Of a stretch of DNA of 64,000 bases, positions 1 through 64,000 are shown in pieces (within the stretch, counting starts at the first letter, position 1; the number at the start of each line of letters is the position of its first letter). A program made the position numbers and the translations under genes. This stretch comes from Hyphococcus flavus (GTDB lineage Bacteria; Pseudomonadota; Alphaproteobacteria; Caulobacterales; Parvularculaceae): NCBI RefSeq assembly GCF_028748065.1, contig NZ_CP118166.1, forward strand, positions 1,317,501-1,381,500, written 5' to 3'. Below the pieces are notes generated by a model. The model was not told where the DNA came from. It was given only the letters and a program-made list of their open reading frames with translations, and did no database searches.

Positions 1-1694
1 CCGAAAATCGAGCAACGGTGCAGCGGCCCGTCCCAGCCGGCTTGCTCGCAAGCAGCTTTCAGGAACTGGAACTGCAGGATGTGCGCGATGAAATAGCGAG
101 TGTAAGAGACGTTATTCGGGATATGGTATTTACCGCCGGCGTCAAAATAATCGGACGAGCGCTCAACAGGCGGGCGAATGCCCTGATACTGTTCGCGCAA
201 CGCCCACCAGCCGTCATTATAAGTAGCGGGCGTTAACTCGCCTGAAAACACCTGCCAGCGCCATTTGTCCATAAGCAGGCCAAAAGGCTGGAACGCGACT
301 TTTTCAAGCGCTGCTTGCATCAAGAGGCCAACATCTTTCGATGCGTCCGGCTCTTCATCGATAAGGCCAAGCTGTTTGAGATAGCTTGGCGTGATCGACA
401 AGCCGACCATGTCTCCAATAGCCTCGTGGAAGCCGCCATTGGCGCCGCCCTGAAAGATCGGCGACTGGTCTTTATACGCACGCTGATAATAATTATGGCC
501 AAGTTCATGGTGCACAGTCTGGAAGTCGTCAGCGTTTACCTTGGTGCACATCTTGATGCGGATATCGTCCTGACCGTCCAGGTTCCATGCCGAAGCGTGG
601 CAGGCGACTTCACGGCCTTCGGGTTTGGTGATCTGCGAACGCTCCCAGAATGTATCGGGTAGAGGGTCAAACCCTAGCGAAGAAAAGAAAGCCTCTCCGG
701 TCTCGACCATTTTCACGGCGTCATAGCCGTTATCGTTCAAGAGCGCCGTCAGATCGTAGCCAGGATCAGCGGCGCCGGGGGCGACAAGATCATAAACATT
801 GCCCCAGCTTTGGGCCCACATGTTGCCGAGAAGATCGGCGCGGATCGGCTGGTCGAGCGGCACGACGCTATCGCCATATTCCTCGTTCAGTTCTGCGCGA
901 ACATGGCAATGCAGCTCGTCATAGAGCGGTTTCACCTGACCCCATAGCCGATCTGTTTCCGCCGCAAATTCCTCAGAGGGCAGATCATATCGCGCGCGCC
1001 ACATGGTGCCTACATCGTCGAAACCAAGCTCGCGGGCGCCCTCATTGGCGATTTCGACCATGGAGGCGTAATCTTCCTTCATGGTCGTGTCGGCGTCAGT
1101 TTGTGCAACAGGCACCTCGCGCCACTTGACCCAGATTTCCTGAAGTCTTGCGGGGTCGCGTACAGTGCCCATCATTTCTTCCAGATCGACACGCGGCGTT
1201 TCTTCGCCATCAAGCGTGATTTTGCCGGTGGCGTATGTTGACGCCATCCGCGTGTTTATCTCCGACAGTTCCTTTGCCGCACCCTGGCGTTCCGGCGCTG
1301 GCAAATTGAGGCCGAGTTTGACCAGCTCGATCTTGCGGCGCATTTCCGCCGGCAGTTCAAGATCATTGAAACGCTTGGCTTCGTTGGCGAACTTGACGCC
1401 CATTTCGGTGCCTTCGGCCGACATGCGCGTGTTCAGCCAGTCCGTGTCGTAATTGATATAGGTTGCATTGACCCAGGCGATGCGTGCCGAGTACTCGCCG
1501 AACTCTCGATAGAATGTTTCAACCTTTTCGATGAATTCCTGCGCCTCGCCAACGGTCGGTTCCCCCGACGATTGAGACGATGCTTGGGTTGATGTTTCTT
1601 GCGTTTGCGATTGGCCAGAACAGGCTGAGACAAGCGCCAGTGATGAAACAGCAATCAGCGCGCCCGCTGGGGCGCGCATATATTTTTTAATCAT
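1..1694 (-). CDS. M2 family peptidyl-dipeptidase (angiotensin-converting-enzyme-like), 3' end cut by window edge
   Basis: Secreted zinc metallopeptidase of the ACE family, expected to remove dipeptides from peptide C-termini in the periplasm or at the outer membrane. The start at 1694 has a GGAG box six bases upstream. The N-terminus is a lipoprotein signal ending in LVSAC, followed by a Q/S/T-rich linker. The zinc site is HELGH at residues 396-400 (495-509), and the third ligand is E424 in FHEAIGDM. The spacing of 28 residues from first His to Glu equals that of ACE. Reading stays open to base 1, so the C-terminus lies outside the window. The family is certain; the substrate is unknown. Confidence 0.93.
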   Translation of the reverse strand, partial: MIKKYMRAPAGALIAVSSLALVSACSGQSQTQETSTQASSQSSGEPTVGEAQEFIEKVETFYREFGEYSARIAWVNATYINYDTDWLNTRMSAEGTEMGVKFANEAKRFNDLELPAEMRRKIELVKLGLNLPAPERQGAAKELSEINTRMASTYATGKITLDGEETPRVDLEEMMGTVRDPARLQEIWVKWREVPVAQTDADTTMKEDYASMVEIANEGARELGFDDVGTMWRARYDLPSEEFAAETDRLWGQVKPLYDELHCHVRAELNEEYGDSVVPLDQPIRADLLGNMWAQSWGNVYDLVAPGAADPGYDLTALLNDNGYDAVKMVETGEAFFSSLGFDPLPDTFWERSQITKPEGREVACHASAWNLDGQDDIRIKMCTKVNADDFQTVHHELGHNYYQRAYKDQSPIFQGGANGGFHEAIGDMVGLSITPSYLKQLGLIDEEPDASKDVGLLMQAALEKVAFQPFGLLMDKWRWQVFSGELTPATYNDGWWALREQYQGIRPPVERSSDYFDAGGKYHIPNNVSYTRYFIAHILQFQFLKAACEQAGWDGPLHRCSIF

Positions 1695-1765
1695 GGAAAC
1701 TCCGTATGTGACCTTCTCGGGCCGCATACTAGCGAGGCGGGCAAAGGGAAGCAAAAGGCTTGGCG

Positions 1766-2320
1766 TCAAACTTTTTCGGCTATTTTTATTGCAACGCGGC
1801 ATCCGGCGCGGATTGCCGCTGACAGCAGCCCATAGCCGGGCGCCTCGCGCGCGCCCTCATTTTCCGCCGTGTGCTTATGTTCAAGCTCGTCATCTCGAAA
1901 TTGGCGAACGGTGCCGGCGAGCTCTGGCTCGACTGTCTCCAACTCGTCGATTTGCTCGGCGTAGTGTTTCTCGATGACGTCTTCGACCGCTTCGGTGCAG
2001 GCCATGGCGGCTTTCTCGCCCATCAGGGCCGTTGCCGCACCCAGCCCGAAGCCGGCTGCGTTCCAGAACGGGGATAACAATGACGGGCGAATTTTGCGCT
2101 CGGCAAGAAGGCGATCAAAAGTTTCGAGATGATGCGCTTCACCCGCCTCCATCTCTTCCAACACGTTCGCAGTGTGCTGCTTGTGGGGGAGCTTTTCAAA
2201 AACAGCCCGTTGTCCGCGATAGATCGCAACGGCGCCATATTCGCCCGCATGATCGACGCGCAGCATGTCGCCGATCCGGCGTGCGCGCGGTCCCGGCTTA
2301 TGCGGAGAGGGTTCGCTCAT
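1766..2320 (-). CDS. coq7: Coq7-family demethoxyubiquinone hydroxylase
   Basis: 184-residue di-iron hydroxylase that performs the C6 hydroxylation of demethoxyubiquinone late in ubiquinone synthesis, at the membrane face. Visible ligands are E27 (AGEYGAV), the E..AHH pair in the MEAGEAHH segment, and a second ExxH in DDELEHKHTA, which is the carboxylate-bridged di-iron pattern. I chose the start at 2320 because its ATG overlaps the TGA of the upstream dsbB-like gene (ATGA), implying translational coupling; upstream in-frame codons would run into that gene. Length matches the bacterial short Coq7 type. The pairing with dsbB puts two quinone-related proteins in one transcript. Confidence 0.93.
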   Translation of the reverse strand: MSEPSPHKPGPRARRIGDMLRVDHAGEYGAVAIYRGQRAVFEKLPHKQHTANVLEEMEAGEAHHLETFDRLLAERKIRPSLLSPFWNAAGFGLGAATALMGEKAAMACTEAVEDVIEKHYAEQIDELETVEPELAGTVRQFRDDELEHKHTAENEGAREAPGYGLLSAAIRAGCRVAIKIAEKV

Positions 2321-2859
2321 GCCGCGCCGCCTCGCCGGAAACGTCTGGCGCTGCGCGATTCCTGCAGCGCAGCGAAAAGGGTAAGCGCAAATAGTCCGGC
2401 CGAAACCAGTAAATTGTATCCGGCCATGGAAACGCCGAGGAACCGCCACTGCACGTCCTCGCATGAGGGCCCGGTGGAGGGCTGATTCAAGGATGCGGCG
2501 ACATCGGTAAGATCAACGGTTCCGCCAGCGGCGCAAAGCGCCGGTCCTGGCCAGTACCCATATTCAACGCCGATATGAAAAAAGGCGAGGCCCGCGCTGA
2601 CCGCGTAAACCAGCGCCGCAGCGCCGACGGCGCTCGCCGCAGCGAGTTTGGATTTGAAAATCCGTGCGAGCGCGAGGCCCGCGCCGGCGACCGCCAATGC
2701 CGTCCAGTGCGCTTCACGCTGATCGAGACAAAGAATGCAGGGTATGAGACCGCCAACCCGCTCAAACAGATGCGCGCCTGCGAGCAGGGCGGCGCTGGCG
2801 ATAAAGCTGAAGCCCAGCGCGCGTTCGGTAAAAGAAAAGCGTGCAATGAATTGGCGCAT
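2317..2859 (-). CDS. dsbB: Disulfide bond formation protein B (DsbB family)
   Basis: 180-residue inner-membrane protein expected to reoxidise DsbA-type thiol oxidases and pass electrons to quinone. It has four hydrophobic segments. The first periplasmic redox pair is CILC at about residue 41. The second loop carries two spaced cysteines (ALCAAGG and GPSCEDVQ), as in DsbB. The 3' end overlaps the start of coq7 by four bases. No strong ribosome-binding site is visible before the ATG at 2859, but the first hydrophobic segment begins soon after it, so a much shorter start is unlikely. Confidence 0.9.
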   Translation of the reverse strand: MRQFIARFSFTERALGFSFIASAALLAGAHLFERVGGLIPCILCLDQREAHWTALAVAGAGLALARIFKSKLAAASAVGAAALVYAVSAGLAFFHIGVEYGYWPGPALCAAGGTVDLTDVAASLNQPSTGPSCEDVQWRFLGVSMAGYNLLVSAGLFALTLFAALQESRSARRFRRGGAA

Positions 2860-2927
2860 GCAAACAGATATAACGCCGAACAGGAGCGGGGCGGCTAAGG
2901 CGGATCGTCACATCTTGGCGATTGCCG

Positions 2928-3587
2928 CTAAGTCCTGGCGGCGATCCATCCGCGAATGAGATCAACTGCTTCCGCGCCGAGAAACAGCAGCAAAAACACC
3001 CACATAAATCCAAGCAGCAGGCCGAGAATAACAAGCACGCCGTCCCGTTCAATCAGGCCGAGCGCCATGATCGCAACGCCGATCCCGGGCACGGTATTCG
3101 TCGATGGAAGCGGCGTCAGAATTGATGCGATGGGAATCAGCGCAAGCCCGCCCACAAGACGCACGCCTACTCGACCCGTTACAGGCTTAAGACGCGGCGT
3201 CGCGATGCGTTCAACCCAGCCCACATATTTTTCCGCCCGGGTCAGCACCGATTGAAAAGCATCAAGAGAAAATGAGCGCTCGTGCAGCTTTTTCGGCAGC
3301 CATGGATGGCGTCCGCCTGCCGCCAGTTGTCCTGCAAGGGCCAGCATCGGCAAGGCTACGATTTGCGGCAACAGGTAAACGAAAGGCAGACAGCAAGGCA
3401 ACGCAAGCAATAGCAACAAAAACCCGAACGCGCGCTCATCGAGGTTTTCGACAACGTCGCCAAGCCTCGCGGTTTGTTTTTCAGTCGCCGTCGCTGAAGA
3501 TTGAAGACGCAGTTTGTCCAGCACATCCTGTAAAACGCGCGTTGCGCCGCGCATTGGCGCAGCCGGTTGGCCGTCAGCGGCGGTCAT
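2928..3587 (-). CDS. ExoD-family membrane protein
   Basis: 219-residue polytopic protein of the ExoD family, named for an exopolysaccharide phenotype in rhizobia; biochemical function unknown. The N-terminal 60 residues are soluble (DVVENLDERAFGF). Several hydrophobic segments follow, with a Pro-rich turn (TPLPSTNTVPGIG) that is typical of the family. I chose the ATG at 3587 because AGGA lies seven bases upstream; an in-frame ATG at 3602 and one at 3644 are possible. The gene stands alone and is transcribed away from the tRNA-Leu gene. Confidence 0.85.
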   Translation of the reverse strand: MTAADGQPAAPMRGATRVLQDVLDKLRLQSSATATEKQTARLGDVVENLDERAFGFLLLLLALPCCLPFVYLLPQIVALPMLALAGQLAAGGRHPWLPKKLHERSFSLDAFQSVLTRAEKYVGWVERIATPRLKPVTGRVGVRLVGGLALIPIASILTPLPSTNTVPGIGVAIMALGLIERDGVLVILGLLLGFMWVFLLLFLGAEAVDLIRGWIAART

Positions 3588-3675
3588 GAGATGTTCCTGC
3601 ATAAAAACACGCTTAGCGATGTAGGACGCTTTGGCCCATCTCAACAGAGCCGTCTTAATAAAACCTCATTATCGC

Positions 3676-3703
3676 TTGACCCGTTAGGCGCGCCACCTAA
3701 TAT
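3676..3703 (+). promoter_or_regulatory. Sigma-70-type promoter of tRNA-Leu
   Basis: TTGACC (3676-3681) and TAATAT (3698-3703) are separated by 16 bases. The expected transcription start near 3710 is about 20 bases before the mature tRNA 5' end. No other plus-strand gene follows, so this is the promoter of the tRNA gene. Confidence 0.7.
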
Positions 3704-3730
3704 GCCGCCCTCACCGTTGCCGGTATAAAT

Positions 3731-3815
3731 GCCCCTCTGGCGGAACTGGTAGACGCGCTGGATTCAAAATCCAGTTCCTTCGGGAGTGCCGGTTCGATTC
3801 CGGCGGGGGGCACCA
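3731..3815 (+). tRNA. tRNA-Leu (anticodon CAA)
   Basis: An 85-base tRNA with a seven-base-pair acceptor stem (GCCCCTC with GGGGGGC, one G-U pair) and an encoded CCA end. The anticodon arm is CTGGA-TTCAAAA-TCCAG, which places CAA at positions 34-36 and so reads UUG leucine codons. A long variable arm (TTCCTTCGGGAGT), expected for class II tRNA-Leu, precedes the T arm GCCGG-TTCGATT-CCGGC. It is a single tRNA with its own promoter, followed by a strong terminator about 140 bases downstream. Confidence 0.97.
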
Positions 3816-3954
3816 CGAGCCGGAAACGTTCGCGGAGCGAACGCAGTCCGGCGAGATCGGCAAGCTCTCTACAAATGCGATGGATTCCGGCCCACGCCCG
3901 CTTACGCTTTCGAACTTAAGAGCCGAAAAGCCAAATGCGTTGCCTCTCCAACAA

Positions 3955-3978
3955 AAAACCCCGCCGAAGCGGGGTTTT
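3955..3978. terminator. Bidirectional intrinsic terminator
   Basis: AAAACCCCGC (3955-3964), a CGAA loop, then GCGGGGTTTT (3969-3978). The stem is flanked by A-run and T-run, so it can stop transcription from tRNA-Leu on plus and from the beta-helix gene on minus. The 139 bases between the tRNA and this hairpin hold no gene that I can support. Confidence 0.85.
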
Positions 3979-4004
3979 GATATTTCTATGTGAGAGGCGT
4001 TGTA

Positions 4005-5066
4005 CTAGCAGCGGCCCCTGCGGCGATCGCGTTTAGAGCAATTATCGCCGCCATTGTTTTCGATGAAGTTGTTGGTGACTTTCGGCTCCAGCCCTTCACG
4101 CACGAAGATAGACAGCCCGTCATTACCGACAATGTCGTTGTCTTCGATGACGCCGTTGACGCCGAACGGCACCGCAACACCATCGCCTGAGTTTTGCGCG
4201 ATTTCATTATAGCGCACCAGCGAGAGCTTGGCATATTTGTCGAGGATCACGCCTGAGCCCTTGTTGTTACGGATCTTGTTGCCGATCAGTTTCGCTGCGC
4301 CATAGCCAGAAGACTTCACGCCAGAGTCGAGATTGTCGAATATCTCATTGCCGGCGATGACCACGTCAGCGCGGCTGCCAGAGGCGATATCGACGCCGAC
4401 TTTGTTCTGAAGGATTTTGTTGTCAATGATGAAGCTCTGTGACAGCGAGTGCTGCTGAGCCACAAAGACGCCTTCGGAACCTGCGCTGATGCGGTTCTTC
4501 TCAAGCATCACCGTGCCGCCGCTGATGCGCACAGCCGGGCGAATGCCGGAGCCCAGAACATCACTTTCCTTCAGCGTGAAAACGCCCTGATCGACATCGA
4601 TGCAGGCATTGGCGGAAGAGTTGATCTTCGCCTTGAACTGCACGTTCGCGACAACGGCGTGTTTGGTTCCATCCTCAGGTGAGAATTTGAGGCATGGCGT
4701 GTTCATGGGCGCTGAAATTTCAACACCTGACCCCGGGCCGCGATCGCCCTGGATAAAGATCGATTTATCAAGCGAGATCGTTTCGTTGTAGACGCCGTGC
4801 ATGACGTAAACGACGCCGCCTTCAGCCACGTCGTCGATCGCCTGAGAGATCGTCTTGTAAGGGCCGGGGCCGTTTACATCGACGATGATTTGCATCGGGC
4901 CTTTTCTGTTTGTGCCGCCAGAACTCGACCCCGTTGAGGTGCCTGCGGCCGGTTCGTGGATTGGGAACCCGCCCAGGGATTGAGCGTTTGCACTCGCCGC
5001 CATCATGCTGATCGCGAATGCGCCGGCGGCGATGGGGGTAATGCGGTTGATCATTGTACGGTTCAT
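4005..5066 (-). CDS. Secreted right-handed beta-helix repeat protein
   Basis: 353-residue exported protein with a signal peptide (cleavage expected after ANAQ, about residue 29). A short Gly/Ser/Thr linker precedes a segment typical of pectate-lyase/NosD-like beta-helices: YKTISQAIDDV, then rungs rich in N, G, V and I such as SGVKSSGYGAAKLIGN and NNFIENNGGDN. The fold is clear from repeated N-[KE]-I rungs. The enzymatic role, if any, is not, since no catalytic residues can be assigned. The C-terminus ends in a basic, Cys-containing tail. It follows the Sel1/peptidoglycan-binding gene by 11 bases, so the two are probably one operon. Confidence 0.8.
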   Translation of the reverse strand: MNRTMINRITPIAAGAFAISMMAASANAQSLGGFPIHEPAAGTSTGSSSGGTNRKGPMQIIVDVNGPGPYKTISQAIDDVAEGGVVYVMHGVYNETISLDKSIFIQGDRGPGSGVEISAPMNTPCLKFSPEDGTKHAVVANVQFKAKINSSANACIDVDQGVFTLKESDVLGSGIRPAVRISGGTVMLEKNRISAGSEGVFVAQQHSLSQSFIIDNKILQNKVGVDIASGSRADVVIAGNEIFDNLDSGVKSSGYGAAKLIGNKIRNNKGSGVILDKYAKLSLVRYNEIAQNSGDGVAVPFGVNGVIEDNDIVGNDGLSIFVREGLEPKVTNNFIENNGGDNCSKRDRRRGRC

Positions 5067-5077
5067 GTCAAATACCC

Positions 5078-6364
5078 CTACTGGATGTCACGCGTATATT
5101 CGAAGCTAAGACGGCGTAGCGCGTCGTTTGCCGGCGTATAACCGAGCGCCGAAGCGCGGGCCAAATGGTAAGCCGACTTGCGCTCGTCCGGCGCGATTTC
5201 GTTCAGCCCTGTGGTGCCGTCGCGATAAACCACGCCAAGCGCGTAATGAGCGATGGAAAGGTCATGGTCCGCCGCAGCCGTAAGCCAGCGAACGGCCTGC
5301 TCGCCATCCTGCTCAACGCCAATGCCGCGAACATGCATGATGCCGTAGACGTATTGCGACATCGGGTGCTCTGCCTGGGCTGCGTCCTGAAAGAGATCAA
5401 CAGTTTGACGCGGCGTCAGAACGCCCGTCACGACGGACTGCTTTTCTTCTTCGCTCATGTCGAAGTCACGGGCGACTGTCGAATACTGGAAGCGGCGGAT
5501 GGCGCCGCGCGTCGCCGGGCCAAGGCTGTTATCAACAGCGCCGGCGCGGAAACCCAGTGCGTTGAGCGAGCGTTGGATAAGCTCCACGTCAATATCGGAA
5601 ACCGCTTCAAGCGCATCCGCCATGCGGATTTCTTCAAGTTCTCTCTTAAGGCGCTCAAGCTCTTCCTGCTGGCGTGTCTTGCCGGTGTGCTCCGGCGGCA
5701 GCGGCGGCTGCCACTCTTCAGCATTTTCCAGAGCCAGCTTGATTTCTTTCGGGTTCATCAGCGGCTCAAGGAACTCATAAGCAGCGCTGGCTTCGCCGAC
5801 GCCTCGCTCTTTTGCGAGCGAGTACATTTGCAGCGCTTTGGTGTTGCTTTTCTCAAGGCCCGCGCCCTTCTGATACATCTCGCCCAGGCGATAAATGTCA
5901 TAGGCGCTGCCGGCTTCGAACGTGCGGGAGATAAGGTCTTCTGCTTTGTTGACGTCGGATGAACTCATCCGGAAGCGAATATCGGTCAAGCGTGCTTCAG
6001 CAAGGATCTGCGCGTTGACCTCAGCGGCGGTGGGAAGTTGGTATGCGGAAAAATCGTGATAGGCGGCGAGGGTGTACCACAAAAGCGCCTGCACATTATC
6101 AACCGGGATTTCTTCAAGCGGCGTCGCGGCGCCCTCGGAGACTTCCAGCATCTTGCCGGAATAAACATCGCCGAGAATTTTCTTCGAGCGAATATCGCCA
6201 GCGACAGCAAACCGGCGCCACAAATCCAGCGCCTGCGAATACTGTCCGTTTTTATAGGCCTGAATGCCAGCTTCATATGTTGCATGGGCCGGGGCCGTCG
6301 CCATCGCCAAGAATGACGCAGCTACAAGGCCGCCGATCATACGGCGCGCTTTTCCAATCAGCAT
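5078..6364 (-). CDS. Exported Sel1-repeat protein with peptidoglycan-binding domain
   Basis: About 428 residues from the ATG at 6364; in-frame ATGs at 6382 and 6412 are alternatives. A signal peptide (GLVAASFLAMATAPAHA) is followed by TPR/Sel1-type repeats (YKNGQYSQALDLWRRFA; YDIYRLGEMYQKGAG). A predicted coiled-coil stretch (RQQEELERLKRELEEI) comes next, then a PG_binding_1-type domain (VELIQRSLNALGF...GPATRGAIRRFQ). Two more Sel1 repeats (YGIMHVRGIGVEQDG; YALGVVYRDG) end the protein. It is likely a periplasmic scaffold touching peptidoglycan. It precedes the beta-helix gene in the same operon, which suggests a shared envelope role; that link is inference. Confidence 0.82.
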   Translation of the reverse strand: MLIGKARRMIGGLVAASFLAMATAPAHATYEAGIQAYKNGQYSQALDLWRRFAVAGDIRSKKILGDVYSGKMLEVSEGAATPLEEIPVDNVQALLWYTLAAYHDFSAYQLPTAAEVNAQILAEARLTDIRFRMSSSDVNKAEDLISRTFEAGSAYDIYRLGEMYQKGAGLEKSNTKALQMYSLAKERGVGEASAAYEFLEPLMNPKEIKLALENAEEWQPPLPPEHTGKTRQQEELERLKRELEEIRMADALEAVSDIDVELIQRSLNALGFRAGAVDNSLGPATRGAIRRFQYSTVARDFDMSEEEKQSVVTGVLTPRQTVDLFQDAAQAEHPMSQYVYGIMHVRGIGVEQDGEQAVRWLTAAADHDLSIAHYALGVVYRDGTTGLNEIAPDERKSAYHLARASALGYTPANDALRRLSFEYTRDIQ

Positions 6365-6604
6365 CTTCGGATCTCTTTCCATATCCCCGCTTCCCCTCGA
6401 CAGAACGCCCACGCCGTAACTGGCTGGATGGGCTCCCTGAACACCTTGCCAAACGGGCCATCCCCGGACCGTCAGACATCTTGATTCAACCCATTAAAGC
6501 ACGCATTGCTGCGTGTCTCCACATTAACCTTTACCATTAATGAAAGCAAAAGGGCGCCCCCCGGTCAGGGCGGGAGAGGGCGTTTTGTGCTCAACCCTGC
6601 GTGG

Positions 6605-6877
6605 TCAGGCCGGATTCCCCCCGCGCGTGACCCGAAAGACGCAGATCGGGGTATCGGGGCGCCCCTCATCAGGCAGGCGTTCGCTTAAGTGCCCGGATTC
6701 ACTGCAGAAATGTGGAATGTCGATGGCGGCGAGCGGGTCGTCCGCCTTGATGATCAGGCTCGCGCCCGGGGCCAAGCGCCTCAAGCCCGCCTCCATGCGA
6801 ATGACCGGCATCGGGCAGCGGTACCCGCAAGCGTCAATTATATCAATATTATCAGCGTCTTGGGATTTCGGGGCCAT
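6605..6877 (-). CDS. tusA: TusA-family sulfur carrier protein
   Basis: 90-residue protein with the TusA signature CGYRCPMPVIR: the second Cys in CPxP is the residue that carries persulfide sulfur. The family delivers sulfur for tRNA 2-thiouridine modification or other sulfur-transfer reactions. The C-terminal part (VFRVTRGG) completes the two-layer alpha/beta fold. It stands alone between the TonB-receptor terminator and the Sel1 gene. The 240 bases between it and the Sel1 gene contain no supportable gene. Confidence 0.88.
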   Translation of the reverse strand: MAPKSQDADNIDIIDACGYRCPMPVIRMEAGLRRLAPGASLIIKADDPLAAIDIPHFCSESGHLSERLPDEGRPDTPICVFRVTRGGNPA

Positions 6878-6925
6878 GGTCGGCCTTTTTTAGCGTAAAC
6901 GCTGGTTTAGCGAAAACGCTGGGCA

Positions 6926-6959
6926 AGAAAAAACCCTGGCGCGGGAAGGCGCCAGGGTT
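6926..6959 (-). terminator. Intrinsic terminator of the TonB receptor gene
   Basis: On the minus strand an 11-bp perfect stem (AACCCTGGCGC, positions 6959-6949, with GCGCCAGGGTT, 6942-6932) has a six-base loop and is followed by a T-run. It lies 24 bases past the receptor stop codon. Confidence 0.9.
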
Positions 6960-6982
6960 GAAAAGAAGTGATCCGGTTTCGA

Positions 6983-9724
6983 CTAGAGTTCGAGGTCGAC
7001 GCCGAAATAGAGCAGTGCGCCGCGCGGATCGTGTACCTTGGAGTCAAACCCGCCGTTGGTGGCGACAAAAGGCGCTGTCGTGCCAAAGAGGTTTCTGGCG
7101 CCAATGGTTACGGCCGCAAGCTTGTCGCGGTTCATGTACTCGTTGATGGCCAGACGGTATTGAACGTCGATGCGCGTATCAGAGTCGATCGTCGCAAGGC
7201 CATTCTGGTCATCAAGATAGCTGTCGATATGGCGCAGGAAGATATTCGCCGAGTGGGCGCCGTTGGTCCAGTTAAGGCCCGTGTTGAGCCTTAGCTGTGG
7301 TGATGACGTCCCGAAGTTGTTGAAATTGCGAACGCCCTCGCCATCAACCGCTCCGGCGATCGGATCGATCAGGTCGTAATTCAGCAAGTACGTACCCTGA
7401 ACAGTTGGGGTGAAGGTGCCGGCTGAACCTGTATCAACCGCCCAGCGCCAAGCGAAATCGAGGCCTGATGTTTTGACCTGGCTCGCGTTGACGTATTGCG
7501 TGTTGATCTGAACGACTGTGCCCGCTGGCGAGCGAACGATCGCGGCGCCCATCGGGTCTGCGTTTAGCAGCGCTTGCGGGTTTTGCGGCGTAATGACGTT
7601 TTCAAACTTGAAGTTGAAATAGTCGAGGGACATTTCCATGCCCTCAACCGGCAGCCAGGTGAAGCCGCCGTTAAACGCACGCGAGTCTTCCGGCAGGAGT
7701 GTGTTGCCAACGACTTGAGCGCCTTGTGAGCGAACTGCGACGAACGCCGTGGCGTTCCCGTTGGCTGGGTCAACGACCTGCTGAAGCGACGTGCCTTGTC
7801 CCAACTGCTGGAACACGGAAGGAGCGCGGAAAGAGGTCGAGTATGAGCCGCGCAAGGACAGATAATCCGTCGGGCGCAGCAACAGCGCAATTTTGGGGTC
7901 GGTAGTCGATCCGCCTTCGTCATCGCCATAACGCTCGTGACGTACGGCCGCCTGGACGTCAATCCAGTCCGCAATCGGGATGGCCACCTCGACGAAGCCG
8001 GCAAAAACGTCTTGTGACCCAGAATAGGGCTGTTCGCCGATCAGGAACGCAAAGCCGTCATTTGTAGAGATTTCATCGAAGTCGGCTTCAAGCTCGGACT
8101 TTCTGTACTGGCCGCCGACAGCAACACCCACCGCACCGGCCGGCATTTCGAACAGATCGAATGACGTATAGCCCTCCGCCACCTGCAGCGTTGATTGAAG
8201 GTCACGCGTTTGAAACTGAACGATATAGTCTTGAAGCGCTGCGGAGTTAGGGGCGACGCTAAGTGACGTAGAGAACGGATTGTAGAAAGTTCCCACAGCC
8301 GGGACAGAGTCGCCAAACGCTGTCAGGAACGGGTTAGCGGAAGTACAATCGGTCCCGCCTGTAAGCCCAGGAACCGCTGGCAGAGAATTAAAACCTGATA
8401 GACCGCATTGGAAACGATCAGTGACCGTATCTTCGGTCATGATCGTATAATTGTTCCGTGCGCGGGTATAAGAAATTTCCCAAGAGCCCGTGTCGCCATA
8501 TTCGCCGTTCAGACTTGCTGACGCGCGCCAGGTTTCGTTATCGGTAAAGTTCGGCGACACGTCGCCGCCAATGCCGATTGCGCGGCCGAAGAAAACAAGT
8601 GTCGGGTCGCCAGGGAAGAAGTTGAACGGGTTCGCTGCTGGTCCAAATGCAGCGCCAGGTACTACCGCGCTACCAAGCTGCAGGAACGGAAAGGTTGGTG
8701 AGTTGCCGCGAACGTCTTCGTTATCCGCGTAGCCGCCTTCAATATGGAATTCGACCGTGTCAGTGATTTCAAAACTGGCGCTCGCGAATGTCGATAGTCT
8801 CTTATTCTCCGTAACGAGATTATAGAACTCGCCAAAGTCAAAACCGCAAAGGCCGATGCCGCTTGACGGTGGTGGTGCTGTCGGGCTTGCCTGCAGAGGG
8901 AAGCCGCCCCCAGCAGCACAGCCTGGATCGAGTAGCGGCGTACCAGCGGGCACCATAGGTACCGGCATACCGTCAGCCGTGGTGAAAAAAGCGCCGGGAT
9001 TACCAAGAGCCGAGGTGTCGTTCGCGGGGACTGAAAGACGGCGCTCTGCAGTCGTGAGCGGCGTCGATTCAGAATAAGCGGCGGCGAACATGATGTTGCC
9101 GCGATCAAAATTATAGCCCGCCAGACCTTGAATCTGGAATTCGTTGTAGTCGCCCTGACTCTGGTGGCTGGTGTAGTTACCGGAGAGCGCGATGCCGTGA
9201 TAATCATCGCGCGTAATAAAGTTCACAACCCCGGCCACGGCATCAGAGCCATAAAGCGCCGAGGCGCCGTCTTTCAGGATTTCAACACGATCAACCGCAA
9301 TCAGCGGAACCAGCGAGGAGGTGTCAACAAACTGTACACCTTGGTTGGTTTGAGTAGCCGTGGTGACCTGACGTTTGCCATTCAGGATTACAAGTGTTGA
9401 ACCAAGGCCCAGGCCGCGGAGGTTGATGTTCGTCGTGCCTGTGGTGCCGGACTGGGTAAAAGCATCCGGGTTGTTTTCCGCACCAGAGTTGATGGTCAGG
9501 GTCTGGGTGATGTCGGCGATATTGTTCGCGCCGATATCCTCGATGTCGCCTGCGCCGACAGTTTCGAGCGGCGATGGCAGGTCAGCCTGAGACTTTCTTT
9601 TGATGAACGAGCCTGTGACGACAATCACGTCATCTGTATCGTCCTGCGCAAATGAAACTTGCGGGGCCGCAATTGCAGCGGCGAGAGCAATAGCGGATGC
9701 TCTAACGGCTAGGCCGTGTCTCAT
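6983..9724 (-). CDS. TonB-dependent outer-membrane receptor
   Basis: 913-residue outer-membrane transporter. The start at 9724 has GGGAGG six bases upstream and a signal peptide (SAIALAAAIAAPQVSFAQ). A TonB-box-like segment (DDVIVVTGSF) leads into a plug domain (PLETVGAGDIED; NINLRGLGLGSTLVILNGKRQ; EILKDGASALYGSDAVAGVVNF). A long beta-barrel follows, ending in an aromatic strand (LLYFGVDLEL). Plug features resemble the large Sphingomonad/Caulobacter-type receptors. The substrate cannot be read from sequence, and no sigma/anti-sigma pair, TonB system or catabolic genes adjoin it. The 263-base upstream region (9725-9987) must hold its promoter; I could not assign clear boxes. Confidence 0.93.
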   Translation of the reverse strand: MRHGLAVRASAIALAAAIAAPQVSFAQDDTDDVIVVTGSFIKRKSQADLPSPLETVGAGDIEDIGANNIADITQTLTINSGAENNPDAFTQSGTTGTTNINLRGLGLGSTLVILNGKRQVTTATQTNQGVQFVDTSSLVPLIAVDRVEILKDGASALYGSDAVAGVVNFITRDDYHGIALSGNYTSHQSQGDYNEFQIQGLAGYNFDRGNIMFAAAYSESTPLTTAERRLSVPANDTSALGNPGAFFTTADGMPVPMVPAGTPLLDPGCAAGGGFPLQASPTAPPPSSGIGLCGFDFGEFYNLVTENKRLSTFASASFEITDTVEFHIEGGYADNEDVRGNSPTFPFLQLGSAVVPGAAFGPAANPFNFFPGDPTLVFFGRAIGIGGDVSPNFTDNETWRASASLNGEYGDTGSWEISYTRARNNYTIMTEDTVTDRFQCGLSGFNSLPAVPGLTGGTDCTSANPFLTAFGDSVPAVGTFYNPFSTSLSVAPNSAALQDYIVQFQTRDLQSTLQVAEGYTSFDLFEMPAGAVGVAVGGQYRKSELEADFDEISTNDGFAFLIGEQPYSGSQDVFAGFVEVAIPIADWIDVQAAVRHERYGDDEGGSTTDPKIALLLRPTDYLSLRGSYSTSFRAPSVFQQLGQGTSLQQVVDPANGNATAFVAVRSQGAQVVGNTLLPEDSRAFNGGFTWLPVEGMEMSLDYFNFKFENVITPQNPQALLNADPMGAAIVRSPAGTVVQINTQYVNASQVKTSGLDFAWRWAVDTGSAGTFTPTVQGTYLLNYDLIDPIAGAVDGEGVRNFNNFGTSSPQLRLNTGLNWTNGAHSANIFLRHIDSYLDDQNGLATIDSDTRIDVQYRLAINEYMNRDKLAAVTIGARNLFGTTAPFVATNGGFDSKVHDPRGALLYFGVDLEL

Positions 9725-9987
9725 AGGTAACCTCCCTGTACGCGCCTGGGTCGGCCCAGGCGTCAAATCGTTTAATACTGCAATGATGAACGAGAACATC
9801 GGTCGCGCCAACTGGTCAGCGCAGCACAAATCACCAGAAAGAGATTACAGTGGCGCAATCAATGCTATCTGTTTGGCACTGTTGCGGATTTTCAACACAT
9901 TCCAAAACAGGGTCTGATCTGCAGTCCAGCCTTTTTAACGCGATGGATCACTGTTTCCGAATTTCGGGTACGGAGTCGCTGATATCG

Positions 9988-10740
9988 TCAGGGTCGGCGC
10001 AATTGCGCCGCCAGCTCGCCCATCGAAAACGGGAAAACGATCGTATTCGTCCGATCCCCAGCGATATCCTGTAGCGAATTGAGGTAGCGCAGCTCCATTG
10101 CGCCCGGGGACGTAGCAAGAACGCTCGCCGCCTCAGAGAGTTTCGCGGCAGCTTGGTATTCGCCTTCAGCCAGAATGACCTTTGAGCGTCTTTCCCGCTC
10201 AGCCTCGGCTTGCCGGGCGATGGCGCGGATCATCGACTGGTCGACGTCCACATGCTTGATTTCCACATTCGAAACCTTGATGCCCCAGGCTTCGGTCTGC
10301 AGGTCGAGGATCTCCTGAATGTCCTTGTTGAGCTTATCGCGTTCCTGCAGCATTTCATCGAGGTCGTGTTTGCCGAGTACGGACCGCAGCGTGGTTTGCG
10401 CAAGCTGGCTTGTCGCCGCCATGTAATTTTCAACCTGTACGACGGCGCGCACCGCATCGACCACGCGGTAATAGATCACGGCGTTCACTTTCACCGACAC
10501 GTTGTCCTGAGAGATCACATCTTGTGTGGGCACATCATGCACAAGTGTGCGCATATCAACCTTGCGCATGACCTGGATCACCGGGATCAGCAGGATCAGG
10601 CCGGGTCCGGCGGCTTTTTTGCCGACGCGGCCGAGCGTGAAAATCACCCCGCGCTCATATTCCTTGAGAACCTTGATGATGCTCGTCAAAAGCACAAACG
10701 CAAATACGATTATGGGAATAAAAAAGCCGATGCCACCCAT
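9988..10740 (-). CDS. Slipin (stomatin/SPFH-family) membrane protein
   Basis: 250-residue SPFH/band-7 protein: one N-terminal hydrophobic hairpin (residues 1-22), then the canonical slipin core (LKEYERGVIFTLGR; GPGLILLIPVI; VDMRT; LRSVLGKHDLDEML). A helical C-terminal region is rich in A and E (IARQAEAERERRSKVILAEGE). Slipins oligomerise in membranes and are paired with NfeD proteases/partners across bacteria and archaea. Here it is the last gene of a three-gene operon with the short and long NfeD genes. Confidence 0.93.
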   Translation of the reverse strand: MGGIGFFIPIIVFAFVLLTSIIKVLKEYERGVIFTLGRVGKKAAGPGLILLIPVIQVMRKVDMRTLVHDVPTQDVISQDNVSVKVNAVIYYRVVDAVRAVVQVENYMAATSQLAQTTLRSVLGKHDLDEMLQERDKLNKDIQEILDLQTEAWGIKVSNVEIKHVDVDQSMIRAIARQAEAERERRSKVILAEGEYQAAAKLSEAASVLATSPGAMELRYLNSLQDIAGDRTNTIVFPFSMGELAAQLRRP

Positions 10741-10777
10741 GAAGCTCTCCTTGATCTGAATTGCGCCAGAGTGTTTC

Positions 10778-11092
10778 TCAGGCGTTGTGTTTCCTTACCT
10801 TCAGCAATAATCCGTCTACGGCGCTTACTTTGACCTTATCGCCAGCGCTAAGCGCGTCTTTCGATGTCGCGCGCCATAACTCGCCGCCCGCAGAGACGTA
10901 GCCTTCTTCGCCGTTCCATTCCACCACTTCCGCGCGGTTGACGGCCATGACTTCGCCAACTCTGAAAGGTGTTTTCCATCGCATGAAGATAAGCCCGTAG
11001 AGCTTGGCAAGCGCGACGCCTCCGAATCCAATAAGGCCGGCAACCAGGAAAAACGTCATCGGGTTTGACGGCAGTCCGTCGATTTCGATCAT
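10778..11092 (-). CDS. Short NfeD-family membrane protein
   Basis: 104-residue protein with an N-terminal hydrophobic segment (MTFFLVAGLIGFGGVALAKL) and a C-terminal OB-fold of NfeD type (EGYVSAGGELWRATSK; VSAVDGLLLKV). It lacks the serine-protease domain, so it corresponds to the short NfeD type, usually a partner of slipins. It begins six bases after the long NfeD gene stops and precedes the slipin gene, so the three are almost certainly cotranscribed. Confidence 0.87.
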   Translation of the reverse strand: MIEIDGLPSNPMTFFLVAGLIGFGGVALAKLYGLIFMRWKTPFRVGEVMAVNRAEVVEWNGEEGYVSAGGELWRATSKDALSAGDKVKVSAVDGLLLKVRKHNA

Positions 11093-11098
11093 GCCGGT

Positions 11099-12622
11099 TT
11101 ACGCCTCTTTGGGTTGAAGCACGTCAAGCAAGCCGCCGGCCTTCGCCTGTTTGACGGTGACGATTAATCCGTCGACGCTGACGACGCGCACCTTGTCGCC
11201 GGGCGTGAGGGGCTTGTCGCATTTTGCGCGCCAGCGCTCGCCCTCAATGATCACCCAGCCTTCGTTGCCGCTCCATTCGTCCACAACGCCTTCGCGCCTG
11301 CGCACGGCGTCGCCGCCGATCAAGGGACCGTGACTGCGCGAGCCGACAATGGCGAAAAGGATAATCGCTAGGAAGCCGCCGGCGAGGGCGACAATGGTTC
11401 CAATAACGCTTGCCGATACCCTGAAGCCTTCCGGAAATACCACAAACAGGCCGAAGCCGAACACAATAAGCCCCGCGACACCCACAAGCCCGAATGTCGG
11501 CGTATAGGCCTCGATGAGGATCATGGCCGCGCCAACGCCCATGAGCGCGAGGCCGAGCCAGTTAAACGGCAGAACCTGAAACGCATAGAGCCCCATAATC
11601 AGGCAGAGGGCGCCGACAACACCGGGGAAGATCGATCCCGGGTTCCACATTTCGATGATAATGCCGGTGGTGGCGAGCGACATCAAAATCACTGCGACAT
11701 TCGGGTCGGCGATAAAGCTGAGTATTTTTTCAACCAACGTCGGCTCCACGCGCTCAAGCCGCACATTCTCCGTATCCAGCGTTTTTTCACCGGAGGCGAC
11801 CATCACGGTGCGGCCGTTCATTTGCTGCATCAAGTCGTCGATGTCGCTTGCTACGAGGTCAATGACGCCAAGCTCGAGCGCTTCATTTGCGGTGACGGAA
11901 ACGGCGTCGCGCACCGCGCTCTCGGCCCAGTCCGCATTGCGACCGCGTTCCTCGGCCAGCGCGCGAATATAAGCAACGGAATCGTTGATGATTTTCGCGC
12001 GTAAAGCGTCGTTGCTAGAGAGGGGTTCTGAAACGGTCCTGTCCTGGTCGCGGGTGCTTTCCGGCGCTGCTTCGCGAACGTCATCAGTTTCTTCCGCCTC
12101 GTCGCCGCCTTGCGACGGTTGCGGCTGGTCCGCTTCACGCAGGTCCTCATCTGAAAAGCCCGGATCGTTTTCGTCAAACGGGCTTTCTTCCGATGGCGCG
12201 CCGCCGACTTCGACAGGCGTCGCCGCGCCCGTGTTGGTCGCCGGCGCCATGGCGGAAACATGCGCCGAATACATGATATAAAGCCCGGCGCTGGCGGAGC
12301 GGGCGCCCTGCGGCGAAACAAAAGTCGCCACCGGAGTTTCCGACGCCAGAACGGACTTGATGATGGTTTTCATCGAATCCATCAGCCCGCCGGGCGTGTC
12401 GATTTCGATGATAATAATTTCTTTGCTGGCGGCGGACGCGGCTTCAATTTCGCGGGCGAGGTATTGCGCGGCTGGGGGCGTGACGGGCCCGTTCAGTGTG
12501 AGGATGACGCCTGATTTTCCGCCTGTGCTCTGCTGCTGCGCGAAAGCGGCGAGCCCAAACAAGGCGGCGCCCATGACGAGCATCCCTGCGAAAAAACGAA
12601 TTCGGAATTCGCGTGTAATCAT
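11099..12622 (-). CDS. Long NfeD-family membrane-bound ClpP-class serine protease
   Basis: 507 residues from the ATG at 12622, which has a GGGG-containing ribosome-binding site and a signal sequence. The N-terminal ClpP/crotonase-like protease domain shows the substrate groove EIDTPGGLMDSM and the catalytic Ser in GARSASAG. Four to five membrane segments and a C-terminal OB fold (NEGWVIIEGERWRAK; VVSVDGLIVTVKQA) follow. A catalytic Lys candidate lies in ALRAKIINDSVAYIRALAEERGRN. Between the Ser and Lys there is a roughly 60-residue acidic, low-complexity insertion (ESPFDENDPGFSDED to TRDQDRTV). Homologues such as PH1510 cleave stomatin tails; action on the adjacent slipin is inferred. Confidence 0.9.
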   Translation of the reverse strand: MITREFRIRFFAGMLVMGAALFGLAAFAQQQSTGGKSGVILTLNGPVTPPAAQYLAREIEAASAASKEIIIIEIDTPGGLMDSMKTIIKSVLASETPVATFVSPQGARSASAGLYIMYSAHVSAMAPATNTGAATPVEVGGAPSEESPFDENDPGFSDEDLREADQPQPSQGGDEAEETDDVREAAPESTRDQDRTVSEPLSSNDALRAKIINDSVAYIRALAEERGRNADWAESAVRDAVSVTANEALELGVIDLVASDIDDLMQQMNGRTVMVASGEKTLDTENVRLERVEPTLVEKILSFIADPNVAVILMSLATTGIIIEMWNPGSIFPGVVGALCLIMGLYAFQVLPFNWLGLALMGVGAAMILIEAYTPTFGLVGVAGLIVFGFGLFVVFPEGFRVSASVIGTIVALAGGFLAIILFAIVGSRSHGPLIGGDAVRRREGVVDEWSGNEGWVIIEGERWRAKCDKPLTPGDKVRVVSVDGLIVTVKQAKAGGLLDVLQPKEA

Positions 12623-12779
12623 GCTCTCGCCCCTTACCTTGCCTGACTTAAAGATAAGCCTCAATCGATGGGAATCAACGAGAGATTGCGGGATCGCTGC
12701 TGCGTTCGTGTTTTGACCGAACCATCGTGGCCCGCCTAAACCGATTAACGTCAGCGCCAACTAACGGTAAACGGAGAGC

Positions 12780-13157
12780 ATGATGCGGTACATTATCTAT
12801 TTCATCGCCGTATCTTACGCGTTTAACGGCCTGTTCATGCTGATTGAGCCGCGGCTCTGGTACGATACCATTCCCGGCGTGCCGATGCTCGGGCCCTACA
12901 ATACGCATTTTGTGCGCGATATCGGTATTCTTTACCTTGTCACCGCTGGCGGTTTTGTCTGGGGATTGCGGCCCGCGCAGAACAGCGTGCTTTTGTTCGC
13001 CTGCGTGTGGCCGGCGCTGCACGCGATTTATCATTTCAACATGTGGATCGGTCGGGGCTTTGCCATTGATGATGTCGCCGCCGTCAATGCTATCGCTATT
13101 CAGGCGCCTGCCTGGCTCGCGCTTTATGCAGCGTGGCGTCTTGGCAAGGCTCGCTAA
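12780..13157 (+). CDS. Small four-helix membrane protein, unknown function
   Basis: 125 residues, nearly all hydrophobic, with about four membrane segments and a conserved-looking loop PRLWYDTIPGVPMLGPYNTHFVRDIG. A GGAGAG ribosome-binding site directly precedes tandem ATG codons at 12780/12783. The gene is divergent from the NfeD operon, and its stop overlaps that of the convergent threonine ammonia-lyase gene by four bases. I do not recognise a characterised family and assign no function. Confidence 0.8.
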   Translation: MMRYIIYFIAVSYAFNGLFMLIEPRLWYDTIPGVPMLGPYNTHFVRDIGILYLVTAGGFVWGLRPAQNSVLLFACVWPALHAIYHFNMWIGRGFAIDDVAAVNAIAIQAPAWLALYAAWRLGKAR

Positions 13158-14374
13158 TAGGCGGCGATCTCTACTTCATAGCCTTCATCGCGCAGGTTCT
13201 TGAGGATACGGTCGAGATGATCCTGGCCTTGCGTGTCGATAGTAACGTCCATGCAGGTCATTTTCGCCGGCAGGTCGGAGTATGTGCGGTGGTGGCCGAC
13301 ATCGATGACATTGCCATCCTGATTGGCGATGATGGTCGCGACTTTCACAAGTTGTCCCGGCATGTCCAGCAATTGAACGCGCAGCCGCGCGAGGCGGCCC
13401 GAGCGTGCAAGGTCGCGCATCAGGATCATCGATAAAAGACGCGCATCGATATTTCCGCCGCACAGAACCAACCCGACGGTTTTGCTTTTATAACGTGATG
13501 GCTCGGCGAGAATGGCGGCGAGGCCCGCAGCGCCCGCCCCTTCAACTAGCAGTTTTTGCTCCATCATCAGCATGGAAAGCGCGCGCTCGAGAATGCGTTC
13601 GTCAACCAGCGTTATTTCGCGCACCAGATCGCGCACGATTTCGCGCGTTAACTGACCCGCTTCCTTAACGGCGATCCCTTCGGCCAGGGTGTTGCCGCCG
13701 GTGTCGCGCGCACCGCCGTCCAGCGCATTCGCCATGGACGGGAAAAGCGCCGCCTGAACGCCGATCACGTCAGTCTTTGGGCTCATGTCGTTTGCGGCCA
13801 GCGCCATGCCCGCCATCAAGCCGCCGCCGCCGATGGGAATGATCATGGCGTCGAAATCTGGTCCGTCCTCAATCATCTCGACAGCCACCGTCCCCTGACC
13901 GGCGATCACATCCGGGTCGTCAAACGGATGCACGAAAATCAGTCCACGTTCTTTTGTCAGCTCCGCCGTTTTTGCCTTGGCTTCGTCGAAGTCGTGGCCG
14001 AACAGAACAACTTCGGCGCCAAGCTCGCGCGTCTGACGGACTTTCACGTCCGGTGTCGTCACCGGCATGACGATGGTCGCCGGAACATCCAGCGATTGCG
14101 CATGCCGCGCCAGCCCTTGCGCGTGATTGCCGGCGGAAGCGGCGATGACGCCGCGCCCCCGCTCTTCGTCCGGCATGGTCAGCAATTTGTTGAGTGCGCC
14201 GCGTTCTTTAAACGCGCCGGTATATTGCAGGTTTTCAAGCTTAAGCCAGATATCGGCGCCCGTCAGCGCTGAAAGTTTGCGCGCATGCACCAGCGGCGTG
14301 CGTTTAATGCGGCCCGCAATCCGTTCGGCGGCGTCGCGAACGTCTTGTGCACTGGGCAGGCGGGGCGCATCCAT
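13154..14374 (-). CDS. ilvA: Threonine ammonia-lyase with ACT domain
   Basis: 406-residue PLP enzyme that deaminates threonine to 2-oxobutanoate. The PLP lysine is K56 in the motif TGAFKERGALN. SAGNHAQG binds the cofactor phosphate or substrate side, and a Gly-rich loop IGGGGLMAG follows. The C-terminal about 80 residues form a single ACT-type domain (VQLLDMPGQLVKVATIIANQ), which matches the approximately 400-residue threonine ammonia-lyase class rather than the 500-residue two-ACT biosynthetic form. It may serve isoleucine synthesis or threonine breakdown; the genome context does not decide. It stands alone. Confidence 0.92.
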   Translation of the reverse strand: MDAPRLPSAQDVRDAAERIAGRIKRTPLVHARKLSALTGADIWLKLENLQYTGAFKERGALNKLLTMPDEERGRGVIAASAGNHAQGLARHAQSLDVPATIVMPVTTPDVKVRQTRELGAEVVLFGHDFDEAKAKTAELTKERGLIFVHPFDDPDVIAGQGTVAVEMIEDGPDFDAMIIPIGGGGLMAGMALAANDMSPKTDVIGVQAALFPSMANALDGGARDTGGNTLAEGIAVKEAGQLTREIVRDLVREITLVDERILERALSMLMMEQKLLVEGAGAAGLAAILAEPSRYKSKTVGLVLCGGNIDARLLSMILMRDLARSGRLARLRVQLLDMPGQLVKVATIIANQDGNVIDVGHHRTYSDLPAKMTCMDVTIDTQGQDHLDRILKNLRDEGYEVEIAAY

Positions 14375-14475
14375 GGGTCTGTCCTCGGCTTTGTGTTAGA
14401 GCTGCGGGCGCGAGCGTTTTCGCTCCTGCAGCAAAACGCAAGCATTGGCGCAATTAGTCAAAAAGGTCCAGATTC

Positions 14476-15909
14476 GTGGCGGAAAATTATCAAGCGGCGC
14501 GTGATTTCGAGCATTTGGGCGATGAAAATGGCGCTCCACTCTACGACCCGGTCGAAGCGGCAGTCTTCCCGCAACATACGCTGCGCTACCGCAACCAGCG
14601 CTGGGCGGAGCGCGTCGGGCTCGACGGGTTGAGTGATGAAGAATGGATCGGCCATTTCAGCAAGTTCGCGCCGCTGCCGGACAATCTGAAAACGCCGCTC
14701 GCGCTTCGCTACCACGGCCATCAGTTCCGTACCTACAATCCCGATATTGGCGACGGGCGCGGATTTCTCTTCGCGCAATTGCGCGATGATCAGGGACGGT
14801 TGCTTGATCTTGGCACGAAGGGATCGGGGCAGACGCCGTACTCGCGCTTCGGCGACGGGCGGCTCACGCTCAAGGGCGGCGTGCGCGAAGTGCTGGCGAC
14901 GGAAATGCTCGAGGCGCTTGGCGTTTATACGTCAAAAACTTTCAGTCTGATTGAGACCGGCGAAGAGTTGCAGCGGCAGGACGAGCCGTCGCCAACGCGG
15001 TCATCGGTGCTTGTCAGGCTGTCCCATTCCCATGTCCGGTTCGGCGCCTTTCAACGGCTCGCCTACGAAAAAAACGAACAAGCGATTGGCGATCTCATCG
15101 ATTACTGCGTCGCGCATTTTTATCCCGAGCTTGCCGGGCTTGAAGGCGAAGAGAAAGCCATCGCTTTCTATAAAAGTGTTATTCAGCGTACGGCGCGTCT
15201 GGTCGCGCAATGGATGGCGGCGGGGTTCGTTCACGGTGTTCTCAACACCGATAATATGAACGTCACCGGTGAGAGTTTCGATTACGGGCCCTGGCGGTTC
15301 GCGCCGACGGCGGACCCCGGCTTCACTGCTGCTTATTTCGACCAGACCGGTCTATACGCCTTCGGGCGGCAAGGGGAGGCTTGCGCCTGGAACCTCGCAC
15401 AACTCGGCGGGGCGCTGGCGCATCACGCAAATGTCGACGCGCTCAACGAAGCCTTGCAGACGTTTTCCGACCACTACGAAACCGCCATGGCGGATGCGTA
15501 TTTTTACCGATTGGGCTTAGAGGGAACGGGGCCGGAAGATTTCGCATTTGTTGTCGATTTCCTCAAATGGATGACGGAAACTGGCGCGCCTTATGAGCAG
15601 GTGTTTTTCGACTGGTTCTGCGGCGGCGCTTCAACAGATCGGGCGTCGCAAAGCCCGGCTGGCGAACTTTATGAACAAGAAAAATTTGCTGACCTGAAAG
15701 CGAGATTGATGTCGCTATCCCCCGCAAAACCGGAGCGATTAGAACATCAATATTTTCAGGGCCGAAAACCCTGCACCATGTTAATCGATGAGGTCGAGGC
15801 TATCTGGGCGCTCATTGCCGAAAATGACGACTGGTCGCGATTTGAAGAAAAGCTCAAGGCCATTGCGCAGATGCGCGACGCCTATGGTTTCCCATCCTCC
15901 AAGTACTAA
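14476..15909 (+). CDS. selO: SelO/YdiU-family protein adenylyltransferase (pseudokinase AMPylase)
   Basis: 477-residue SelO homologue. Family members transfer AMP to Ser/Thr/Tyr of redox proteins. Visible features are the N-terminal ALRYHGHQF, the nucleotide loop LDLGTKGSGQTPYSR with downstream KGGVREVLATEML, and the catalytic segment HGVLNTDNMNVTGESFDYGPW. The start is GTG at 14476, with AGG ten bases upstream; no better ATG agrees with the alignment to MAENYQ. The C-terminus ends normally at SKY. It stands alone and is followed by a cloverleaf-type repeat. Confidence 0.93.
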   Translation: MAENYQAARDFEHLGDENGAPLYDPVEAAVFPQHTLRYRNQRWAERVGLDGLSDEEWIGHFSKFAPLPDNLKTPLALRYHGHQFRTYNPDIGDGRGFLFAQLRDDQGRLLDLGTKGSGQTPYSRFGDGRLTLKGGVREVLATEMLEALGVYTSKTFSLIETGEELQRQDEPSPTRSSVLVRLSHSHVRFGAFQRLAYEKNEQAIGDLIDYCVAHFYPELAGLEGEEKAIAFYKSVIQRTARLVAQWMAAGFVHGVLNTDNMNVTGESFDYGPWRFAPTADPGFTAAYFDQTGLYAFGRQGEACAWNLAQLGGALAHHANVDALNEALQTFSDHYETAMADAYFYRLGLEGTGPEDFAFVVDFLKWMTETGAPYEQVFFDWFCGGASTDRASQSPAGELYEQEKFADLKARLMSLSPAKPERLEHQYFQGRKPCTMLIDEVEAIWALIAENDDWSRFEEKLKAIAQMRDAYGFPSSKY

Positions 15910-15943
15910 GAGTCTAATTCAAAACTAAATTTAGCCTCGGATT

Positions 15944-16066
15944 GTCATGCCCGGACTTGTTCCGGGCATCCAGAGATGTCTGCATGTTGCTCAAAATTGC
16001 AGAAATAAAGCGCCATCTCTGGATTGCCGGGAGTTGATGGGTGGGAACCATCAACCTAGCAATGAC
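15944..16066. repeat. Cloverleaf-like palindromic repeat, copy A
   Basis: Closing arms GTCAT (15944-15948) and ATGAC (16062-16066) enclose three hairpins: TGCCCGG/CCGGGCA (15948-15968), CCAGAGATG/CATCTCTGG (15970-16022) and GTTGATGG/CCATCAAC (16033-16055). The architecture is shared with copies at 30312, 35765 and 57440. It lies after the selO stop and before the SIMPL gene. Confidence 0.75.
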
Positions 16067-16163
16067 ACAGGAGAGAATTGTGAGTTTTCGCTTGAGTTAT
16101 AAGTCCTTGTCAAAGCCATAGCCCTGCGCGACAGTCGCTTCGCAATATTCGCGGAGGGGCGAC

Positions 16164-16889
16164 ATGAAAAAGCTGTGTGCAATACTTTTGGCGGGAATGA
16201 CTGCGGGCTGTCTGCCGGGTGAAACGCCGAACCAGATTCATGTTGAAGGAGAAGCGGCCCTTGAGGTGATGCCGGATATATTTGAGATTTCGGCAACAAT
16301 TCATTCAAGAGGCGAGACGCACGCGGAAGTGCTTGATGCCATTTCCTCAACTTACTCTGACTTGAAAGAGCAGTTGCCACAACTCGAGGGCTTAGAGCAG
16401 TTAGCGCTTTCGACGAGCAGTGTCGGAATAAGCCCCGTTTACGATTATGCATGCCAGGAAGCAATTTATAATGATGAGCAATGCCCGGTCGTCGCTTACT
16501 CAGGAGGCATATCTATAACCGCCCAGGGCTCGCCAACTTCCGTTGCTGGAAATGCGTTATCGTTCATGTCTGAGCTTGGAACAAATGCGGTGAATTTCGA
16601 TGGGTTTCGCGTCAGCGATTTTTCAACCCATCAGCAAAAGGCAATAAGCACTGCTGTTGAAAACGCCCGAGCCAGAGCCGAAACAATCGCTTCAGCATCC
16701 AAATCATCAATCGTCGGACTCTTAAAAATTCAGATAGGAAAAGGTTTTGACGACCACTACTTTGAGCTTGATAACGATACGATAATCGTTACTGGGTCAC
16801 GGATGCGGGCCCCTAGGGTCCCGCTAGATATCGAACCACAACCGGTAATCGTCCAAGCCAAAATCGTCGCGGCTTTCGAAATCGAATAA
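16164..16889 (+). CDS. SIMPL-domain (DUF541) putative lipoprotein
   Basis: 241 residues. The signal peptide ends in GMTAGC, a slightly irregular lipobox. The SIMPL/DUF541 pattern follows: IHVEGEAALEVMPDIFEISATIHSRG near the start, then a helix-rich middle (QQKAISTAVENARARAETIA) and a long C-terminal strand region. Family members are periplasmic or outer-membrane oxidative-stress proteins (E. coli YggE) of unclear biochemistry. The gene is AT-richer than its surroundings: 22 of 60 bases are G/C in 16681-16740. Together with the adjacent repeat this hints at separate acquisition. It converges with the tiny membrane-protein gene at 16893. Confidence 0.8.
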   Translation: MKKLCAILLAGMTAGCLPGETPNQIHVEGEAALEVMPDIFEISATIHSRGETHAEVLDAISSTYSDLKEQLPQLEGLEQLALSTSSVGISPVYDYACQEAIYNDEQCPVVAYSGGISITAQGSPTSVAGNALSFMSELGTNAVNFDGFRVSDFSTHQQKAISTAVENARARAETIASASKSSIVGLLKIQIGKGFDDHYFELDNDTIIVTGSRMRAPRVPLDIEPQPVIVQAKIVAAFEIE

Positions 16890-16892
16890 AGC

Positions 16893-17009
16893 TTATTTCC
16901 GGCTCTCTGAGGCAAGCCGCTTCATGCCGTGCTGCAGCATGCTGGCTGTGGCCAGCGCCATATTCGATCCGATGAAACCGAAAATGATCCACTCAACTAT
17001 GCTGAACAT
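16893..17009 (-). CDS. 38-residue single-span membrane protein (small ORF)
   Basis: Minus-strand ORF of 38 codons ending in TAA at 16893-16895. GGAGG lies eight bases before the ATG at 17009, a stronger ribosome-binding site than most genes here. The product starts MFSIVEWIIFGFIGSNM, followed by ALATASMLQHGMKRL and SESRK. This is one N-terminal hydrophobic segment with a basic C-terminal helix, as in membrane-attached small proteins. Its stop is four bases from the SIMPL stop (convergent). No function can be assigned. Confidence 0.6.
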   Translation of the reverse strand: MFSIVEWIIFGFIGSNMALATASMLQHGMKRLASESRK

Positions 17010-17282
17010 CTCTCTCGCCTCCGTCCCTTACAAACACCAGACTCGGCGAAATTGATGAAAATTTTTGCTAATTTTTTCGGGGCCTTGGCTAACGCGGCGG
17101 TAACCGGGCAAGCGCCTGTTTTTCCGGGAGTTTAGGCTTTTGGGGCGTTTCGGCTTGTTCCCATGGGCGGTTTTTCCGGTTAACATCAAGGTTTGGCGCC
17201 CTTCAAGGCGGGCGCATGGGGAAAGCCAGCTTGCGCTGCTCACGGGGTAACCGGGCTGTCGCAGGGGAGACGTGAGGGGTCG

Positions 17283-18566
17283 ATGACGTCGGAAGTCGTG
17301 TTGATGAACCGCCAGGCGGTGGCGATGGCGGCGGATAGCGCCGTCACCATATCCGGCGACCGGTATCTGAAAACCTATCAGTCCGTGGATAAGCTGTTTC
17401 CGCTGGTGGAAAACCAGCCGGTCGGCGTGATGATTTATAACAACGCCGAAATCATGTCGACGCCGTGGGAAACGGTGATTTCGCTTTATCGCGAACAGGC
17501 GCGCGGGCGCCCGCTCGACACGGTAGCGGCTTACGCCGAAGACTTCATGGAGTTTATCTCCGGCAATCCGGATCTCTTTCCGGCAGAACATCAGGATACG
17601 GAATTTTTCAAGGTCGTTGCGGTGGTCTATACCGTGCTGGCCGAAGAATTCGACTATCAGGTGCAAAAGTTTTCGCAGAGCCATTCGGGCGGCGTGCGCG
17701 ATCATATCTCCTCGATCTTTGAATTCGTAGTTGGTCAGCTTCATACAGATTACCAACGCTGCCCCGATGACAGCCCGCGCGGCGACCTGCCGTGTTTTCC
17801 AAAAGGCATGGCCGAACAGGTGCGCCGCCGTTATGGCGGGGAAATCGATCAGTTGATGCAAAGCCTGTTGGGCTCGTTGCGTCAGGAATATCCGGGCCTC
17901 TCGATCAGCGAGGAAACGCAGGCGCGCCTGCGTGAGATTGCTGTTTTTGCTGTCGTCAAGGATGCGTTCTTTGAGCACTACACCGGCGTTGTATTCGCGG
18001 GCTTCGGGGCCAAGGAAAAATTCCCGTCCATGCGCTCTTATCTTACATCGAGCGTTATTCTTGGCATTTTGAAGCGCAAGCGCGACCGTCAGGCCGATAT
18101 CGGCGCTGACACGGGGCCCGTGTTCCAGCCTTTCGCGCAGGACCGGATGATCCGCACGTTTCTCACGGGTATGGATCAGTATTTGCGGATGTTCATCTAT
18201 TCGGAGACGTTGAAGCTCTCCATGGGGCTTGTTTCAGATATTGTTTCACGCACGCCGAACCTGAATGACACCCAGAAGAATGCGATTTTCCGTGACTACA
18301 GTCAGAATAATCTCGGGCATGCGCTGAACGAATTTTTCCGCTCAGTTGATAATTATCAGTACGCGGTGCATACGCGGCCGATTTTGCGGGCGATCAATTC
18401 CCTGCCAAGGAAAGAGCTGGGCGAAACGGCGGCGTCACTGATCAAGCTGAACTCCTTCCAGCAAAAGGTGATGCATTCGGTCGAAACGGTCGGCGGGCCG
18501 ATCGACGTCGCCGTGATCACGCGCAATGGCGGTCTTGAGTGGACCCGCGAAAAACCGGAGCTTTAG
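17283..18566 (+). CDS. Proteasome/HslV-like Ntn-hydrolase-fold protein, undescribed type
   Basis: 427 residues from the ATG at 17283. Without Met the chain starts T-S-E-V-V and reaches AMAADSAVT with Asp at position 17, exactly as HslV T1...D17. A lysine follows at 36 in SVDKLFPL, where proteasome subunits have Lys33 before the next strand. A long helical insertion (about residues 65-230) precedes a second strand-like segment (TGVVFAGFGAKEKFPS). More helices follow, then a final strand pair (GPIDVAVITRNGGLEW, about 405-420). I infer an Ntn-hydrolase sandwich interrupted by helices. It is nearly twice HslV or Anbu length. It is coupled to the next gene, whose ATG is three bases after its stop. 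Confidence 0.6.
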   Translation: MTSEVVLMNRQAVAMAADSAVTISGDRYLKTYQSVDKLFPLVENQPVGVMIYNNAEIMSTPWETVISLYREQARGRPLDTVAAYAEDFMEFISGNPDLFPAEHQDTEFFKVVAVVYTVLAEEFDYQVQKFSQSHSGGVRDHISSIFEFVVGQLHTDYQRCPDDSPRGDLPCFPKGMAEQVRRRYGGEIDQLMQSLLGSLRQEYPGLSISEETQARLREIAVFAVVKDAFFEHYTGVVFAGFGAKEKFPSMRSYLTSSVILGILKRKRDRQADIGADTGPVFQPFAQDRMIRTFLTGMDQYLRMFIYSETLKLSMGLVSDIVSRTPNLNDTQKNAIFRDYSQNNLGHALNEFFRSVDNYQYAVHTRPILRAINSLPRKELGETAASLIKLNSFQQKVMHSVETVGGPIDVAVITRNGGLEWTREKPEL

Positions 18567-18569
18567 GGC

Positions 18570-19013
18570 ATGAGTGAACGTCTAAAACAGATCTGGGCCG
18601 GATTTTCGTCAGAGACGACACGCAAGCTCACCGGGCGCGGTGTCGATAACATCCTCGTGCCGCACCGAACCGACTATGCGGAAACCGACGAGGGTTTCCT
18701 GCCGGAGAACTATAATGCGCCGGCGGAATCGGCGTTCTCGGCGCTGCGTGAGAATTTAAAGACAAAAGAAAAAATGTTCGGCGGCAAAAAGAAAAAAGCC
18801 GGCGACACACGCTCATCCCTGCCGTCTGAGGCGGAGGACTTCACCGCCGCCACGGCTTTTTCATCGTCAAGCGACGATCTTATTCGCGGACTTCGCGCCA
18901 CTGCTATGCGGGTCGAGCGCCCGGATATAGATTACGGCGCTTTTGTCGCCTCGCCCGAGGGCAAGGCCCAGTTCAAGAAGCACAAAAAGAAAAAACGCTT
19001 CGGCCTGTTTTAA
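18570..19013 (+). CDS. Unknown hydrophilic protein coupled to the Ntn-hydrolase-like gene
   Basis: 147 residues, no signal peptide or membrane span. An N-terminal helical segment (ERLKQIWAGFSSETTRKLTG) leads to a motif-like stretch ILVPHRTDYAETDEGFLP. Ser/Ala-rich linkers and Lys clusters (GGKKKKAG; KKHKKKKRFGLF) follow, the last at the very C-terminus. It starts three bases after the preceding stop with AGGG upstream, so it is probably translated from the same message. I do not recognise the family; it could be a partner, substrate or regulator of the upstream protein. Confidence 0.75.
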   Translation: MSERLKQIWAGFSSETTRKLTGRGVDNILVPHRTDYAETDEGFLPENYNAPAESAFSALRENLKTKEKMFGGKKKKAGDTRSSLPSEAEDFTAATAFSSSSDDLIRGLRATAMRVERPDIDYGAFVASPEGKAQFKKHKKKKRFGLF

Positions 19014-19100
19014 TCTCTGTTAGATAACGCCTTGCCGCTGGTTTTGTTGAAAAGCACCGGCGCGTCCCCATTTCTTTGAAAAAGAAACGGAGGCTGATCC

Positions 19101-19424
19101 ATGATTGTCACAACAACTGACGGTGTGCCCGGACGCGAGGTAAGCAATAGTGTTGGCGTCGTCGCCGGCGAGGCGATTCTCGGCGTTAATATTTTCCGCG
19201 ATTTGTTCGCGGGCATTCGCGACATTATTGGCGGGCGTTCCGGCGGCTATCAAAAGGCGCTGCGTGAGGCGCGCGATCACGCCATGGCGGATATGGAAGC
19301 CGAAGCCGCAGCGCTGGGCGCGGACGCCGTTATCGGCGTTGATATCGATTATGAAGCAGTCGACACGCAAAAGGGCGCGATGCTGCTCGTTTCTTGCAAT
19401 GGTACGGCGGTGAAGCTGCGCTAA
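19101..19424 (+). CDS. YbjQ-family (heavy-metal-binding-like) protein
   Basis: 107-residue protein of the YbjQ/UPF0145 family, a small pentameric dodecin-like fold of unknown role. Signatures are the N-terminal [24 protein letters not shown], the middle [26 protein letters not shown] and the C-terminal [21 protein letters not shown] lies seven to eight bases before the ATG. It sits 88 bases after the Lys-rich gene and could be cotranscribed with it. A link to the Ntn-like protein is only positional. Confidence 0.87.
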
Positions 19425-19476
19425 TTTGTTTTATATCTGCCGAACGAATGTAGGCGCTCAATATTGAGCGCCGCCA

Positions 19477-20127
19477 TCATTCCACAGGTTCGTTGTCCAG
19501 CGCCTGTTCAGCGGTGTCCAGCTCGACATCGCTGTCGCTCTCGGCATCTGCTGTTTCTTCCGGCTCAGGCGCTGGCGCAGGCTCAGGGAACGCAACCGGA
19601 TCGCCATTCGTCAGCGTCGCCAGATACGCCAGAAGGTCCGCCCGCTGAGTGTCGCGCGGAAAGCGCTGCACCATTGCGGTGCCGGGAATATATTCCTGAG
19701 AGTTCTTTAGGTATGCATCGAGGCGCTCATAGGTCCACGACCCGCCAAAGTCACGCAGCGCGCTGGTGTAGTTAAATCCTGCGGTTTGCGCCACTTGGCC
19801 CCCGACGATATTCCAGAGGTTCGGCCCCGTGCCGTTGGCGCCGCCCTGTTCGAAGGTGTGGCAGGATTTGCAGATCGCCGATCGGCGCTCGCCGGCGGAT
19901 GCGTCGGCGTTGGCCAATAACGTGCCAAGGTCAACCTCCGGCGCTTCTTCAACCGGGCCGCCGGTGTCGAGATTGACTTCGCCGCCATAGGCAAGGTGCA
20001 GCTCGTCACCACCGCCATGGTGGCCGCCGCCAAAGATCGCCGCCGTCAACTGCGGCAAGCCAAAGATCAAGAGCAGCGCCGCCAGCACTGAAAATGCAAC
20101 CTTGTTGAAGAAAAGAGGGTCTTTCAT
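19477..20127 (-). CDS. Membrane-anchored class I cytochrome c (c552/CycM type)
   Basis: 216 residues. An uncleaved N-terminal anchor (FSVLAALLLIFGLPQL) is followed by a His/Gly linker. One cytochrome c domain carries the heme site CKSCH in AICKSCHTFEQGG. The axial Met is probably in GTAMVQRF, and the core pattern GPNLWNIVGG...YTSALRDFGGSWTYERLDAYLKN is that of c552/CycM, which carries electrons between the bc1 complex and oxidase. An acidic Pro-Glu tail of about 40 residues (PAPAPEPEE to DNEPVE) extends the C-terminus beyond usual homologues. It is divergent from pheA. Confidence 0.92.
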   Translation of the reverse strand: MKDPLFFNKVAFSVLAALLLIFGLPQLTAAIFGGGHHGGGDELHLAYGGEVNLDTGGPVEEAPEVDLGTLLANADASAGERRSAICKSCHTFEQGGANGTGPNLWNIVGGQVAQTAGFNYTSALRDFGGSWTYERLDAYLKNSQEYIPGTAMVQRFPRDTQRADLLAYLATLTNGDPVAFPEPAPAPEPEETADAESDSDVELDTAEQALDNEPVE

Positions 20128-20236
20128 GAAGCCGCCCCAAAGAGTTGTCAGCGCGCCCTGGTCGGCGCGGGAATGGATTAAGTCGGGCGGTTTCTAGCGA
20201 TCTTCAAATGGCGGCGCAATGTGGCGGCTCGGCCCC

Positions 20237-20268
20237 TTGGCGCGGCCATTGGGCGCGGCCATTGGGCG
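20237..20268. repeat. Short tandem repeat upstream of pheA
   Basis: About two and a half copies of a 13-base unit TTGGGCGCGGCCA lie in the 251-base divergent region between the cytochrome c and pheA genes. No other element can be supported in that region. Confidence 0.6.
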
Positions 20269-20378
20269 TGACTTTGAGCAGGAAGGGAAGCCAGAGGCGC
20301 GGCAATTGCCAGCCGGGCGCCGTTTGTGCATAAGCCCTCGCTCGATATTGCGAACGCTGGGAAGGGAAAAGCGGCGGC

Positions 20379-21227
20379 ATGAGTGATGACAACGCAGGAA
20401 AAAGCTTCATCGCCTATCAGGGCGAGCCGGGCGCGTTTTCAGAACTCGCCTGCAAGCAATACGCGCCGCAATTGACGCCAATGCCCTGCGCCACGTTTGA
20501 AGACGCCTTCGAAGCCGTCAGTTCCGGCCGTGCTGCAAAGGCGATGCTCCCCATTGAAAACTCGCTCGCCGGACGGGTGGCTGACATTCATCACCTGCTG
20601 CCTGGCGCGAACCTTCACATTATTGCCGAGTACTTCCTGCCCGTAGAGCATCACCTGATGGTCCGCCCCGGGGTGAATATGGATCAGGTGAAAATCGTGC
20701 GCTCTCACGCCATGGCGCTCGGGCAATGCCGGCGTTTCATTCGTGACCACGGCCTGAAAGCGGAAATGTCAGGCGATACGGCGGGGGCCGCGCGCCATCT
20801 TGCCGAAGAGGGGCATGACGATGAAGCCGTGATCGCTTCATCGCTGGCGGCGCAACATTACAATCTCGATGTGCTGGCGGCGAATATCGAGGACGAGGCG
20901 CACAACACCACTCGCTTCCTGGAAATGGCCCGCGAGCCTCAGGATGCGGACCCGGATGACGGCGCGGTGGTGACCAGCTTTGTGTTCGAAGTGCGCAACA
21001 TTCCAGCAGCGCTTTACAAGGCTATGGGTGGCTTTGCGACCAATGGGGTCAACATGACCAAGCTTGAAAGCTATCAACTCGACGGCGCGTTCACGGCGAC
21101 CATGTTCTATGCCGATATAGAAGGACACCCGGCGCACGAGCCTGTGCGCCTCGCGCTGGAAGAGCTCAGTTTCTTCTCGTCATCCCTGAAAATTCTCGGC
21201 GTTTATAAAGCCGCGCGGGTGCGCTAA
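20379..21227 (+). CDS. pheA: Prephenate dehydratase
   Basis: 282-residue monofunctional enzyme converting prephenate to phenylpyruvate for phenylalanine synthesis. The catalytic domain starts IAYQGEPGAFSELA and contains MLPIENSLAGRV and the catalytic TRF segment (HNTTRFLEM). A C-terminal ACT domain follows (VVTSFVFEVRNIPAALYKAM). The Phe-binding ESRP motif of classical enzymes appears as ESYQ, so feedback properties may differ. The gene converges with nudC; the stops overlap by four bases. Confidence 0.93.
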   Translation: MSDDNAGKSFIAYQGEPGAFSELACKQYAPQLTPMPCATFEDAFEAVSSGRAAKAMLPIENSLAGRVADIHHLLPGANLHIIAEYFLPVEHHLMVRPGVNMDQVKIVRSHAMALGQCRRFIRDHGLKAEMSGDTAGAARHLAEEGHDDEAVIASSLAAQHYNLDVLAANIEDEAHNTTRFLEMAREPQDADPDDGAVVTSFVFEVRNIPAALYKAMGGFATNGVNMTKLESYQLDGAFTATMFYADIEGHPAHEPVRLALEELSFFSSSLKILGVYKAARVR

Positions 21228-22135
21228 TGCGCAGCCCACCGCTCAAGTAACTGCCGCGCAATGGTGAACTTCGGCGGCAAGATGACGTTTCCGCGTTCTT
21301 CGCCATCCAATAGCATGCGCGTGTCTTCCAGCGATATCCACCGCGCTTCGACAATTTCCTCTGTATCAAGATTAAGTGTTCGACCTTCTGCATCAGCGAG
21401 GAAGCCCATCATCAAGGATGACGGAAACGGCCAGGGTTGTGAGAACTGATAGCGGATATCAGTGAGCGCAACGCCGGCTTCTTCGAAAATCTCGCGCCTT
21501 GCGGCTTCTTCCGGGGTTTCGCCAGCCTCGATAAAGCCGGCTAACGCAGACAACATCCCCTCCGGAAAATGCGGGCCACGTCCCAGCAGGCAATGATCTT
21601 CGTGCACGGCCAGCACGATTGCTACTGGCGAAACGCGCGGAAAATGTTCGGCCTCGCACGACCGGCAATCCGCCTTGGCGCCGCTGATTGAAAACGCGAC
21701 ATCGCCGCCGCAATTGGCGCAAAAGCGATGCTGGCGCCGCCATTCAAACAGCCAGCGTGCGTGACCGATGATGGCGAGATCGTCTCGTGACACTATTCCC
21801 GCCGCCATGCGCAGGTTCATATACTCGCCGATGTCAGAAAAAGGCGCTTCTTCTGCGGATGCGCTGGCGCCAGATGCGTCAATGGCGAAATAAGCGGCGC
21901 CGTTTTTCATGCCGAGGATCGCGATCGGCGCATCTGCGGGGAATTCTTTGAAGGCGGCGGCGGATAAAAATGCGGCGGCGCCGTTCGCCACCAGCGGGTC
22001 GCCGCGCCATAACGGTATCAGCAGGCTGTCAGGATCTTTCAGCCGCGCCGCAATGGCGTCGTCATTGTCTTTTTCATTATTCACCCGTTCAAGCGGGCTG
22101 CCTGCAAACCAGTTTGGATTGTCGCCGATTTTCAT
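21224..22135 (-). CDS. nudC: NADH pyrophosphatase NudC-type Nudix hydrolase
   Basis: 303 residues. The Zn-ribbon has two Cys pairs (CANC and CRSC, about 16 residues apart) and leads to the Nudix box G-x5-E-x7-REUxEE-like sequence GFIEAGETPEEAARREIFEEAG. The NADH-specific SQPWPFPSSLM motif is present, so NAD(H) pyrophosphatase or de-NADding activity is well supported. I chose the ATG at 22135; an ATG at 22171 is in frame but would add a basic extension. Confidence 0.93.
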   Translation of the reverse strand: MKIGDNPNWFAGSPLERVNNEKDNDDAIAARLKDPDSLLIPLWRGDPLVANGAAAFLSAAAFKEFPADAPIAILGMKNGAAYFAIDASGASASAEEAPFSDIGEYMNLRMAAGIVSRDDLAIIGHARWLFEWRRQHRFCANCGGDVAFSISGAKADCRSCEAEHFPRVSPVAIVLAVHEDHCLLGRGPHFPEGMLSALAGFIEAGETPEEAARREIFEEAGVALTDIRYQFSQPWPFPSSLMMGFLADAEGRTLNLDTEEIVEARWISLEDTRMLLDGEERGNVILPPKFTIARQLLERWAAH

Positions 22136-22189
22136 GCGCGCTGTTGTGACAAGCGCATGGCGCGCGCGCAAGCCTTATGCGCTGCGCCC

Positions 22190-22681
22190 TTACTTCGAAA
22201 CGGGACTTTTCACAGCAGCGATGCTGTTGCGATGCAGGAAGAGGATGATCAGCGCAAAAAGCCAACTCGCGCATGCTGCGTAAAACAGCGCGCTAGAAAA
22301 TTCTGTCGGTTCCCCGTTTGCCCATTCCACCGGCGTTTCAATACCGAGCGGTGTAAACAGGTGAAAGACAATCGCGCCGCTCATGATGCCGAGCGCAATC
22401 AGCGCGCCCAAAAACTGCGACGGCGCAATGAGATTTTTTTTGTTCGCAAGAAACAACACCAGCGGCAATCCGATCAGGAGGATCGACGACAATAGCTCTC
22501 CAAGACCGATAACCCACGGTCCGGCCGGAAAGAAAAGACCGATGCCTGACCAGTCCCGCAAGGTGGTGAAAATATGTTCCGGTGTCGGATGGCTAGTGAA
22601 TTTGAACCGCAAAGAATCAAGAAAAATAGCAGAAATAAAGAGCCCGCCGGCCCATGGGAAAAGTTGCTTGATATGGTCCAT
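22190..22681 (-). CDS. DoxX-like membrane protein
   Basis: 163-residue four-helix membrane protein: an N-terminal hydrophobic stretch with PWAGGLFISAIFLDSLRFKF, a middle pair of helices (VIGLGELLSSILLIGLPLVL; FLGALIALGIMSGAIVFHLF) and a last helix ending in HRNSI. The E-L-L-S-S-I pattern resembles DoxX/DoxD-like proteins; function unknown. GGAGG is placed seven bases before the ATG at 22681. It is likely transcribed downstream of the hydroxylase gene at 22810, or alone. Confidence 0.78.
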   Translation of the reverse strand: MDHIKQLFPWAGGLFISAIFLDSLRFKFTSHPTPEHIFTTLRDWSGIGLFFPAGPWVIGLGELLSSILLIGLPLVLFLANKKNLIAPSQFLGALIALGIMSGAIVFHLFTPLGIETPVEWANGEPTEFSSALFYAACASWLFALIILFLHRNSIAAVKSPVSK

Positions 22682-22809
22682 GACTATCCTCCCTGTGCGC
22701 CACTTGCGCCACGCCACCTTCGCAGGGCTTAGACCATACTCCTATTGCTTCTGAAATTCACGATCCGCGCGCAGCCGCTCACGGTTTCGCGGGCGCGGCG
22801 TGAGGCGGT

Positions 22810-23880
22810 TTAATTTGTCGTTTCTTCAGCGGGCGGAAATTCCAGCCCGATGCGGTCGGCGCGACCGGAGACCCATTCATCGAATACGGAATAGACCTTT
22901 TCGATGGCTTCGATCTCGGTCGGGCTCAAATCCGGGTGGTGTGTTTCGAAAATCATCACCACGCGATCCTTGTCGGACTTGTTCCAGGCTTCATGTTCGA
23001 AGCTATCGTCGAAAGCAACGATCTTTCCCTCCTGCCACTGATGGAGTTCATCGCCGACCCTGATTTCGCAACCATCAGGCACGATCAGCGGCAGGTGAAC
23101 GGTCAGTCGCGTATTGGTCAGGCCATGATGCGGCGGGATATGCGCGCCGGGCTGCAAACGCGAGAAAAAAGTTTCAAGCGGCACGCCGTCACGTTTCACA
23201 GTTGGCGCCGTTTCCAGCGCCGCGAGTGTTTTGGGAAACATCGCCGCTTCGTCCATGACATTGGCGTTGAAGTGCATGTAAAGCGCCGACCAGTCCATTT
23301 TGCCCCGTAAAGAGGCCCAGTATGGCTCTTCAAGGTCTTCCGGCACGTATGGGTATTGTTTTGCGTTTTGCGCGATAGCGGCCTCGAATTCCGCGCGTAT
23401 GTCTTCCCATGCAGCTTCGATATCCGCTGTCCACGGCAACGTGTCGTTTGGCGTGATGGGACGCGCGGGCAAGCCTGGAACGTAAAAGTTCAATGGCCGC
23501 TGCTTTTCCACTCTGAAATTTACGGGAGCGATAGCGTAATGTAGCCAGACGCCTGACCGGACGCGGTCAAGATCGTCCTTATCCAGGGTTCTTGCGAAAT
23601 CTTCGACGGTTGAGCGGTGTAATGAAGAAAAATGATTTCGGATCGCGTCGTCAGCGCGCTTTGAATGCGCGCGTAAATCGTCGTTTGCTTCCGGGTGCAG
23701 GTGAATGGTGCGCAGGATCGCGTTCTGGTCAGCCCCGAATGTCCAGACGGTAAGCGCTTCCTCCAGCCGGCCGGCGGCGTCAAGCGCGGCGCCCGCATAG
23801 AGCGCCAGCGGCGCGTTGCCAGGGTCCTCAAGAAAGGCCTCAAGAAACTCATCCGGGGTGTGCTGGGAAATATCAGGCAT
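22810..23880 (-). CDS. Aspartyl/asparaginyl beta-hydroxylase-family dioxygenase with TPR-like N-terminus
   Basis: 356 residues. The first about 110 residues are helical and TPR-like (PLALYAGAALDAAGRLEEALTVW). The C-terminal domain is a cupin-type 2-oxoglutarate/Fe(II) dioxygenase of the Asp/Asn hydroxylase family. Iron and cofactor signatures are IPPHHGLTNTRLTVHLPL (metal His plus the R that binds 2-oxoglutarate), KIVAFDDSFEHEAWN (second His) and VVMIFETHHPDL. The substrate may be a protein or lipid-linked peptide; unknown. The ATG at 23880 has a weak ribosome-binding site; the in-frame ATG at 23943 would start before the sulfur-poor helix region. Confidence 0.87.
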   Translation of the reverse strand: MPDISQHTPDEFLEAFLEDPGNAPLALYAGAALDAAGRLEEALTVWTFGADQNAILRTIHLHPEANDDLRAHSKRADDAIRNHFSSLHRSTVEDFARTLDKDDLDRVRSGVWLHYAIAPVNFRVEKQRPLNFYVPGLPARPITPNDTLPWTADIEAAWEDIRAEFEAAIAQNAKQYPYVPEDLEEPYWASLRGKMDWSALYMHFNANVMDEAAMFPKTLAALETAPTVKRDGVPLETFFSRLQPGAHIPPHHGLTNTRLTVHLPLIVPDGCEIRVGDELHQWQEGKIVAFDDSFEHEAWNKSDKDRVVMIFETHHPDLSPTEIEAIEKVYSVFDEWVSGRADRIGLEFPPAEETTN

Positions 23881-23960
23881 GGATCTTTGCTGTTTTGCTC
23901 TTTGAAAGACGCACTCGCTACCGGAATACTGGCGCGGGCGCAATTCTGTCGGCTGACCTA

Positions 23961-23989
23961 TTGCAATTGAGCGGCCAAGCCATGATATT
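23961..23989 (+). promoter_or_regulatory. Promoter of SRP RNA
   Basis: TTGCAA (23961-23966) and GATATT (23984-23989) are separated by 17 bases. The start site expected about seven bases later coincides with the 5' end of the SRP RNA closing stem near 23997. Confidence 0.65.
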
Positions 23990-23996
23990 CCGCCGC

Positions 23997-24090
23997 GGAA
24001 GGCTGGCGGACGTAGCTCTCGCCAACCCGGTCAGGTCCGGAAGGAAGCAGCCGTAACGAGTTTTTTGCTGCGGGTCGTTTCAGTCTTCCA
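23997..24090 (+). ncRNA. ffs: Small signal recognition particle RNA (4.5S type)
   Basis: The invariant Ffh-binding core GGTCAGGTCCGGAAGGAAGC and following AGCC sit at about 24030-24053, forming the asymmetric and symmetric internal loops plus GGAA tetraloop. The closing stem is GGAAGGCTGG (23997-24006) with CAGTCTTCC (24081-24089). The length of about 94 bases is that of bacterial small SRP RNA. It lies upstream of the beta-lactamase-like gene with its own promoter. The exact ends are estimates. Confidence 0.93.
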
Positions 24091-24198
24091 CTTCACTCTT
24101 TCCCAAATTCGCAATCCAGCCTTGCTGGCGCATTCTTGATTTTGGCGGCGGGCCAGCGTCAGTCTATCTTCTTTGTTTGGTTGGTTTTCGGAGGCGGG

Positions 24199-25311
24199 AT
24201 GTTGCGGGTTTTATCTCTTTCGGTGTTTGCGGTCTGGGTTGCGTTCGGGGCTGATAGAGCAAGAGCTGACGACGTATTCGAGGCGCATCTGGAGGAGGTG
24301 GCGGCGTCAGGCGACGTGGTCGGTATGGCGGTCGCGGTGGTACGCGGCGGTGAGACGGCTTTTCTGAAAACATACGGCGCCCGTGAAATTGGCGCGCCTG
24401 CGCCGGTTGATGAGCGCACTAGGTTTCGCATCGCGTCCCTTTCAAAAGGATTTGCCGCGACGCTGGCTGCGCAACTGATCGAAGAAAAAGGGCTCTCGTT
24501 GGAAGACAAGGCTGTCGACTTCGCCCCCGCGCTTCGCTTGAAGGGGACCGGCCAGACTAGTGCAGCAACCCTTGAATACGTCCTCAGTCACCGGCTCGGC
24601 CTGCCGCCCTACGCGTATGACAATCTGCTTGAAGCGGGCATCGATCCCGATGTGATTTTGCGCCGTTTTGGCGAGGTCGATCAGATTTGCCGCGTGGGCG
24701 CCTGTTACGCGTACCAGAATGTCGGCTTCAATATTGTTGAGGCGGCGGTTGCGGCGGCGGAAGGCAAACCCTTTGCCGCATCCATGGCGGAGCGTCTTAT
24801 CGTGCCGCTCGGTATGACCGATACGACGCTTGGCATGGAAGGTCTGAAGGTCGATGACAATTGGGCGCGGCCGCATCGGCGCCGTCGCGGTCAGGCCTGG
24901 CGCGAGACGCCAGTACGCCAGCCCTATTACGACGTGCCGGCGGCGGGCGGCGTCAACACGACGATCACAGACATGGCGGTGTGGCTGGCTTCCCAGATGG
25001 GACATGCGCCGCATGTGGTCTCCGATGAGATGCGGGCCTTGATGCACGAACCCAGAGTGCACACCCCGGCGGAAGTACGGCGCCTGCCGCGGGAATCCCG
25101 TGTCACGCGCGCCCACTACGGCCTCGGCTGGCGGATTTACGATTATGCCGGTCATCGCGTGATCGCCCATTCCGGTTCTGTCGAGGGCTATAGCGCGCAG
25201 ATTGCGTTTCTGCCGGACCGGGATGTGGGGATTGTGCTCTTGACCAACTCCCGCTCCAGAGAGTTTTGGCGGATCATGCCGGCCTTTCTCGACCAGGAAC
25301 TTGGCCTTTAA
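24199..25311 (+). CDS. Serine hydrolase of the class C beta-lactamase/PBP4* family
   Basis: 370-residue exported protein. GGAGG precedes the ATG at 24199, and a signal peptide (LSVFAVWVAFGADRARA) follows. The three active-site motifs are SLSK (Ser nucleophile and Lys, in FRIASLSKGF), YQN (in CYAYQNVGFN, the Tyr general base) and HSG (in IAHSGSVEGY). Length and motifs match the beta-lactamase family 12 of esterase/peptidase/beta-lactamase-like enzymes. Resistance activity cannot be inferred; many members are esterases or D-aminopeptidases. Confidence 0.9.
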   Translation: MLRVLSLSVFAVWVAFGADRARADDVFEAHLEEVAASGDVVGMAVAVVRGGETAFLKTYGAREIGAPAPVDERTRFRIASLSKGFAATLAAQLIEEKGLSLEDKAVDFAPALRLKGTGQTSAATLEYVLSHRLGLPPYAYDNLLEAGIDPDVILRRFGEVDQICRVGACYAYQNVGFNIVEAAVAAAEGKPFAASMAERLIVPLGMTDTTLGMEGLKVDDNWARPHRRRRGQAWRETPVRQPYYDVPAAGGVNTTITDMAVWLASQMGHAPHVVSDEMRALMHEPRVHTPAEVRRLPRESRVTRAHYGLGWRIYDYAGHRVIAHSGSVEGYSAQIAFLPDRDVGIVLLTNSRSREFWRIMPAFLDQELGL

Positions 25312-25387
25312 CTCACTGAAACTGTTATAAAATTATCAGTGCGGCGCTGGCTAATGTAAATAATTCCACCCTTAATGTTAAAAATAA

Positions 25388-25416
25388 TTGACACATTGTG
25401 TGCTAAATCATACATC
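25388..25416 (+). promoter_or_regulatory. Promoter with overlapping palindromic operator candidate
   Basis: TTGACA (25388-25393) is 17 bases from the weak box TACATC (25411-25416). A perfect dyad ACACA-T-TGTGT (25391-25401) overlaps the -35 end. It lies 38 bases before the membrane-protein gene that leads the HTH gene, so autorepression by that regulator is a natural hypothesis. Confidence 0.45.
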
Positions 25417-25453
25417 AGGCTTGTCAGCAATCATGTGGCGTTTGGAGGCGCGA

Positions 25454-25861
25454 ATGAGTTTCAAGGAAAAAAGCGCGTGGATCGTGCTGGTCGCCATGCT
25501 CTGGATATTCGGCGGCTATGCATGGTCCCTTTATCAGGCGGGCAGTTTCGGGGCCGGAACCACCGAAATGATGTTCGGGGCGATTATCGGTTTCGTCCTG
25601 CTGGTGATTGTGGCGCATATCGTCGTTGGCATATTTGCGTTGAAACCCGGCGACGACGCCGAGGATGAGCGCGACCGTCTGATCGAGCTGAAAGCCGATA
25701 GTCTTTCCGGTTACGTGCTGGGCGCGGCGGCGCTGACGGGCCTCGCCTTCGCTCTGTTCGAGGGGGATTATCTGATCGCCAACATCCTGTTTCTTGGCCT
25801 TGCGGGCTCGGAGATCGCCAAGAACGCCTGGCAGGTCATGCTCTATCGGAAGGGGGCGTAA
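25454..25861 (+). CDS. Four-span membrane protein partner of an HTH regulator
   Basis: 135 residues. The ATG at 25454 is five bases after GGAGG. Two N-terminal membrane helices (SAWIVLVAMLWIFGGYAW; MMFGAIIGFVLLVIVAHIVVG) are followed by an acidic cytoplasmic loop (KPGDDAEDERDRLIELKADS) and two further helices. It resembles DUF2178-type proteins, which commonly precede a small XRE regulator, as here (25871, 9-base gap). Biochemical role unknown. Confidence 0.8.
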   Translation: MSFKEKSAWIVLVAMLWIFGGYAWSLYQAGSFGAGTTEMMFGAIIGFVLLVIVAHIVVGIFALKPGDDAEDERDRLIELKADSLSGYVLGAAALTGLAFALFEGDYLIANILFLGLAGSEIAKNAWQVMLYRKGA

Positions 25862-25870
25862 GCCGGTTAA

Positions 25871-26125
25871 ATGGCGAAAACGCCCATCATCAATAATATT
25901 CGCGTCCTGCGGTTTCACGCCAACGAGATGACGCAAGGCCAACTCGCTGAGCGTATCGGCGTCACGCGCCAGACCGTCGCCGCCATCGAAAAGGGGAAAT
26001 ACTCCCCGACGCTCGAGGCGGCGTTTCGTATCGCCGCGGTTTTCGGCGTGCCCTTTGACGATGTTTTTCGCTATGAACCGGGTGCCGACCAGCAATTTCA
26101 AAAACGGTTGAAAAAGGACGGTTGA
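25871..26125 (+). CDS. Small XRE-family HTH regulator (YozG-like)
   Basis: 84-residue DNA-binding protein made almost wholly of one XRE helix-turn-helix domain: MTQGQLAERIGVTRQTVAAIEKGKYSPTLEAA contains helices 2 and 3. A short Lys-rich tail follows. The length and the ending are typical of YozG-like regulators. It forms a two-gene unit with the membrane protein upstream and overlaps the beginning of an upstream-extended dnaX frame only by chance. The palindrome at 25391-25401 is its best candidate site. Confidence 0.9.
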   Translation: MAKTPIINNIRVLRFHANEMTQGQLAERIGVTRQTVAAIEKGKYSPTLEAAFRIAAVFGVPFDDVFRYEPGADQQFQKRLKKDG

Positions 26126-26175
26126 GGCGGCGCGCCCGCCTCTCCATAATCGGCGCACAGTGTTCGTGGGGATGG

Positions 26176-27996
26176 ATGGCAGAAACCGAAACCAGCGACG
26201 GGAAGGATGACGCCGCGCCTTATCAGGTGCTGGCGCGCAAATACCGTCCGCAGAATTTCGACGATCTGATCGGCCATGGCCCCATGGTGCGGACGTTGAA
26301 AAACGCGTTTGCGTCTGACCGGATCGCCCACGCCTATATCCTCACCGGCGTGCGGGGGGTGGGAAAAACCACAACCGCGCGCATTCTCGCCCGGGCGCTC
26401 AACTATGTCGGCCCGAATGGCGAGGATAACGGGCCGCAGATGGACCTGAAGCAAGAGGGTCGCCACTGCCGAGCCATCGCCGAGAGCCGGCATCCGGACG
26501 TGATGGAAATGGACGCTGCGTCCCGCACCGGCGTCGGCGATATTCGCGAGCTGATCGAGGGCGTTCGCTACGCCCCGGTTGAGGCGCGCTACAAAGTCTA
26601 CATCATCGACGAAGTGCACATGCTGTCGACGGCGGCGTTCAACGCGCTCCTCAAAACGCTCGAAGAACCGCCGCCGCATGTGAAGTTCATCTTCGCGACG
26701 ACGGAAATCAGAAAGCTGCCCGTGACCGTGCTGTCGCGCTGTCAGCGTTTTGACTTGCGCCGTATCGATCCGGAAATGCTGACCGATCATCTCAGCAACA
26801 TCGCCGAAAAAGAAAAGGTCAATATCGACCGCGACGGTCTGTGGATGATTGCGCGCGCGGCGGAGGGGTCCGTGCGCGATGCGCTGTCGATCCTCGATCA
26901 GGCGATTGTTCAGCATGGGAAGAAAGATGGCGAGGCGGTAACGGCGGATGAAATCCGCGAGATGCTCGGCCTCGCGGACCGTTCTTCCGTCTGGGCGCTC
27001 CTGGATGCGGCCATGAAAGGCGATGCAAAAGAAGCGCTCACCGGGTTCCGCGCGCAATATGATGCCGGCGCGGAACCGGCGCAGATCATTCGCGACATGC
27101 TTGATCTGACGCACTTGCTGACGCGCATCAAGGCGGCGGGACCGGAAGCCGCAAGCCACGGACCAGCAGGCGAGGCCGATGCGGAGCGTGCGAAAAACAT
27201 GGCCGATGCGCTCGAAATGAATGCGCTGACGCGTTCGTGGTCGCTGCTGATGAAGGGGCTTTCCGAAACGCAAATCGCGCCCGATGCCGCGGCGGCTGGC
27301 GAAATGGCGTTGATCCGTCTTTGCTTCGCGGCTGACCTGCCGACCCCGGACGAGGCTCTGCGCGCCTTAAAAAAAAACAGTGACGACGGGGTAGGGGCGG
27401 ATAACGCCCCGGCGCCGAAACGCGGGAAGGCGTCAAGTCCTGCTCCTGCTGAGGCGGTCTATAATCCGCCTGCGGACGGTAAAGAACCGGCGAAAATCAT
27501 CGACATCAAACCGCCCCTGTCACAGCGGCCAAAGGACAGGGCCCCTTGGCTGCGCGCCTTTGACGATGTCGTGAAACTCGCAGGGAAAATGCGTGACGCA
27601 AAGCTGCGCACGGAACTGGAAAGTTACGTTCATCTTGTTTCATTCAGGGAAGGCCGTATTGAACTGCGCCTTCACGATGACGCGCCGGGCGATCTCGCCA
27701 ACCGTCTCGCCGTGCGCCTCAAGGAATGGACCGGGCGGCAATGGATCGTCACGGTCACGTCAGAGTCAAAAGGCGCAGAGACTTTGCGCGACGCGCGCAC
27801 ACGCGAAGTGATGGAACACCCCATGGTCACCCGCGCGCTGGAATTGTTTCCGGGGGCGGAAGTGACCGCCATTCGCGAACCGGAAACCGTGGCGGAGCCC
27901 GCGCCCGACGAAACCGAAGAGGATGCGCCCGTCGACCCCGATGACGATGCGGTGGCCGAGGCGATCAGAAAACGCACCGAAACAGGAAAGCCCTAA
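26176..27996 (+). CDS. dnaX: DNA polymerase III gamma/tau subunit
   Basis: 606-residue clamp-loader subunit (tau form). The P-loop is GVRGVGKTTTAR, Walker B is the DEVH in IIDEVHMLS, sensor 1 is FIFATTEIRKLP and the arginine finger is in SRCQRF. The Zn-finger of other bacteria is mostly replaced (GRHCRAIAESRH), as usual in this class. After domain III (about residue 370) the tau-specific C-terminus begins at a run of nine A residues, where a -1 shift gives an immediate stop, predicting a 402-residue gamma form. I chose the ATG at 26176 (MAETETS), which has GGGGATGG upstream. It is followed at once by ybaB. Confidence 0.95.
   Translation: MAETETSDGKDDAAPYQVLARKYRPQNFDDLIGHGPMVRTLKNAFASDRIAHAYILTGVRGVGKTTTARILARALNYVGPNGEDNGPQMDLKQEGRHCRAIAESRHPDVMEMDAASRTGVGDIRELIEGVRYAPVEARYKVYIIDEVHMLSTAAFNALLKTLEEPPPHVKFIFATTEIRKLPVTVLSRCQRFDLRRIDPEMLTDHLSNIAEKEKVNIDRDGLWMIARAAEGSVRDALSILDQAIVQHGKKDGEAVTADEIREMLGLADRSSVWALLDAAMKGDAKEALTGFRAQYDAGAEPAQIIRDMLDLTHLLTRIKAAGPEAASHGPAGEADAERAKNMADALEMNALTRSWSLLMKGLSETQIAPDAAAAGEMALIRLCFAADLPTPDEALRALKKNSDDGVGADNAPAPKRGKASSPAPAEAVYNPPADGKEPAKIIDIKPPLSQRPKDRAPWLRAFDDVVKLAGKMRDAKLRTELESYVHLVSFREGRIELRLHDDAPGDLANRLAVRLKEWTGRQWIVTVTSESKGAETLRDARTREVMEHPMVTRALELFPGAEVTAIREPETVAEPAPDETEEDAPVDPDDDAVAEAIRKRTETGKP
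27352..27410 (+). other. Predicted slippage/-1 frameshift site in dnaX
   Basis: A SD-like GAGG (27352-27355) lies 14 bases before A9 (27369-27377). In the -1 frame the next codons are CAG then TGA (27381-27383). A perfect 6-bp stem GGGGCG-GATAA-CGCCCC (27394-27410) follows after 16 bases. This is the layout of E. coli dnaX frameshifting, with the nine-A run of Thermus dnaX transcriptional slippage. Confidence 0.6.
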
Positions 27997-28317
27997 ATGG
28001 ATATTGGAAAGCTCATGAAACAGGCCGGCGAAATGCAGGCCAAGATGCAGGAAATGCAGGAACAACTCGCGGATCTTGAGGCGACGGGCGAGGCCGGCGG
28101 CGGCATGGTGAAAGTGACGCTGAACGGCAAGGGCTACGCCAAAGCCGTCGCGATAGAGCGTTCGCTGATGAAGGAGGATGAGGCGGAAATCCTCGAAGAC
28201 CTTATCGCCGCCGCCATCAACGACGCGAAATCAAAGCTGGAAGAAGAAACGCAAGCCCGCATGAAAGACATGACCCAAGGTCTGCCGCTGCCCCCGGGCA
28301 TGAAGCTGCCGTTTTAA
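27997..28317 (+). CDS. ybaB: YbaB/EbfC-family nucleoid-associated protein
   Basis: 106-residue DNA-binding protein conserved next to dnaX and recR in most bacteria. It has an N-terminal helix (LMKQAGEMQAKMQEMQEQLAD), a beta region GMVKVTLNGKGYAKAVAI and the C-terminal helix with PPGMKLPF. The start codon follows the dnaX stop with no gap (TAAATG), indicating coupling. Normal synteny would place recR next; here two other genes and a recR fragment intervene. Confidence 0.95.
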   Translation: MDIGKLMKQAGEMQAKMQEMQEQLADLEATGEAGGGMVKVTLNGKGYAKAVAIERSLMKEDEAEILEDLIAAAINDAKSKLEEETQARMKDMTQGLPLPPGMKLPF

Positions 28318-28329
28318 GCTTAGGTTGTA

Positions 28330-29262
28330 ATGCAAGACCATCTTAATGAGCTGAAACAACGCTATGCAAAAGCTGTAAAGATTAAATCTGCTCTAAAAGA
28401 AGGCTGCTTGTACTTTGCTGTAGGCGGTGGACTAGGTCTAAAGGATGCGGCCAATTTAAAAATAGGCACTACAGAGGACGGCAGGCGAGTAACTCTGAGG
28501 GCGGTTGAGCTAAACCCTTTAGCTACTGAAGCCTTCGGAGCGACCACAGATCATTTTGTTGTGCCATATATGTTGAAGCACAGCGGGTTGATTCATTCCG
28601 AATTAGAAGTTGAAAGAGCTGATCTAAGAGACTCAGACAACATTTTCAAACAATTGCGGCCAATAACATTGTGCCTAAGTTTGTCCGTTGAAGTTCCTAT
28701 TTATATTCCGTTTGTTCTAAATACTTCGTGGTCTAGTTTGCCCGCATTTCGAAACCGGGAAATCGAAGTAAAACTAACTGATAGCGGTTACGAAGATCCT
28801 ATTTCTTTCACGGGAGGCGAGATTACAGCGGAAGTCGCTACCTTTGTTGATTCCAAAATTGCAACTATAAGAGCTTTGTTGCAGAACAATAAGTTCCAGA
28901 TTGCAGTAGATGCTTACGAGGCGTGTTTAAAACTAGGAAATAAAAAAATTGCCATTGCGACTGCGTGGACAGGAATTGAGGCAATTTTCGGGATTAGTTC
29001 TGAGCTTAAATTTCGAACAGCCCTGTACGCGGCATCCGAGTTAGCAGAAGCAAATGATCCGTATATCACATTTTTGGATACCAAGGCTCTTTACGACCTG
29101 CGATCAAAGGTTGTTCACGGTAGCTCGATCAAGGAAAAAGATTTAAACGATGCCTACGGAAAGTCACTAGGGTTACTGTTGACGCTTTTGCGTGTTGTAG
29201 TGCGAAGAGGTAATCTCCGCGATATTAGTGAGATCGAAAAGTCAATTCTGTCGAGTAAATAA
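28330..29262 (+). CDS. HEPN-domain-like protein inserted between ybaB and recR
   Basis: 310 residues in two parts. The N-terminal about 160 residues are mixed and strand-rich (LYFAVGGGLGLKDAANLKIG; VEVPIYIPFVLNTSW). The C-terminal about 130 are helical (KFQIAVDAYEACLKLGNKKIAIATAWTGIEAIFG) and contain R258-x4-H263 in YDLRSKVVHGS, the R-x4-6-H signature of HEPN RNases and ApeA-like HEPN domains. Base composition is unlike neighbours: 24 of 60 G/C at 28921-28980 versus 43 of 60 in ybaB at 28081-28140. It is likely acquired. Defence against phage or RNA cleavage is inferred from the family only. Confidence 0.7.
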   Translation: MQDHLNELKQRYAKAVKIKSALKEGCLYFAVGGGLGLKDAANLKIGTTEDGRRVTLRAVELNPLATEAFGATTDHFVVPYMLKHSGLIHSELEVERADLRDSDNIFKQLRPITLCLSLSVEVPIYIPFVLNTSWSSLPAFRNREIEVKLTDSGYEDPISFTGGEITAEVATFVDSKIATIRALLQNNKFQIAVDAYEACLKLGNKKIAIATAWTGIEAIFGISSELKFRTALYAASELAEANDPYITFLDTKALYDLRSKVVHGSSIKEKDLNDAYGKSLGLLLTLLRVVVRRGNLRDISEIEKSILSSK

Positions 29263-29265
29263 AAC

Positions 29266-29319
29266 ATGCCATCCGCGTCCATCGGTCTCGAATTGCCGCG
29301 CCCAAAAGGACTAATCTAA
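29266..29319 (+). pseudogene. Remnant of the recR 5' end (17 codons)
   Basis: An ORF of 17 codons, MPSASIGLELPRPKGLI, matches the start of the intact recR at 29655 ([17 protein letters not shown]) in nine of its first twelve residues, with clear nucleotide identity (TCCATCGGT). It ends in TAA, which overlaps the ATG of the next gene (TAATG). It appears to be a duplicated and truncated recR start left by a rearrangement. It may now act as a coupled leader, since its AAAGGA is the ribosome-binding site of the next gene. Confidence 0.6.
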
Positions 29320-29651
29320 TGACTGTCACGCCCGTCAACGGCGCCTGCGCTTATGTCTGGACCTATAAGGTAAAGCCGGAACAGCGCGCGGCGTTTGCCG
29401 AAGCCTACGGCCCGAACGGCGTCTGGCCGGAATTCTTTTCGCAATCGCCCGGCTATATTCGCACCGACATTCTGGCCGACCGCGACGATCCGAACCGATT
29501 TTCCACCATCGATTATTTCGCCAATGCTGACGCTCGCCCCGCGCTTGTCGCCGAGCAGGCTGAGGCGTTTGCCGCAATTGACAAACGCTGGGAAGAAGCG
29601 ACGGTGGAAGAAACCTTCATCGGTGTTTTCACCGTCGATTCAAATGCGTGA
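29319..29651 (+). CDS. Antibiotic biosynthesis monooxygenase (ABM)-fold protein
   Basis: 110-residue ferredoxin-like protein. The strand-helix-strand pattern ACAYVWTYKVKPEQRAAFAEAYG...PGYIRTDILADRDDPNRFSTIDYFAN matches ABM/dimeric alpha-beta barrel proteins. Members range from quinol monooxygenases to proteins with no known activity, so no reaction is assigned. It starts inside the recR fragment (TAATG overlap) and ends four bases before the intact recR, so it is embedded in the recR transcription unit. Confidence 0.82.
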   Translation: MTVTPVNGACAYVWTYKVKPEQRAAFAEAYGPNGVWPEFFSQSPGYIRTDILADRDDPNRFSTIDYFANADARPALVAEQAEAFAAIDKRWEEATVEETFIGVFTVDSNA

Positions 29652-29654
29652 GCC

Positions 29655-30260
29655 ATGCCCACAGCCTCCATCGGTCCCGAGTTACAGCGCCTGATTGATC
29701 TCCTTGCGAAAATGCCGGGGCTGGGGCCGCGCTCGGCCAAGCGCGCGGCGCTTTATCTTTTGAAAAAACGCGAGCCGGTGATGCGCCCGCTCGCTTTTGC
29801 GCTCGAAGACGCGGCGCAAAAGGTCAAAGCCTGCGCTGTTTGCGGCAACTGGGATTCCATCGACCCCTGCGCCGTTTGCGCTGACGATGAACGCGACGCA
29901 TCGCTGATCTGCGTGGTGCAGGATGTGGGCGATCTCTGGGCGCTGGAACGCGCCGGCGCGCACAAGGGCCGTTATCATGTGCTGGGCGGCTTGCTCTCAC
30001 CACTCGACGGCATCGGCCCCGATGACTTGAACATGGGCGCGCTCATCGCCCGCGCGAAAGAAGAAGCGGTGAAGGAAATCATCCTCGCGCTCCCCGCCAC
30101 GGTCGATGGTCAAACCACGGCGCATTATCTGACCGAGCATCTGGAAATGTCAGGCGTCAACGTCACGCGCCTTTCGCAAGGCGTGCCCGTCGGCGGCGAA
30201 CTTGATTATCTCGACGAAGGAACATTGGCCGCAGCCATGAAAGCAAGACGGCCTTTCTGA
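29655..30260 (+). CDS. recR: Recombination protein RecR
   Basis: 201 residues, full family length. It has a helix-hairpin-helix ([18 protein letters not shown]), a C4 zinc site ([16 protein letters not shown]) and a Toprim domain ([49 protein letters not shown]). With RecF/RecO it loads RecA onto gapped DNA. It is separated from its usual neighbour ybaB by the HEPN-like gene, a recR remnant and an ABM gene. It converges with the GT87 gene across repeat copy B. Confidence 0.95.
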
Positions 30261-30311
30261 CCCCCGACATTGTGCTGAAGGTTGCTACGGAACTATCAAT
30301 ACTCACCAAAT

Positions 30312-30388
30312 GTCATCACCGGGCTTGTCCCGGTGACCCAGAAATCCGGAAGCTTGTTCTGGATTGCCGGAACAAGTCCGGCAATGAC
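30312..30388. repeat. Cloverleaf-like palindromic repeat, copy B
   Basis: The most regular copy. GTCAT (30312-30316) pairs with ATGAC (30384-30388). Within are CCGGG-CTTGT-CCCGG, CCAGAA...TTCTGG and TGCCGG...CCGGCA hairpins. It lies between the convergent recR and GT87 genes, where it could also end both transcripts. Confidence 0.78.
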
Positions 30389-30390
30389 AG

Positions 30391-31599
30391 CTATTGTTTG
30401 TGGGGCGCAGGCGTCATCCGCCGCAGCACGAACCCGAATGCCAGTAGCGTCATCACAACAGAAAGATTGAACCCCGTGCGCTGAGGTTCGCCCGGCAATA
30501 TGAGCGGGATCAGAAAAAGCGCCAGCAGCATCAACTGGTCAAAGGGCCGCCAGTCATTGCTGCGTGCGGACTGAAGCGCCAGCAGCGCAAACGGCGCAAC
30601 CATGATCGTCAGTTCGTAATAATAGGCGTAAGGCGCGACCATAAAAGCGCCGCAGCAAACAACCGCCGACTTCAAAGCCTTATCATTGCTTCGCCACCAA
30701 ATAATGAAGGTCGCCGCGCCCGCGCACAGCGCGCCAATCCCGTGCAGAATTTGCGCAACTAATAGCGGCGCGCCCGCCATCAATACAGTGGCGTAAATTG
30801 TTGGCATTTTATAAAGCGGCATCAGCCCGTCACGGATGTGTTTATCGACAGTGCGCAAGCTGTCGATAAAAGCATCCCAAGTCTCAAACCCGAAGGCCGC
30901 AACACTCGCGCCCGCAAGCAACATCGCTCCCGCGCCTGCGGTGATGAACGCCCGCCAGTGACCGCCGGCGATATAAGCGACAGGCAACAGCAGTCCCAGT
31001 TGCGGCTTCATGGTGAGAAGCGCCGCGCATATCCCGGCAAGCACAGGGCGTTTGTCCACGAACAACGTCGCGCCAATCAGCAGGCCTGCGGTCAGAAACC
31101 CGTTCTGGCCGGTAATCACGGTCTGAAACACCGCCGGCGTCGCAAGCGCCGCCAACAGCGCCAGCCCTGTCACTCCTGCGCTGCGGGTTGAGGCTGCAAA
31201 GATCGCCAGCCCGCCGCCGGTCCACACAGCGTAACCAAGCCAATAGGGAAGGAGCGCCAGAAATGCGACGGCAAAATAATACGTAGGCGGATATTGCCAG
31301 GAAAGCCCCCAGCTTTCCTGCGGCGGGGCGATGCGCGCCAGCCAGTCGTGAAAGACCGGCGCGTAATAAATCGATGCGCCGTCGCCAGCCGCCAATGCTT
31401 TCGCCGCCGTCCAGAACGCGGCGAAGTCGCCGCCCACGGGCGTGCCTAATGGTGTCACCAGATTATTCGAAAGGGCGAATTGCGCGATGATGACGGCGAT
31501 CAGTGTGGCGCCCAACGCGCTCGCGCCCAGCCTGATATGACGAGCGTTGAGGCGGATATCCGCAGTTTGCAAAAGCGAGGTAAAGGTTTTCGCGCTCAT
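30391..31599 (-). CDS. GT87-family (DUF2029) membrane glycosyltransferase
   Basis: 402-residue polytopic protein. The ATG at 31599 precedes an N-terminal helix (LGASALGATLIAVIIAQFAL). The GT87/mannosyltransferase loop GGDFAAFWTAAKALAAGDGASIYY follows, and then YPPTYYFAVAFLALLPYWLGY. Homologues of this fold use polyprenyl-phosphate sugars on the periplasmic side to build envelope glycans; the acceptor here is unknown. The conserved Asp in GGDF is the probable catalytic base. Upstream in-frame codons (to 31857) lie inside the rmuC coding region on the same strand and would not give a membrane protein start. Confidence 0.8.
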   Translation of the reverse strand: MSAKTFTSLLQTADIRLNARHIRLGASALGATLIAVIIAQFALSNNLVTPLGTPVGGDFAAFWTAAKALAAGDGASIYYAPVFHDWLARIAPPQESWGLSWQYPPTYYFAVAFLALLPYWLGYAVWTGGGLAIFAASTRSAGVTGLALLAALATPAVFQTVITGQNGFLTAGLLIGATLFVDKRPVLAGICAALLTMKPQLGLLLPVAYIAGGHWRAFITAGAGAMLLAGASVAAFGFETWDAFIDSLRTVDKHIRDGLMPLYKMPTIYATVLMAGAPLLVAQILHGIGALCAGAATFIIWWRSNDKALKSAVVCCGAFMVAPYAYYYELTIMVAPFALLALQSARSNDWRPFDQLMLLALFLIPLILPGEPQRTGFNLSVVMTLLAFGFVLRRMTPAPHKQ

Positions 31600-31633
31600 G
31601 GCCGAAAACTCGTGGTTAACGCTTAATAAAGAC

Positions 31634-33352
31634 TTAGCGTAATGGGAAAGGCGAAGGGTCGTCTTGCGACGCCGGTTTGGACTCCGGCGCTTGAGGCTCC
31701 TCTCCCCGATGGGCGGCTGCCGTCTCCTGTGGCGCATGATGGCTGGCGCCGCTGCCGTTTTGTCGCCGCGCGCTTTCGAGGGCGTTGACCCGTTCGCGCA
31801 AGGCCAGCAATTCGTTTTCGATCTCCGAAGCGTCGGCGCCTCTCTGTGCTGGCGCAATCCCGCTGCCGGAAATCACCGCGCTGATCGTGTGCAGTGTCGC
31901 CATAAGCGACGTCGGCGAGACCATCCAGATTTTCGCGCGATAGCTTTCCTGAACAAGATCCGGGAAATGTTCATGCAGTTGGGTGAGGATATGTTCAGAC
32001 GGTACGAACATCATCGCGCAGTCGGCAGTCTCGCCAGCGACGATCAGCTTTTCACCCGCATCGGCGATATGGCGCAGGATAATGCGCCGCAGTTCGGTTT
32101 CTTCCGTATCGCCCGCCCGCCGCTGCCAAGCGTCGAACGCCTCAACGGGAAAACGGGCATCCAGAGCGATGGGCGCAAGATTGCCGGGCATGAAGATGCA
32201 GGCGTCCGCCGTCCGCCCTGAGGCGAGCTTGCTGTTCAATTCAAACCGCTGATAGGGAAGGGCGTCGCTCAATATATCCGAAAGCTGCACCCTAGCGGCG
32301 CTTGACGACGCCGCATGGGGCGCGGCTGAGGGTAAGTGGTCGATCCGGCGGGACAGCCTTTCGATCGCGTCGTTGACCGTACTGCGCAGCGACTCAAATT
32401 GTTCGCCGAGAAGATCCGCAAGTTCCGCAAAGTGCGCCTCCGACAGGCCTTCATGATGGTCGATCGCGGCTGGCTGAACGGCATGGCTTGCCGTTGCGTC
32501 GAGGCGGGTCTGGAATTCTTTCGCCAGGGCGGTCAACCTTTCACTCATGGCGGTGACCGCCGCTTCGTTTTCCCGCAACCCCAGTTTGATCGACCGTTCG
32601 GTGTTTTCATTGGCGCGGGCGAGGTCGCGTGCAAGCGCTTCCGCCTCTTCGGCGCGGCGCATGGCTGTTTCGGCGGCGTCTTCCGCGTGTCTGATGCGCG
32701 TATCATCTTGAGGCGCCGGCGCATAGTCGCGTACGGGCGCAGGTTGTGGGGCTTCCCGAGACGCCTGTTGGGGCGGTTCCGGCTCTGTGAAGTAATCGTC
32801 AACGTCGCCTGGTTCAGCAGCCTCGCGCCATTCCTCATGGTGCTGCGTATCAGTTTCCGGTTCTTGCGGCGCCTCTCCCTCAGTTCGTTTGGAAAAGAGA
32901 CCGGCGAAAGCGGATTTTTTCTTCTTTTGCTGAGTAACTGGTTCGGGCTCCAAGGGTTCTTCCTCGCTTGCCTCGTTCAGATCACCGCTATGGCGCGTGT
33001 CATAGTCGCTGTCGCCGCTCTGTTCGATAACGACTTCCGCTTCGCCCTCGGTTTCGTCATCTGAACGGGCAGGTCTTTCATCGTCGAAGGTGATATCAGC
33101 GTCATCGCCGGCCGGTTCAAAATAGTTCGCCGGCGCGTGCTTGGTTTTGCGCTTGCCAGGTTTGATCACCCTGCCGCGAATGATCAGCATGATGACGAGC
33201 ACGAAGACCAGAATGAACGCGCCAAAACCGGCCCATAGCGCTGGCGCCGGACCGCTAAACAAGGGTTCCGGAACCGCGGCTTCTTCCGCAGTAGTCGTTA
33301 CGCTTTCTAGTCCTTCAGCCTCTTCCTGGGCTGAGGGCGTCAGCGATTGCAT
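31634..33352 (-). CDS. rmuC: DNA recombination protein RmuC-like
   Basis: About 572 residues from the ATG at 33352, preceded by GGGGA at seven bases; in-frame ATGs up to 33499 are possible. One membrane helix (LWAGFGAFILVFVLVIMLII) is followed by an unusually long acidic, low-complexity region (about residues 80-220), a coiled coil (MRRAEEAEALARDLARANENTE) and the RmuC nuclease-like domain. Domain landmarks are LPYQRFELNSKL, IALDARFPVEAFDAW, LRRIILRHIADAGEKLI and FVPSEHILTQLHEHFPDLV. RmuC limits inversions and acts in recombination. It is divergent from def. Confidence 0.88.
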   Translation of the reverse strand: MQSLTPSAQEEAEGLESVTTTAEEAAVPEPLFSGPAPALWAGFGAFILVFVLVIMLIIRGRVIKPGKRKTKHAPANYFEPAGDDADITFDDERPARSDDETEGEAEVVIEQSGDSDYDTRHSGDLNEASEEEPLEPEPVTQQKKKKSAFAGLFSKRTEGEAPQEPETDTQHHEEWREAAEPGDVDDYFTEPEPPQQASREAPQPAPVRDYAPAPQDDTRIRHAEDAAETAMRRAEEAEALARDLARANENTERSIKLGLRENEAAVTAMSERLTALAKEFQTRLDATASHAVQPAAIDHHEGLSEAHFAELADLLGEQFESLRSTVNDAIERLSRRIDHLPSAAPHAASSSAARVQLSDILSDALPYQRFELNSKLASGRTADACIFMPGNLAPIALDARFPVEAFDAWQRRAGDTEETELRRIILRHIADAGEKLIVAGETADCAMMFVPSEHILTQLHEHFPDLVQESYRAKIWMVSPTSLMATLHTISAVISGSGIAPAQRGADASEIENELLALRERVNALESARRQNGSGASHHAPQETAAAHRGEEPQAPESKPASQDDPSPFPLR

Positions 33353-33511
33353 GGCCTGGTCCCCAACTCGTAACTCGACAGGTGGCGGCATTTTATTGGA
33401 AAATCCCATAAAAAGCGAGGGTTTAGCATTAACCATGTTTCGCGTTGAAGCTGTGGTGCTTGCGTCCCTTGCGCCTTGACGGCGTAACTTGCCGGCCATA
33501 GGTGAAGCGTC

Positions 33512-34030
33512 ATGGCTATTCGACCGATTATTACTGCACCCGATCCCCTCCTGCGCGAGGTTTCAAAACCCGTGGACAAGGTGGATGACGAATTGCGTTC
33601 ACTCATGGATGACATGCTCGAGACCATGTATGACGCGCCGGGCATCGGTCTTGCGGCGATCCAGATCGGCGTGCCGAAACGGGTGATTGTGATGGACCTC
33701 GCCGGTGAGGACGAGGAGCCGGAACCGCGCTATTTCGTGAATCCGGAAATTCTGGATCCTTCTGAGGACATGCGCCTTTATGAAGAGGGGTGTCTTTCTG
33801 TGCCGGAATTTTTCGATGAGGTTGAGCGCCCTGCGCGATGCCGCGTGAAATATCTCGATTATGACGGCAATGAACAAATTCTTGATGCAGAGGGCATGCT
33901 GGCTGTTTGCATTCAGCATGAAATGGATCACCTTGAAGGCGTTCTGTTCATCGATCACCTCTCGCGTCTGAAACGTGAGCGCATTCTTAAAAAGCTCAAA
34001 AAAGAACAGCGTCTCGCGGCGGCGTCGTAA
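33512..34030 (+). CDS. def: Peptide deformylase
   Basis: 172-residue Fe(II)/Zn enzyme that removes the N-formyl group from nascent proteins. All three motifs are present: [10 protein letters not shown] (motif 1), [11 protein letters not shown] (motif 2, metal Cys) and [12 protein letters not shown] (motif 3, two metal His and catalytic Glu). The Lys-rich C-terminal helix is normal. It leads the def-fmt-truA operon. Upstream is only the short divergent region shared with rmuC. Confidence 0.96.
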
Positions 34031-34051
34031 TTCGCGCAAAAGGGAATAGCC

Positions 34052-34969
34052 ATGCGCCTCGCCTTCATGGGCACGCCGGAATTCTCCGTCAAAGTGCTGG
34101 CGGAGCTGATCGCCGCCGGTCATGACATCGCCGCCGTTTATACGCGCGCGCCGCAACCTTCGGGTCGCGGCCATAAACTGACGCCCTCGCCTGTGCATAA
34201 GTTTGCCGGAGCATGCGGGCTCGAGGTGCGAACGCCGAAGAATTTCAAAGATGAAGAAGAGCGCGCTGCGTTCGCCGCGCTCGATCTCGATGTGGCGGTG
34301 GTGGTCGCCTACGGGCTGATCCTGCCGCAGGCGGTGCTGGACGCGCCGCGTCACGGCTGTCTTAATCTGCATGCGTCGCTTCTGCCGCGCTGGCGCGGGG
34401 CGGCCCCGATCCAGCGCGCCATCATGGCGGGCGATCAAGTGACCGGCGTGCAGGTGATGCGCATGGAAGCGGGACTTGATACCGGCCCGGTGCTGTTATC
34501 GGAAACGGTGGAGATCGCCGCTGAAGATACAGCAGGTTCCCTGCACCATAAGCTTGCCGCCGTCGCCGCGCAGTTGGGCCCGCGCGCGCTGGCGGCGCTG
34601 ACGCGCGAGGCGCTCATGGAGACGCCGCAGTCGGAAGAGGGCGTTACCTACGCCAACAAAATTTCATCCACGGAAGCACGGATCGATTGGACCAACAGCG
34701 CTGAAGACGTCGACCGGCATATTCGCGGTCTGTCTCCGTTTCCCGGCGCCTGGTTTGAAACGGATGGCGCCAGAGTGAAGGCGCTTTTTTCGAAAGTTTC
34801 AGATGGCGGCGGCCCGCCGGGAGCGGTTGTAGAGGCAGGCGATAAGTTGTTGATCGCTTGCGGCGCTGGCGCGGTGGAGCTGGTGACGCTGCAGCGCGCC
34901 GGAAAGAAGCCGCAGCAGGCGGAAGGGTTCCTGCGCGGGTTTCCGCTTAAGATCGGGCAAACGCTTTAG
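34052..34969 (+). CDS. fmt: Methionyl-tRNA formyltransferase
   Basis: 305-residue enzyme that formylates initiator Met-tRNA using 10-formyl-THF. The N-terminal Rossmann-like domain starts [14 protein letters not shown]. The active-site loop is [21 protein letters not shown] with the Asn-His-Asp triad completed by GLDTGPVLL. The C-terminal OB domain ([18 protein letters not shown]) binds tRNA. It follows def by 21 bases in the usual operon and precedes truA by one base. Confidence 0.96.
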
Positions 34970-34970
34970 C

Positions 34971-35708
34971 ATGCCGCGCTATAAGCTCACTATCGAATAT
35001 GACGGAACCGGTTATGTCGGCTGGCAGCGTCAGGCCAACGGTCCATCCATTCAGGAAGCGCTTGAGGATGCCGTCAAAGCGTTTTGCGGCGATGATGAGC
35101 CTTCGCATGCGGCTGGCCGTACCGATGCAGGCGTTCATGCGCTTGCAATGGTCGCCCATATTAATCTGTCCAAGGAGCATCGCCCTGACACGGTGCGCGA
35201 TGCGATCAATCAGCATTTGAAGCCCCAACCTATCGTAGTGGTTGGGTGCGGTCAGGTTTCAGAAGATTTTCATGCGCGATTTTCCTGCATAAAGCGGGCT
35301 TATGAGTATCGCATCGTTAACCGCCGCCCGCCGCTGGCGCTGGATGCGAGGCGTGCATGGCGCGTTTCGCAAAAGCTGGACGCTGATGCGATGAACGAAG
35401 CGGCTCAGTGTTTAGCAGGGCGGCATGACTTTACGACGTTCCGCGCCGCCGCCTGTCAGTCGGACAGCCCGATAAAGTCGCTGGATGAGATTTCCGTTTC
35501 GCGTGCTGGCGAAGACGTCATTATCCGCTGCGCCGCGCGATCGTTTCTGCATCATCAGGTGCGCTCGATTACCGGGTCGCTTGTTGAGGTGGGCAAGGGA
35601 AAGTGGCGCGTGAATGATATGAAAACGGCGCTGGAGGCGGCTGATCGCAAACGCTGCGGTCCAGTGGCGCCGCCGGACGGACTTTATTTTGTTAGAGCGG
35701 AGTATTGA
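34971..35708 (+). CDS. truA: tRNA pseudouridine(38-40) synthase TruA
   Basis: 245-residue synthase that modifies U38-U40 in tRNA anticodon stems. The catalytic Asp lies in [12 protein letters not shown] (about residue 53). YEYRI, the RHDFTTFRA segment and the C-terminal [17 protein letters not shown] are family hallmarks. It starts one base after fmt, so it is coupled in def-fmt-truA. It converges with dapE across repeat copy C. Confidence 0.96.
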
Positions 35709-35764
35709 GGGCTGCAACTTCCCTGTTTTCTTCCGATTATCGTAAATGATGCAGTTCTCTCCTT

Positions 35765-35864
35765 CCGCTCACCCCGACGCAAGTCGGGGTCCAGCGAAGA
35801 GAACAAGCCGGGCTACGCCCGACATCTTTTTTGTCTGGTTCCCGGCTTTCGCCGGGATGAGCGG
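35765..35864. repeat. Cloverleaf-like palindromic repeat, copy C
   Basis: CCGCTCA (35765-35771) pairs with TGAGCGG (35858-35864). Inner hairpins are CCCCGA...TCGGGG, a longer middle arm (CCAG...CTGG enclosing CGGGC-TAC-GCCCG) and TCCCGG...CCGGGA. The core sequence differs from the other copies while the layout is conserved. It lies between convergent truA and dapE. Confidence 0.7.
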
Positions 35865-35906
35865 ATAGCTTCCGCACTTGCAAGCGGTTTGTTCCATAGG
35901 GCGCGT

Positions 35907-37067
35907 TCACTTCTGCACGCCTCCGAATTTTTGAAAATACCCAGCGATGATCGCTTCATAGATATCCGTAAGCGTCTCAATATCGCTTAGCCCTACATGC
36001 TCGTCGGTCTGATGCATGGTTGCGCCAACCATGCCGAACTCAGCCACGGGCGCGAAGTCCTTGATGAACCGTGCATCGGAGGTGCCGCCCGAAGTTGAGT
36101 ATTCCGGACGCTTGTCTGTTTCTTTCTCGACGCAATCAGCGATAAGCGACAGAAAATTCATGTCTGTCGTCAAAAACGCCTCACCCGAAACTATGGTTTC
36201 AAGCTCGTATTTGGCGCCAGTTTCAGTGGCGAGCGCATCCAGTTGTTCGCGTAGCCATGCGTCGATGGAGGGGCCGGTCCAATTCGGATTGAAACGGATA
36301 TTGAAACGCGCTGTCGCCTTTTCCGGAATGACATTATGCGCCGGGTTGCCGATATGAATGTCGGTGATCTCAAGATTTGACGGCTGGAACCGTTCATAAC
36401 CGTCATCAAGCGGCGTTTCACTCAACCGCAACAATTTGCGTAAGAGCGCCGGGATCGGGTTTTGCGCGCGATGGGGATAAGCCACATGCCCCTGTTTGCC
36501 TTTTACCTTCAGCCAACAATTGATCGAACCGCGCCGGCCGACTTTGATCATGTCGCCCATGATTTCCGGGTTCGACGGCTCGCCCACGAGGCAGTGATTG
36601 ATCCTGATCTTTTGTTCGTGAAGCCAGGCGAGCACTTTTTTCGTGCCGTTGATCGCCGGGCCTTCCTCATCGCCGGTAATCAAAAAAGAAAGCGAGCCCT
36701 TAACGGCGCCGGCCTCAATCGCGCGAGAGGCGGCGGCGGCGAAGGCGGCGATCGCGCTTTTCATGTCCGCCGCGCCGCGCCCCCAAAGCTTGCCGTCTTT
36801 GATTTCGGCGTCAAAGGGCGGCGACGCCCACGCAGCCTCGTTACCCGGCGGCACAACATCCGTGTGCCCGGCAAAGCATAAATTCGGCGCCGTCTCGCCG
36901 AACTGCGCGTAGAGATTATCGACCTCAGCAAACTTCAGCCGTGTTGTCTTAAACCCAAGTTCTTTGAGGACGCCTTCAAGCACGTCTAGCGCGCCTTCGT
37001 CGGCTGGCGTCACAGAGGGACGTTTGATCAAAGCGCGGGAAAGCTCGATTGGATCGATTTTTGTCAT
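35907..37067 (-). CDS. dapE: Succinyl-diaminopimelate desuccinylase
   Basis: 386-residue M20-type zinc hydrolase that releases LL-diaminopimelate for lysine and peptidoglycan synthesis. Metal and catalytic motifs are CFAGHTDVVPPG, GRGAADMKSAIAAF, FLITGDEEGPAINGT and SGGTSDARFIKDF. The dimerisation domain is in the middle (GRRGSINCWLKVKGKQGHVAYP). The pathway partner dapD lies 0.5 kb upstream on the same strand, separated by a plus-strand cupin gene. Confidence 0.95.
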   Translation of the reverse strand: MTKIDPIELSRALIKRPSVTPADEGALDVLEGVLKELGFKTTRLKFAEVDNLYAQFGETAPNLCFAGHTDVVPPGNEAAWASPPFDAEIKDGKLWGRGAADMKSAIAAFAAAASRAIEAGAVKGSLSFLITGDEEGPAINGTKKVLAWLHEQKIRINHCLVGEPSNPEIMGDMIKVGRRGSINCWLKVKGKQGHVAYPHRAQNPIPALLRKLLRLSETPLDDGYERFQPSNLEITDIHIGNPAHNVIPEKATARFNIRFNPNWTGPSIDAWLREQLDALATETGAKYELETIVSGEAFLTTDMNFLSLIADCVEKETDKRPEYSTSGGTSDARFIKDFAPVAEFGMVGATMHQTDEHVGLSDIETLTDIYEAIIAGYFQKFGGVQK

Positions 37068-37118
37068 GGCGATGAGCTAAACTAGCCCCGAGCCCAAGAC
37101 AAGCAATGGAGCAATGCC

Positions 37119-37583
37119 GTGCCAAAACTCAATCTCAAAGATGTAAAGCCGCGAACGGGATGCGCATATCCGGCCCCTTACGACGCCCACTGTATAGGCC
37201 GGTCGAAAATTGGACTTGGAGATTTGGGCGGCCTTAACCAGTTTGGCGTCAATCTAACGCGCCTCGCGCCAGGCGCGGCGTCCGCACACAAGCACTGGCA
37301 CCAAAATGAGGACGAACTTGTCTATATGCTCGAAGGCGAGGCTGTGCTGGTTGAAGATGATGGAGAAACGGTGATGCGCGCCGGCGATGTGGCTACGTTT
37401 AAAGCCGGCGTTCAAGTCGGTCACATGATGGTCAACCGGTCGAACCGCGAAGTAGTGTTTTTGGAAGTTAGAACCCGTGCTGCGGAAGAAGTCTCATCCT
37501 ACACCGATCCAGATATCGATTTGCAGATGATCAAGAGCGCGGCTGGATGGGTCGCGACACGCAAGGATGGCGCGCCTTATTGA
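37119..37583 (+). CDS. Cupin-domain protein
   Basis: 154-residue single-domain cupin. Motif 1 is [37 protein letters not shown] (His-His-Glu metal ligands), and motif 2 is [20 protein letters not shown]. Such proteins range from isomerases to sensor or storage proteins; no function is assigned. The start is GTG at 37119 with GGAG eight bases upstream. It lies between dapE and dapD on the opposite strand, and its end overlaps the dapD end by seven bases. Confidence 0.85.
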
Positions 37584-38419
37584 TTTCGCAACAATTCGTT
37601 GACGGATGTTTTTGAGCGAGTTCTCTCGTCAACCTGCTTGACGATGACGGCGCAGTATAGATTGGGACCGCCCTTGTCGGACGGCATCGCGCCCGAAACG
37701 ACAACGGAATAGGGCGGGACCTCGCCATAGGTGACGGCGCCGGTTTCGCGATTGAAAATTTTCGTCGATGCGCCGAGGTAAACGCCCATGGAAAGGACCG
37801 ATCCCTCGCGCACGATGACGCCTTCGGCCACCTCGGCGCGAGCGCCGATAAAGCAGTGATCCTCGATAATGACCGGGTTCGCCTGCAGCGGTTCAAGAAC
37901 GCCGCCAATGCCCGCACCGCCGGAGATATGGCAATTGGCGCCAATCTGTGCGCAGGAGCCGACCGTCGCCCAAGTATCGATCATGGCGCCCTCGCCGACA
38001 TAAGCGCCAATATTGACGTATGACGGCATCAAAACCGCATTGTTGGCGATAAACGATCCGCGCCGTACGGTCGCCGGCGGCACCACGCGAAAACCGCTCT
38101 TGCGGAAGTCTTCTTCGCTCCAGCCGGAAAATTTCGTTTCAACCTTGTCCCACCAGGGGCCGTTGAAGCCGTCGATTAGCCGGTTGTCGTTGAGGCGAAA
38201 TGACAGCAGCACCGCTTTTTTCAGCCATTGATTGACGCGCCACTCTCTAAGGTTTCCTGAGCCTTCGACTGGTTCTGCTACGCGCTCAGCCCCGGAATCG
38301 AGAAGCGAGAGCGTTTCGTTGACGGCGTCGCGAACTTCGCCCGTCGTTTTGGCGGAAATGTCGTTGCGGTTCTCCCACGCGGCGTCGATCACGGCTTCTA
38401 GAGCGGCTTTGTCGGTCAT
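37577..38419 (-). CDS. dapD: Tetrahydrodipicolinate N-succinyltransferase
   Basis: 280-residue left-handed beta-helix acyltransferase that uses succinyl-CoA in the succinylase branch of lysine/diaminopimelate synthesis. The N-terminal helical part ([17 protein letters not shown]) and hexapeptide repeats ([58 protein letters not shown]) match DapD, as does the length. I use the ATG at 38419; a TTG at 38431 is in frame. It follows the HAD nucleotidase gene by only a few bases, suggesting cotranscription. Confidence 0.95.
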
Positions 38420-38427
38420 GGTTTTTA

Positions 38428-39135
38428 TCAACTGGCTATGGCTTGCGCCTTACTGGCGACATTTAGAAACGCAGTCAAATCATCGGTCACGTGATGCACA
38501 TGCGCGGCCGTATCGCCGCGCCTCGCGGGGCGTTTGTCATGGGGTTCGTCGTCAAGCCACGCGGCGTCGGAAAGCACCAGCACTGTCGTCATGCCGAGCG
38601 CATGGGGCGCTTCCAGGTTTTGCACGATATCCTCAAACATCACCGCGCTGCACGGGTCTATATGATGAGAAGACAGAAATTTTTCATACGGCTCGCGTTT
38701 TGGTTTGGGCGCGTACCCCGCCGCCTTGATGTCGAAGATTTCATCGAATTGATGCAAAACGCCAAGCGCGCCGGCGACATTCTCCGCGTGTTTCACGGAG
38801 CCATTGGTGAAGATAAACTTGCGGCCCGGCAGCGCGGTCAGCGCTTCGTTCAGGCCGTGATTTTCCTTCAGGTGCGCAATATCGATGTCGTGGACAAATT
38901 CAAGAAACTCATCGGGGCAGATATCATGAAGGTCCATCAACCCGCTCATGGTCGTTCCGTATGCGACGTAATAATCTTTTTGCAACCGGCGCGCGCCGTC
39001 ATGGTCCATGGCCAGACGGTCACGGATGAACGCCGTCATGCGCGCGTCTATTTGCGGAAAAAGCTGCTGTTCCGCGCCGTAAAGCGTGTTGTCGAGGTCG
39101 AAAACCCAGTTCTCGACATGGGAAAGATCAGGCAA
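38428..39135 (-). CDS. HAD-family pyrimidine 5'-nucleotidase-like phosphatase
   Basis: 235-residue haloacid-dehalogenase enzyme with motif [11 protein letters not shown] (the DxDxT aspartates), motif II FTNGS, motif III Lys in [11 protein letters not shown] and motif [13 protein letters not shown]. The DNTLY form and the cap region ([11 protein letters not shown]) fit the SDT1/pyrimidine 5'-nucleotidase subgroup. It is transcribed with dapD immediately downstream. The substrate is a nucleoside monophosphate by family analogy only. Confidence 0.88.
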
Positions 39136-39143
39136 GGGGTCCC

Positions 39144-40163
39144 TTATTCTCCGCCCGCTTCGGCCGGGGCGGCAAACATGTCCGGGGTGAAGTCAAAGTT
39201 TAACGACTCAGCACCGCCAATTTCGATACGGCGGAACGACGCTTCCTCAAGATCCTGATCAGCGCAGGCCAGATCGTCGTTCACATTGAACATGACGTTA
39301 TTGATGCAGAAGTTTTTGGCGCCGCCCGTGATTGGTCTGTCGCCAGCGGGATCTTCGATCACGCCGTAAACGTAATAATGGTCCTTTTCCAAAGACCCCT
39401 TGACGATTTTTGAGCAGTCGCCGGGCTCCAGCTTCCACCAGCCTTTCGAATTATACGTATCGCCTTCCTCTCCGGCGGCGATCGCGCTCCAGACGGGGCT
39501 GTTGGTTTTGTTGCAGTAAAACAGGCCGAGTTTTGCTTCGCGCGCGTTTGCATCCTCAATAAGCGTATCGATCACTTCGTCATCGATGGAATAGCCCTCG
39601 GCAAGACCTTTTTGTTTGCGGTAATTGGCCAGCGCACGTTGGGTGGTGCGGCCCATGGCGCCGTCAACACGACCGGCGTCGACGCCGATGTCGCTTAACA
39701 GGCGCTGCACGCCGGCGACTTCTGCGGAATAGACCGTATAGGTGCTGGCTTCCGTAAAATCCGTCTGCCAGTTGCCGCCGGCCTGCTCGGTGACTTCAAC
39801 ATTGAAAAACCTTCGCTGCCGCATCGGATCGTCGCGGCACACATCCTGGTTGCGCAGATTGAAGAAACCTGAATTTTCAACACAAAGCGCCGTATCGCCG
39901 GACCATGTGCGCAGCGGTCCTTCGTGTCCGGGGATGGCTTCGGCATAAACGAAGTACCGACCGGGTTTGGCTTTTTCGGTTAGCACGACCTTGCACTGGC
40001 CGGGACGCAGGCGCCACCAGCCCCGGGTCGCCAGCCGGTCGCCATCCACATATCCGATCGCTGCTGACAGCGCGTAACTCGACTTGTTGCAGAAACTGTA
40101 TTTCGCGTCAGCCGACGCGGACGTCACAACAAACAGCAGCAGGGAAAAAAAGATGATACGCAT
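39144..40163 (-). CDS. Secreted protein with two DUF1036 domains flanking a peptidoglycan-binding domain
   Basis: 339 residues with a signal peptide (IIFFSLLLFVVTSASADA). A first DUF1036-like domain (YSFCNKSSYALSAAIGY...GWWRLRPGQCK) is followed by a PG_binding_1-type helix bundle (VAGVQRLLSDIGVDAGRVDGAMGRTTQRALANY) and a second DUF1036-like domain (LFYCNKTNSPVWSAIAA...KGWWKLEPGDCSK). The two DUF1036 units share GWW-x-L-x-PG-x-C, consistent with internal duplication. It is probably periplasmic and cell-wall attached; role unknown. It is divergent from priA. Confidence 0.85.
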   Translation of the reverse strand: MRIIFFSLLLFVVTSASADAKYSFCNKSSYALSAAIGYVDGDRLATRGWWRLRPGQCKVVLTEKAKPGRYFVYAEAIPGHEGPLRTWSGDTALCVENSGFFNLRNQDVCRDDPMRQRRFFNVEVTEQAGGNWQTDFTEASTYTVYSAEVAGVQRLLSDIGVDAGRVDGAMGRTTQRALANYRKQKGLAEGYSIDDEVIDTLIEDANAREAKLGLFYCNKTNSPVWSAIAAGEEGDTYNSKGWWKLEPGDCSKIVKGSLEKDHYYVYGVIEDPAGDRPITGGAKNFCINNVMFNVNDDLACADQDLEEASFRRIEIGGAESLNFDFTPDMFAAPAEAGGE

Positions 40164-40259
40164 TGCGTTCCGCCTGGATTGCACTAGCCCGGGATTTCAC
40201 TACCCATGGGATGAAGCGGTAATTCACCCGAAACTGCGGCGAGGATCAAGCGCGTATCG

Positions 40260-42482
40260 ATGAATATCAGCGAGCCCATAGGGGACGAGGCGGCCGAAAC
40301 GGGCGCTGTGAACAGCGTTAGCGTATTGTTTCCGCTGCCTTTGCCAAAGGCTTATGATTATATCTGCACGGGCGGCGAAACTGGCGGCGAAGCGCCTCTC
40401 GTTGGATCATTCGTCCTTGCGCCATTCGGTCCGCGAGAGGTGGTGGGGGTCGTGTGGCCGTCGGGCGGTGATCCTATAGAGCCTGAAAAGCTCAAACCGC
40501 TTGTGCGCGTTATCGATGCGCCGCCGCTGGCGGGCGAACTGATCGATTTCATCGCCTGGGCGTCGGCCTACACCATGTTTCCACTGGGCTCGATTTTGCG
40601 CATGGTCATGCGGGTGGCCGATGCATTCGAGGGCCCGCGCATGCAGACAGCGTTTGTTGGGGGCGGCGAAGCGCCGGCCCGGCTGACGCCGCAGAGAAAA
40701 GCGGTTCTCGACATTGCGTGCGAAACTCCGATGACCGCGGCGGAACTTTCGGCTGCGGCGGGCGTCAGCGATGGCGTCGTGCGCGGCCTTGCCGATGCGG
40801 GCGCGCTGACCCGTGTCGATGTCGATCCCGATCCGCCGTTCGATCCGCCGGATCTCCACCGCAGCGGCCATGACCTTTCAGACGATCAGCAATTCGCCGC
40901 GGACGAAATAAAAACAATCATCGCCAGCGGGGGGCACAAAGCGATCCTTATCGACGGCGTGACCGGTTCCGGCAAAACAGAAGTTTATTTCGAGGCGGCG
41001 GCGGAGGCGTTGCGCCGGGACGATAATGCGCAAGTGTTGATTTTGTTGCCTGAGATTGCGCTGACGTTGCCGTTTCTGACGCGCGTGGAGGAGCGTTTTG
41101 GTGCCGCGCCTGCGCCGTGGCATTCGGAATTGACCGCCGCCCAGCGCCGCCGCACCTGGCGGCGCGTAGCAGAAGGTCAGGCAAGGCTGGTGGTGGGTGC
41201 GCGCTCGGCGCTGTTTTTGCCGTTTGCAAACCTGAAACTGATTATCGTCGATGAAGAACACGACAACGCATACAAACAGGAAGACGGCGTTATCTATCAC
41301 GCCCGCGATCTCAGCGTTGCGCGGGGCGCGAGGGCGGGGTTTCCGGTCATTCTCGCCTCAGCGACGCCGTCCCTTGAGAGCGTCGTTAATGTCGATGAGG
41401 GCCGCTATGACGCTGTCGGTTTGCCGTCGCGTTTCGCCGAGGCGGCCATGCCGGAAATTTCCCTGATCGACATGCGCGAGGATGCGCCTGAAGCCGGGCG
41501 GTGGTTGTCGCCGCGTCTCGTCAGCGCGATCAATGATAATATTTCAGCACACGAACAATCGTTGCTGTTTTTAAACAGGCGCGGTTATGCGCCCATGACC
41601 ATCTGCCGGCGCTGTGGCCATAAGATGACGGCGCCGGGTTCCGACACCATGCTGGTGGAGCACCGTTTTGAAAACCGGCTTGTGTGTCACCACACTGGTT
41701 TTTCCATGCCGAAACCGCCAGCTTGTCCGGAATGCAACGCAGTCGACGCGCTGACCCCTTGCGGGCCGGGTGTGGAGCGTGTGGCGGAGGAGGCGAAAGA
41801 GCGCTGGCCCGCCGCCAATATCGCAGTGCTCTCGTCCGACACCGTGACCGGCCCGCGCGCCATGCGTGAGGTACTAGATGCAATGCGCGATGGCGCGATC
41901 GATATTCTCATCGCCACGCAAGTGGCCGCGAAGGGTCATCACTTCCCGAACCTGACGCTGGTTGGTGTTGTCGATGCGGACCTGGGCCTTGCCGGCGGCG
42001 ACCTGCGCGCTGGCGAGCGCACATATCAGCTCTTGTCACAAGTGACGGGCCGCGCCGGACGCGCTGAAAAACCGGGTCGGGCGTTATTGCAGACCTATCA
42101 GCCGCAAGCGGCGGTCCTGAAAGCCTTGGCGACGGGCGACCGGGATGCGTTTCTCGCTGCGGAAGCAGAGGGAAGGCGATCCCTCGGCTATCCGCCCTAT
42201 GGACGTCTTGCGTCGGTGACGCTGCGTTCCAGAGATGAGGCGGCGCTGGAAAAATCGGCGCGGGCCATGCGCGCGGCGGCGCCGTTGGCAGATGATGTTG
42301 AGATTCTGGGGCCTGCGCGCACTCCGATTTATCGGCTTCGCGGTGTTGCGCGCCAGCGCATGCTCGTTAAGGCGGGGCGTAATATTCATTTGCAGGCGTA
42401 TTTGTCGGATTGGCTCGAACGGGTCAAAAAAACCTCGGTTGTTCGTATTTCTGTCGATATCAACCCTTATAACTTCCTTTAG
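40260..42482 (+). CDS. priA: Primosomal replication-restart helicase PriA with one degenerate zinc site
   Basis: 740-residue DNA helicase that restarts stalled forks. The helicase core shows VTGSGKTEVYFEAA (Walker A), the DEEHD box, SATPSLESV, and motifs V-VI (QVAAKGHHFPNLTLVGVVDAD; TGRAGRAEKPG). The zinc region keeps C449-x2-C452 and C489-x2-C492. A458, S461 and T479 replace three Cys of the second site and only C476 remains, so that site cannot bind zinc. N-terminal and C-terminal domains are complete. The start at 40260 lies soon after the divergent DUF1036 gene. Confidence 0.95.
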   Translation: MNISEPIGDEAAETGAVNSVSVLFPLPLPKAYDYICTGGETGGEAPLVGSFVLAPFGPREVVGVVWPSGGDPIEPEKLKPLVRVIDAPPLAGELIDFIAWASAYTMFPLGSILRMVMRVADAFEGPRMQTAFVGGGEAPARLTPQRKAVLDIACETPMTAAELSAAAGVSDGVVRGLADAGALTRVDVDPDPPFDPPDLHRSGHDLSDDQQFAADEIKTIIASGGHKAILIDGVTGSGKTEVYFEAAAEALRRDDNAQVLILLPEIALTLPFLTRVEERFGAAPAPWHSELTAAQRRRTWRRVAEGQARLVVGARSALFLPFANLKLIIVDEEHDNAYKQEDGVIYHARDLSVARGARAGFPVILASATPSLESVVNVDEGRYDAVGLPSRFAEAAMPEISLIDMREDAPEAGRWLSPRLVSAINDNISAHEQSLLFLNRRGYAPMTICRRCGHKMTAPGSDTMLVEHRFENRLVCHHTGFSMPKPPACPECNAVDALTPCGPGVERVAEEAKERWPAANIAVLSSDTVTGPRAMREVLDAMRDGAIDILIATQVAAKGHHFPNLTLVGVVDADLGLAGGDLRAGERTYQLLSQVTGRAGRAEKPGRALLQTYQPQAAVLKALATGDRDAFLAAEAEGRRSLGYPPYGRLASVTLRSRDEAALEKSARAMRAAAPLADDVEILGPARTPIYRLRGVARQRMLVKAGRNIHLQAYLSDWLERVKKTSVVRISVDINPYNFL

Positions 42483-42564
42483 GACGCCGAATCCGCGCAG
42501 ATTGTAACATTCGGTTAACGCTTTAACTGTCTAAAATAAAAGACTCTTTCAGGGGGATCACTGA

Positions 42565-43122
42565 ATGATGCGGTTAATTTTGGTTTGTTTGATTTCGTCG
42601 GTGTTTTCCGTAAGCGGAGCATCTGCGCAAGGCTTTGTGGATGAGGCGCGTGTCGGTCTTTACGCTCAAAGCTGCTGCGGTTTTGGATCAAGCAAGGAAG
42701 ACGGCGTCGCCATCAATGCGGAGCTTTTGTTTCCATCCCCGCGTTTCTTATCCGTGCTGGGTGCGCCGCGCCCGCTCATTGGCGGCACGCTCGCAACCGA
42801 CTCCGGCGCGACTGACCAGGTTTATACAGGCCTTGAGTGGAAGCTGAATGTGACGCCGAAATGGTTCGTTGCGGTCAGTCCCGGCATAACCATTCACAAC
42901 GGCGAAACGGATACCTTCAACCCTGTGACGGATGCAGCGCGCGCCGCGACGACGGTGTTTTATGGATGCCGGGCGTTATTCCGCATCGCCGGCGATGTCG
43001 GCTATCGCCTGACCGATCGGCTAAGCGCCTCGTTCCATTGGAACCATATTTCCAATGCGGGGCTTTGTACTGACAATGAAGGCCTCGACCAGATTGGCGC
43101 GCGCCTTGGCGTCAGCTTCTAG
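42565..43122 (+). CDS. PagL-like lipid A 3-O-deacylase (acyloxyacyl hydrolase family)
   Basis: 185 residues with a signal peptide (LILVCLISSVFSVSGASA) and an outer-membrane eight-strand barrel pattern. The catalytic signature is SFHWNHISNAGL (His and Ser) with Glu in NEGLDQIG, the PagL triad arrangement. It is expected to trim lipid A acyl chains. It ends three bases before the sulfotransferase gene on the other strand. Regulation cannot be read from the sequence. Confidence 0.85.
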   Translation: MMRLILVCLISSVFSVSGASAQGFVDEARVGLYAQSCCGFGSSKEDGVAINAELLFPSPRFLSVLGAPRPLIGGTLATDSGATDQVYTGLEWKLNVTPKWFVAVSPGITIHNGETDTFNPVTDAARAATTVFYGCRALFRIAGDVGYRLTDRLSASFHWNHISNAGLCTDNEGLDQIGARLGVSF

Positions 43123-43124
43123 CA

Positions 43125-43907
43125 TTATGCTGCGCGTTTTTCGCGTACATAGTTATAGATTTCGATGTTCGGCTGGCAGAGGTCACGGATACGCTTCAGC
43201 GTTTCGTTTGAAAAATCACCGCGCCAGTGGGTCGAGCGCTCGCTCGTGCGGTTTTCATAACCAATATTGATGTTGAGCGATAACTGATCGCTTAGCTGTT
43301 GCTCAAAGCTTTCCATGCGATCGAGAAAACCGACAACATCAAAGCTGAGCAGCAGTTTTTTTGCAGCTTCGACTTCAGCGGTGCTGACCGTCGGTTGGTG
43401 AGCTGGCGAACCGCCAAAAAAAGTCGCATAATTCGACCCGTACCATCGCGCTCTTTCGGTCGTCACAAACTCGTCGATTTCCTGATCTACGCTAGTGCCG
43501 AGCCCGCTGCGATAAACATAGCGATAGTGCGAGCAAAACCGCTCTACCGGGTCGCGCAACACAGTGATAAATTTGTGCGAATGTCTGTGCTTTTCACGAA
43601 TAGCTTCGTTGATCGGGTTGTGCCCAGTGACGCACAGCGTTCCTTTTTCAAGCGCGTAAGCCAGAAGCTTCCTGCGAAAGTCAAATGATAAAAGCTCCGG
43701 ATGCGCCGATATATCGGTAGACGCCGGATCAGCGAGGCGTTCTGCGGCCCGCGATTCAATCGGATAGATGCGTTCGCGAGACAGGCGATAGCGTCGAAAC
43801 AGCGCTGCTTCCACTGAAGAACCGCCGCATTTTTGTACATGCGTAAAGACGACGCCGGTTTTGTAGCGTGACAGCAGTTTCTGGCGAATGTTTCCAAGCA
43901 GTCCCAT
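43125..43907 (-). CDS. Sulfotransferase-family protein
   Basis: 260-residue PAPS-dependent sulfotransferase of the Sulfotransfer_2/HS2ST-like type. The 5'-phosphosulfate loop is FTHVQKCGGSSVEAAL, and the 3'-phosphate loop is ITVLRDPVERFCSHYRYVY. No signal peptide is present, so it acts in the cytoplasm. The acceptor may be a surface glycan or lipid; none is adjacent except the convergent PagL-like gene. Ends in REKRAA. Confidence 0.82.
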   Translation of the reverse strand: MGLLGNIRQKLLSRYKTGVVFTHVQKCGGSSVEAALFRRYRLSRERIYPIESRAAERLADPASTDISAHPELLSFDFRRKLLAYALEKGTLCVTGHNPINEAIREKHRHSHKFITVLRDPVERFCSHYRYVYRSGLGTSVDQEIDEFVTTERARWYGSNYATFFGGSPAHQPTVSTAEVEAAKKLLLSFDVVGFLDRMESFEQQLSDQLSLNINIGYENRTSERSTHWRGDFSNETLKRIRDLCQPNIEIYNYVREKRAA

Positions 43908-43961
43908 GATTTGGTCGTCTCACAATTTGTTCTGGAAATCGACCATAGGGGTTCGGATATG

Positions 43962-44001
43962 AAAAAGGCCTTTATCCCACGTTTGGATAAAGGCCTTTTT
44001 T
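43962..44001. terminator. Intrinsic terminator of the first S9 peptidase gene
   Basis: A 16-bp perfect stem AAAAAGGCCTTTATCC / GGATAAAGGCCTTTTT with a seven-base loop. T-runs on both strands give a strong bidirectional terminator. It lies 23 bases past the S9 stop on minus and upstream of the sulfotransferase gene. The 53 bases between 43908 and 43961 must hold the sulfotransferase promoter. Confidence 0.88.
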
Positions 44002-44023
44002 GCAGAAGGTCGGAAAGTAGATG

Positions 44024-46027
44024 TCAGTCGCCGATATGTTGATCGATGAAGTTGATGGACTGTCTTAATACTTCGATGCGCGAAGGGCCGAAAGACAGCC
44101 AGTGATCTTCACCCTCGAGCTCGATGAACTCATAGGGTTTGCCGGCCTCGGTCAGCGCCGCCGCCATTCGCTGGCTCTGATAGAAAGGAACGACTGTGTC
44201 GTCCTTGCTATGGATCAGCATGATCGGGGCTGTGGCGTTCCCAGCCCTGTAAGTTGGGCTTACAGCCTCAAGCTGCCTGGTGTCTCGAAAGCGGCTGCCG
44301 ATGCGCCGTTCCCAATAGGCGGATCCGAATTCACTATCGAGCGCCTCCTGGCCTAGCATGGCGGGCAAGTCGGCAACGCCGTTGACGCTGACCGCGCATT
44401 GATAAAGGTCCGGCGTCAGGGTGGCGCCGGCGAGCGCAGCGTAACCGCCATAGCTTGCCCCGGCGATGCATATCCGACCTGGATCGACGACGCCGTCAGT
44501 GATCAGCTTTTGTACGCCATTGGTAATGTCGTCCTGCATTTTTCGGCCCCATTCGCCAAAGCCGGCTTGGCGAAACGCAAAACCATAGCCGTGCGAGCCG
44601 CGGAAATTGGGCTGATAAACCGCATAGCCGCGAGCCGCATAAAAGAACGACCAGTAATCGTAAGACTGGTCATCCCTGCTTTCCGGGCCGCCATGGGGCA
44701 GCACGATCAAGGGCAGATTTTCCTTATCGGCGCCTGCGGGCACGGTCAGGTAGCCGTTGATCGTTAAGCCATCCTCAGTGACGTAATCGAATTTCGACTT
44801 TGTTGCGTAAATACGATCAGCGACGGCAGGTGAAACGGAAGAATAGAAAGCGAGGTTTTTAGATGCCTGGTCGAATATATAAATTTCATCCGGGCGGTCA
44901 GGGTAGACAGCCCGAACAACCATTTTGTTTCCGTCCGCGCTCATGGCGTCAATTATGACGTTGGCGTCGGGAAGCGCCGCGTCGAGGCTGTCTTGAACGC
45001 TTTGGACCTCAAGGTCGAGATAGTGCGTGCGCGGAAAGTCATCCGTGTACCGAACGCCAATGGCTGTCGCGACGACCGGGTCGTATATGACGTCCGAAAA
45101 GTCGTATTTTTCATGCTGGAATAAGACTTCGACGCCCTGCGCCTCATTTATATCATAAGAGACAAGCGCTCTTTTGTCGCCCGTGTAATAAGAGGTGATC
45201 ACCCGGTTTGGCGCCTTCCCCATGCCGTAAAATGAAATTGTTGGGGCGCCGGGTTCTTCCTGAATTGTCTTGATCAGATCGAAATTTCGCGAACCCTCGC
45301 GCCGTCGAAAAATTTTTCGCTCGCCTTTTGTTTCGTCATAATCGATGCGCAAGACGGGTTCGCCACCGGCTTCGACGACCCAGTCGCTGGTGTGCTCCTC
45401 ACCGGCGAAAGTCTGATTATTGCGGCCATTGTTCAGGTTAACGTCAAACAGCGAGTATCCTTCCGTCGAAGCGCGCGACTGCAGCCGTGACGGCCCTGCC
45501 TGCCTGGAGGAGATTCTTGCGTCAGAGTTCCACCGCGCCATGATGACATTGTCCGGTTCGTTGGGGAGCAGGGCGCTGAGAGATCCGGCGTCGCTGACGT
45601 AAGCGCCAGGATCGGCTTGAAACAGGACTTCCATGTTGCGGTCATCAGCGGAAATTGCGATCCACCGGTAGAACTCCATAAGCTTCATGCCGGTGCTTAA
45701 CTGTACATTGCCGGAAACGGAGGTCAGCAAGAGAACATGGTTGTCGCCCGCCCATTCCAGGCGATGAGCTTTAGCGGCGCCAATGCCGACGCCTTGGGGC
45801 GTGGCGTCTGGTTTCTCCAGTTCTGTAAAGACAACATACCTTTCCCCATTGATGGTCTGCAGCGCCGCCAGCGTGTCGCCGTCCGGGGATAGATCGACCG
45901 TAGCGATCGCCGGCATTGCGCCGAATTGCTCAGGCGTCGCTTGTTGAGCGTTGGCTGCAGTTGAAAAGACGGCCAATACAGTACTGCATAAAATAGCAGC
46001 ATGCGTAGTAAGGTGTTGTTTTTTCAT
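44024..46027 (-). CDS. Exported S9-family prolyl oligopeptidase-like peptidase (copy 1)
   Basis: 667 residues with a signal peptide (AAILCSTVLAVFSTAANA). The N-terminal beta-propeller-like half leads into an alpha/beta-hydrolase domain. The triad is Ser in GASYGGYAALAG, Asp in HSKDDTVVPF and His in EGEDHWLS, all intact. Family enzymes cut short peptides after Pro or small residues; here probably in peptide scavenging. It is 48% or so of a tandem pair with the gene at 46258, with which it shares upstream and terminator sequence. Confidence 0.92.
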   Translation of the reverse strand: MKKQHLTTHAAILCSTVLAVFSTAANAQQATPEQFGAMPAIATVDLSPDGDTLAALQTINGERYVVFTELEKPDATPQGVGIGAAKAHRLEWAGDNHVLLLTSVSGNVQLSTGMKLMEFYRWIAISADDRNMEVLFQADPGAYVSDAGSLSALLPNEPDNVIMARWNSDARISSRQAGPSRLQSRASTEGYSLFDVNLNNGRNNQTFAGEEHTSDWVVEAGGEPVLRIDYDETKGERKIFRRREGSRNFDLIKTIQEEPGAPTISFYGMGKAPNRVITSYYTGDKRALVSYDINEAQGVEVLFQHEKYDFSDVIYDPVVATAIGVRYTDDFPRTHYLDLEVQSVQDSLDAALPDANVIIDAMSADGNKMVVRAVYPDRPDEIYIFDQASKNLAFYSSVSPAVADRIYATKSKFDYVTEDGLTINGYLTVPAGADKENLPLIVLPHGGPESRDDQSYDYWSFFYAARGYAVYQPNFRGSHGYGFAFRQAGFGEWGRKMQDDITNGVQKLITDGVVDPGRICIAGASYGGYAALAGATLTPDLYQCAVSVNGVADLPAMLGQEALDSEFGSAYWERRIGSRFRDTRQLEAVSPTYRAGNATAPIMLIHSKDDTVVPFYQSQRMAAALTEAGKPYEFIELEGEDHWLSFGPSRIEVLRQSINFIDQHIGD

Positions 46028-46043
46028 GATTGCGCCCCAGACT

Positions 46044-46063
46044 TTTGACTGCACTTTATACTG
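46044..46063 (-). promoter_or_regulatory. Conserved upstream block of S9 gene copy 1
   Basis: On the plus strand TTTGACTGC-A-CTTTATACTGT (46044-46063) matches 48235-48254 before copy 2 (TTTGACTGC-G-CTTATATTGT) with few changes. The minus-strand TATAA lies about 20 bases before the start codon region. It is promoter or leader sequence conserved in the duplication. Confidence 0.5.
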
Positions 46064-46207
46064 TCCAGACTTTTATTTCCCTGAAGCAGATACTAAACAA
46101 AATAACGCGCCGCTAAAAGCCCCCGCCATGGCGTTGTTGATCGTGGTCGTCTCCAGTCCTGCCTGCTTTTGAGAGCGTGCCGGCCATGAAATATAAGAGC
46201 CATGCAA

Positions 46208-46231
46208 AGACCTTTATCCCGGATAAGGTCT
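46208..46231 (-). terminator. Hairpin terminator candidate of the second S9 peptidase gene
   Basis: AGACCTTTAT (46208-46217) pairs with ATAAGGTCT (46223-46231) with one bulged base and a five-base loop. It resembles the copy 1 terminator (shared CCTTTATCC). The downstream T-run is short, so it may act weakly. Confidence 0.6.
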
Positions 46232-46257
46232 CTTCTCAGCGATGGAGCCGCCCGCTT

Positions 46258-48219
46258 TCACTCGCTGATATGCCGGTCGACAAAGTCTATTGATCGGCGA
46301 AGCATTTCTATGCGCGATTCAGCGGATGAAAAGTAATGATCATTTCCCTTTAATTCGACGAATTCATGATAGACGCCCTCCTCGTCCAGAGCATCGCTCA
46401 TGATTTTGCTTTGATAAAACGGCACCTCAGTATTGTCTTTGCTATGGAGCAACAAAATCGGCGGCGCGGCAGCCGTAACCCTGTTGACGGGACTGGTGTC
46501 TCTCAGTTCCTCAGCGCCGCTGAAACGGCTGCCTATCACTCTCTCCCAAAACTCCACACGTTCAAAGCCCGAGCGTTTCTTTACGTGCCCAAGTTGAGCG
46601 GTCAGATCGCTGATGCCGTTCGCGCTGACAGCGCAACTGTATAGAGAAGGTGAGAGTGTCGCCCCTGCGAGTGACAAATAGCCGCCATCACTAATCCCGA
46701 CAAAGCAAACCTTGCTGGACTGGATTTCGCCGGTAGAGAGCAGCGCTCTAACGCCGTTATTGATGTCATCTAATACTTTTCGTCCCCATTCGCCGTAACC
46801 AGCCTGCTGAAACTGTTTGCCAAATCCAACGGAGCCGCGTGGGACAGGTTGATAGACAGCGTAACCTCTCATTGCAAAGAACGAGGCCAAGGCGTCAAAG
46901 TCTAAAGTATCTCGGCCCAATAAGGTACCTGCAAACAAAACAACTAGGGAAGTGGCCTCGGTGTTCCTGGGTGTTGTCAGATATCCGTTAATAAGAAGCC
47001 CGTCTTCGGTTGTGTAATCGAATTCACGCCGATCAATGCTGACATCGTTAACAAGTTCAGGCCGGCTCGAAGCAAGCAGTTCCAGATGTCTGGCGTCGGC
47101 GTTATAGAGGTAATATTCAGTAGGTTTTTCAGCGTATCTCGCCTCAATAACAAGCTGTTTCTGGTCGTCCGATCTGGAAATGATCATGACGGCTGCGGTC
47201 GGCAATGCCGCTGCAATGTCGGTCTGGACTTTTTGAATGGCTTCATCCGTATGCAGCATTTTTGGCATTTCATCGTAAATGACGGCCGAATCCAATCTTG
47301 CGTGCCGCGCGTTGTATTGAATTGACAGAACGTCATGCTTTTCGTCACCGAAAATTGTGCGAGCAACCTCGCCGGTTTGTCTATTAAGGCCAACAATGTG
47401 GTTGGTGTCGGCGATAGTGCGGTCTAACGCGACAATTTCGTTCGGGTTGTCGCCAATGGCGTATAAAATGAGCGGCAAATAATCGCCTTCTTCATAAGAA
47501 ACTGTCCTTACGAGCTCCATTGGCGCGCTAGTGTCAGTTCGGGAATAAATTTCCATTTGATGTTTTCTGAAATCAACATCTGCGCGCATCACAGTGTTTC
47601 CGTCAGAGTCAATCACCCAATCATTAGTGCCGTTTTTTCCGGCGACAAAAAGTTCTCCTTTGCCAGTTTCAAGATCAACCTTGTTTAGAGAGTATGCGCC
47701 CCTGCTTGCGCGCGCTCGCTCATTCCAGCGCGCGAATAAAGCTTTTCCTGGTTCCGAGGGCAGTGTTGAGATCAAGCCGCCTGATGCTGTGGTTATGAGA
47801 CGGGAGCTTTCAAAGGCGATGGTCGCCTTTTTTGTGCGTCTGGATACAGATACCCATCTCCAGAAGTCTATCGACTCAACGTCTCTGTCGATATGCAGCC
47901 TTTCGGTGTCAGAAAGTAGCGCCAGGATGTTTTCATTACCCTCCCATTCTAGCAAGTGTATTGCTGCGTTGGTGAGCAATACCGTTTCAAGTCCTCCATC
48001 AGCTTTAGTTCGGTCAAACAGGACAACGGCAGAGCCCTCGGTTGAATTTTGAACCATGGCGACCGTTTCGCCATCCGGCGAAATCTGGACCAGATCAAAG
48101 GCTGGCTCCGCGCCATAGAGCGCGGGGTCTGCTTCCTGGGCGGCGGCCGTGCTGGCGTTAAGCGCTGCAATGCAGCCCAATAAAGAGGCGGCGAGTGCCA
48201 TAAAGCTCTGGTTTTTCAT
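46258..48219 (-). CDS. Exported S9-family peptidase-like protein (copy 2)
   Basis: 653 residues with a signal peptide (FMALAASLLGCIAALNASTAAAQ). It is homologous throughout to copy 1. The triad positions are Ser in GISDGGYLSLAG (copy 1 has SYGG), Asp in HSKDNTEVPFYQ and His in KGNDHYFSS, so it should be active. The Asp next to the nucleophile could change specificity. The sequence is more diverged and AT-richer than copy 1. It is a paralogue in the same orientation, separated by 230 bases. Confidence 0.9.
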   Translation of the reverse strand: MKNQSFMALAASLLGCIAALNASTAAAQEADPALYGAEPAFDLVQISPDGETVAMVQNSTEGSAVVLFDRTKADGGLETVLLTNAAIHLLEWEGNENILALLSDTERLHIDRDVESIDFWRWVSVSRRTKKATIAFESSRLITTASGGLISTLPSEPGKALFARWNERARASRGAYSLNKVDLETGKGELFVAGKNGTNDWVIDSDGNTVMRADVDFRKHQMEIYSRTDTSAPMELVRTVSYEEGDYLPLILYAIGDNPNEIVALDRTIADTNHIVGLNRQTGEVARTIFGDEKHDVLSIQYNARHARLDSAVIYDEMPKMLHTDEAIQKVQTDIAAALPTAAVMIISRSDDQKQLVIEARYAEKPTEYYLYNADARHLELLASSRPELVNDVSIDRREFDYTTEDGLLINGYLTTPRNTEATSLVVLFAGTLLGRDTLDFDALASFFAMRGYAVYQPVPRGSVGFGKQFQQAGYGEWGRKVLDDINNGVRALLSTGEIQSSKVCFVGISDGGYLSLAGATLSPSLYSCAVSANGISDLTAQLGHVKKRSGFERVEFWERVIGSRFSGAEELRDTSPVNRVTAAAPPILLLHSKDNTEVPFYQSKIMSDALDEEGVYHEFVELKGNDHYFSSAESRIEMLRRSIDFVDRHISE

Positions 48220-48491
48220 AGTGATGCCCCCGCGTTTGACTGCGCTTATATTGTGCGTTTTCTGTCTTCCCCGCTAATGAGCGTAGTCCAAAAACCATCA
48301 CCCTTAAAGCCTCGCCATTCCGCCGCAGGGGGCGATTGTTGCGTCGCGGCGGGGGCCATGCTAACCCCTCGCGCGATCACGCGACCAAGGCTCGCAGCGT
48401 CCTGCGCGCGGCCTAATTTTCGTAAGTAATTTCAACACCTTAAGTGCTGCGGATGCGCGGCGCTTTTTTAAGACGGAGCACGGGAAAGCGA

Positions 48492-49061
48492 GTGACGGAT
48501 CAGGGTTCAGCCAATTCCGCGCCAGTGTCCGGCGTCGCCGGCCGTTATGCGACGGCGCTGTTCGATCTCGCAAAGGAAGCGGGCGCCATCGAAACAGTCG
48601 AAGGCGAACTGCGCGCGCTGCAGGGCTCCATCAATGGTTCTGACGAGTTGCGCGGCTTTTTGAAAAGCCCGGTCTATGACCGCGCTGAGCAGATGGCCGT
48701 CGTCGAAGAGCTGGCTGCAAAAGCCGGTTTCGGCGCGCTCACCGCGAACTTTCTCAAACTTATCGCCAGCAACAGGCGCCTTTTCGCGCTGGAAGATATG
48801 ATCCGCGCCTTTGCGAAACTCGCCGCCGACGACCGCGGCGAGGTAAGCGCAGAGGCGATGACCGCCGCCGCCATGAATGACGAACAGATCAAGGCCCTGC
48901 GCCTTGAGATCGAGCGCATGGTGGGCAAGGCGGTGAACCTTGAAACCCGCGTCGACCCGGATTTGCTCGGCGGCCTGATCGTCAAGATCGGCTCCAAGAT
49001 GGTTGACGCATCGCTCCGAACTAAACTGAACCGTTTGAAGACCGTAATGAAAGAGGCTTGA
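48492..49061 (+). CDS. atpH: ATP synthase F1 delta subunit
   Basis: 189 residues from the GTG at 48492, preceded by GGAAAG; earlier in-frame ATG codons would add a basic tail. The delta/OSCP pattern [24 protein letters not shown] and the C-terminal [31 protein letters not shown] are clear. It forms the stator link of F1 to the b subunits. It begins the operon atpHAGDC; F0 genes are absent from this window, as is usual for the class. Confidence 0.93.
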
Positions 49062-49066
49062 GGCAC

Positions 49067-50596
49067 ATGGAACTCAACGCGGCGGAAATTTCCTCCATTC
49101 TAAAACAGCAGATCAAGGATTTCGGCAAAGACGCCGAGGTTTCAGAGATCGGTCAGGTGCTCTCCGTCGGCGACGGCATCGCGCGCATCTATGGTCTCGA
49201 CAATGTTCAGGCCGGCGAGATGGTCGAATTCGCCAACGGGGTGAAGGGCATGGCCCTGAACCTTGAAAGCGACAATGTCGGCGTCGTGATCTTCGGCGAA
49301 GACCGCGAGATCAAGGAAGGCGACACCGTCAAGCGCACCAAGTCCATCGTGGACGTGCCGGTGGGCAAGGGCCTTCTCGGCCGTGTTGTCGACCCGCTCG
49401 GCAATCCGATTGACGGCAAGGGCCCGATCGAAGCCGCCGAACGCCGCGTCGTTGACGTCAAGGCGCCGGGCATCCTGCCGCGTAAGTCCGTGCACGAACC
49501 GGTGCAGACGGGCATTAAAGCCATCGACTCCATGATCCCCATCGGCCGCGGCCAGCGCGAGCTGGTCATTGGCGACCGCCAGACCGGTAAAACGGCTGTC
49601 TGTGTTGACGCGATCCTTAACCAGAAAGACGTCAACGCTTCAGGCGATGAATCGAAAAAGCTATACTGCGTTTACGTCGCCATCGGTCAGAAACGTTCGA
49701 CCGTCGCGCAGATCGTCAAGACGCTCGAAGACAACGGCGCCATGGAATATTCCATCGTCGTCGCCGCGACCGCGTCGGAACCGGCGCCGCTGCAGTTCCT
49801 TGCGCCGTTTGCCGGCTGCGCCATGGGCGAATATTTCCGCGATAACGGCATGCACTCGCTGATCATTTATGATGACTTGTCGAAACAGGCTGTTGCGTAT
49901 CGTCAGATGTCGCTGCTGCTTCGCCGTCCGCCGGGCCGCGAAGCCTATCCGGGCGACGTTTTCTATCTGCACTCGCGCCTGCTCGAACGCGCTGCGAAAC
50001 TGAACGAAGACAATGGTTCCGGTTCGCTGACGGCGCTGCCAATCATTGAAACGCAAGCGAACGACGTTTCGGCCTACATTCCGACCAACGTGATCTCGAT
50101 CACCGACGGTCAGATCTTCCTTGAAACCGACCTCTTCTTCCAGGGCATACGGCCCGCCGTGAATGTCGGCTTGTCGGTTTCCCGTGTGGGATCGGCGGCG
50201 CAGATCAAGGCCATGAAACAGGTTGCAGGCAAGATCAAAGGCGAGCTTGCTCAGTATCGCGAGCTGGCGGCCTTCGCGCAGTTCGGCTCCGACCTCGACG
50301 CGACGACTCAGCGCATTCTCAACCGCGGCGACCGCCTCACCGAGCTGATGAAGCAGGGCCAGTATTCGCCGCTGCAGGTCGAAGAGCAGGTCTGTGTGAT
50401 TTACGCCGGCACGCAAGGCTATCTCGACAAGATCAAGAAAGAACAGGTCGGCCACTTCGAGCGGGAATTCCTGCGCAAGCTGCACGCGGATCATGGCGAT
50501 ATTCTCAAAACCATCCGCGAGACCGGCAAGCTGGACGAAGACACCGAAGGCAAACTGAAATCCGCGCTCGACGCGTTTTCGAAAAGCTTTGCGTAA
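49067..50596 (+). CDS. atpA: ATP synthase F1 alpha subunit
   Basis: 509 residues. P-loop [15 protein letters not shown], the SVxAK-like [18 protein letters not shown] at the N-terminus and the alpha/beta signature [17 protein letters not shown] are present. It carries regulatory, non-catalytic nucleotide sites. I chose the ATG at 49067, five bases after atpH stops; AGGC lies close upstream. Full family length. Confidence 0.97.
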
Positions 50597-50616
50597 ATAA
50601 AGGATAGGCCCAAACG

Positions 50617-51498
50617 ATGCCCTCGTTGAAGGACCTCAAAAACCGGATCTCTTCCGTCAAGTCGACGCAGAAGATCACCAAGGCGAAGCAGATGGTCGCC
50701 GCGGCGAAACTGCGCCGTGCCGAAGAGCGCGCCACGGAAGCCCGTCCCTATACGGAACGGATGGAGGCGGTGCTCGCTAACCTCAGCAGCAGCGCGAAAG
50801 GAAATCCAAACGCTCCAAAGCTGCTTGCCGGCACCGGGAAAGACGAAACGCATCTTTTGATCGTCGCGACGGCGGACAAGGGGCTTTGCGGCGGTTTCAA
50901 CTCGTCCATCGTGCGGCTCGCGCGCGAGCACATCACCAAACTTCAGGGCGAAGGCAAGACGGTCAAGATTGTCACTGTCGGCCGCAAGGGCGAGGAACAG
51001 CTAAAGCGCCTTTATGGCAACCTGATCGTCTGGAAAACGAATTTCGTCGACGTCAAGCAGGTCGGGTTCGAACAGGCCCATGAAATCGCCGAACAAGTCC
51101 TGTCTCGCTTTGACGCTGGCGAGTTCGACAAGGCGACTTTATTTTTCGGCAAGTTCAAGAACGTCGTTTCACAGGTGCCGACCGCGCAACAGATTATTCC
51201 CGCCGAAGCCCCTGAAGGCGTCGAGACGCCGGACCTTAAAGGCGCCGTCTACGAATATGAGCCGGATGAGACCGACATTCTGCGCGCGCTCCTGCCCCGC
51301 TACGTGGCGGTGCAGGTGTTCCGCGCGCTCCTAGAAAACGTTGCGTCGGAACAGGCCGCATCCATGACCGCCATGGACAACGCCACGCGCAACGCCGGCG
51401 AAATGATCGACAAGCTGACGCTGCAATATAACCGCGCGCGTCAGGCCCAGATTACGAAAGAATTGATTGAAATCATCTCCGGCGCGGAAGCCCTTTAG
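50617..51498 (+). CDS. atpG: ATP synthase F1 gamma subunit
   Basis: 293 residues, the central rotor shaft. The N-terminal coiled coil is [31 protein letters not shown], and the C-terminal coiled coil is [48 protein letters not shown] is the hallmark motif. It lies between alpha and beta in the standard order with a 20-base gap. Confidence 0.97.
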
Positions 51499-51529
51499 GC
51501 AAAGCGCTGCAGACGGACGAAGGACTTAA

Positions 51530-52975
<1,446 letters not shown>

Positions 52976-52989
52976 GGAAGGGAGTGGTT

Positions 52990-53052
52990 CGTAGTGCGTA
53001 GTTCGTAGGTAAATTCAAATCCTGCGCACAACGCACTAAGCGCTACGCACTA
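52990..53052. repeat. Inverted-repeat element between atpD and atpC
   Basis: TAGTGCGTAG (52992-53001) is perfectly inverted as CTACGCACTA (53043-53052). Each side carries a further short copy: TTCGTAG is repeated at 52988 and 53002, and ACGCACTA at 53031 and 53045. The hairpin ends four bases before the atpC start and covers the place where a ribosome-binding site should be. Confidence 0.65.
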
Positions 53053-53056
53053 GCAT

Positions 53057-53452
53057 ATGGCTGACAAACTCCATTTCAATCTCGTCTCTCCGGAGAAAGA
53101 GCTGATGTCTGCGGATGTCGACCAGGTCGATATTCCGGGGACGGAAGGCTGGATCGGCGTTCTGCCGAACCATTCGCCGCTGATGACGACTCTCGCGCCG
53201 GGCATGGTGCGGGTCAAAACCGGCTCTGATGAACAGCGTATCTTCGTGCGCGGCGGTTTTGCGGAGATTTCTCCGGCGGGCCTTACCGTGCTGGCTGAAG
53301 AGGCGATGAAAGCCGAAGACCTCGACGCGGCGGCGATCGCCCAGAAGGTGAAAAATGCGGAAGAAGATCTCGCCGACGCCGACACGGACGAGAAAAAACT
53401 GAACGCACAGCAATCGCTCGACCGCCTGAAAGAGCTTCAGGCCGCGCTCTGA
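53057..53452 (+). CDS. atpC: ATP synthase F1 epsilon subunit
   Basis: 131 residues. The beta-sandwich domain (LHFNLVSPEKELMSADVDQVDIPGTEGWIGVLPNHSPLMTTLAPG) is complete. The C-terminal helical domain (EEAMKAEDLDAAAIAQKVKNAEEDLADADTDEKKLNAQQSLDRL) completes the inhibitory arm of the rotor. No GGAG-like site precedes the ATG; a hairpin sits there instead. It ends the atpHAGDC unit and is followed after one base by an unrelated gene. Confidence 0.94.
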   Translation: MADKLHFNLVSPEKELMSADVDQVDIPGTEGWIGVLPNHSPLMTTLAPGMVRVKTGSDEQRIFVRGGFAEISPAGLTVLAEEAMKAEDLDAAAIAQKVKNAEEDLADADTDEKKLNAQQSLDRLKELQAAL

Positions 53453-53453
53453 C

Positions 53454-54110
53454 ATGAGCGAGGAAGCGGCAGGCAAGGCGGGTAAAGGGGAAGATCAAAC
53501 CCCGCAGCCCGCTTCACCGCTTGAAGAGCGGATGACCCGCGCCGAACGCATCTTCGTTCGTATCAACATCGTTCAAACCATTCTCGCTGTCGCCGGCGTT
53601 TTTACCGGCGCCGTGGCGCTTTACGCGGCGCTTAACGAATCCGCCGCTGTCCGCCGTCAAACAGAGTCGGCCGTCTGGCCGCATATTCGCGTCAGCGACA
53701 TGAATTTCGGCGTGCCGGGCGAAGAACGGTTCCAGCTTGCTGTCAGCAATCGCGGCATCGGACCGGCGCGGATCAAATCGGTGAAAGTCACGGTCGATGG
53801 TGAGGTGCAAACCAACTGGTACGACATCGTTGGTATGGTGGCCGAAGAAGAGCAGTTCGGGATTTCCAACATACCCATCGTCGGCATGGTTTTGTCTCCG
53901 GACGAAGACATTACAGCAGTGTCGGTGGGGGTTCCTTTTGCCTCGAAGGAAACCACCGAAGCGTTCCGCGACCTCGTCAGGTCGGGCCGCGCCAATATGC
54001 AGATCTGCTATTGTTCCGTATTCGATGAATGCTGGAATCTGGATGCTCTTACCAACGTGACGGCCCCCGTTGCGGCGTGCCCGGAACAAAATCCGGAATC
54101 ACGGATTTAG
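53454..54110 (+). CDS. Single-span membrane protein of unknown function, coupled to atpC
   Basis: 218 residues. An amphipathic N-terminal region (PLEERMTRAERIFVRINIVQTI) and one membrane segment (LAVAGVFTGAVALYAAL) lead to a strand-rich exported or cytoplasmic domain (ERFQLAVSNRGIGPARIKSVKVTVDGEVQ). Three Cys occur near the C-terminus (CYCSVFDEC). The start is two bases after the atpC stop, so it is probably cotranscribed. The N-terminal RTIQ-like membrane pattern resembles proteins that sense nothing known. I do not recognise a family. Confidence 0.8.
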   Translation: MSEEAAGKAGKGEDQTPQPASPLEERMTRAERIFVRINIVQTILAVAGVFTGAVALYAALNESAAVRRQTESAVWPHIRVSDMNFGVPGEERFQLAVSNRGIGPARIKSVKVTVDGEVQTNWYDIVGMVAEEEQFGISNIPIVGMVLSPDEDITAVSVGVPFASKETTEAFRDLVRSGRANMQICYCSVFDECWNLDALTNVTAPVAACPEQNPESRI

Positions 54111-54622
54111 GCGTCTTTTTTCACGTTGGCGGGCACAACGCTAAGGCGAGCCGGCCACGAAAAAATACATCCTATGTGATGAAAACGGCCATAAAACCCA
54201 GTGTTGGTGGAAGGTTATCCCCCACCTTGCCGGGCGCCTTATGATGGCGCTGATGAGAAATCTGCTTTTCCACAGCGCGGCCCGCGCGCATAGCCGTCAG
54301 AAACGCCACAGGGCTCGATCCATGTGGAAAGCTGTACAAAACAAAACCCATGAATTTGTACAACTTTCCGCTATAGCCCAGAGCCGGGGCCATTTTGATA
54401 AGCGCCGGCGAGGGAGCCGGTGTACAACACCGGGCGCTGCCAAGAAGTCGGAAAAAGCTGGGGAAATTATTAGGAAAAACCCATTTGGTGCGATTTTACA
54501 CTCAATAGCCCTTCTTCCGCCGTGCTTTCCTAACCACGCTTTAACCAGCTTTGAGAATGCTGGCGAGGATAGAAGGAGCCACGACAGACGGGTCTCCGAA
54601 CGCAAGGCGGGTTCAGGCGATT
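54111..54622. other. 512-base non-coding region with inverted repeats and TGTACAA motifs
   Basis: No gene can be supported here. It contains a 15-bp inverted repeat with one mismatch, GGAAAGCTGTACAAA (54326-54340) and TTTGTACAACTTTCC (54355-54369). A third TGTACAA sits at 54421-54427 inside the hairpin CCGGTG-TACAA-CACCGG (54417-54433). TTATCCCCCA at 54215 is one base off a DnaA box, and an AT-rich stretch runs 54460-54510. A regulatory or structural role is likely. Confidence 0.5.
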
Positions 54623-56230
54623 ATGTCAGTTTCAGATGCCACCCTTGGCGGTGGCGACGCACTGCTCAAAAAGAGCGCGCTGACGAAGAACCCGTACCTG
54701 CTGGTTGCGCTGCCGCTTGCGGTCTTTTGGTTATTCAGCACGGCGATCGGCTACGCCGCCGCCACGCCTGGCGCTGCGCCTGTGCTTGTTGTCTTGTCGG
54801 TTGCCGCCGCTGTTCCGTTCGCGCATTTGCGCGCAAGCGAATTTCTCGTGTTCCAGCGCCGGTTTTTGCAACTCAGCGCCGGCCTGCTCGTGGTTTATCT
54901 GTTGAGCGAGCCTTTCAATGTGCCTGTCATTACGTTGGAGGCGCATCATCCAGCGGCGATGTTGCATGCATATGGCCGGTGGTTGGGGGCGGTACTGGCG
55001 ATGCTGGCTGTTTTCCGGCCCGTCTTCCTGGCGCCAGCCGCAGGTCTTGCCTGGCTGCTGCGCGGAATGAATGAAATGCTGACGGGCTTTGAGTTTTCAG
55101 TGCTTGACGTTGAAATCGTCTTTGAAGTTTTGGTTTTTGCGGCGCTGGGATTTTTGTTTGTGCGAATGCTTGCGCGTTCGGGTGCGGTTTCTGAAAACGT
55201 AGAGCTCAAAGCGGGCGTGCTGATTGCAGCCATCGCAGTCGGCGCTCATTTTGGAAACTACTTTCATTCCGCCATAGCGAAAATCGCACTCGATGGCGGA
55301 ATGCTTTCATGGATTATGGATAATCGCCTTTATGACGGCATGCTTGGCGCGATCGAAAAGGGAACCTTTCCGTTTGCGGCATCGGCTATGCTTACACAGA
55401 CGATGTTCGACGCGCTGCATGTCGCTAATGTTCCTTTTCACCTGCTAAGCTTTGCGGCTCAGTTCGCTGCAATCCTTTGCGTCGCCCGTCGTAAATGGGT
55501 GATTGCAATAACCCTGGTCTATGATGCGTTTCATATCGGCGTTTTCCTGGTTTACGGTCTGCTTTTCTGGAAATGGATCGCGCTCAACGCAATTTTAATT
55601 GCGATGACCGCCGCCATACCTAAAGGGGCGTGGACGCGGCGTGTCAGCCTCGTCTGCGCGCTGTTCGTGATTGGCGGTGGCGTCTTTTTTACGACGGCGC
55701 GCCTTGCGTGGTATGATGCACCAGCATTTGCTTCCCGGTACTTTGAGGCGGTTGATGGGGATGGCGTCCGGTATCGCGTCCCTTCAGCGTATTTTGGCTC
55801 TGCTTCATATCAGGTGTCCCATGGAAAATTCTATCCGCCGGTGTCGCAAGGGCATTTTAGTCCGTCCGTGTGGGGATCAGTGAAAAGTCAAGAGCCGTTA
55901 TTGGCAAGGCGAAATTGCAGGCCAGCACAGGACGAGCTGCAGACCGCGGCTTCAAACTCGGAGATTGCTGCATTAAAAGCGTATGTCTGGGCCAATCACG
56001 CTGCTTTGTTACGGGCTGCGGATAATAACGGTCAGGTAAACCCTTATGCTTACCTGCATCATCATTTCCCCACATTGTTTGTGAAAAGAGATATCGACAA
56101 TGCGGATCTACGAAATATCACGGACTATATCTTCGTCGTGGAGTCAGTGTGCCTTGATCTCGATAACGGCAGGTTGACGCGAAACATCATCAATCGTGAT
56201 GAGATCCATCTGGGAAAGGCGAAGGAATGA
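54623..56230 (+). CDS. Polytopic membrane protein, DCC-linked (HTTM-like context)
   Basis: 535 residues from the ATG at 54623; start uncertain. The first two thirds hold about ten membrane helices (ALPLAVFWLFSTAIGYAA; VIAITLVYDAFHIGVFLVYGLLFWKWIALNAILIAM). The last 150 residues are soluble, with a HHHFPTLFVKRDIDNADLRNI segment. Its stop overlaps the start of a DCC thiol-oxidoreductase gene (ATGA). HTTM proteins, the membrane relatives of vitamin K gamma-carboxylase, are often next to DCC genes. The family assignment rests on this context and the helix layout, so it is tentative. Confidence 0.7.
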   Translation: MSVSDATLGGGDALLKKSALTKNPYLLVALPLAVFWLFSTAIGYAAATPGAAPVLVVLSVAAAVPFAHLRASEFLVFQRRFLQLSAGLLVVYLLSEPFNVPVITLEAHHPAAMLHAYGRWLGAVLAMLAVFRPVFLAPAAGLAWLLRGMNEMLTGFEFSVLDVEIVFEVLVFAALGFLFVRMLARSGAVSENVELKAGVLIAAIAVGAHFGNYFHSAIAKIALDGGMLSWIMDNRLYDGMLGAIEKGTFPFAASAMLTQTMFDALHVANVPFHLLSFAAQFAAILCVARRKWVIAITLVYDAFHIGVFLVYGLLFWKWIALNAILIAMTAAIPKGAWTRRVSLVCALFVIGGGVFFTTARLAWYDAPAFASRYFEAVDGDGVRYRVPSAYFGSASYQVSHGKFYPPVSQGHFSPSVWGSVKSQEPLLARRNCRPAQDELQTAASNSEIAALKAYVWANHAALLRAADNNGQVNPYAYLHHHFPTLFVKRDIDNADLRNITDYIFVVESVCLDLDNGRLTRNIINRDEIHLGKAKE

Positions 56231-56643
56231 ACGACTCCGATACGCCGATCTACATCGTCTACGACGGCGAATGCCCTTTCTGCGCAGCTTATGTTCGTAT
56301 GGTGCGATTGCGTGAGGCCGCTGGAAAAGTCGCGTTGATTAACGCCCGCGATAAGCATCCGCTGGTTGAGGAAATACTGTTGGGCGGGATTAACCTTGAC
56401 GAAGGCATGGCGTTAAAGATTGGCGATAACCTATATCATGGCGCACGCGTGATGAATCAGTTGGCGTTGATGAGCGGCCCGTCCGGTTTTTTCAACAGGT
56501 TGCATGTGTGGGTGTTTTCCAGCCACGCACGCACGGTTTTTCTTTATCCGTTTCTCAGGGCGGGCCGAAATCTGGCGCTGCGAATTCTTGGACGCCGTAA
56601 GATAGCTGAAAGTCACGGCGCCAAAGTGGGGTTGGGGAAATAA
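56227..56643 (+). CDS. DCC-family thiol-disulfide oxidoreductase (YuxK-like)
   Basis: 138 residues. The DCC signature is YDGECPFCAAYVRMV, with the redox CPFC, followed by INARDKHPLVEEIL and a C-terminal helix pair (RTVFLYPFLRAGRNLALRILG). The fold is a minimal thioredoxin-like one. It overlaps the upstream membrane gene by four bases, so the two act together; the disulfide substrate may be that protein or its product. Confidence 0.88.
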   Translation: MNDSDTPIYIVYDGECPFCAAYVRMVRLREAAGKVALINARDKHPLVEEILLGGINLDEGMALKIGDNLYHGARVMNQLALMSGPSGFFNRLHVWVFSSHARTVFLYPFLRAGRNLALRILGRRKIAESHGAKVGLGK

Positions 56644-56707
56644 AATATCTCCAATTTGACGAGTCAGGCGATAGTAGAGATCAAACAATGAACAATGGAG
56701 CGCTCCC

Positions 56708-57187
56708 ATGTCCGCCACCGCGTTAAAGCCTGACGCCCAGCCAGAACTGACCGTCCGCATCAAGCGGCTGGCGCACGGGAAAGATCTCGATCTGCCGCGA
56801 TACGAAACGGCGCTCGCCGCCGGTTGCGACGTGCGCGCCGCCGTGACGGAACCGGTGACGGTGAAACCGGGCGAGCGGTTCATGACGCCCACCGGCATCG
56901 CTATCGCCATGCCTCCGGGGTGGGAGGCGCAGATGCGCCCGCGTTCAGGTCTCGCGGCCAAGCACGGCATTTCCTGCGTCAACGCGCCGGGCACCATCGA
57001 CGCCGATTATCGCGGCGAGTTGCGTGTCATCCTGATCAATCACGGGACGGAAGATTTCGTCATCAATCGCGGCGACCGCATCGGCCAGATGGTGTTCGCC
57101 CCTGTTTTTCAGGCGGTGTTCGAGGAAGTAGACGAGCTTGACGAAACCACGCGTGGAAGCGGTGGGTTTGGTTCGACGGGCAAGTAA
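56708..57187 (+). CDS. dut: dUTP diphosphatase
   Basis: 159-residue trimeric dUTPase. Five conserved motifs are visible: [21 protein letters not shown] (motif 2), [14 protein letters not shown] (motif 3, catalytic Asp), [10 protein letters not shown] (motif 4) and [10 protein letters not shown] (motif 5). It hydrolyses dUTP to dUMP, keeping uracil out of DNA. The ATG at 56708 follows a short gap after the DCC gene. Full family length. Confidence 0.96.
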
Positions 57188-57388
57188 TTATTTTCCGAAA
57201 AACCTGAAAATCAGTGTCAGGACGATTGAGATGATAATCATCGTTGTGACTGGAAAATAGAGCGAAAACCCCTCGCGCCTGATGACGATATCGCCGGGTA
57301 GGCGCCCCAGGCCGAGTTTAGAAAGCACCGGCCACAGCAGACCCGTAACCAGCAGCACGATTCCGATGGTGATCAGCAATTTTTGCAT
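57188..57388 (-). CDS. DUF2905-family small membrane protein
   Basis: 66 residues from the ATG at 57388; a TTG at 57424 is in frame but gives a longer, non-membrane start. Two membrane helices (LLITIGIVLLVTGLLWPVL; TTMIIISIVLTLIFRFF) flank the conserved loop SKLGLGRLPGDIVIRREGFSLYFP, the DUF2905 pattern. Function unknown. It converges with dut: the stops are adjacent. Confidence 0.88.
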   Translation of the reverse strand: MQKLLITIGIVLLVTGLLWPVLSKLGLGRLPGDIVIRREGFSLYFPVTTMIIISIVLTLIFRFFGK

Positions 57389-57439
57389 GTAGGCATTATA
57401 ATTCGCACTAATGTCGTCGAACAAGATGCTTGCGTGGTC

Positions 57440-57526
57440 GTCATCTCGGGCTTGATCCGGGATCCATGAGTAAGTTTTTTCGATGGATTGCGGATCGTTG
57501 AACGAATTCGTTCAACCCGTAATGAC
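57440..57526. repeat. Cloverleaf-like palindromic repeat, copy D
   Basis: GTCAT (57440-57444) pairs with ATGAC (57522-57526). Inner hairpins are TCTCGGG...CCGGGA, ATCCAT...ATGGAT and GTTGAAC-GAATTC-GTTCAAC. It lies between the DUF2905 gene start and the 3' end of the exported-protein gene at 57548. Confidence 0.75.
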
Positions 57527-57547
57527 GGAAATAGAAAGGTCGAGGGG

Positions 57548-58276
57548 TTACTCCCCCGCGCTATCCGCCGCAATTTCAACCAGTTCGATATCGGAAAACA
57601 CCTGCCGTGTTTCCGATTTGAAATCGCGAAACATTGCTTCGCCCGAAACAATGCCTTCAGTGCGCGCCAGAAACGCCGGGGCGCCGTCTTCATCGGGCGC
57701 AGCGAAATGCTGCGTCTGAATGAGGTGTTCCACTTTGGCGATGGGCATCGGCTTGAACGGTTTTTTTGATCTTACCGAGATGCTGGAGACATATTCGCCC
57801 GCCTTGTCGAGCGTGATAAAAACTTCAAGCGCGTCTTTAGGAAAATCATCTTCATCGACTTGTGCGACGAACACTGCGTGCGTTTCGGTTTCTTCGACCA
57901 GTTCAGCTTTTTCGACCATTTCGTTGAGCTTGTCATAAAGCAGCGGGTGGTCTTCGGTTTTCGATTTTTCAAGGGCTTTTAAGGCTTTCCGTCCAGCCTT
58001 GTTGAGGTCTTCATAAGCGGGCGCCAGCAACGCCCAGCGTTCGCCTTTCTCGCGGCGCGGGTCGAACCGGACCGTCGCGACGATTTCATCATCGCCTTCC
58101 TTCGACCAGTGCTCCACCGTGAAAGCGTAATTGTTCTCAGCAAAGGCGGCGGCTTTTTCCGCTGCGGCGTGCAGCATCGGCGCCGTGTGATGTTCGAGCG
58201 CTGACTCGGCCCGGGCGGGCGTTGCTAACAGCAAAATGAAAGTGAAAAATATCGCCGGGCGAAACGCTCGCGTCAT
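57548..58276 (-). CDS. Exported protein of unknown function
   Basis: 242 residues with a signal peptide (AIFFTFILLLATPARA). The mature part is acidic and helix-rich with a few strands (ALLAPAYEDLNKAGRKALKALEKSK; HAVFVAQVDEDDFPKDALEVFITLDKAGEYVSSISVRSKKPFKPMP). I do not recognise a family. It follows the LpoA-like gene by 29 bases on the same strand, so it may share its message and act in the periplasm. Confidence 0.8.
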   Translation of the reverse strand: MTRAFRPAIFFTFILLLATPARAESALEHHTAPMLHAAAEKAAAFAENNYAFTVEHWSKEGDDEIVATVRFDPRREKGERWALLAPAYEDLNKAGRKALKALEKSKTEDHPLLYDKLNEMVEKAELVEETETHAVFVAQVDEDDFPKDALEVFITLDKAGEYVSSISVRSKKPFKPMPIAKVEHLIQTQHFAAPDEDGAPAFLARTEGIVSGEAMFRDFKSETRQVFSDIELVEIAADSAGE

Positions 58277-58305
58277 TCGAAGCTCCGTTTACAGACGTCT
58301 AGAAT

Positions 58306-59664
58306 TTAATAGGCAGGGGCAAAACTGCGCGGGGCCGGATCGACGGTCTGAATGCCGCCGGGCTGGATTTCAAGAATGGCGAGGCCGCGATCGACAGTGC
58401 CGTCCGGATTGAGGCGGAAGAGGCCGTCCGCGCCGAAATAACCGTTCGGGTCGGCGATGGCGTCAAGATCGAACCGGTTGCGCCGGCGCTGTGTTGCGGC
58501 AAGGCGCGCCGACAACAAGGTTGCGTCATAGGCCAGCGATGCTAGCCGGGGCGGGGCGGAGCCAAACGCACCGGCATAATGGTTTTCAAAGCTGCGGGTG
58601 ATTTCCGGATCGGGCGCCGCGAACCAGCCGCCGCGCAATGCGGGCTCGCGGGTCAGGCGTGGGTTGTTCCAGGCTGATACGCCAAGAATCTTCACTCGGT
58701 TGATGTCTACATTGTAGTAGGGAAGAAGCGGCGCCAGCGCGCGCAATAGTGTTCCCTGCTCCGGCATCAAGACCGCTTGGAAACCCTGGGTGTAGCCCGC
58801 CTCGGCGCTGGCGTTTTCCGGCTGCGGCTGGGAGCGGTCGCCCTCAAACTCGTGACGCATTTGCAGGGGAATGATTTCTTGTGAATATTTCGCAAGCCGC
58901 TTGGCCGGTTCCAGCATGGCGTCCGGGTCTTGCTCGTAGCGCTCTTCGTGAACGATCACGCCGCCGCGGGTGAAGACTTCTTCTGCGAAGGCGCCGGAAA
59001 CCCGGTCGCCATATTCCGTTCTTGGGGCCAGCACCCCGAACCGCGTCAGTTCTTGCGACATGGCGAATTCGGTGACGCGCGCAATCTCAAGCTCGGGCGG
59101 GAAACTCAGCAGAAAAACGCCATTCCCCGCCGCTGTGAGGTCCGACGAAAATGCGATCATCGGCGTACTCGCTGCGCGAGTAACCTGGGCGGCCGCTTCA
59201 ACGGATTCTGAAAAAAGCGGGCCGAGAATAATTTCGGCGCCATCGGCCAGCGCTGAACGTGCGGCGGAGGCTGCGCCCTCTGCATTGCCTCTGGTGTCTT
59301 TTGGGATCAGCAAAAACTTTTCATCGCCAGCGTCAAATACGGCGAGTTGGGCGGCGTCGAACATGGCGGAAGCAACCCTGCGCGCAGCCTCATTATCGGC
59401 CGAGAAAGGCAGGAGTAGGCCAACTCGAACCGGCTCATCATCCATATGCGGCGGTTCGACAAAATTGCGCCGGTCATAGCGCTCAGCCTCGCGATAGGGG
59501 GATTCAGGTAGTTCATATTGGTCTTCGTCGCGGTCGCGATCCGGATAATCCTGCTGGCTGATGACCGGGCCGCTCGGCCTTGTGGGCGTAGAGGAACCGC
59601 AGGCGGCGATCGATACAGTCAGTATTGCCGCCAAGGCCAGTTTCACACTAATGTTGCTCCGCAT
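58306..59664 (-). CDS. LpoA/penicillin-binding-protein-activator-like lipoprotein (periplasmic-binding fold)
   Basis: 452 residues from the ATG at 59664. The lipobox is TVSIAAC. The mature protein has a receptor-type periplasmic-binding fold (VRVGLLLPFSADNEAARRVASAMFDAAQLAVFD; LADGAEIILGPLFSESVEAAAQV; FGVLAPRTEYGDRVSGAF), as in the C-terminal half of E. coli LpoA (YraM). It has no N-terminal TPR half. In E. coli lpoA lies divergent from rsmI and next to yraN; here the same neighbours are present, which supports the assignment. Activation of a specific PBP is inferred. Confidence 0.83.
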   Translation of the reverse strand: MRSNISVKLALAAILTVSIAACGSSTPTRPSGPVISQQDYPDRDRDEDQYELPESPYREAERYDRRNFVEPPHMDDEPVRVGLLLPFSADNEAARRVASAMFDAAQLAVFDAGDEKFLLIPKDTRGNAEGAASAARSALADGAEIILGPLFSESVEAAAQVTRAASTPMIAFSSDLTAAGNGVFLLSFPPELEIARVTEFAMSQELTRFGVLAPRTEYGDRVSGAFAEEVFTRGGVIVHEERYEQDPDAMLEPAKRLAKYSQEIIPLQMRHEFEGDRSQPQPENASAEAGYTQGFQAVLMPEQGTLLRALAPLLPYYNVDINRVKILGVSAWNNPRLTREPALRGGWFAAPDPEITRSFENHYAGAFGSAPPRLASLAYDATLLSARLAATQRRRNRFDLDAIADPNGYFGADGLFRLNPDGTVDRGLAILEIQPGGIQTVDPAPRSFAPAY

Positions 59665-59790
59665 TCCTTCGGTCCCCTTGCCTGATCCGGGCGGCAGACT
59701 AGCCGGGCCAGCCCCTGCCGTAAACGCTGCTTTCGCCACCAATTTGCATTCAGTTCAGCCCCCGGATTGACGCTAGGCTGTCTGCAGGCC

Positions 59791-60651
59791 ATGGCATATT
59801 TTATGCGCAATCCCAGCCTGCGACCGGAACCCGGCCTTTATGTGACAGCCACGCCAATCGGCAATCTCGGCGACATGACATACCGGGCGGTGGAAATCAT
59901 GAAATCGGCGGACCTGATCTTGTGTGAGGATACCCGCCAGACCGCGAAACTATGCGCGGCTTACGGGATCGAGACTCGTCGCGCCCCATACCATGAACAT
60001 AATGCGAAAAAAGTCCGCCCTGGTATTTTGAAACAACTGAATGAAGGTTCGGTAATATGTCTCGTTTCAGATGCCGGCACGCCCCTGGTATCCGATCCCG
60101 GATACAAATTGGTCCGCGAAGCGCGCGATCATGGAATCAATGTTTTCCCGCTGCCTGGGGCGTCCGCCGTTATCGCCGCCTTGTCAGCTGCCGGCGCGCC
60201 ATCCGATCAGTTTTACTTTGCCGGGTTTTTGCCAGCCAAACTAGGCGCCCGGACCGCCATGCTCAATAGCCTCAAATCGCTTCGCGCGACGCTGATTTTC
60301 TATGAGACTGCGCCAAGGCTTCCAGCAGCGCTTTCTGGCATGGCTGAGCTGCTGGGCGAGCGTACTGCTGTCGTTGCGCGTGAGATCACCAAGCTGCATG
60401 AGAGTTTTGCTGAAGGGCGGCTGTCAGAACTCGCGGAACAATTCGCCGCCACTCCGGTCAAGGGAGAGATCGTTATCATCGTCCACCCGCCTCAGGATTC
60501 GCGAACTGATGAGGCGGACCTGGATGCATTTTTGATAGATGCGTTGAAATCCATGCATGTTCGGGAAGCCGCCACAGAGGCTGCACAAGCGCTGGGTGTT
60601 TCCCGCAAGGAAGCTTATAATCGCGCGCTGGCGCTAAAGGGAAACGGATGA
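59791..60651 (+). CDS. rsmI: 16S rRNA (cytidine(1402)-2'-O)-methyltransferase
   Basis: 286 residues from the ATG at 59791; a TTG at 59767 is in frame. Tetrapyrrole-methylase fold motifs are LYVTATPIGNLGDMTYRAVE, ILCEDTRQTAKL, the SDAGTPLVSDPG loop that binds AdoMet and VFPLPGASAVIAAL. It modifies C1402 of 16S rRNA together with RsmH. It is divergent from the LpoA-like gene and overlaps the yraN start by four bases, so they are coupled. Confidence 0.94.
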   Translation: MAYFMRNPSLRPEPGLYVTATPIGNLGDMTYRAVEIMKSADLILCEDTRQTAKLCAAYGIETRRAPYHEHNAKKVRPGILKQLNEGSVICLVSDAGTPLVSDPGYKLVREARDHGINVFPLPGASAVIAALSAAGAPSDQFYFAGFLPAKLGARTAMLNSLKSLRATLIFYETAPRLPAALSGMAELLGERTAVVAREITKLHESFAEGRLSELAEQFAATPVKGEIVIIVHPPQDSRTDEADLDAFLIDALKSMHVREAATEAAQALGVSRKEAYNRALALKGNG

Positions 60652-61025
60652 GCGCCCGACCGTCAACTGACCGCCGCCGGCGTGCGGAACTGTCGGGCAG
60701 GATTGCCGAATGGGGCGCCGCAATTCTCATAACGCTGAAAGGCTTTGCAATTTTGGCTCGCCGTTATCGCGTGCCCGCCGGTGAAGTGGATCTCATCGCA
60801 AGGCGCGGGCGGCTTTTAGTTTTTGTTGAGGTGAAAGCGCGGGCTGAGCTAGATGCTGCGATTGAGGCGGTTACGCCTCGAAGCCGCCATCGCATCAGTG
60901 CAGCCGCAAAAGCGTTTCTTTCGCGGCATGCTCACCTTGCGGATAGCGAAGTGCGATACGATATAATCGTCTTCGCGGGCTGGCGGATGCGGCACCTGCC
61001 GGACGCTTGGCGAGACGAATTCTGA
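60648..61025 (+). CDS. YraN-family (UPF0102) nuclease-fold protein
   Basis: 125 residues. The fold is a restriction-endonuclease-like one with VPAGEVDLIARRGRLLVFVEVKARAE: the D-L-I and E-V-K elements correspond to the PD-(D/E)xK core. Activity is unproven. It is coupled to rsmI (ATGA overlap) in the widely conserved rsmI-yraN arrangement. Confidence 0.92.
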   Translation: MSARPSTDRRRRAELSGRIAEWGAAILITLKGFAILARRYRVPAGEVDLIARRGRLLVFVEVKARAELDAAIEAVTPRSRHRISAAAKAFLSRHAHLADSEVRYDIIVFAGWRMRHLPDAWRDEF

Positions 61026-61109
61026 CGGCTGCCCTATTTCACTATTGGCCGAAACAGCGCATGCATGAAAATCGTTTCGTTTGCGACAGAGTTTTCAAGG
61101 AGCAGCCTT

Positions 61110-61649
61110 ATGCTTTTCCATCCTAGTCGGTTCGTTGTTCTGTGTGCTGCAATACTGCTCAGTGCATGCGCCTCCAGCCGTTCCCTCGATCAAAGTTTTT
61201 CGGATATTTCGGGGAATGCTGAGCTTAAAGCCGTTTTGTTTACAGACAGGTCTCATGACTACAGTGATATCGACATCACTCTATATGAGGGGCGGTTGAT
61301 GCTCACCGGCACGATGCGATCAGAGGAAGGCAGGCGCCAACTCATTGCAAACGCATGGAAGGCTGAGAACGTCAAAACGGTAATCGATGAAATCATTATT
61401 GCCGAAAAAACCAGCTTTGGGCAGGGGTTTGAAGACAGCCGAATTGACCAAACGTTAAGAGCGCGTTTGATTGCCGACAACGATGTTTCAAGTGGCGATT
61501 ACAAGATGTCTGTGTCTCGTGCAGTCGTCTACCTTCTGGGCGGGGCCAGAAATCAGGGTGAGCTTGACGAAGCGGTAAAGCTGGCAAGATCGGTAAACGG
61601 TGTAGAAAAAGTCGTCAGCCATGTCGTTGTGCGCGACCTGACAAAGTAG
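61110..61649 (+). CDS. BON-domain lipoprotein (DolP/YraP-like)
   Basis: 179 residues from the ATG at 61110, which has GGAG nine bases upstream. The lipobox is LLSAC. Two BON domains follow: LKAVLFTDRSHDYSDIDITLYEGRLMLTGTMRSEEGR and LRARLIADNDVSSGDYKMSVSRAVVYLLGGARNQGE. DolP supports outer-membrane integrity in E. coli, where it lies in the same lpoA-yraN-diaA-dolP group; diaA is absent here. It is followed 29 bases later by gshB. Confidence 0.87.
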   Translation: MLFHPSRFVVLCAAILLSACASSRSLDQSFSDISGNAELKAVLFTDRSHDYSDIDITLYEGRLMLTGTMRSEEGRRQLIANAWKAENVKTVIDEIIIAEKTSFGQGFEDSRIDQTLRARLIADNDVSSGDYKMSVSRAVVYLLGGARNQGELDEAVKLARSVNGVEKVVSHVVVRDLTK

Positions 61650-61678
61650 GCTTTGGGCCAAAGCGAAGTATCCTAGCT

Positions 61679-62623
61679 ATGCTGAAAATCGCTATACAGA
61701 TGGATCCTATTCAGTCCGTGGATGTCAACGCGGACACCACGTTCGACATGGCGCTGGAGGCGCACAGCCGCGGACATGGCGTACTGGTTTATCAGCCTGA
61801 AGGGCTTCAGCTAAATGGAAATGACGTGCTGGCGCGAGCGCGGGCTGTAGAGGCTATCCAGCGTAAACAGGGCGACCATGTTCAGCTAGGCGCGCCCGTT
61901 GTGACCAGTCTGCGGGAAGTGGACGTCGTTCTTATCCGTCAGGACCCGCCGTTTGATATGGCGTATATCACGGCAGCACAAATGCTGGAGCGGCTAGTGC
62001 CCGACGTTCTAGTGCTGAATGACCCGCGAGCAATACGCGACGCGCCTGAAAAGTTATTCGTTACGGAGTTTCAGGACCTTACGCCGCCAACCCTCATTAC
62101 GAGCGATTTGTCAGCGGTTCGGGAGTTTCGATCCGTACACAACGATGTCATCATAAAGCCGCTCTATGGAAACGGTGGTGCGGGCGTCTTTCGCATGCGC
62201 CCTGATGACGGAAATTTTAACGCGCTTTTGGAACTGTTTGAGCAGAGTTTTCGTGAGCCGATGATCGCCCAGAAATTCATCCCCGCCGTCACCAAAGGTG
62301 ACAAGCGCATTATTCTGCTGGATGGCGAGGCGGTTGGCGCGATTAACCGAGTGCCCGCAGCAGGTGAAACGCGTTCTAACATGCATGTCGGCGGCAAGGC
62401 CGAGCCAGTCGAAATGAATGAACGTGATCAAGAGATATGTGACCGGATTGGTCCGGTGTTGTCTCAGCGAAGACTGGTTTTCGCAGGTATAGACGTCATC
62501 GGCGACTATCTTACGGAAATTAATGTCACTTCGCCAACTGGCGTCCAGGAAGTGCGCCGCTTCGGTGGTGCAGATATCTCGGCTCTTTTCTGGGATTGGG
62601 TGGAAGGGCAGCGGGACGGTTAA
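61679..62623 (+). CDS. gshB: Glutathione synthetase
   Basis: 314-residue ATP-grasp enzyme joining gamma-glutamylcysteine and glycine. The N-terminal domain starts IAIQMDPIQSVDVNADTTFDMALEAHSRGH, close to E. coli GshB. RQDPPFDMAYITA, the ATP lid GNGGAGVFRM, and EINVTSPTGVQEV at the metal/ATP site are diagnostic. It sits at the end of the rsmI-yraN-dolP group and 10 bases before a long reading frame of a glycosyltransferase. Confidence 0.95.
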   Translation: MLKIAIQMDPIQSVDVNADTTFDMALEAHSRGHGVLVYQPEGLQLNGNDVLARARAVEAIQRKQGDHVQLGAPVVTSLREVDVVLIRQDPPFDMAYITAAQMLERLVPDVLVLNDPRAIRDAPEKLFVTEFQDLTPPTLITSDLSAVREFRSVHNDVIIKPLYGNGGAGVFRMRPDDGNFNALLELFEQSFREPMIAQKFIPAVTKGDKRIILLDGEAVGAINRVPAAGETRSNMHVGGKAEPVEMNERDQEICDRIGPVLSQRRLVFAGIDVIGDYLTEINVTSPTGVQEVRRFGGADISALFWDWVEGQRDG

Positions 62624-62731
62624 AGGAAACTGGTGCTGGAAGGCATCAAACGGTTGATCCTTCTGCTAGATAATGCTTTTTTCGCCCCTTGCCGAAAAAA
62701 GCTTTCCGTAAGCGGTCACCGAGAAACCAGA

Positions 62732-63949
62732 ATGAACGCGCCCGAAAAGGCTCCGAAAAAAAAGCTGCGCGTAGCCCTGTTCTCAGGAAACTATAACTAT
62801 GTGATGGATGGACCAGTACGGGCGCTCAATATGCTGGTGGCGTATCTGGAACGTCAGGGTCATGAAGTTCTTGTTTTTGCGCCCACAAGCAGGAAGCCCG
62901 CATTTCAACATTCAGGAACGCTTGTTTCCGTTCCTTCAGTCGCTTTCCCTGGCAAACGCAGTGAATATAGACTGGGTCTTGGGCTGAGGGGAGGCTTGAA
63001 ACGTAGACTAAAAGAGTTCTCTCCTGACATCATCCATATCGCGGCGCCCGACTACACAGGCAAAAGTGCGCTTGGTTACGCTGGTAAAAACAATATACCC
63101 GCAGTCGCATCCTTTCATACGCGTTTCGATACCTATCCGCGTTATTATAAAATGAGCTGGCTGGAAAAGCACCTCACAAACTATATGCGGCGCTTTTATG
63201 CGCGATGCGAACATGTTTATGCACCGTCTCATTCAATGGTCGACGAATTGCGGGCGGATGAGATCGGTCGTGACATTCGCTTATGGACGCGCGGAGTTGA
63301 CGGTGCGTTGTTTAACCCTGGCAAGCGCGACGTTGGCTGGCGTCGTGCAAATGGGATTGCAGACAGCGATGTCCTTGTTGCTTTTGTCGGCCGGCTTGTT
63401 CTGGAAAAAGGCATCGATATTTTTGCTGACGCCTTCAAACGAGCTCAGGCAAAGAATTCATCATTAAAGGCGCTCATCGTTGGCGACGGGCCGGAACGGC
63501 AGGCATTTGCTGAGTTGTTGCCAGGCGCAGTGTTCGCAGGTTATTTGCAGGGAGAAGATCTTGCGCGAGCCTATGCGAGCTCAGATATGTTTTTTAACCC
63601 AAGCATTACAGAGACTTTTGGCAATGTTACATTGGAGGCCATGGCCTCAGGATTGCCATCCATTGGCGCCGCGGCCGCCGGAAGCAAATCCCTTATAGAA
63701 GACGGTGTGACAGGTTTTGTTGCTGATCCGTGTGCGAAGGGCTTTGCCGAGAAGATCTCCTTTTTGGCGTCAGACGCTGAGCTTCGTCGACAGCTGGGCG
63801 CTACAGCGCGACAGCGCAGTGAGCGGTATTGCTGGGATGCGATACTTGCGGAACTTGTCAAGCATTACTACGAGGCCATCGAAAACTTCGCACTATCAGA
63901 GCAAAAAGAAAATGCATCGCGCGCTTCGGTGCGACCGCATGTGGCCTGA
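62732..63949 (+). CDS. GT4-family (GT-B) glycosyltransferase
   Basis: 405 residues from the ATG at 62732; the frame opens to 62633 but with weak starts. The GT-B N-terminal domain has RVALFSGNYNYVMDGPVRAL and SFHTRFDTYPRYYKMSWLEKHLTNYMRRFYARCEHVYAPSHSM. The C-terminal nucleotide-sugar domain has LVAFVGRLVLEKGIDIFADAF and the E-x7-E motif SITETFGNVTLEAMASGLPSIG. It resembles sulfoquinovosyl/mannosyl-phosphatidyl transferases acting on lipids; the acceptor is inferred. Further genes probably follow beyond the window. Confidence 0.85.
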   Translation: MNAPEKAPKKKLRVALFSGNYNYVMDGPVRALNMLVAYLERQGHEVLVFAPTSRKPAFQHSGTLVSVPSVAFPGKRSEYRLGLGLRGGLKRRLKEFSPDIIHIAAPDYTGKSALGYAGKNNIPAVASFHTRFDTYPRYYKMSWLEKHLTNYMRRFYARCEHVYAPSHSMVDELRADEIGRDIRLWTRGVDGALFNPGKRDVGWRRANGIADSDVLVAFVGRLVLEKGIDIFADAFKRAQAKNSSLKALIVGDGPERQAFAELLPGAVFAGYLQGEDLARAYASSDMFFNPSITETFGNVTLEAMASGLPSIGAAAAGSKSLIEDGVTGFVADPCAKGFAEKISFLASDAELRRQLGATARQRSERYCWDAILAELVKHYYEAIENFALSEQKENASRASVRPHVA

Positions 63950-63960
63950 GAGAATTCTCA

Positions 63961-64000
63961 ATGGTTCTAGAAGCGCTGAAAACGGCTGGAACAGCAGCGC
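63961..64000 (+). CDS. Possible start of the next gene, cut by window edge
   Basis: An ATG at 63961, eleven bases past the glycosyltransferase stop and preceded by GAGAG, opens a frame (MVLEALKTAGTAA) that runs to the window end. Too little is visible to identify it. It may be the next gene of the glycosyltransferase operon. Confidence 0.35.
   Translation, partial: MVLEALKTAGTAA

Follow-up and report, generated by a model that had tools for sequence, protein, structure and literature searches.

The window analysed here, a stretch of 64,000 nucleotides of Hyphococcus flavus DNA, encodes a proteasome-like Ntn hydrolase that lacks the C-terminal tail of its family and is strictly linked to a small gene directly downstream, the product of which ends in a conserved C-terminal peptide. 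As far as our tools and the literature consulted show, such a tail-less hydrolase with a strictly linked, C-terminally conserved partner is unreported. We read the pair, at what we take to be even chances, as a cytosolic threonine-type Ntn hydrolase with a dedicated adaptor or activator that would dock by its C-terminus. The sequence-only reading of the hydrolase had been silent both on the partner gene, which starts 3 nt further downstream, and on the published families of proteasome homologs with multiple insertions (PMI).

The hydrolase gene (17283..18566, + strand) runs from an ATG start to a TAG stop and encodes 427 aa without a propeptide, at exactly the coordinates proposed earlier. An AGGGG-like ribosome site upstream and the Met-Thr start kept in relatives both support this start. 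The N-terminus reads M-T-S-E-V, with D18-S19 following in AMAADSAVT and Lys37 in SVDKLF. Thr2 (codon 17286..17288, +), which would become the N-terminal nucleophile Thr1 after Met removal, is Thr in 208 and Ser in 1 of the 209 fetched relatives with an intact start. In the 107-member alignment used for modelling, the same column holds T in 106 cases and S in one. Asp18 (17334..17336, +), corresponding to Asp17 of proteasome/HslV, Ser19 and Lys37 (17391..17393, +), the equivalent of Lys33, are each invariant in this alignment (107/107). The T1 and D17 that the sequence-only reading had likened to those of HslV thus hold across the homologues, the nucleophile being always Thr or Ser. The lysine of SVDKLF, assigned earlier to the Lys33 strand, is invariant as well, but its mature position is 36, three residues past Lys33 of proteasome/HslV. 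The length, put at about twice that of HslV or Anbu, turned out as a ratio of ~2.4 to the HslV of this genome (181 aa) and of less than 2 to Anbu.

The T1...D17-S18...Lys pattern is far above chance, and Ser as the sole substitute for the nucleophile is what an Ntn hydrolase would be expected to tolerate. A natural Thr-to-Ser change at the N-terminal nucleophile is found in a Bacteroidetes copy (L109:390-1679). Computation shows a conserved putative triad of the T1/D17/K33 type at the free N-terminus of the hydrolase, and from this pattern we infer catalytic activity. Some proteasome alpha-type subunits are catalytically dead, and the hydrolase could likewise be a dead scaffold with a proteasome fold. 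However, the triad (T/S, D, K) is retained in all relatives across bacteria and archaea, and we consider a dead scaffold most improbable.

The AlphaFold2 (AF2) model of the hydrolase, based on an alignment of 107 diverse sequences, reached a pLDDT of 93.2 and a pTM of 0.90. When it was compared with the PDB by Foldseek, the top matches were all 20S proteasome beta subunits (prob 1.00, E 3e-5 to 8e-4), and Anbu ranked lower with a TM of 0.55 over target. Computation hence shows, at the level of the model, a predicted four-layer proteasome-beta fold. In this fold, strands S1 to S4 are predicted at residues 4-8, 12-18, 21-32 and 47-53, helices H1 to H4 at 62-73, 81-93, 288-295 and 376-396, and S5-S8 at 234-284, including the strand 'GVVFAGF' at 234-240. 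The last predicted strands lie at 407-413 ('IDVAVIT') and 417-420, and the chain ends after them. Between H2 and S5, at the 'pore-loop' site, the model places a first helical insertion (~residues 101-225; 17583..17957, +) with helices at 101-133, 138-158, 176-202 and 210-225 and a pLDDT mostly >90. A second one (~residues 299-373; 18177..18401, +) is predicted between H3 and H4, with helices at 299-322 and 329-373; residues 21-53 (S3-S4) contain no inserted helix in the model. The extra length of the hydrolase is therefore due to two helical insertions, and strand pairs separated by helical insertions, as had been suggested from the sequence, are borne out by the AF2 secondary structure. With Thr2 conserved and the predicted fold matching proteasome beta and Anbu, the original interpretation as a proteasome/HslV-like Ntn hydrolase is supported.

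Searches by sequence gave a different yield from those by structure. The hydrolase matched no entry of Pfam, including PF00227 (Proteasome), of NCBIfam or of PADLOC, and a single-sequence search of the PDB gave no match. A profile search against the PDB returned only weak proteasome-beta matches at both ends (E >0.1), which we take as a hint only. Because the sequence identity to proteasome beta is ~10%, sequence searches alone miss this kinship. The hydrolase itself is out of the reach of the PF00227 model; two shorter relatives found by the family profile do match PF00227 and thus provide a sequence bridge from the hydrolase family to the proteasome. Shorter relatives with frames of 303 and 273 aa were seen in L048/L053 (genome G136) and G508. 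L048 keeps the N-terminus and a KRKHYF-type tail, lacks the long insertions and matches no Pfam family. These shorter relatives may connect PMI-4 with the compact proteasome homologs.

Fuchs, Alva and Lupas described 22 new proteasome-like families in 2021, including PMI-1 to PMI-6 (PMC8665760). Among them, PMI-4 (Proteasome homolog with Multiple Insertions 4; representative HDY66466.1) is abundant and occurs in many phyla, Euryarchaeota and phages; its function was called unknown, and no genomic context suggesting a specific function was reported (PMC8665760). We assigned the hydrolase to PMI-4 because its architecture and spread, as well as its size, agree with the published description (PMC8665760). 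Both share a proteasome-beta core with Thr at the N-terminus; long insertions lie after H1/H2 and between H3/H4, and there is none between S3 and S4, where an insertion is the mark of PMI-5/6 and connectase. The relatives of the hydrolase likewise occur in many bacterial phyla, in Euryarchaeota and in phages, a distribution that sets PMI-4 apart from PMI-3. As a protein family, the hydrolase is therefore already described and not new. What differs is its alphaproteobacterial branch: the C-terminal tail carried by most fetched relatives is missing there, and a dedicated partner gene follows the hydrolase. Our literature search for a later PMI function or phage link found nothing.

Comparison with the better-known homologs places the hydrolase apart from each of them. 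HslV shares the T1, D17 and Lys triad, but it has ~180 aa (175-180), no insertions and a dodecameric assembly, whereas the hydrolase has 427 aa with insertions. Anbu has a proteasome-like fold by Foldseek and, like the hydrolase, no propeptide; it differs in having no long insertions and a C-terminal coiled-coil helix H5, whereas the hydrolase has two such insertions and ends after the last strand. Connectase is also a proteasome-like homolog with a helical insertion, but this insertion lies between S3 and S4 and H1/H2 are missing, while the hydrolase has H1/H2 and nothing at that site. Moreover, the genome carries a normal HslV (181 aa) and HslU 7-8 kb before the window; hence the hydrolase is no replacement for HslVU.

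Relatives of the hydrolase are encoded in 406 genome stretches and 158 viral stretches, as well as on plasmids and in named phages, archaea being included. PHROG 5990, a phage family without assigned function, matches the hydrolase over its full length (E 3e-76). Phage relatives (L134-L213, L026-L030) occupy moron positions beside cI-like repressors or between the antiterminator Q and the holin, and in streptococcal satellite phages the relative is the last gene. Such positions would fit a domesticated anti-phage or superinfection-exclusion hydrolase of prophage origin. However, the gene is present in 57 of the 60 sampled genomes of its own family, with identities of 66-93% within genus and family, and the only copies grouped with its branch in the tree come from other alphaproteobacterial chromosomes (support 91-99), those of phages lying elsewhere. 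In its own family the hydrolase is thus an ordinary, near-universal and vertically inherited core gene, unlike the mobile copies elsewhere. Since the clade consists of alphaproteobacterial chromosomes only and the hydrolase gave no PADLOC match, we judge a prophage origin of this kind to be very unlikely. A reading as a defence system was also tried and rejected, as no PADLOC match was obtained and the chromosomal neighbours are random housekeeping genes.

No conserved operon partner or shared neighbour was found around the chromosomal relatives across the whole family, and the absence of a shared neighbour outside the alphaproteobacterial clade agrees with what Fuchs et al. had reported. On several rhizobial plasmids, a proteasome homolog is located near a bacterial ubiquitin-like system: in L032 (NZ_AP023255), L301 (NZ_CP149876), L302 (NZ_CP006879) and L303 (CP090551), a PMI relative lies ~1-3 kb from multiubiquitin and ThiF (E1-like) genes.

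The partner gene of H. flavus (18570..19013, +; 147 aa) begins 3 nt after the hydrolase stop and in frame with it. Its product matched no family in Pfam, NCBIfam, PADLOC or PHROG. It has an N-terminal helix, RLKQIWxGF, and its middle is predicted to be mostly of low confidence or disordered. The next ORF (19101-19424, +) encodes YbjQ_1 (PF01906), a putative heavy-metal-binding protein, and a YbjQ_1-like ORF is also found downstream in several family members.

The occurrence of the partner was surveyed by profile search over 299 genomes of the order. The profile of the own-family partner detected 58 genomes, all of the own family; one further match, within a frame of 1042 aa, is spurious. The partner adjoins the tail-less hydrolase in 56/56 copies, and the other 2 of the 58 matches, in G547 and G677, are fragments located where a contig ends. 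The partner is absent from G515, which has no hydrolase, and from G525, where the sole hydrolase is of a different, tailed kind. A second family within this order has another small protein, of 145-216 aa, encoded after the hydrolase. The genomes with this second partner are the very 18 that carry the corresponding type of hydrolase, and the two genes are adjacent in all of them (18/18); two further matches of the second profile, near E 5e-4, are spurious. The hydrolase thus has a small gene strictly linked to it on the downstream side, and no linked ATPase. If the hydrolase acted alone, as a general or oxidative-damage peptidase next to an unrelated gene kept by operon structure, it would make sense that the family has no conserved neighbour outside the clade. 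Yet such a lone peptidase has little probability in view of the complete pairing in two families, of a partner that almost never occurs without the hydrolase, and of a motif common to otherwise unalignable proteins.

This motif is the ending of the partner. In H. flavus it is the peptide KKKKRFGLF-COOH (18984..19010, +), and over the two alphaproteobacterial families it can be written as [KR]2-4-F-(L)-G-[I/L]-F-COOH. When the profiles of the two partners are compared, the final nine residues are the only stretch that aligns (KKKKRFGLF vs RRRKFLGLF; hhalign E 6e-5). Among the aligned own-family partners, 33 of 34 keep the ending, and their middle is poorly conserved. Throughout all fetched DNA, 48 of 8006 distinct long-ORF tails carry the motif and all 48 belong to partners beside a hydrolase, a count that measures specificity and is no independent test, since the regular expression was written after the tails had been seen. 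In the H. flavus genome, the partner is the only real ORF with this ending, the one other match being in a 16-residue frame. Since hardly anything but these nine residues is common to the two families, they point to a docking tail.

The tails of the hydrolases themselves show a corresponding pattern. A conserved KRKHYFxxELNxxFFxNY tail is found at the end of most family members (109/130 by a pattern that overlooks a few genuine tails), and the copies truly without it are alphaproteobacterial. G510, of the own family, carries both forms: its tail-less copy adjoins a partner, and its tailed second copy (L285) has none. Likewise, in Parvularcula dongshanensis (G525; L095/L286), also of the own family, a divergent tailed hydrolase is the only copy and there is no partner. 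These observations suggest that the partner may perform in trans the task of the cis-encoded tail. There are exceptions, namely L016 and L283, which are tail-less without a partner, and the f3 copies, which have small overlapping ORFs without the exact motif ending. Relatives outside the Alphaproteobacteria showed no conserved partner.

More distant alphaproteobacterial copies (L044, L045, L037, L246, L034, L035, L039) also have small proteins directly downstream, with basic or amphipathic tails such as KKGFLRRLFGAR, KRRRGLFRRMLGLR and EPSWLKRLFSRK. Homology between these unalignable proteins and the own-family partners was considered and found to be unsupported; the distant proteins are thus likened by the character of their tails only. 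The amphipathic-looking tails recall a MinD-type membrane-targeting helix. The basic-aromatic C-terminus of the partner might accordingly serve to anchor the partner, and with it the hydrolase, at the inner membrane. The amphipathic-helix statistic is individually weak, with 0.3-6% of background tails matching, and the helical moment of the own partner tail is low (0.34). Besides, an anchor would need no invariant last Phe and would be expected to recur, but the partner is the only real ORF in the genome to end this way. We therefore consider a membrane anchor quite unlikely.

The precedent for a docking tail comes from HslVU. The C-terminal residues of HslU dock between HslV subunits and activate HslV, and octa- and dodecapeptides of the HslU tail suffice for this activation (PMC4106860, PMC6429459). 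Similar to HslU, the partner has a conserved C-terminus with aromatic and aliphatic residues at the free carboxy-terminus. However, its sequence is not identical to that of HslU, which ends in ADLSKYIL in this genome, or to HbYX, and HslU is an AAA+ ATPase whereas the partner is no ATPase.

In the adaptor or activator model that we prefer, the hydrolase would be a cytosolic threonine-type Ntn amidohydrolase of the proteasome-like superfamily. Methionine aminopeptidase would expose Thr1, which would then attack an amide bond in its substrate, a protein or a peptide. Both helical insertions may cap or gate the active site and prevent formation of a classical double-ring barrel. The downstream partner would serve as the dedicated adaptor or activator: its disordered body would carry or tether the client, and its extreme C-terminal peptide would dock on the hydrolase as the C-terminus of HslU does on HslV, or as HbYX tails do on 20S proteasomes. 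The peptide would thereby stand in for the C-terminal tail (KRKHYFxxELN...) lost in this branch of the hydrolase. An AF2 model of the fused chain, with the TAG read through and the partner half without alignment, left the partner disordered (pLDDT ~30-55), as is to be expected from such an input, and gave no confident contact. More tentatively, and with distinctly less than even confidence, we suggest that the motif might be a new class of ATP-independent docking/activation tag, by which the disordered partner would deliver or license substrates and replace the cis tail in trans.

Strict gene pairing, a disordered body and a C-terminus that alone is common to both partner types would also be expected if the partner were the dedicated substrate, its C-terminal peptide being recognised and the partner then cleaved or transpeptidated by the hydrolase. 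Indeed, connectase, another proteasome homolog, ligates proteins and has a specific recognition sequence (PMC8665760). On the other hand, it is the exact carboxy-terminus that is conserved, with nothing recognisable past it to be released, and the partner bodies of f1 and f5 each retain other conserved blocks; a substrate role therefore seems rather unlikely.

The 22 proteasome-like families of 2021 came without function or informative gene context. The tail-less branch now adds a partner in strict linkage, whose short C-terminal peptide can be synthesised and is a first testable handle on the role of PMI-4-type enzymes. What activates, or is cut by, a non-canonical proteasome homolog thus becomes a question open to bench test. 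If the docking is true, activation by a C-terminal tail would have evolved outside AAA+ and 11S-type activators.
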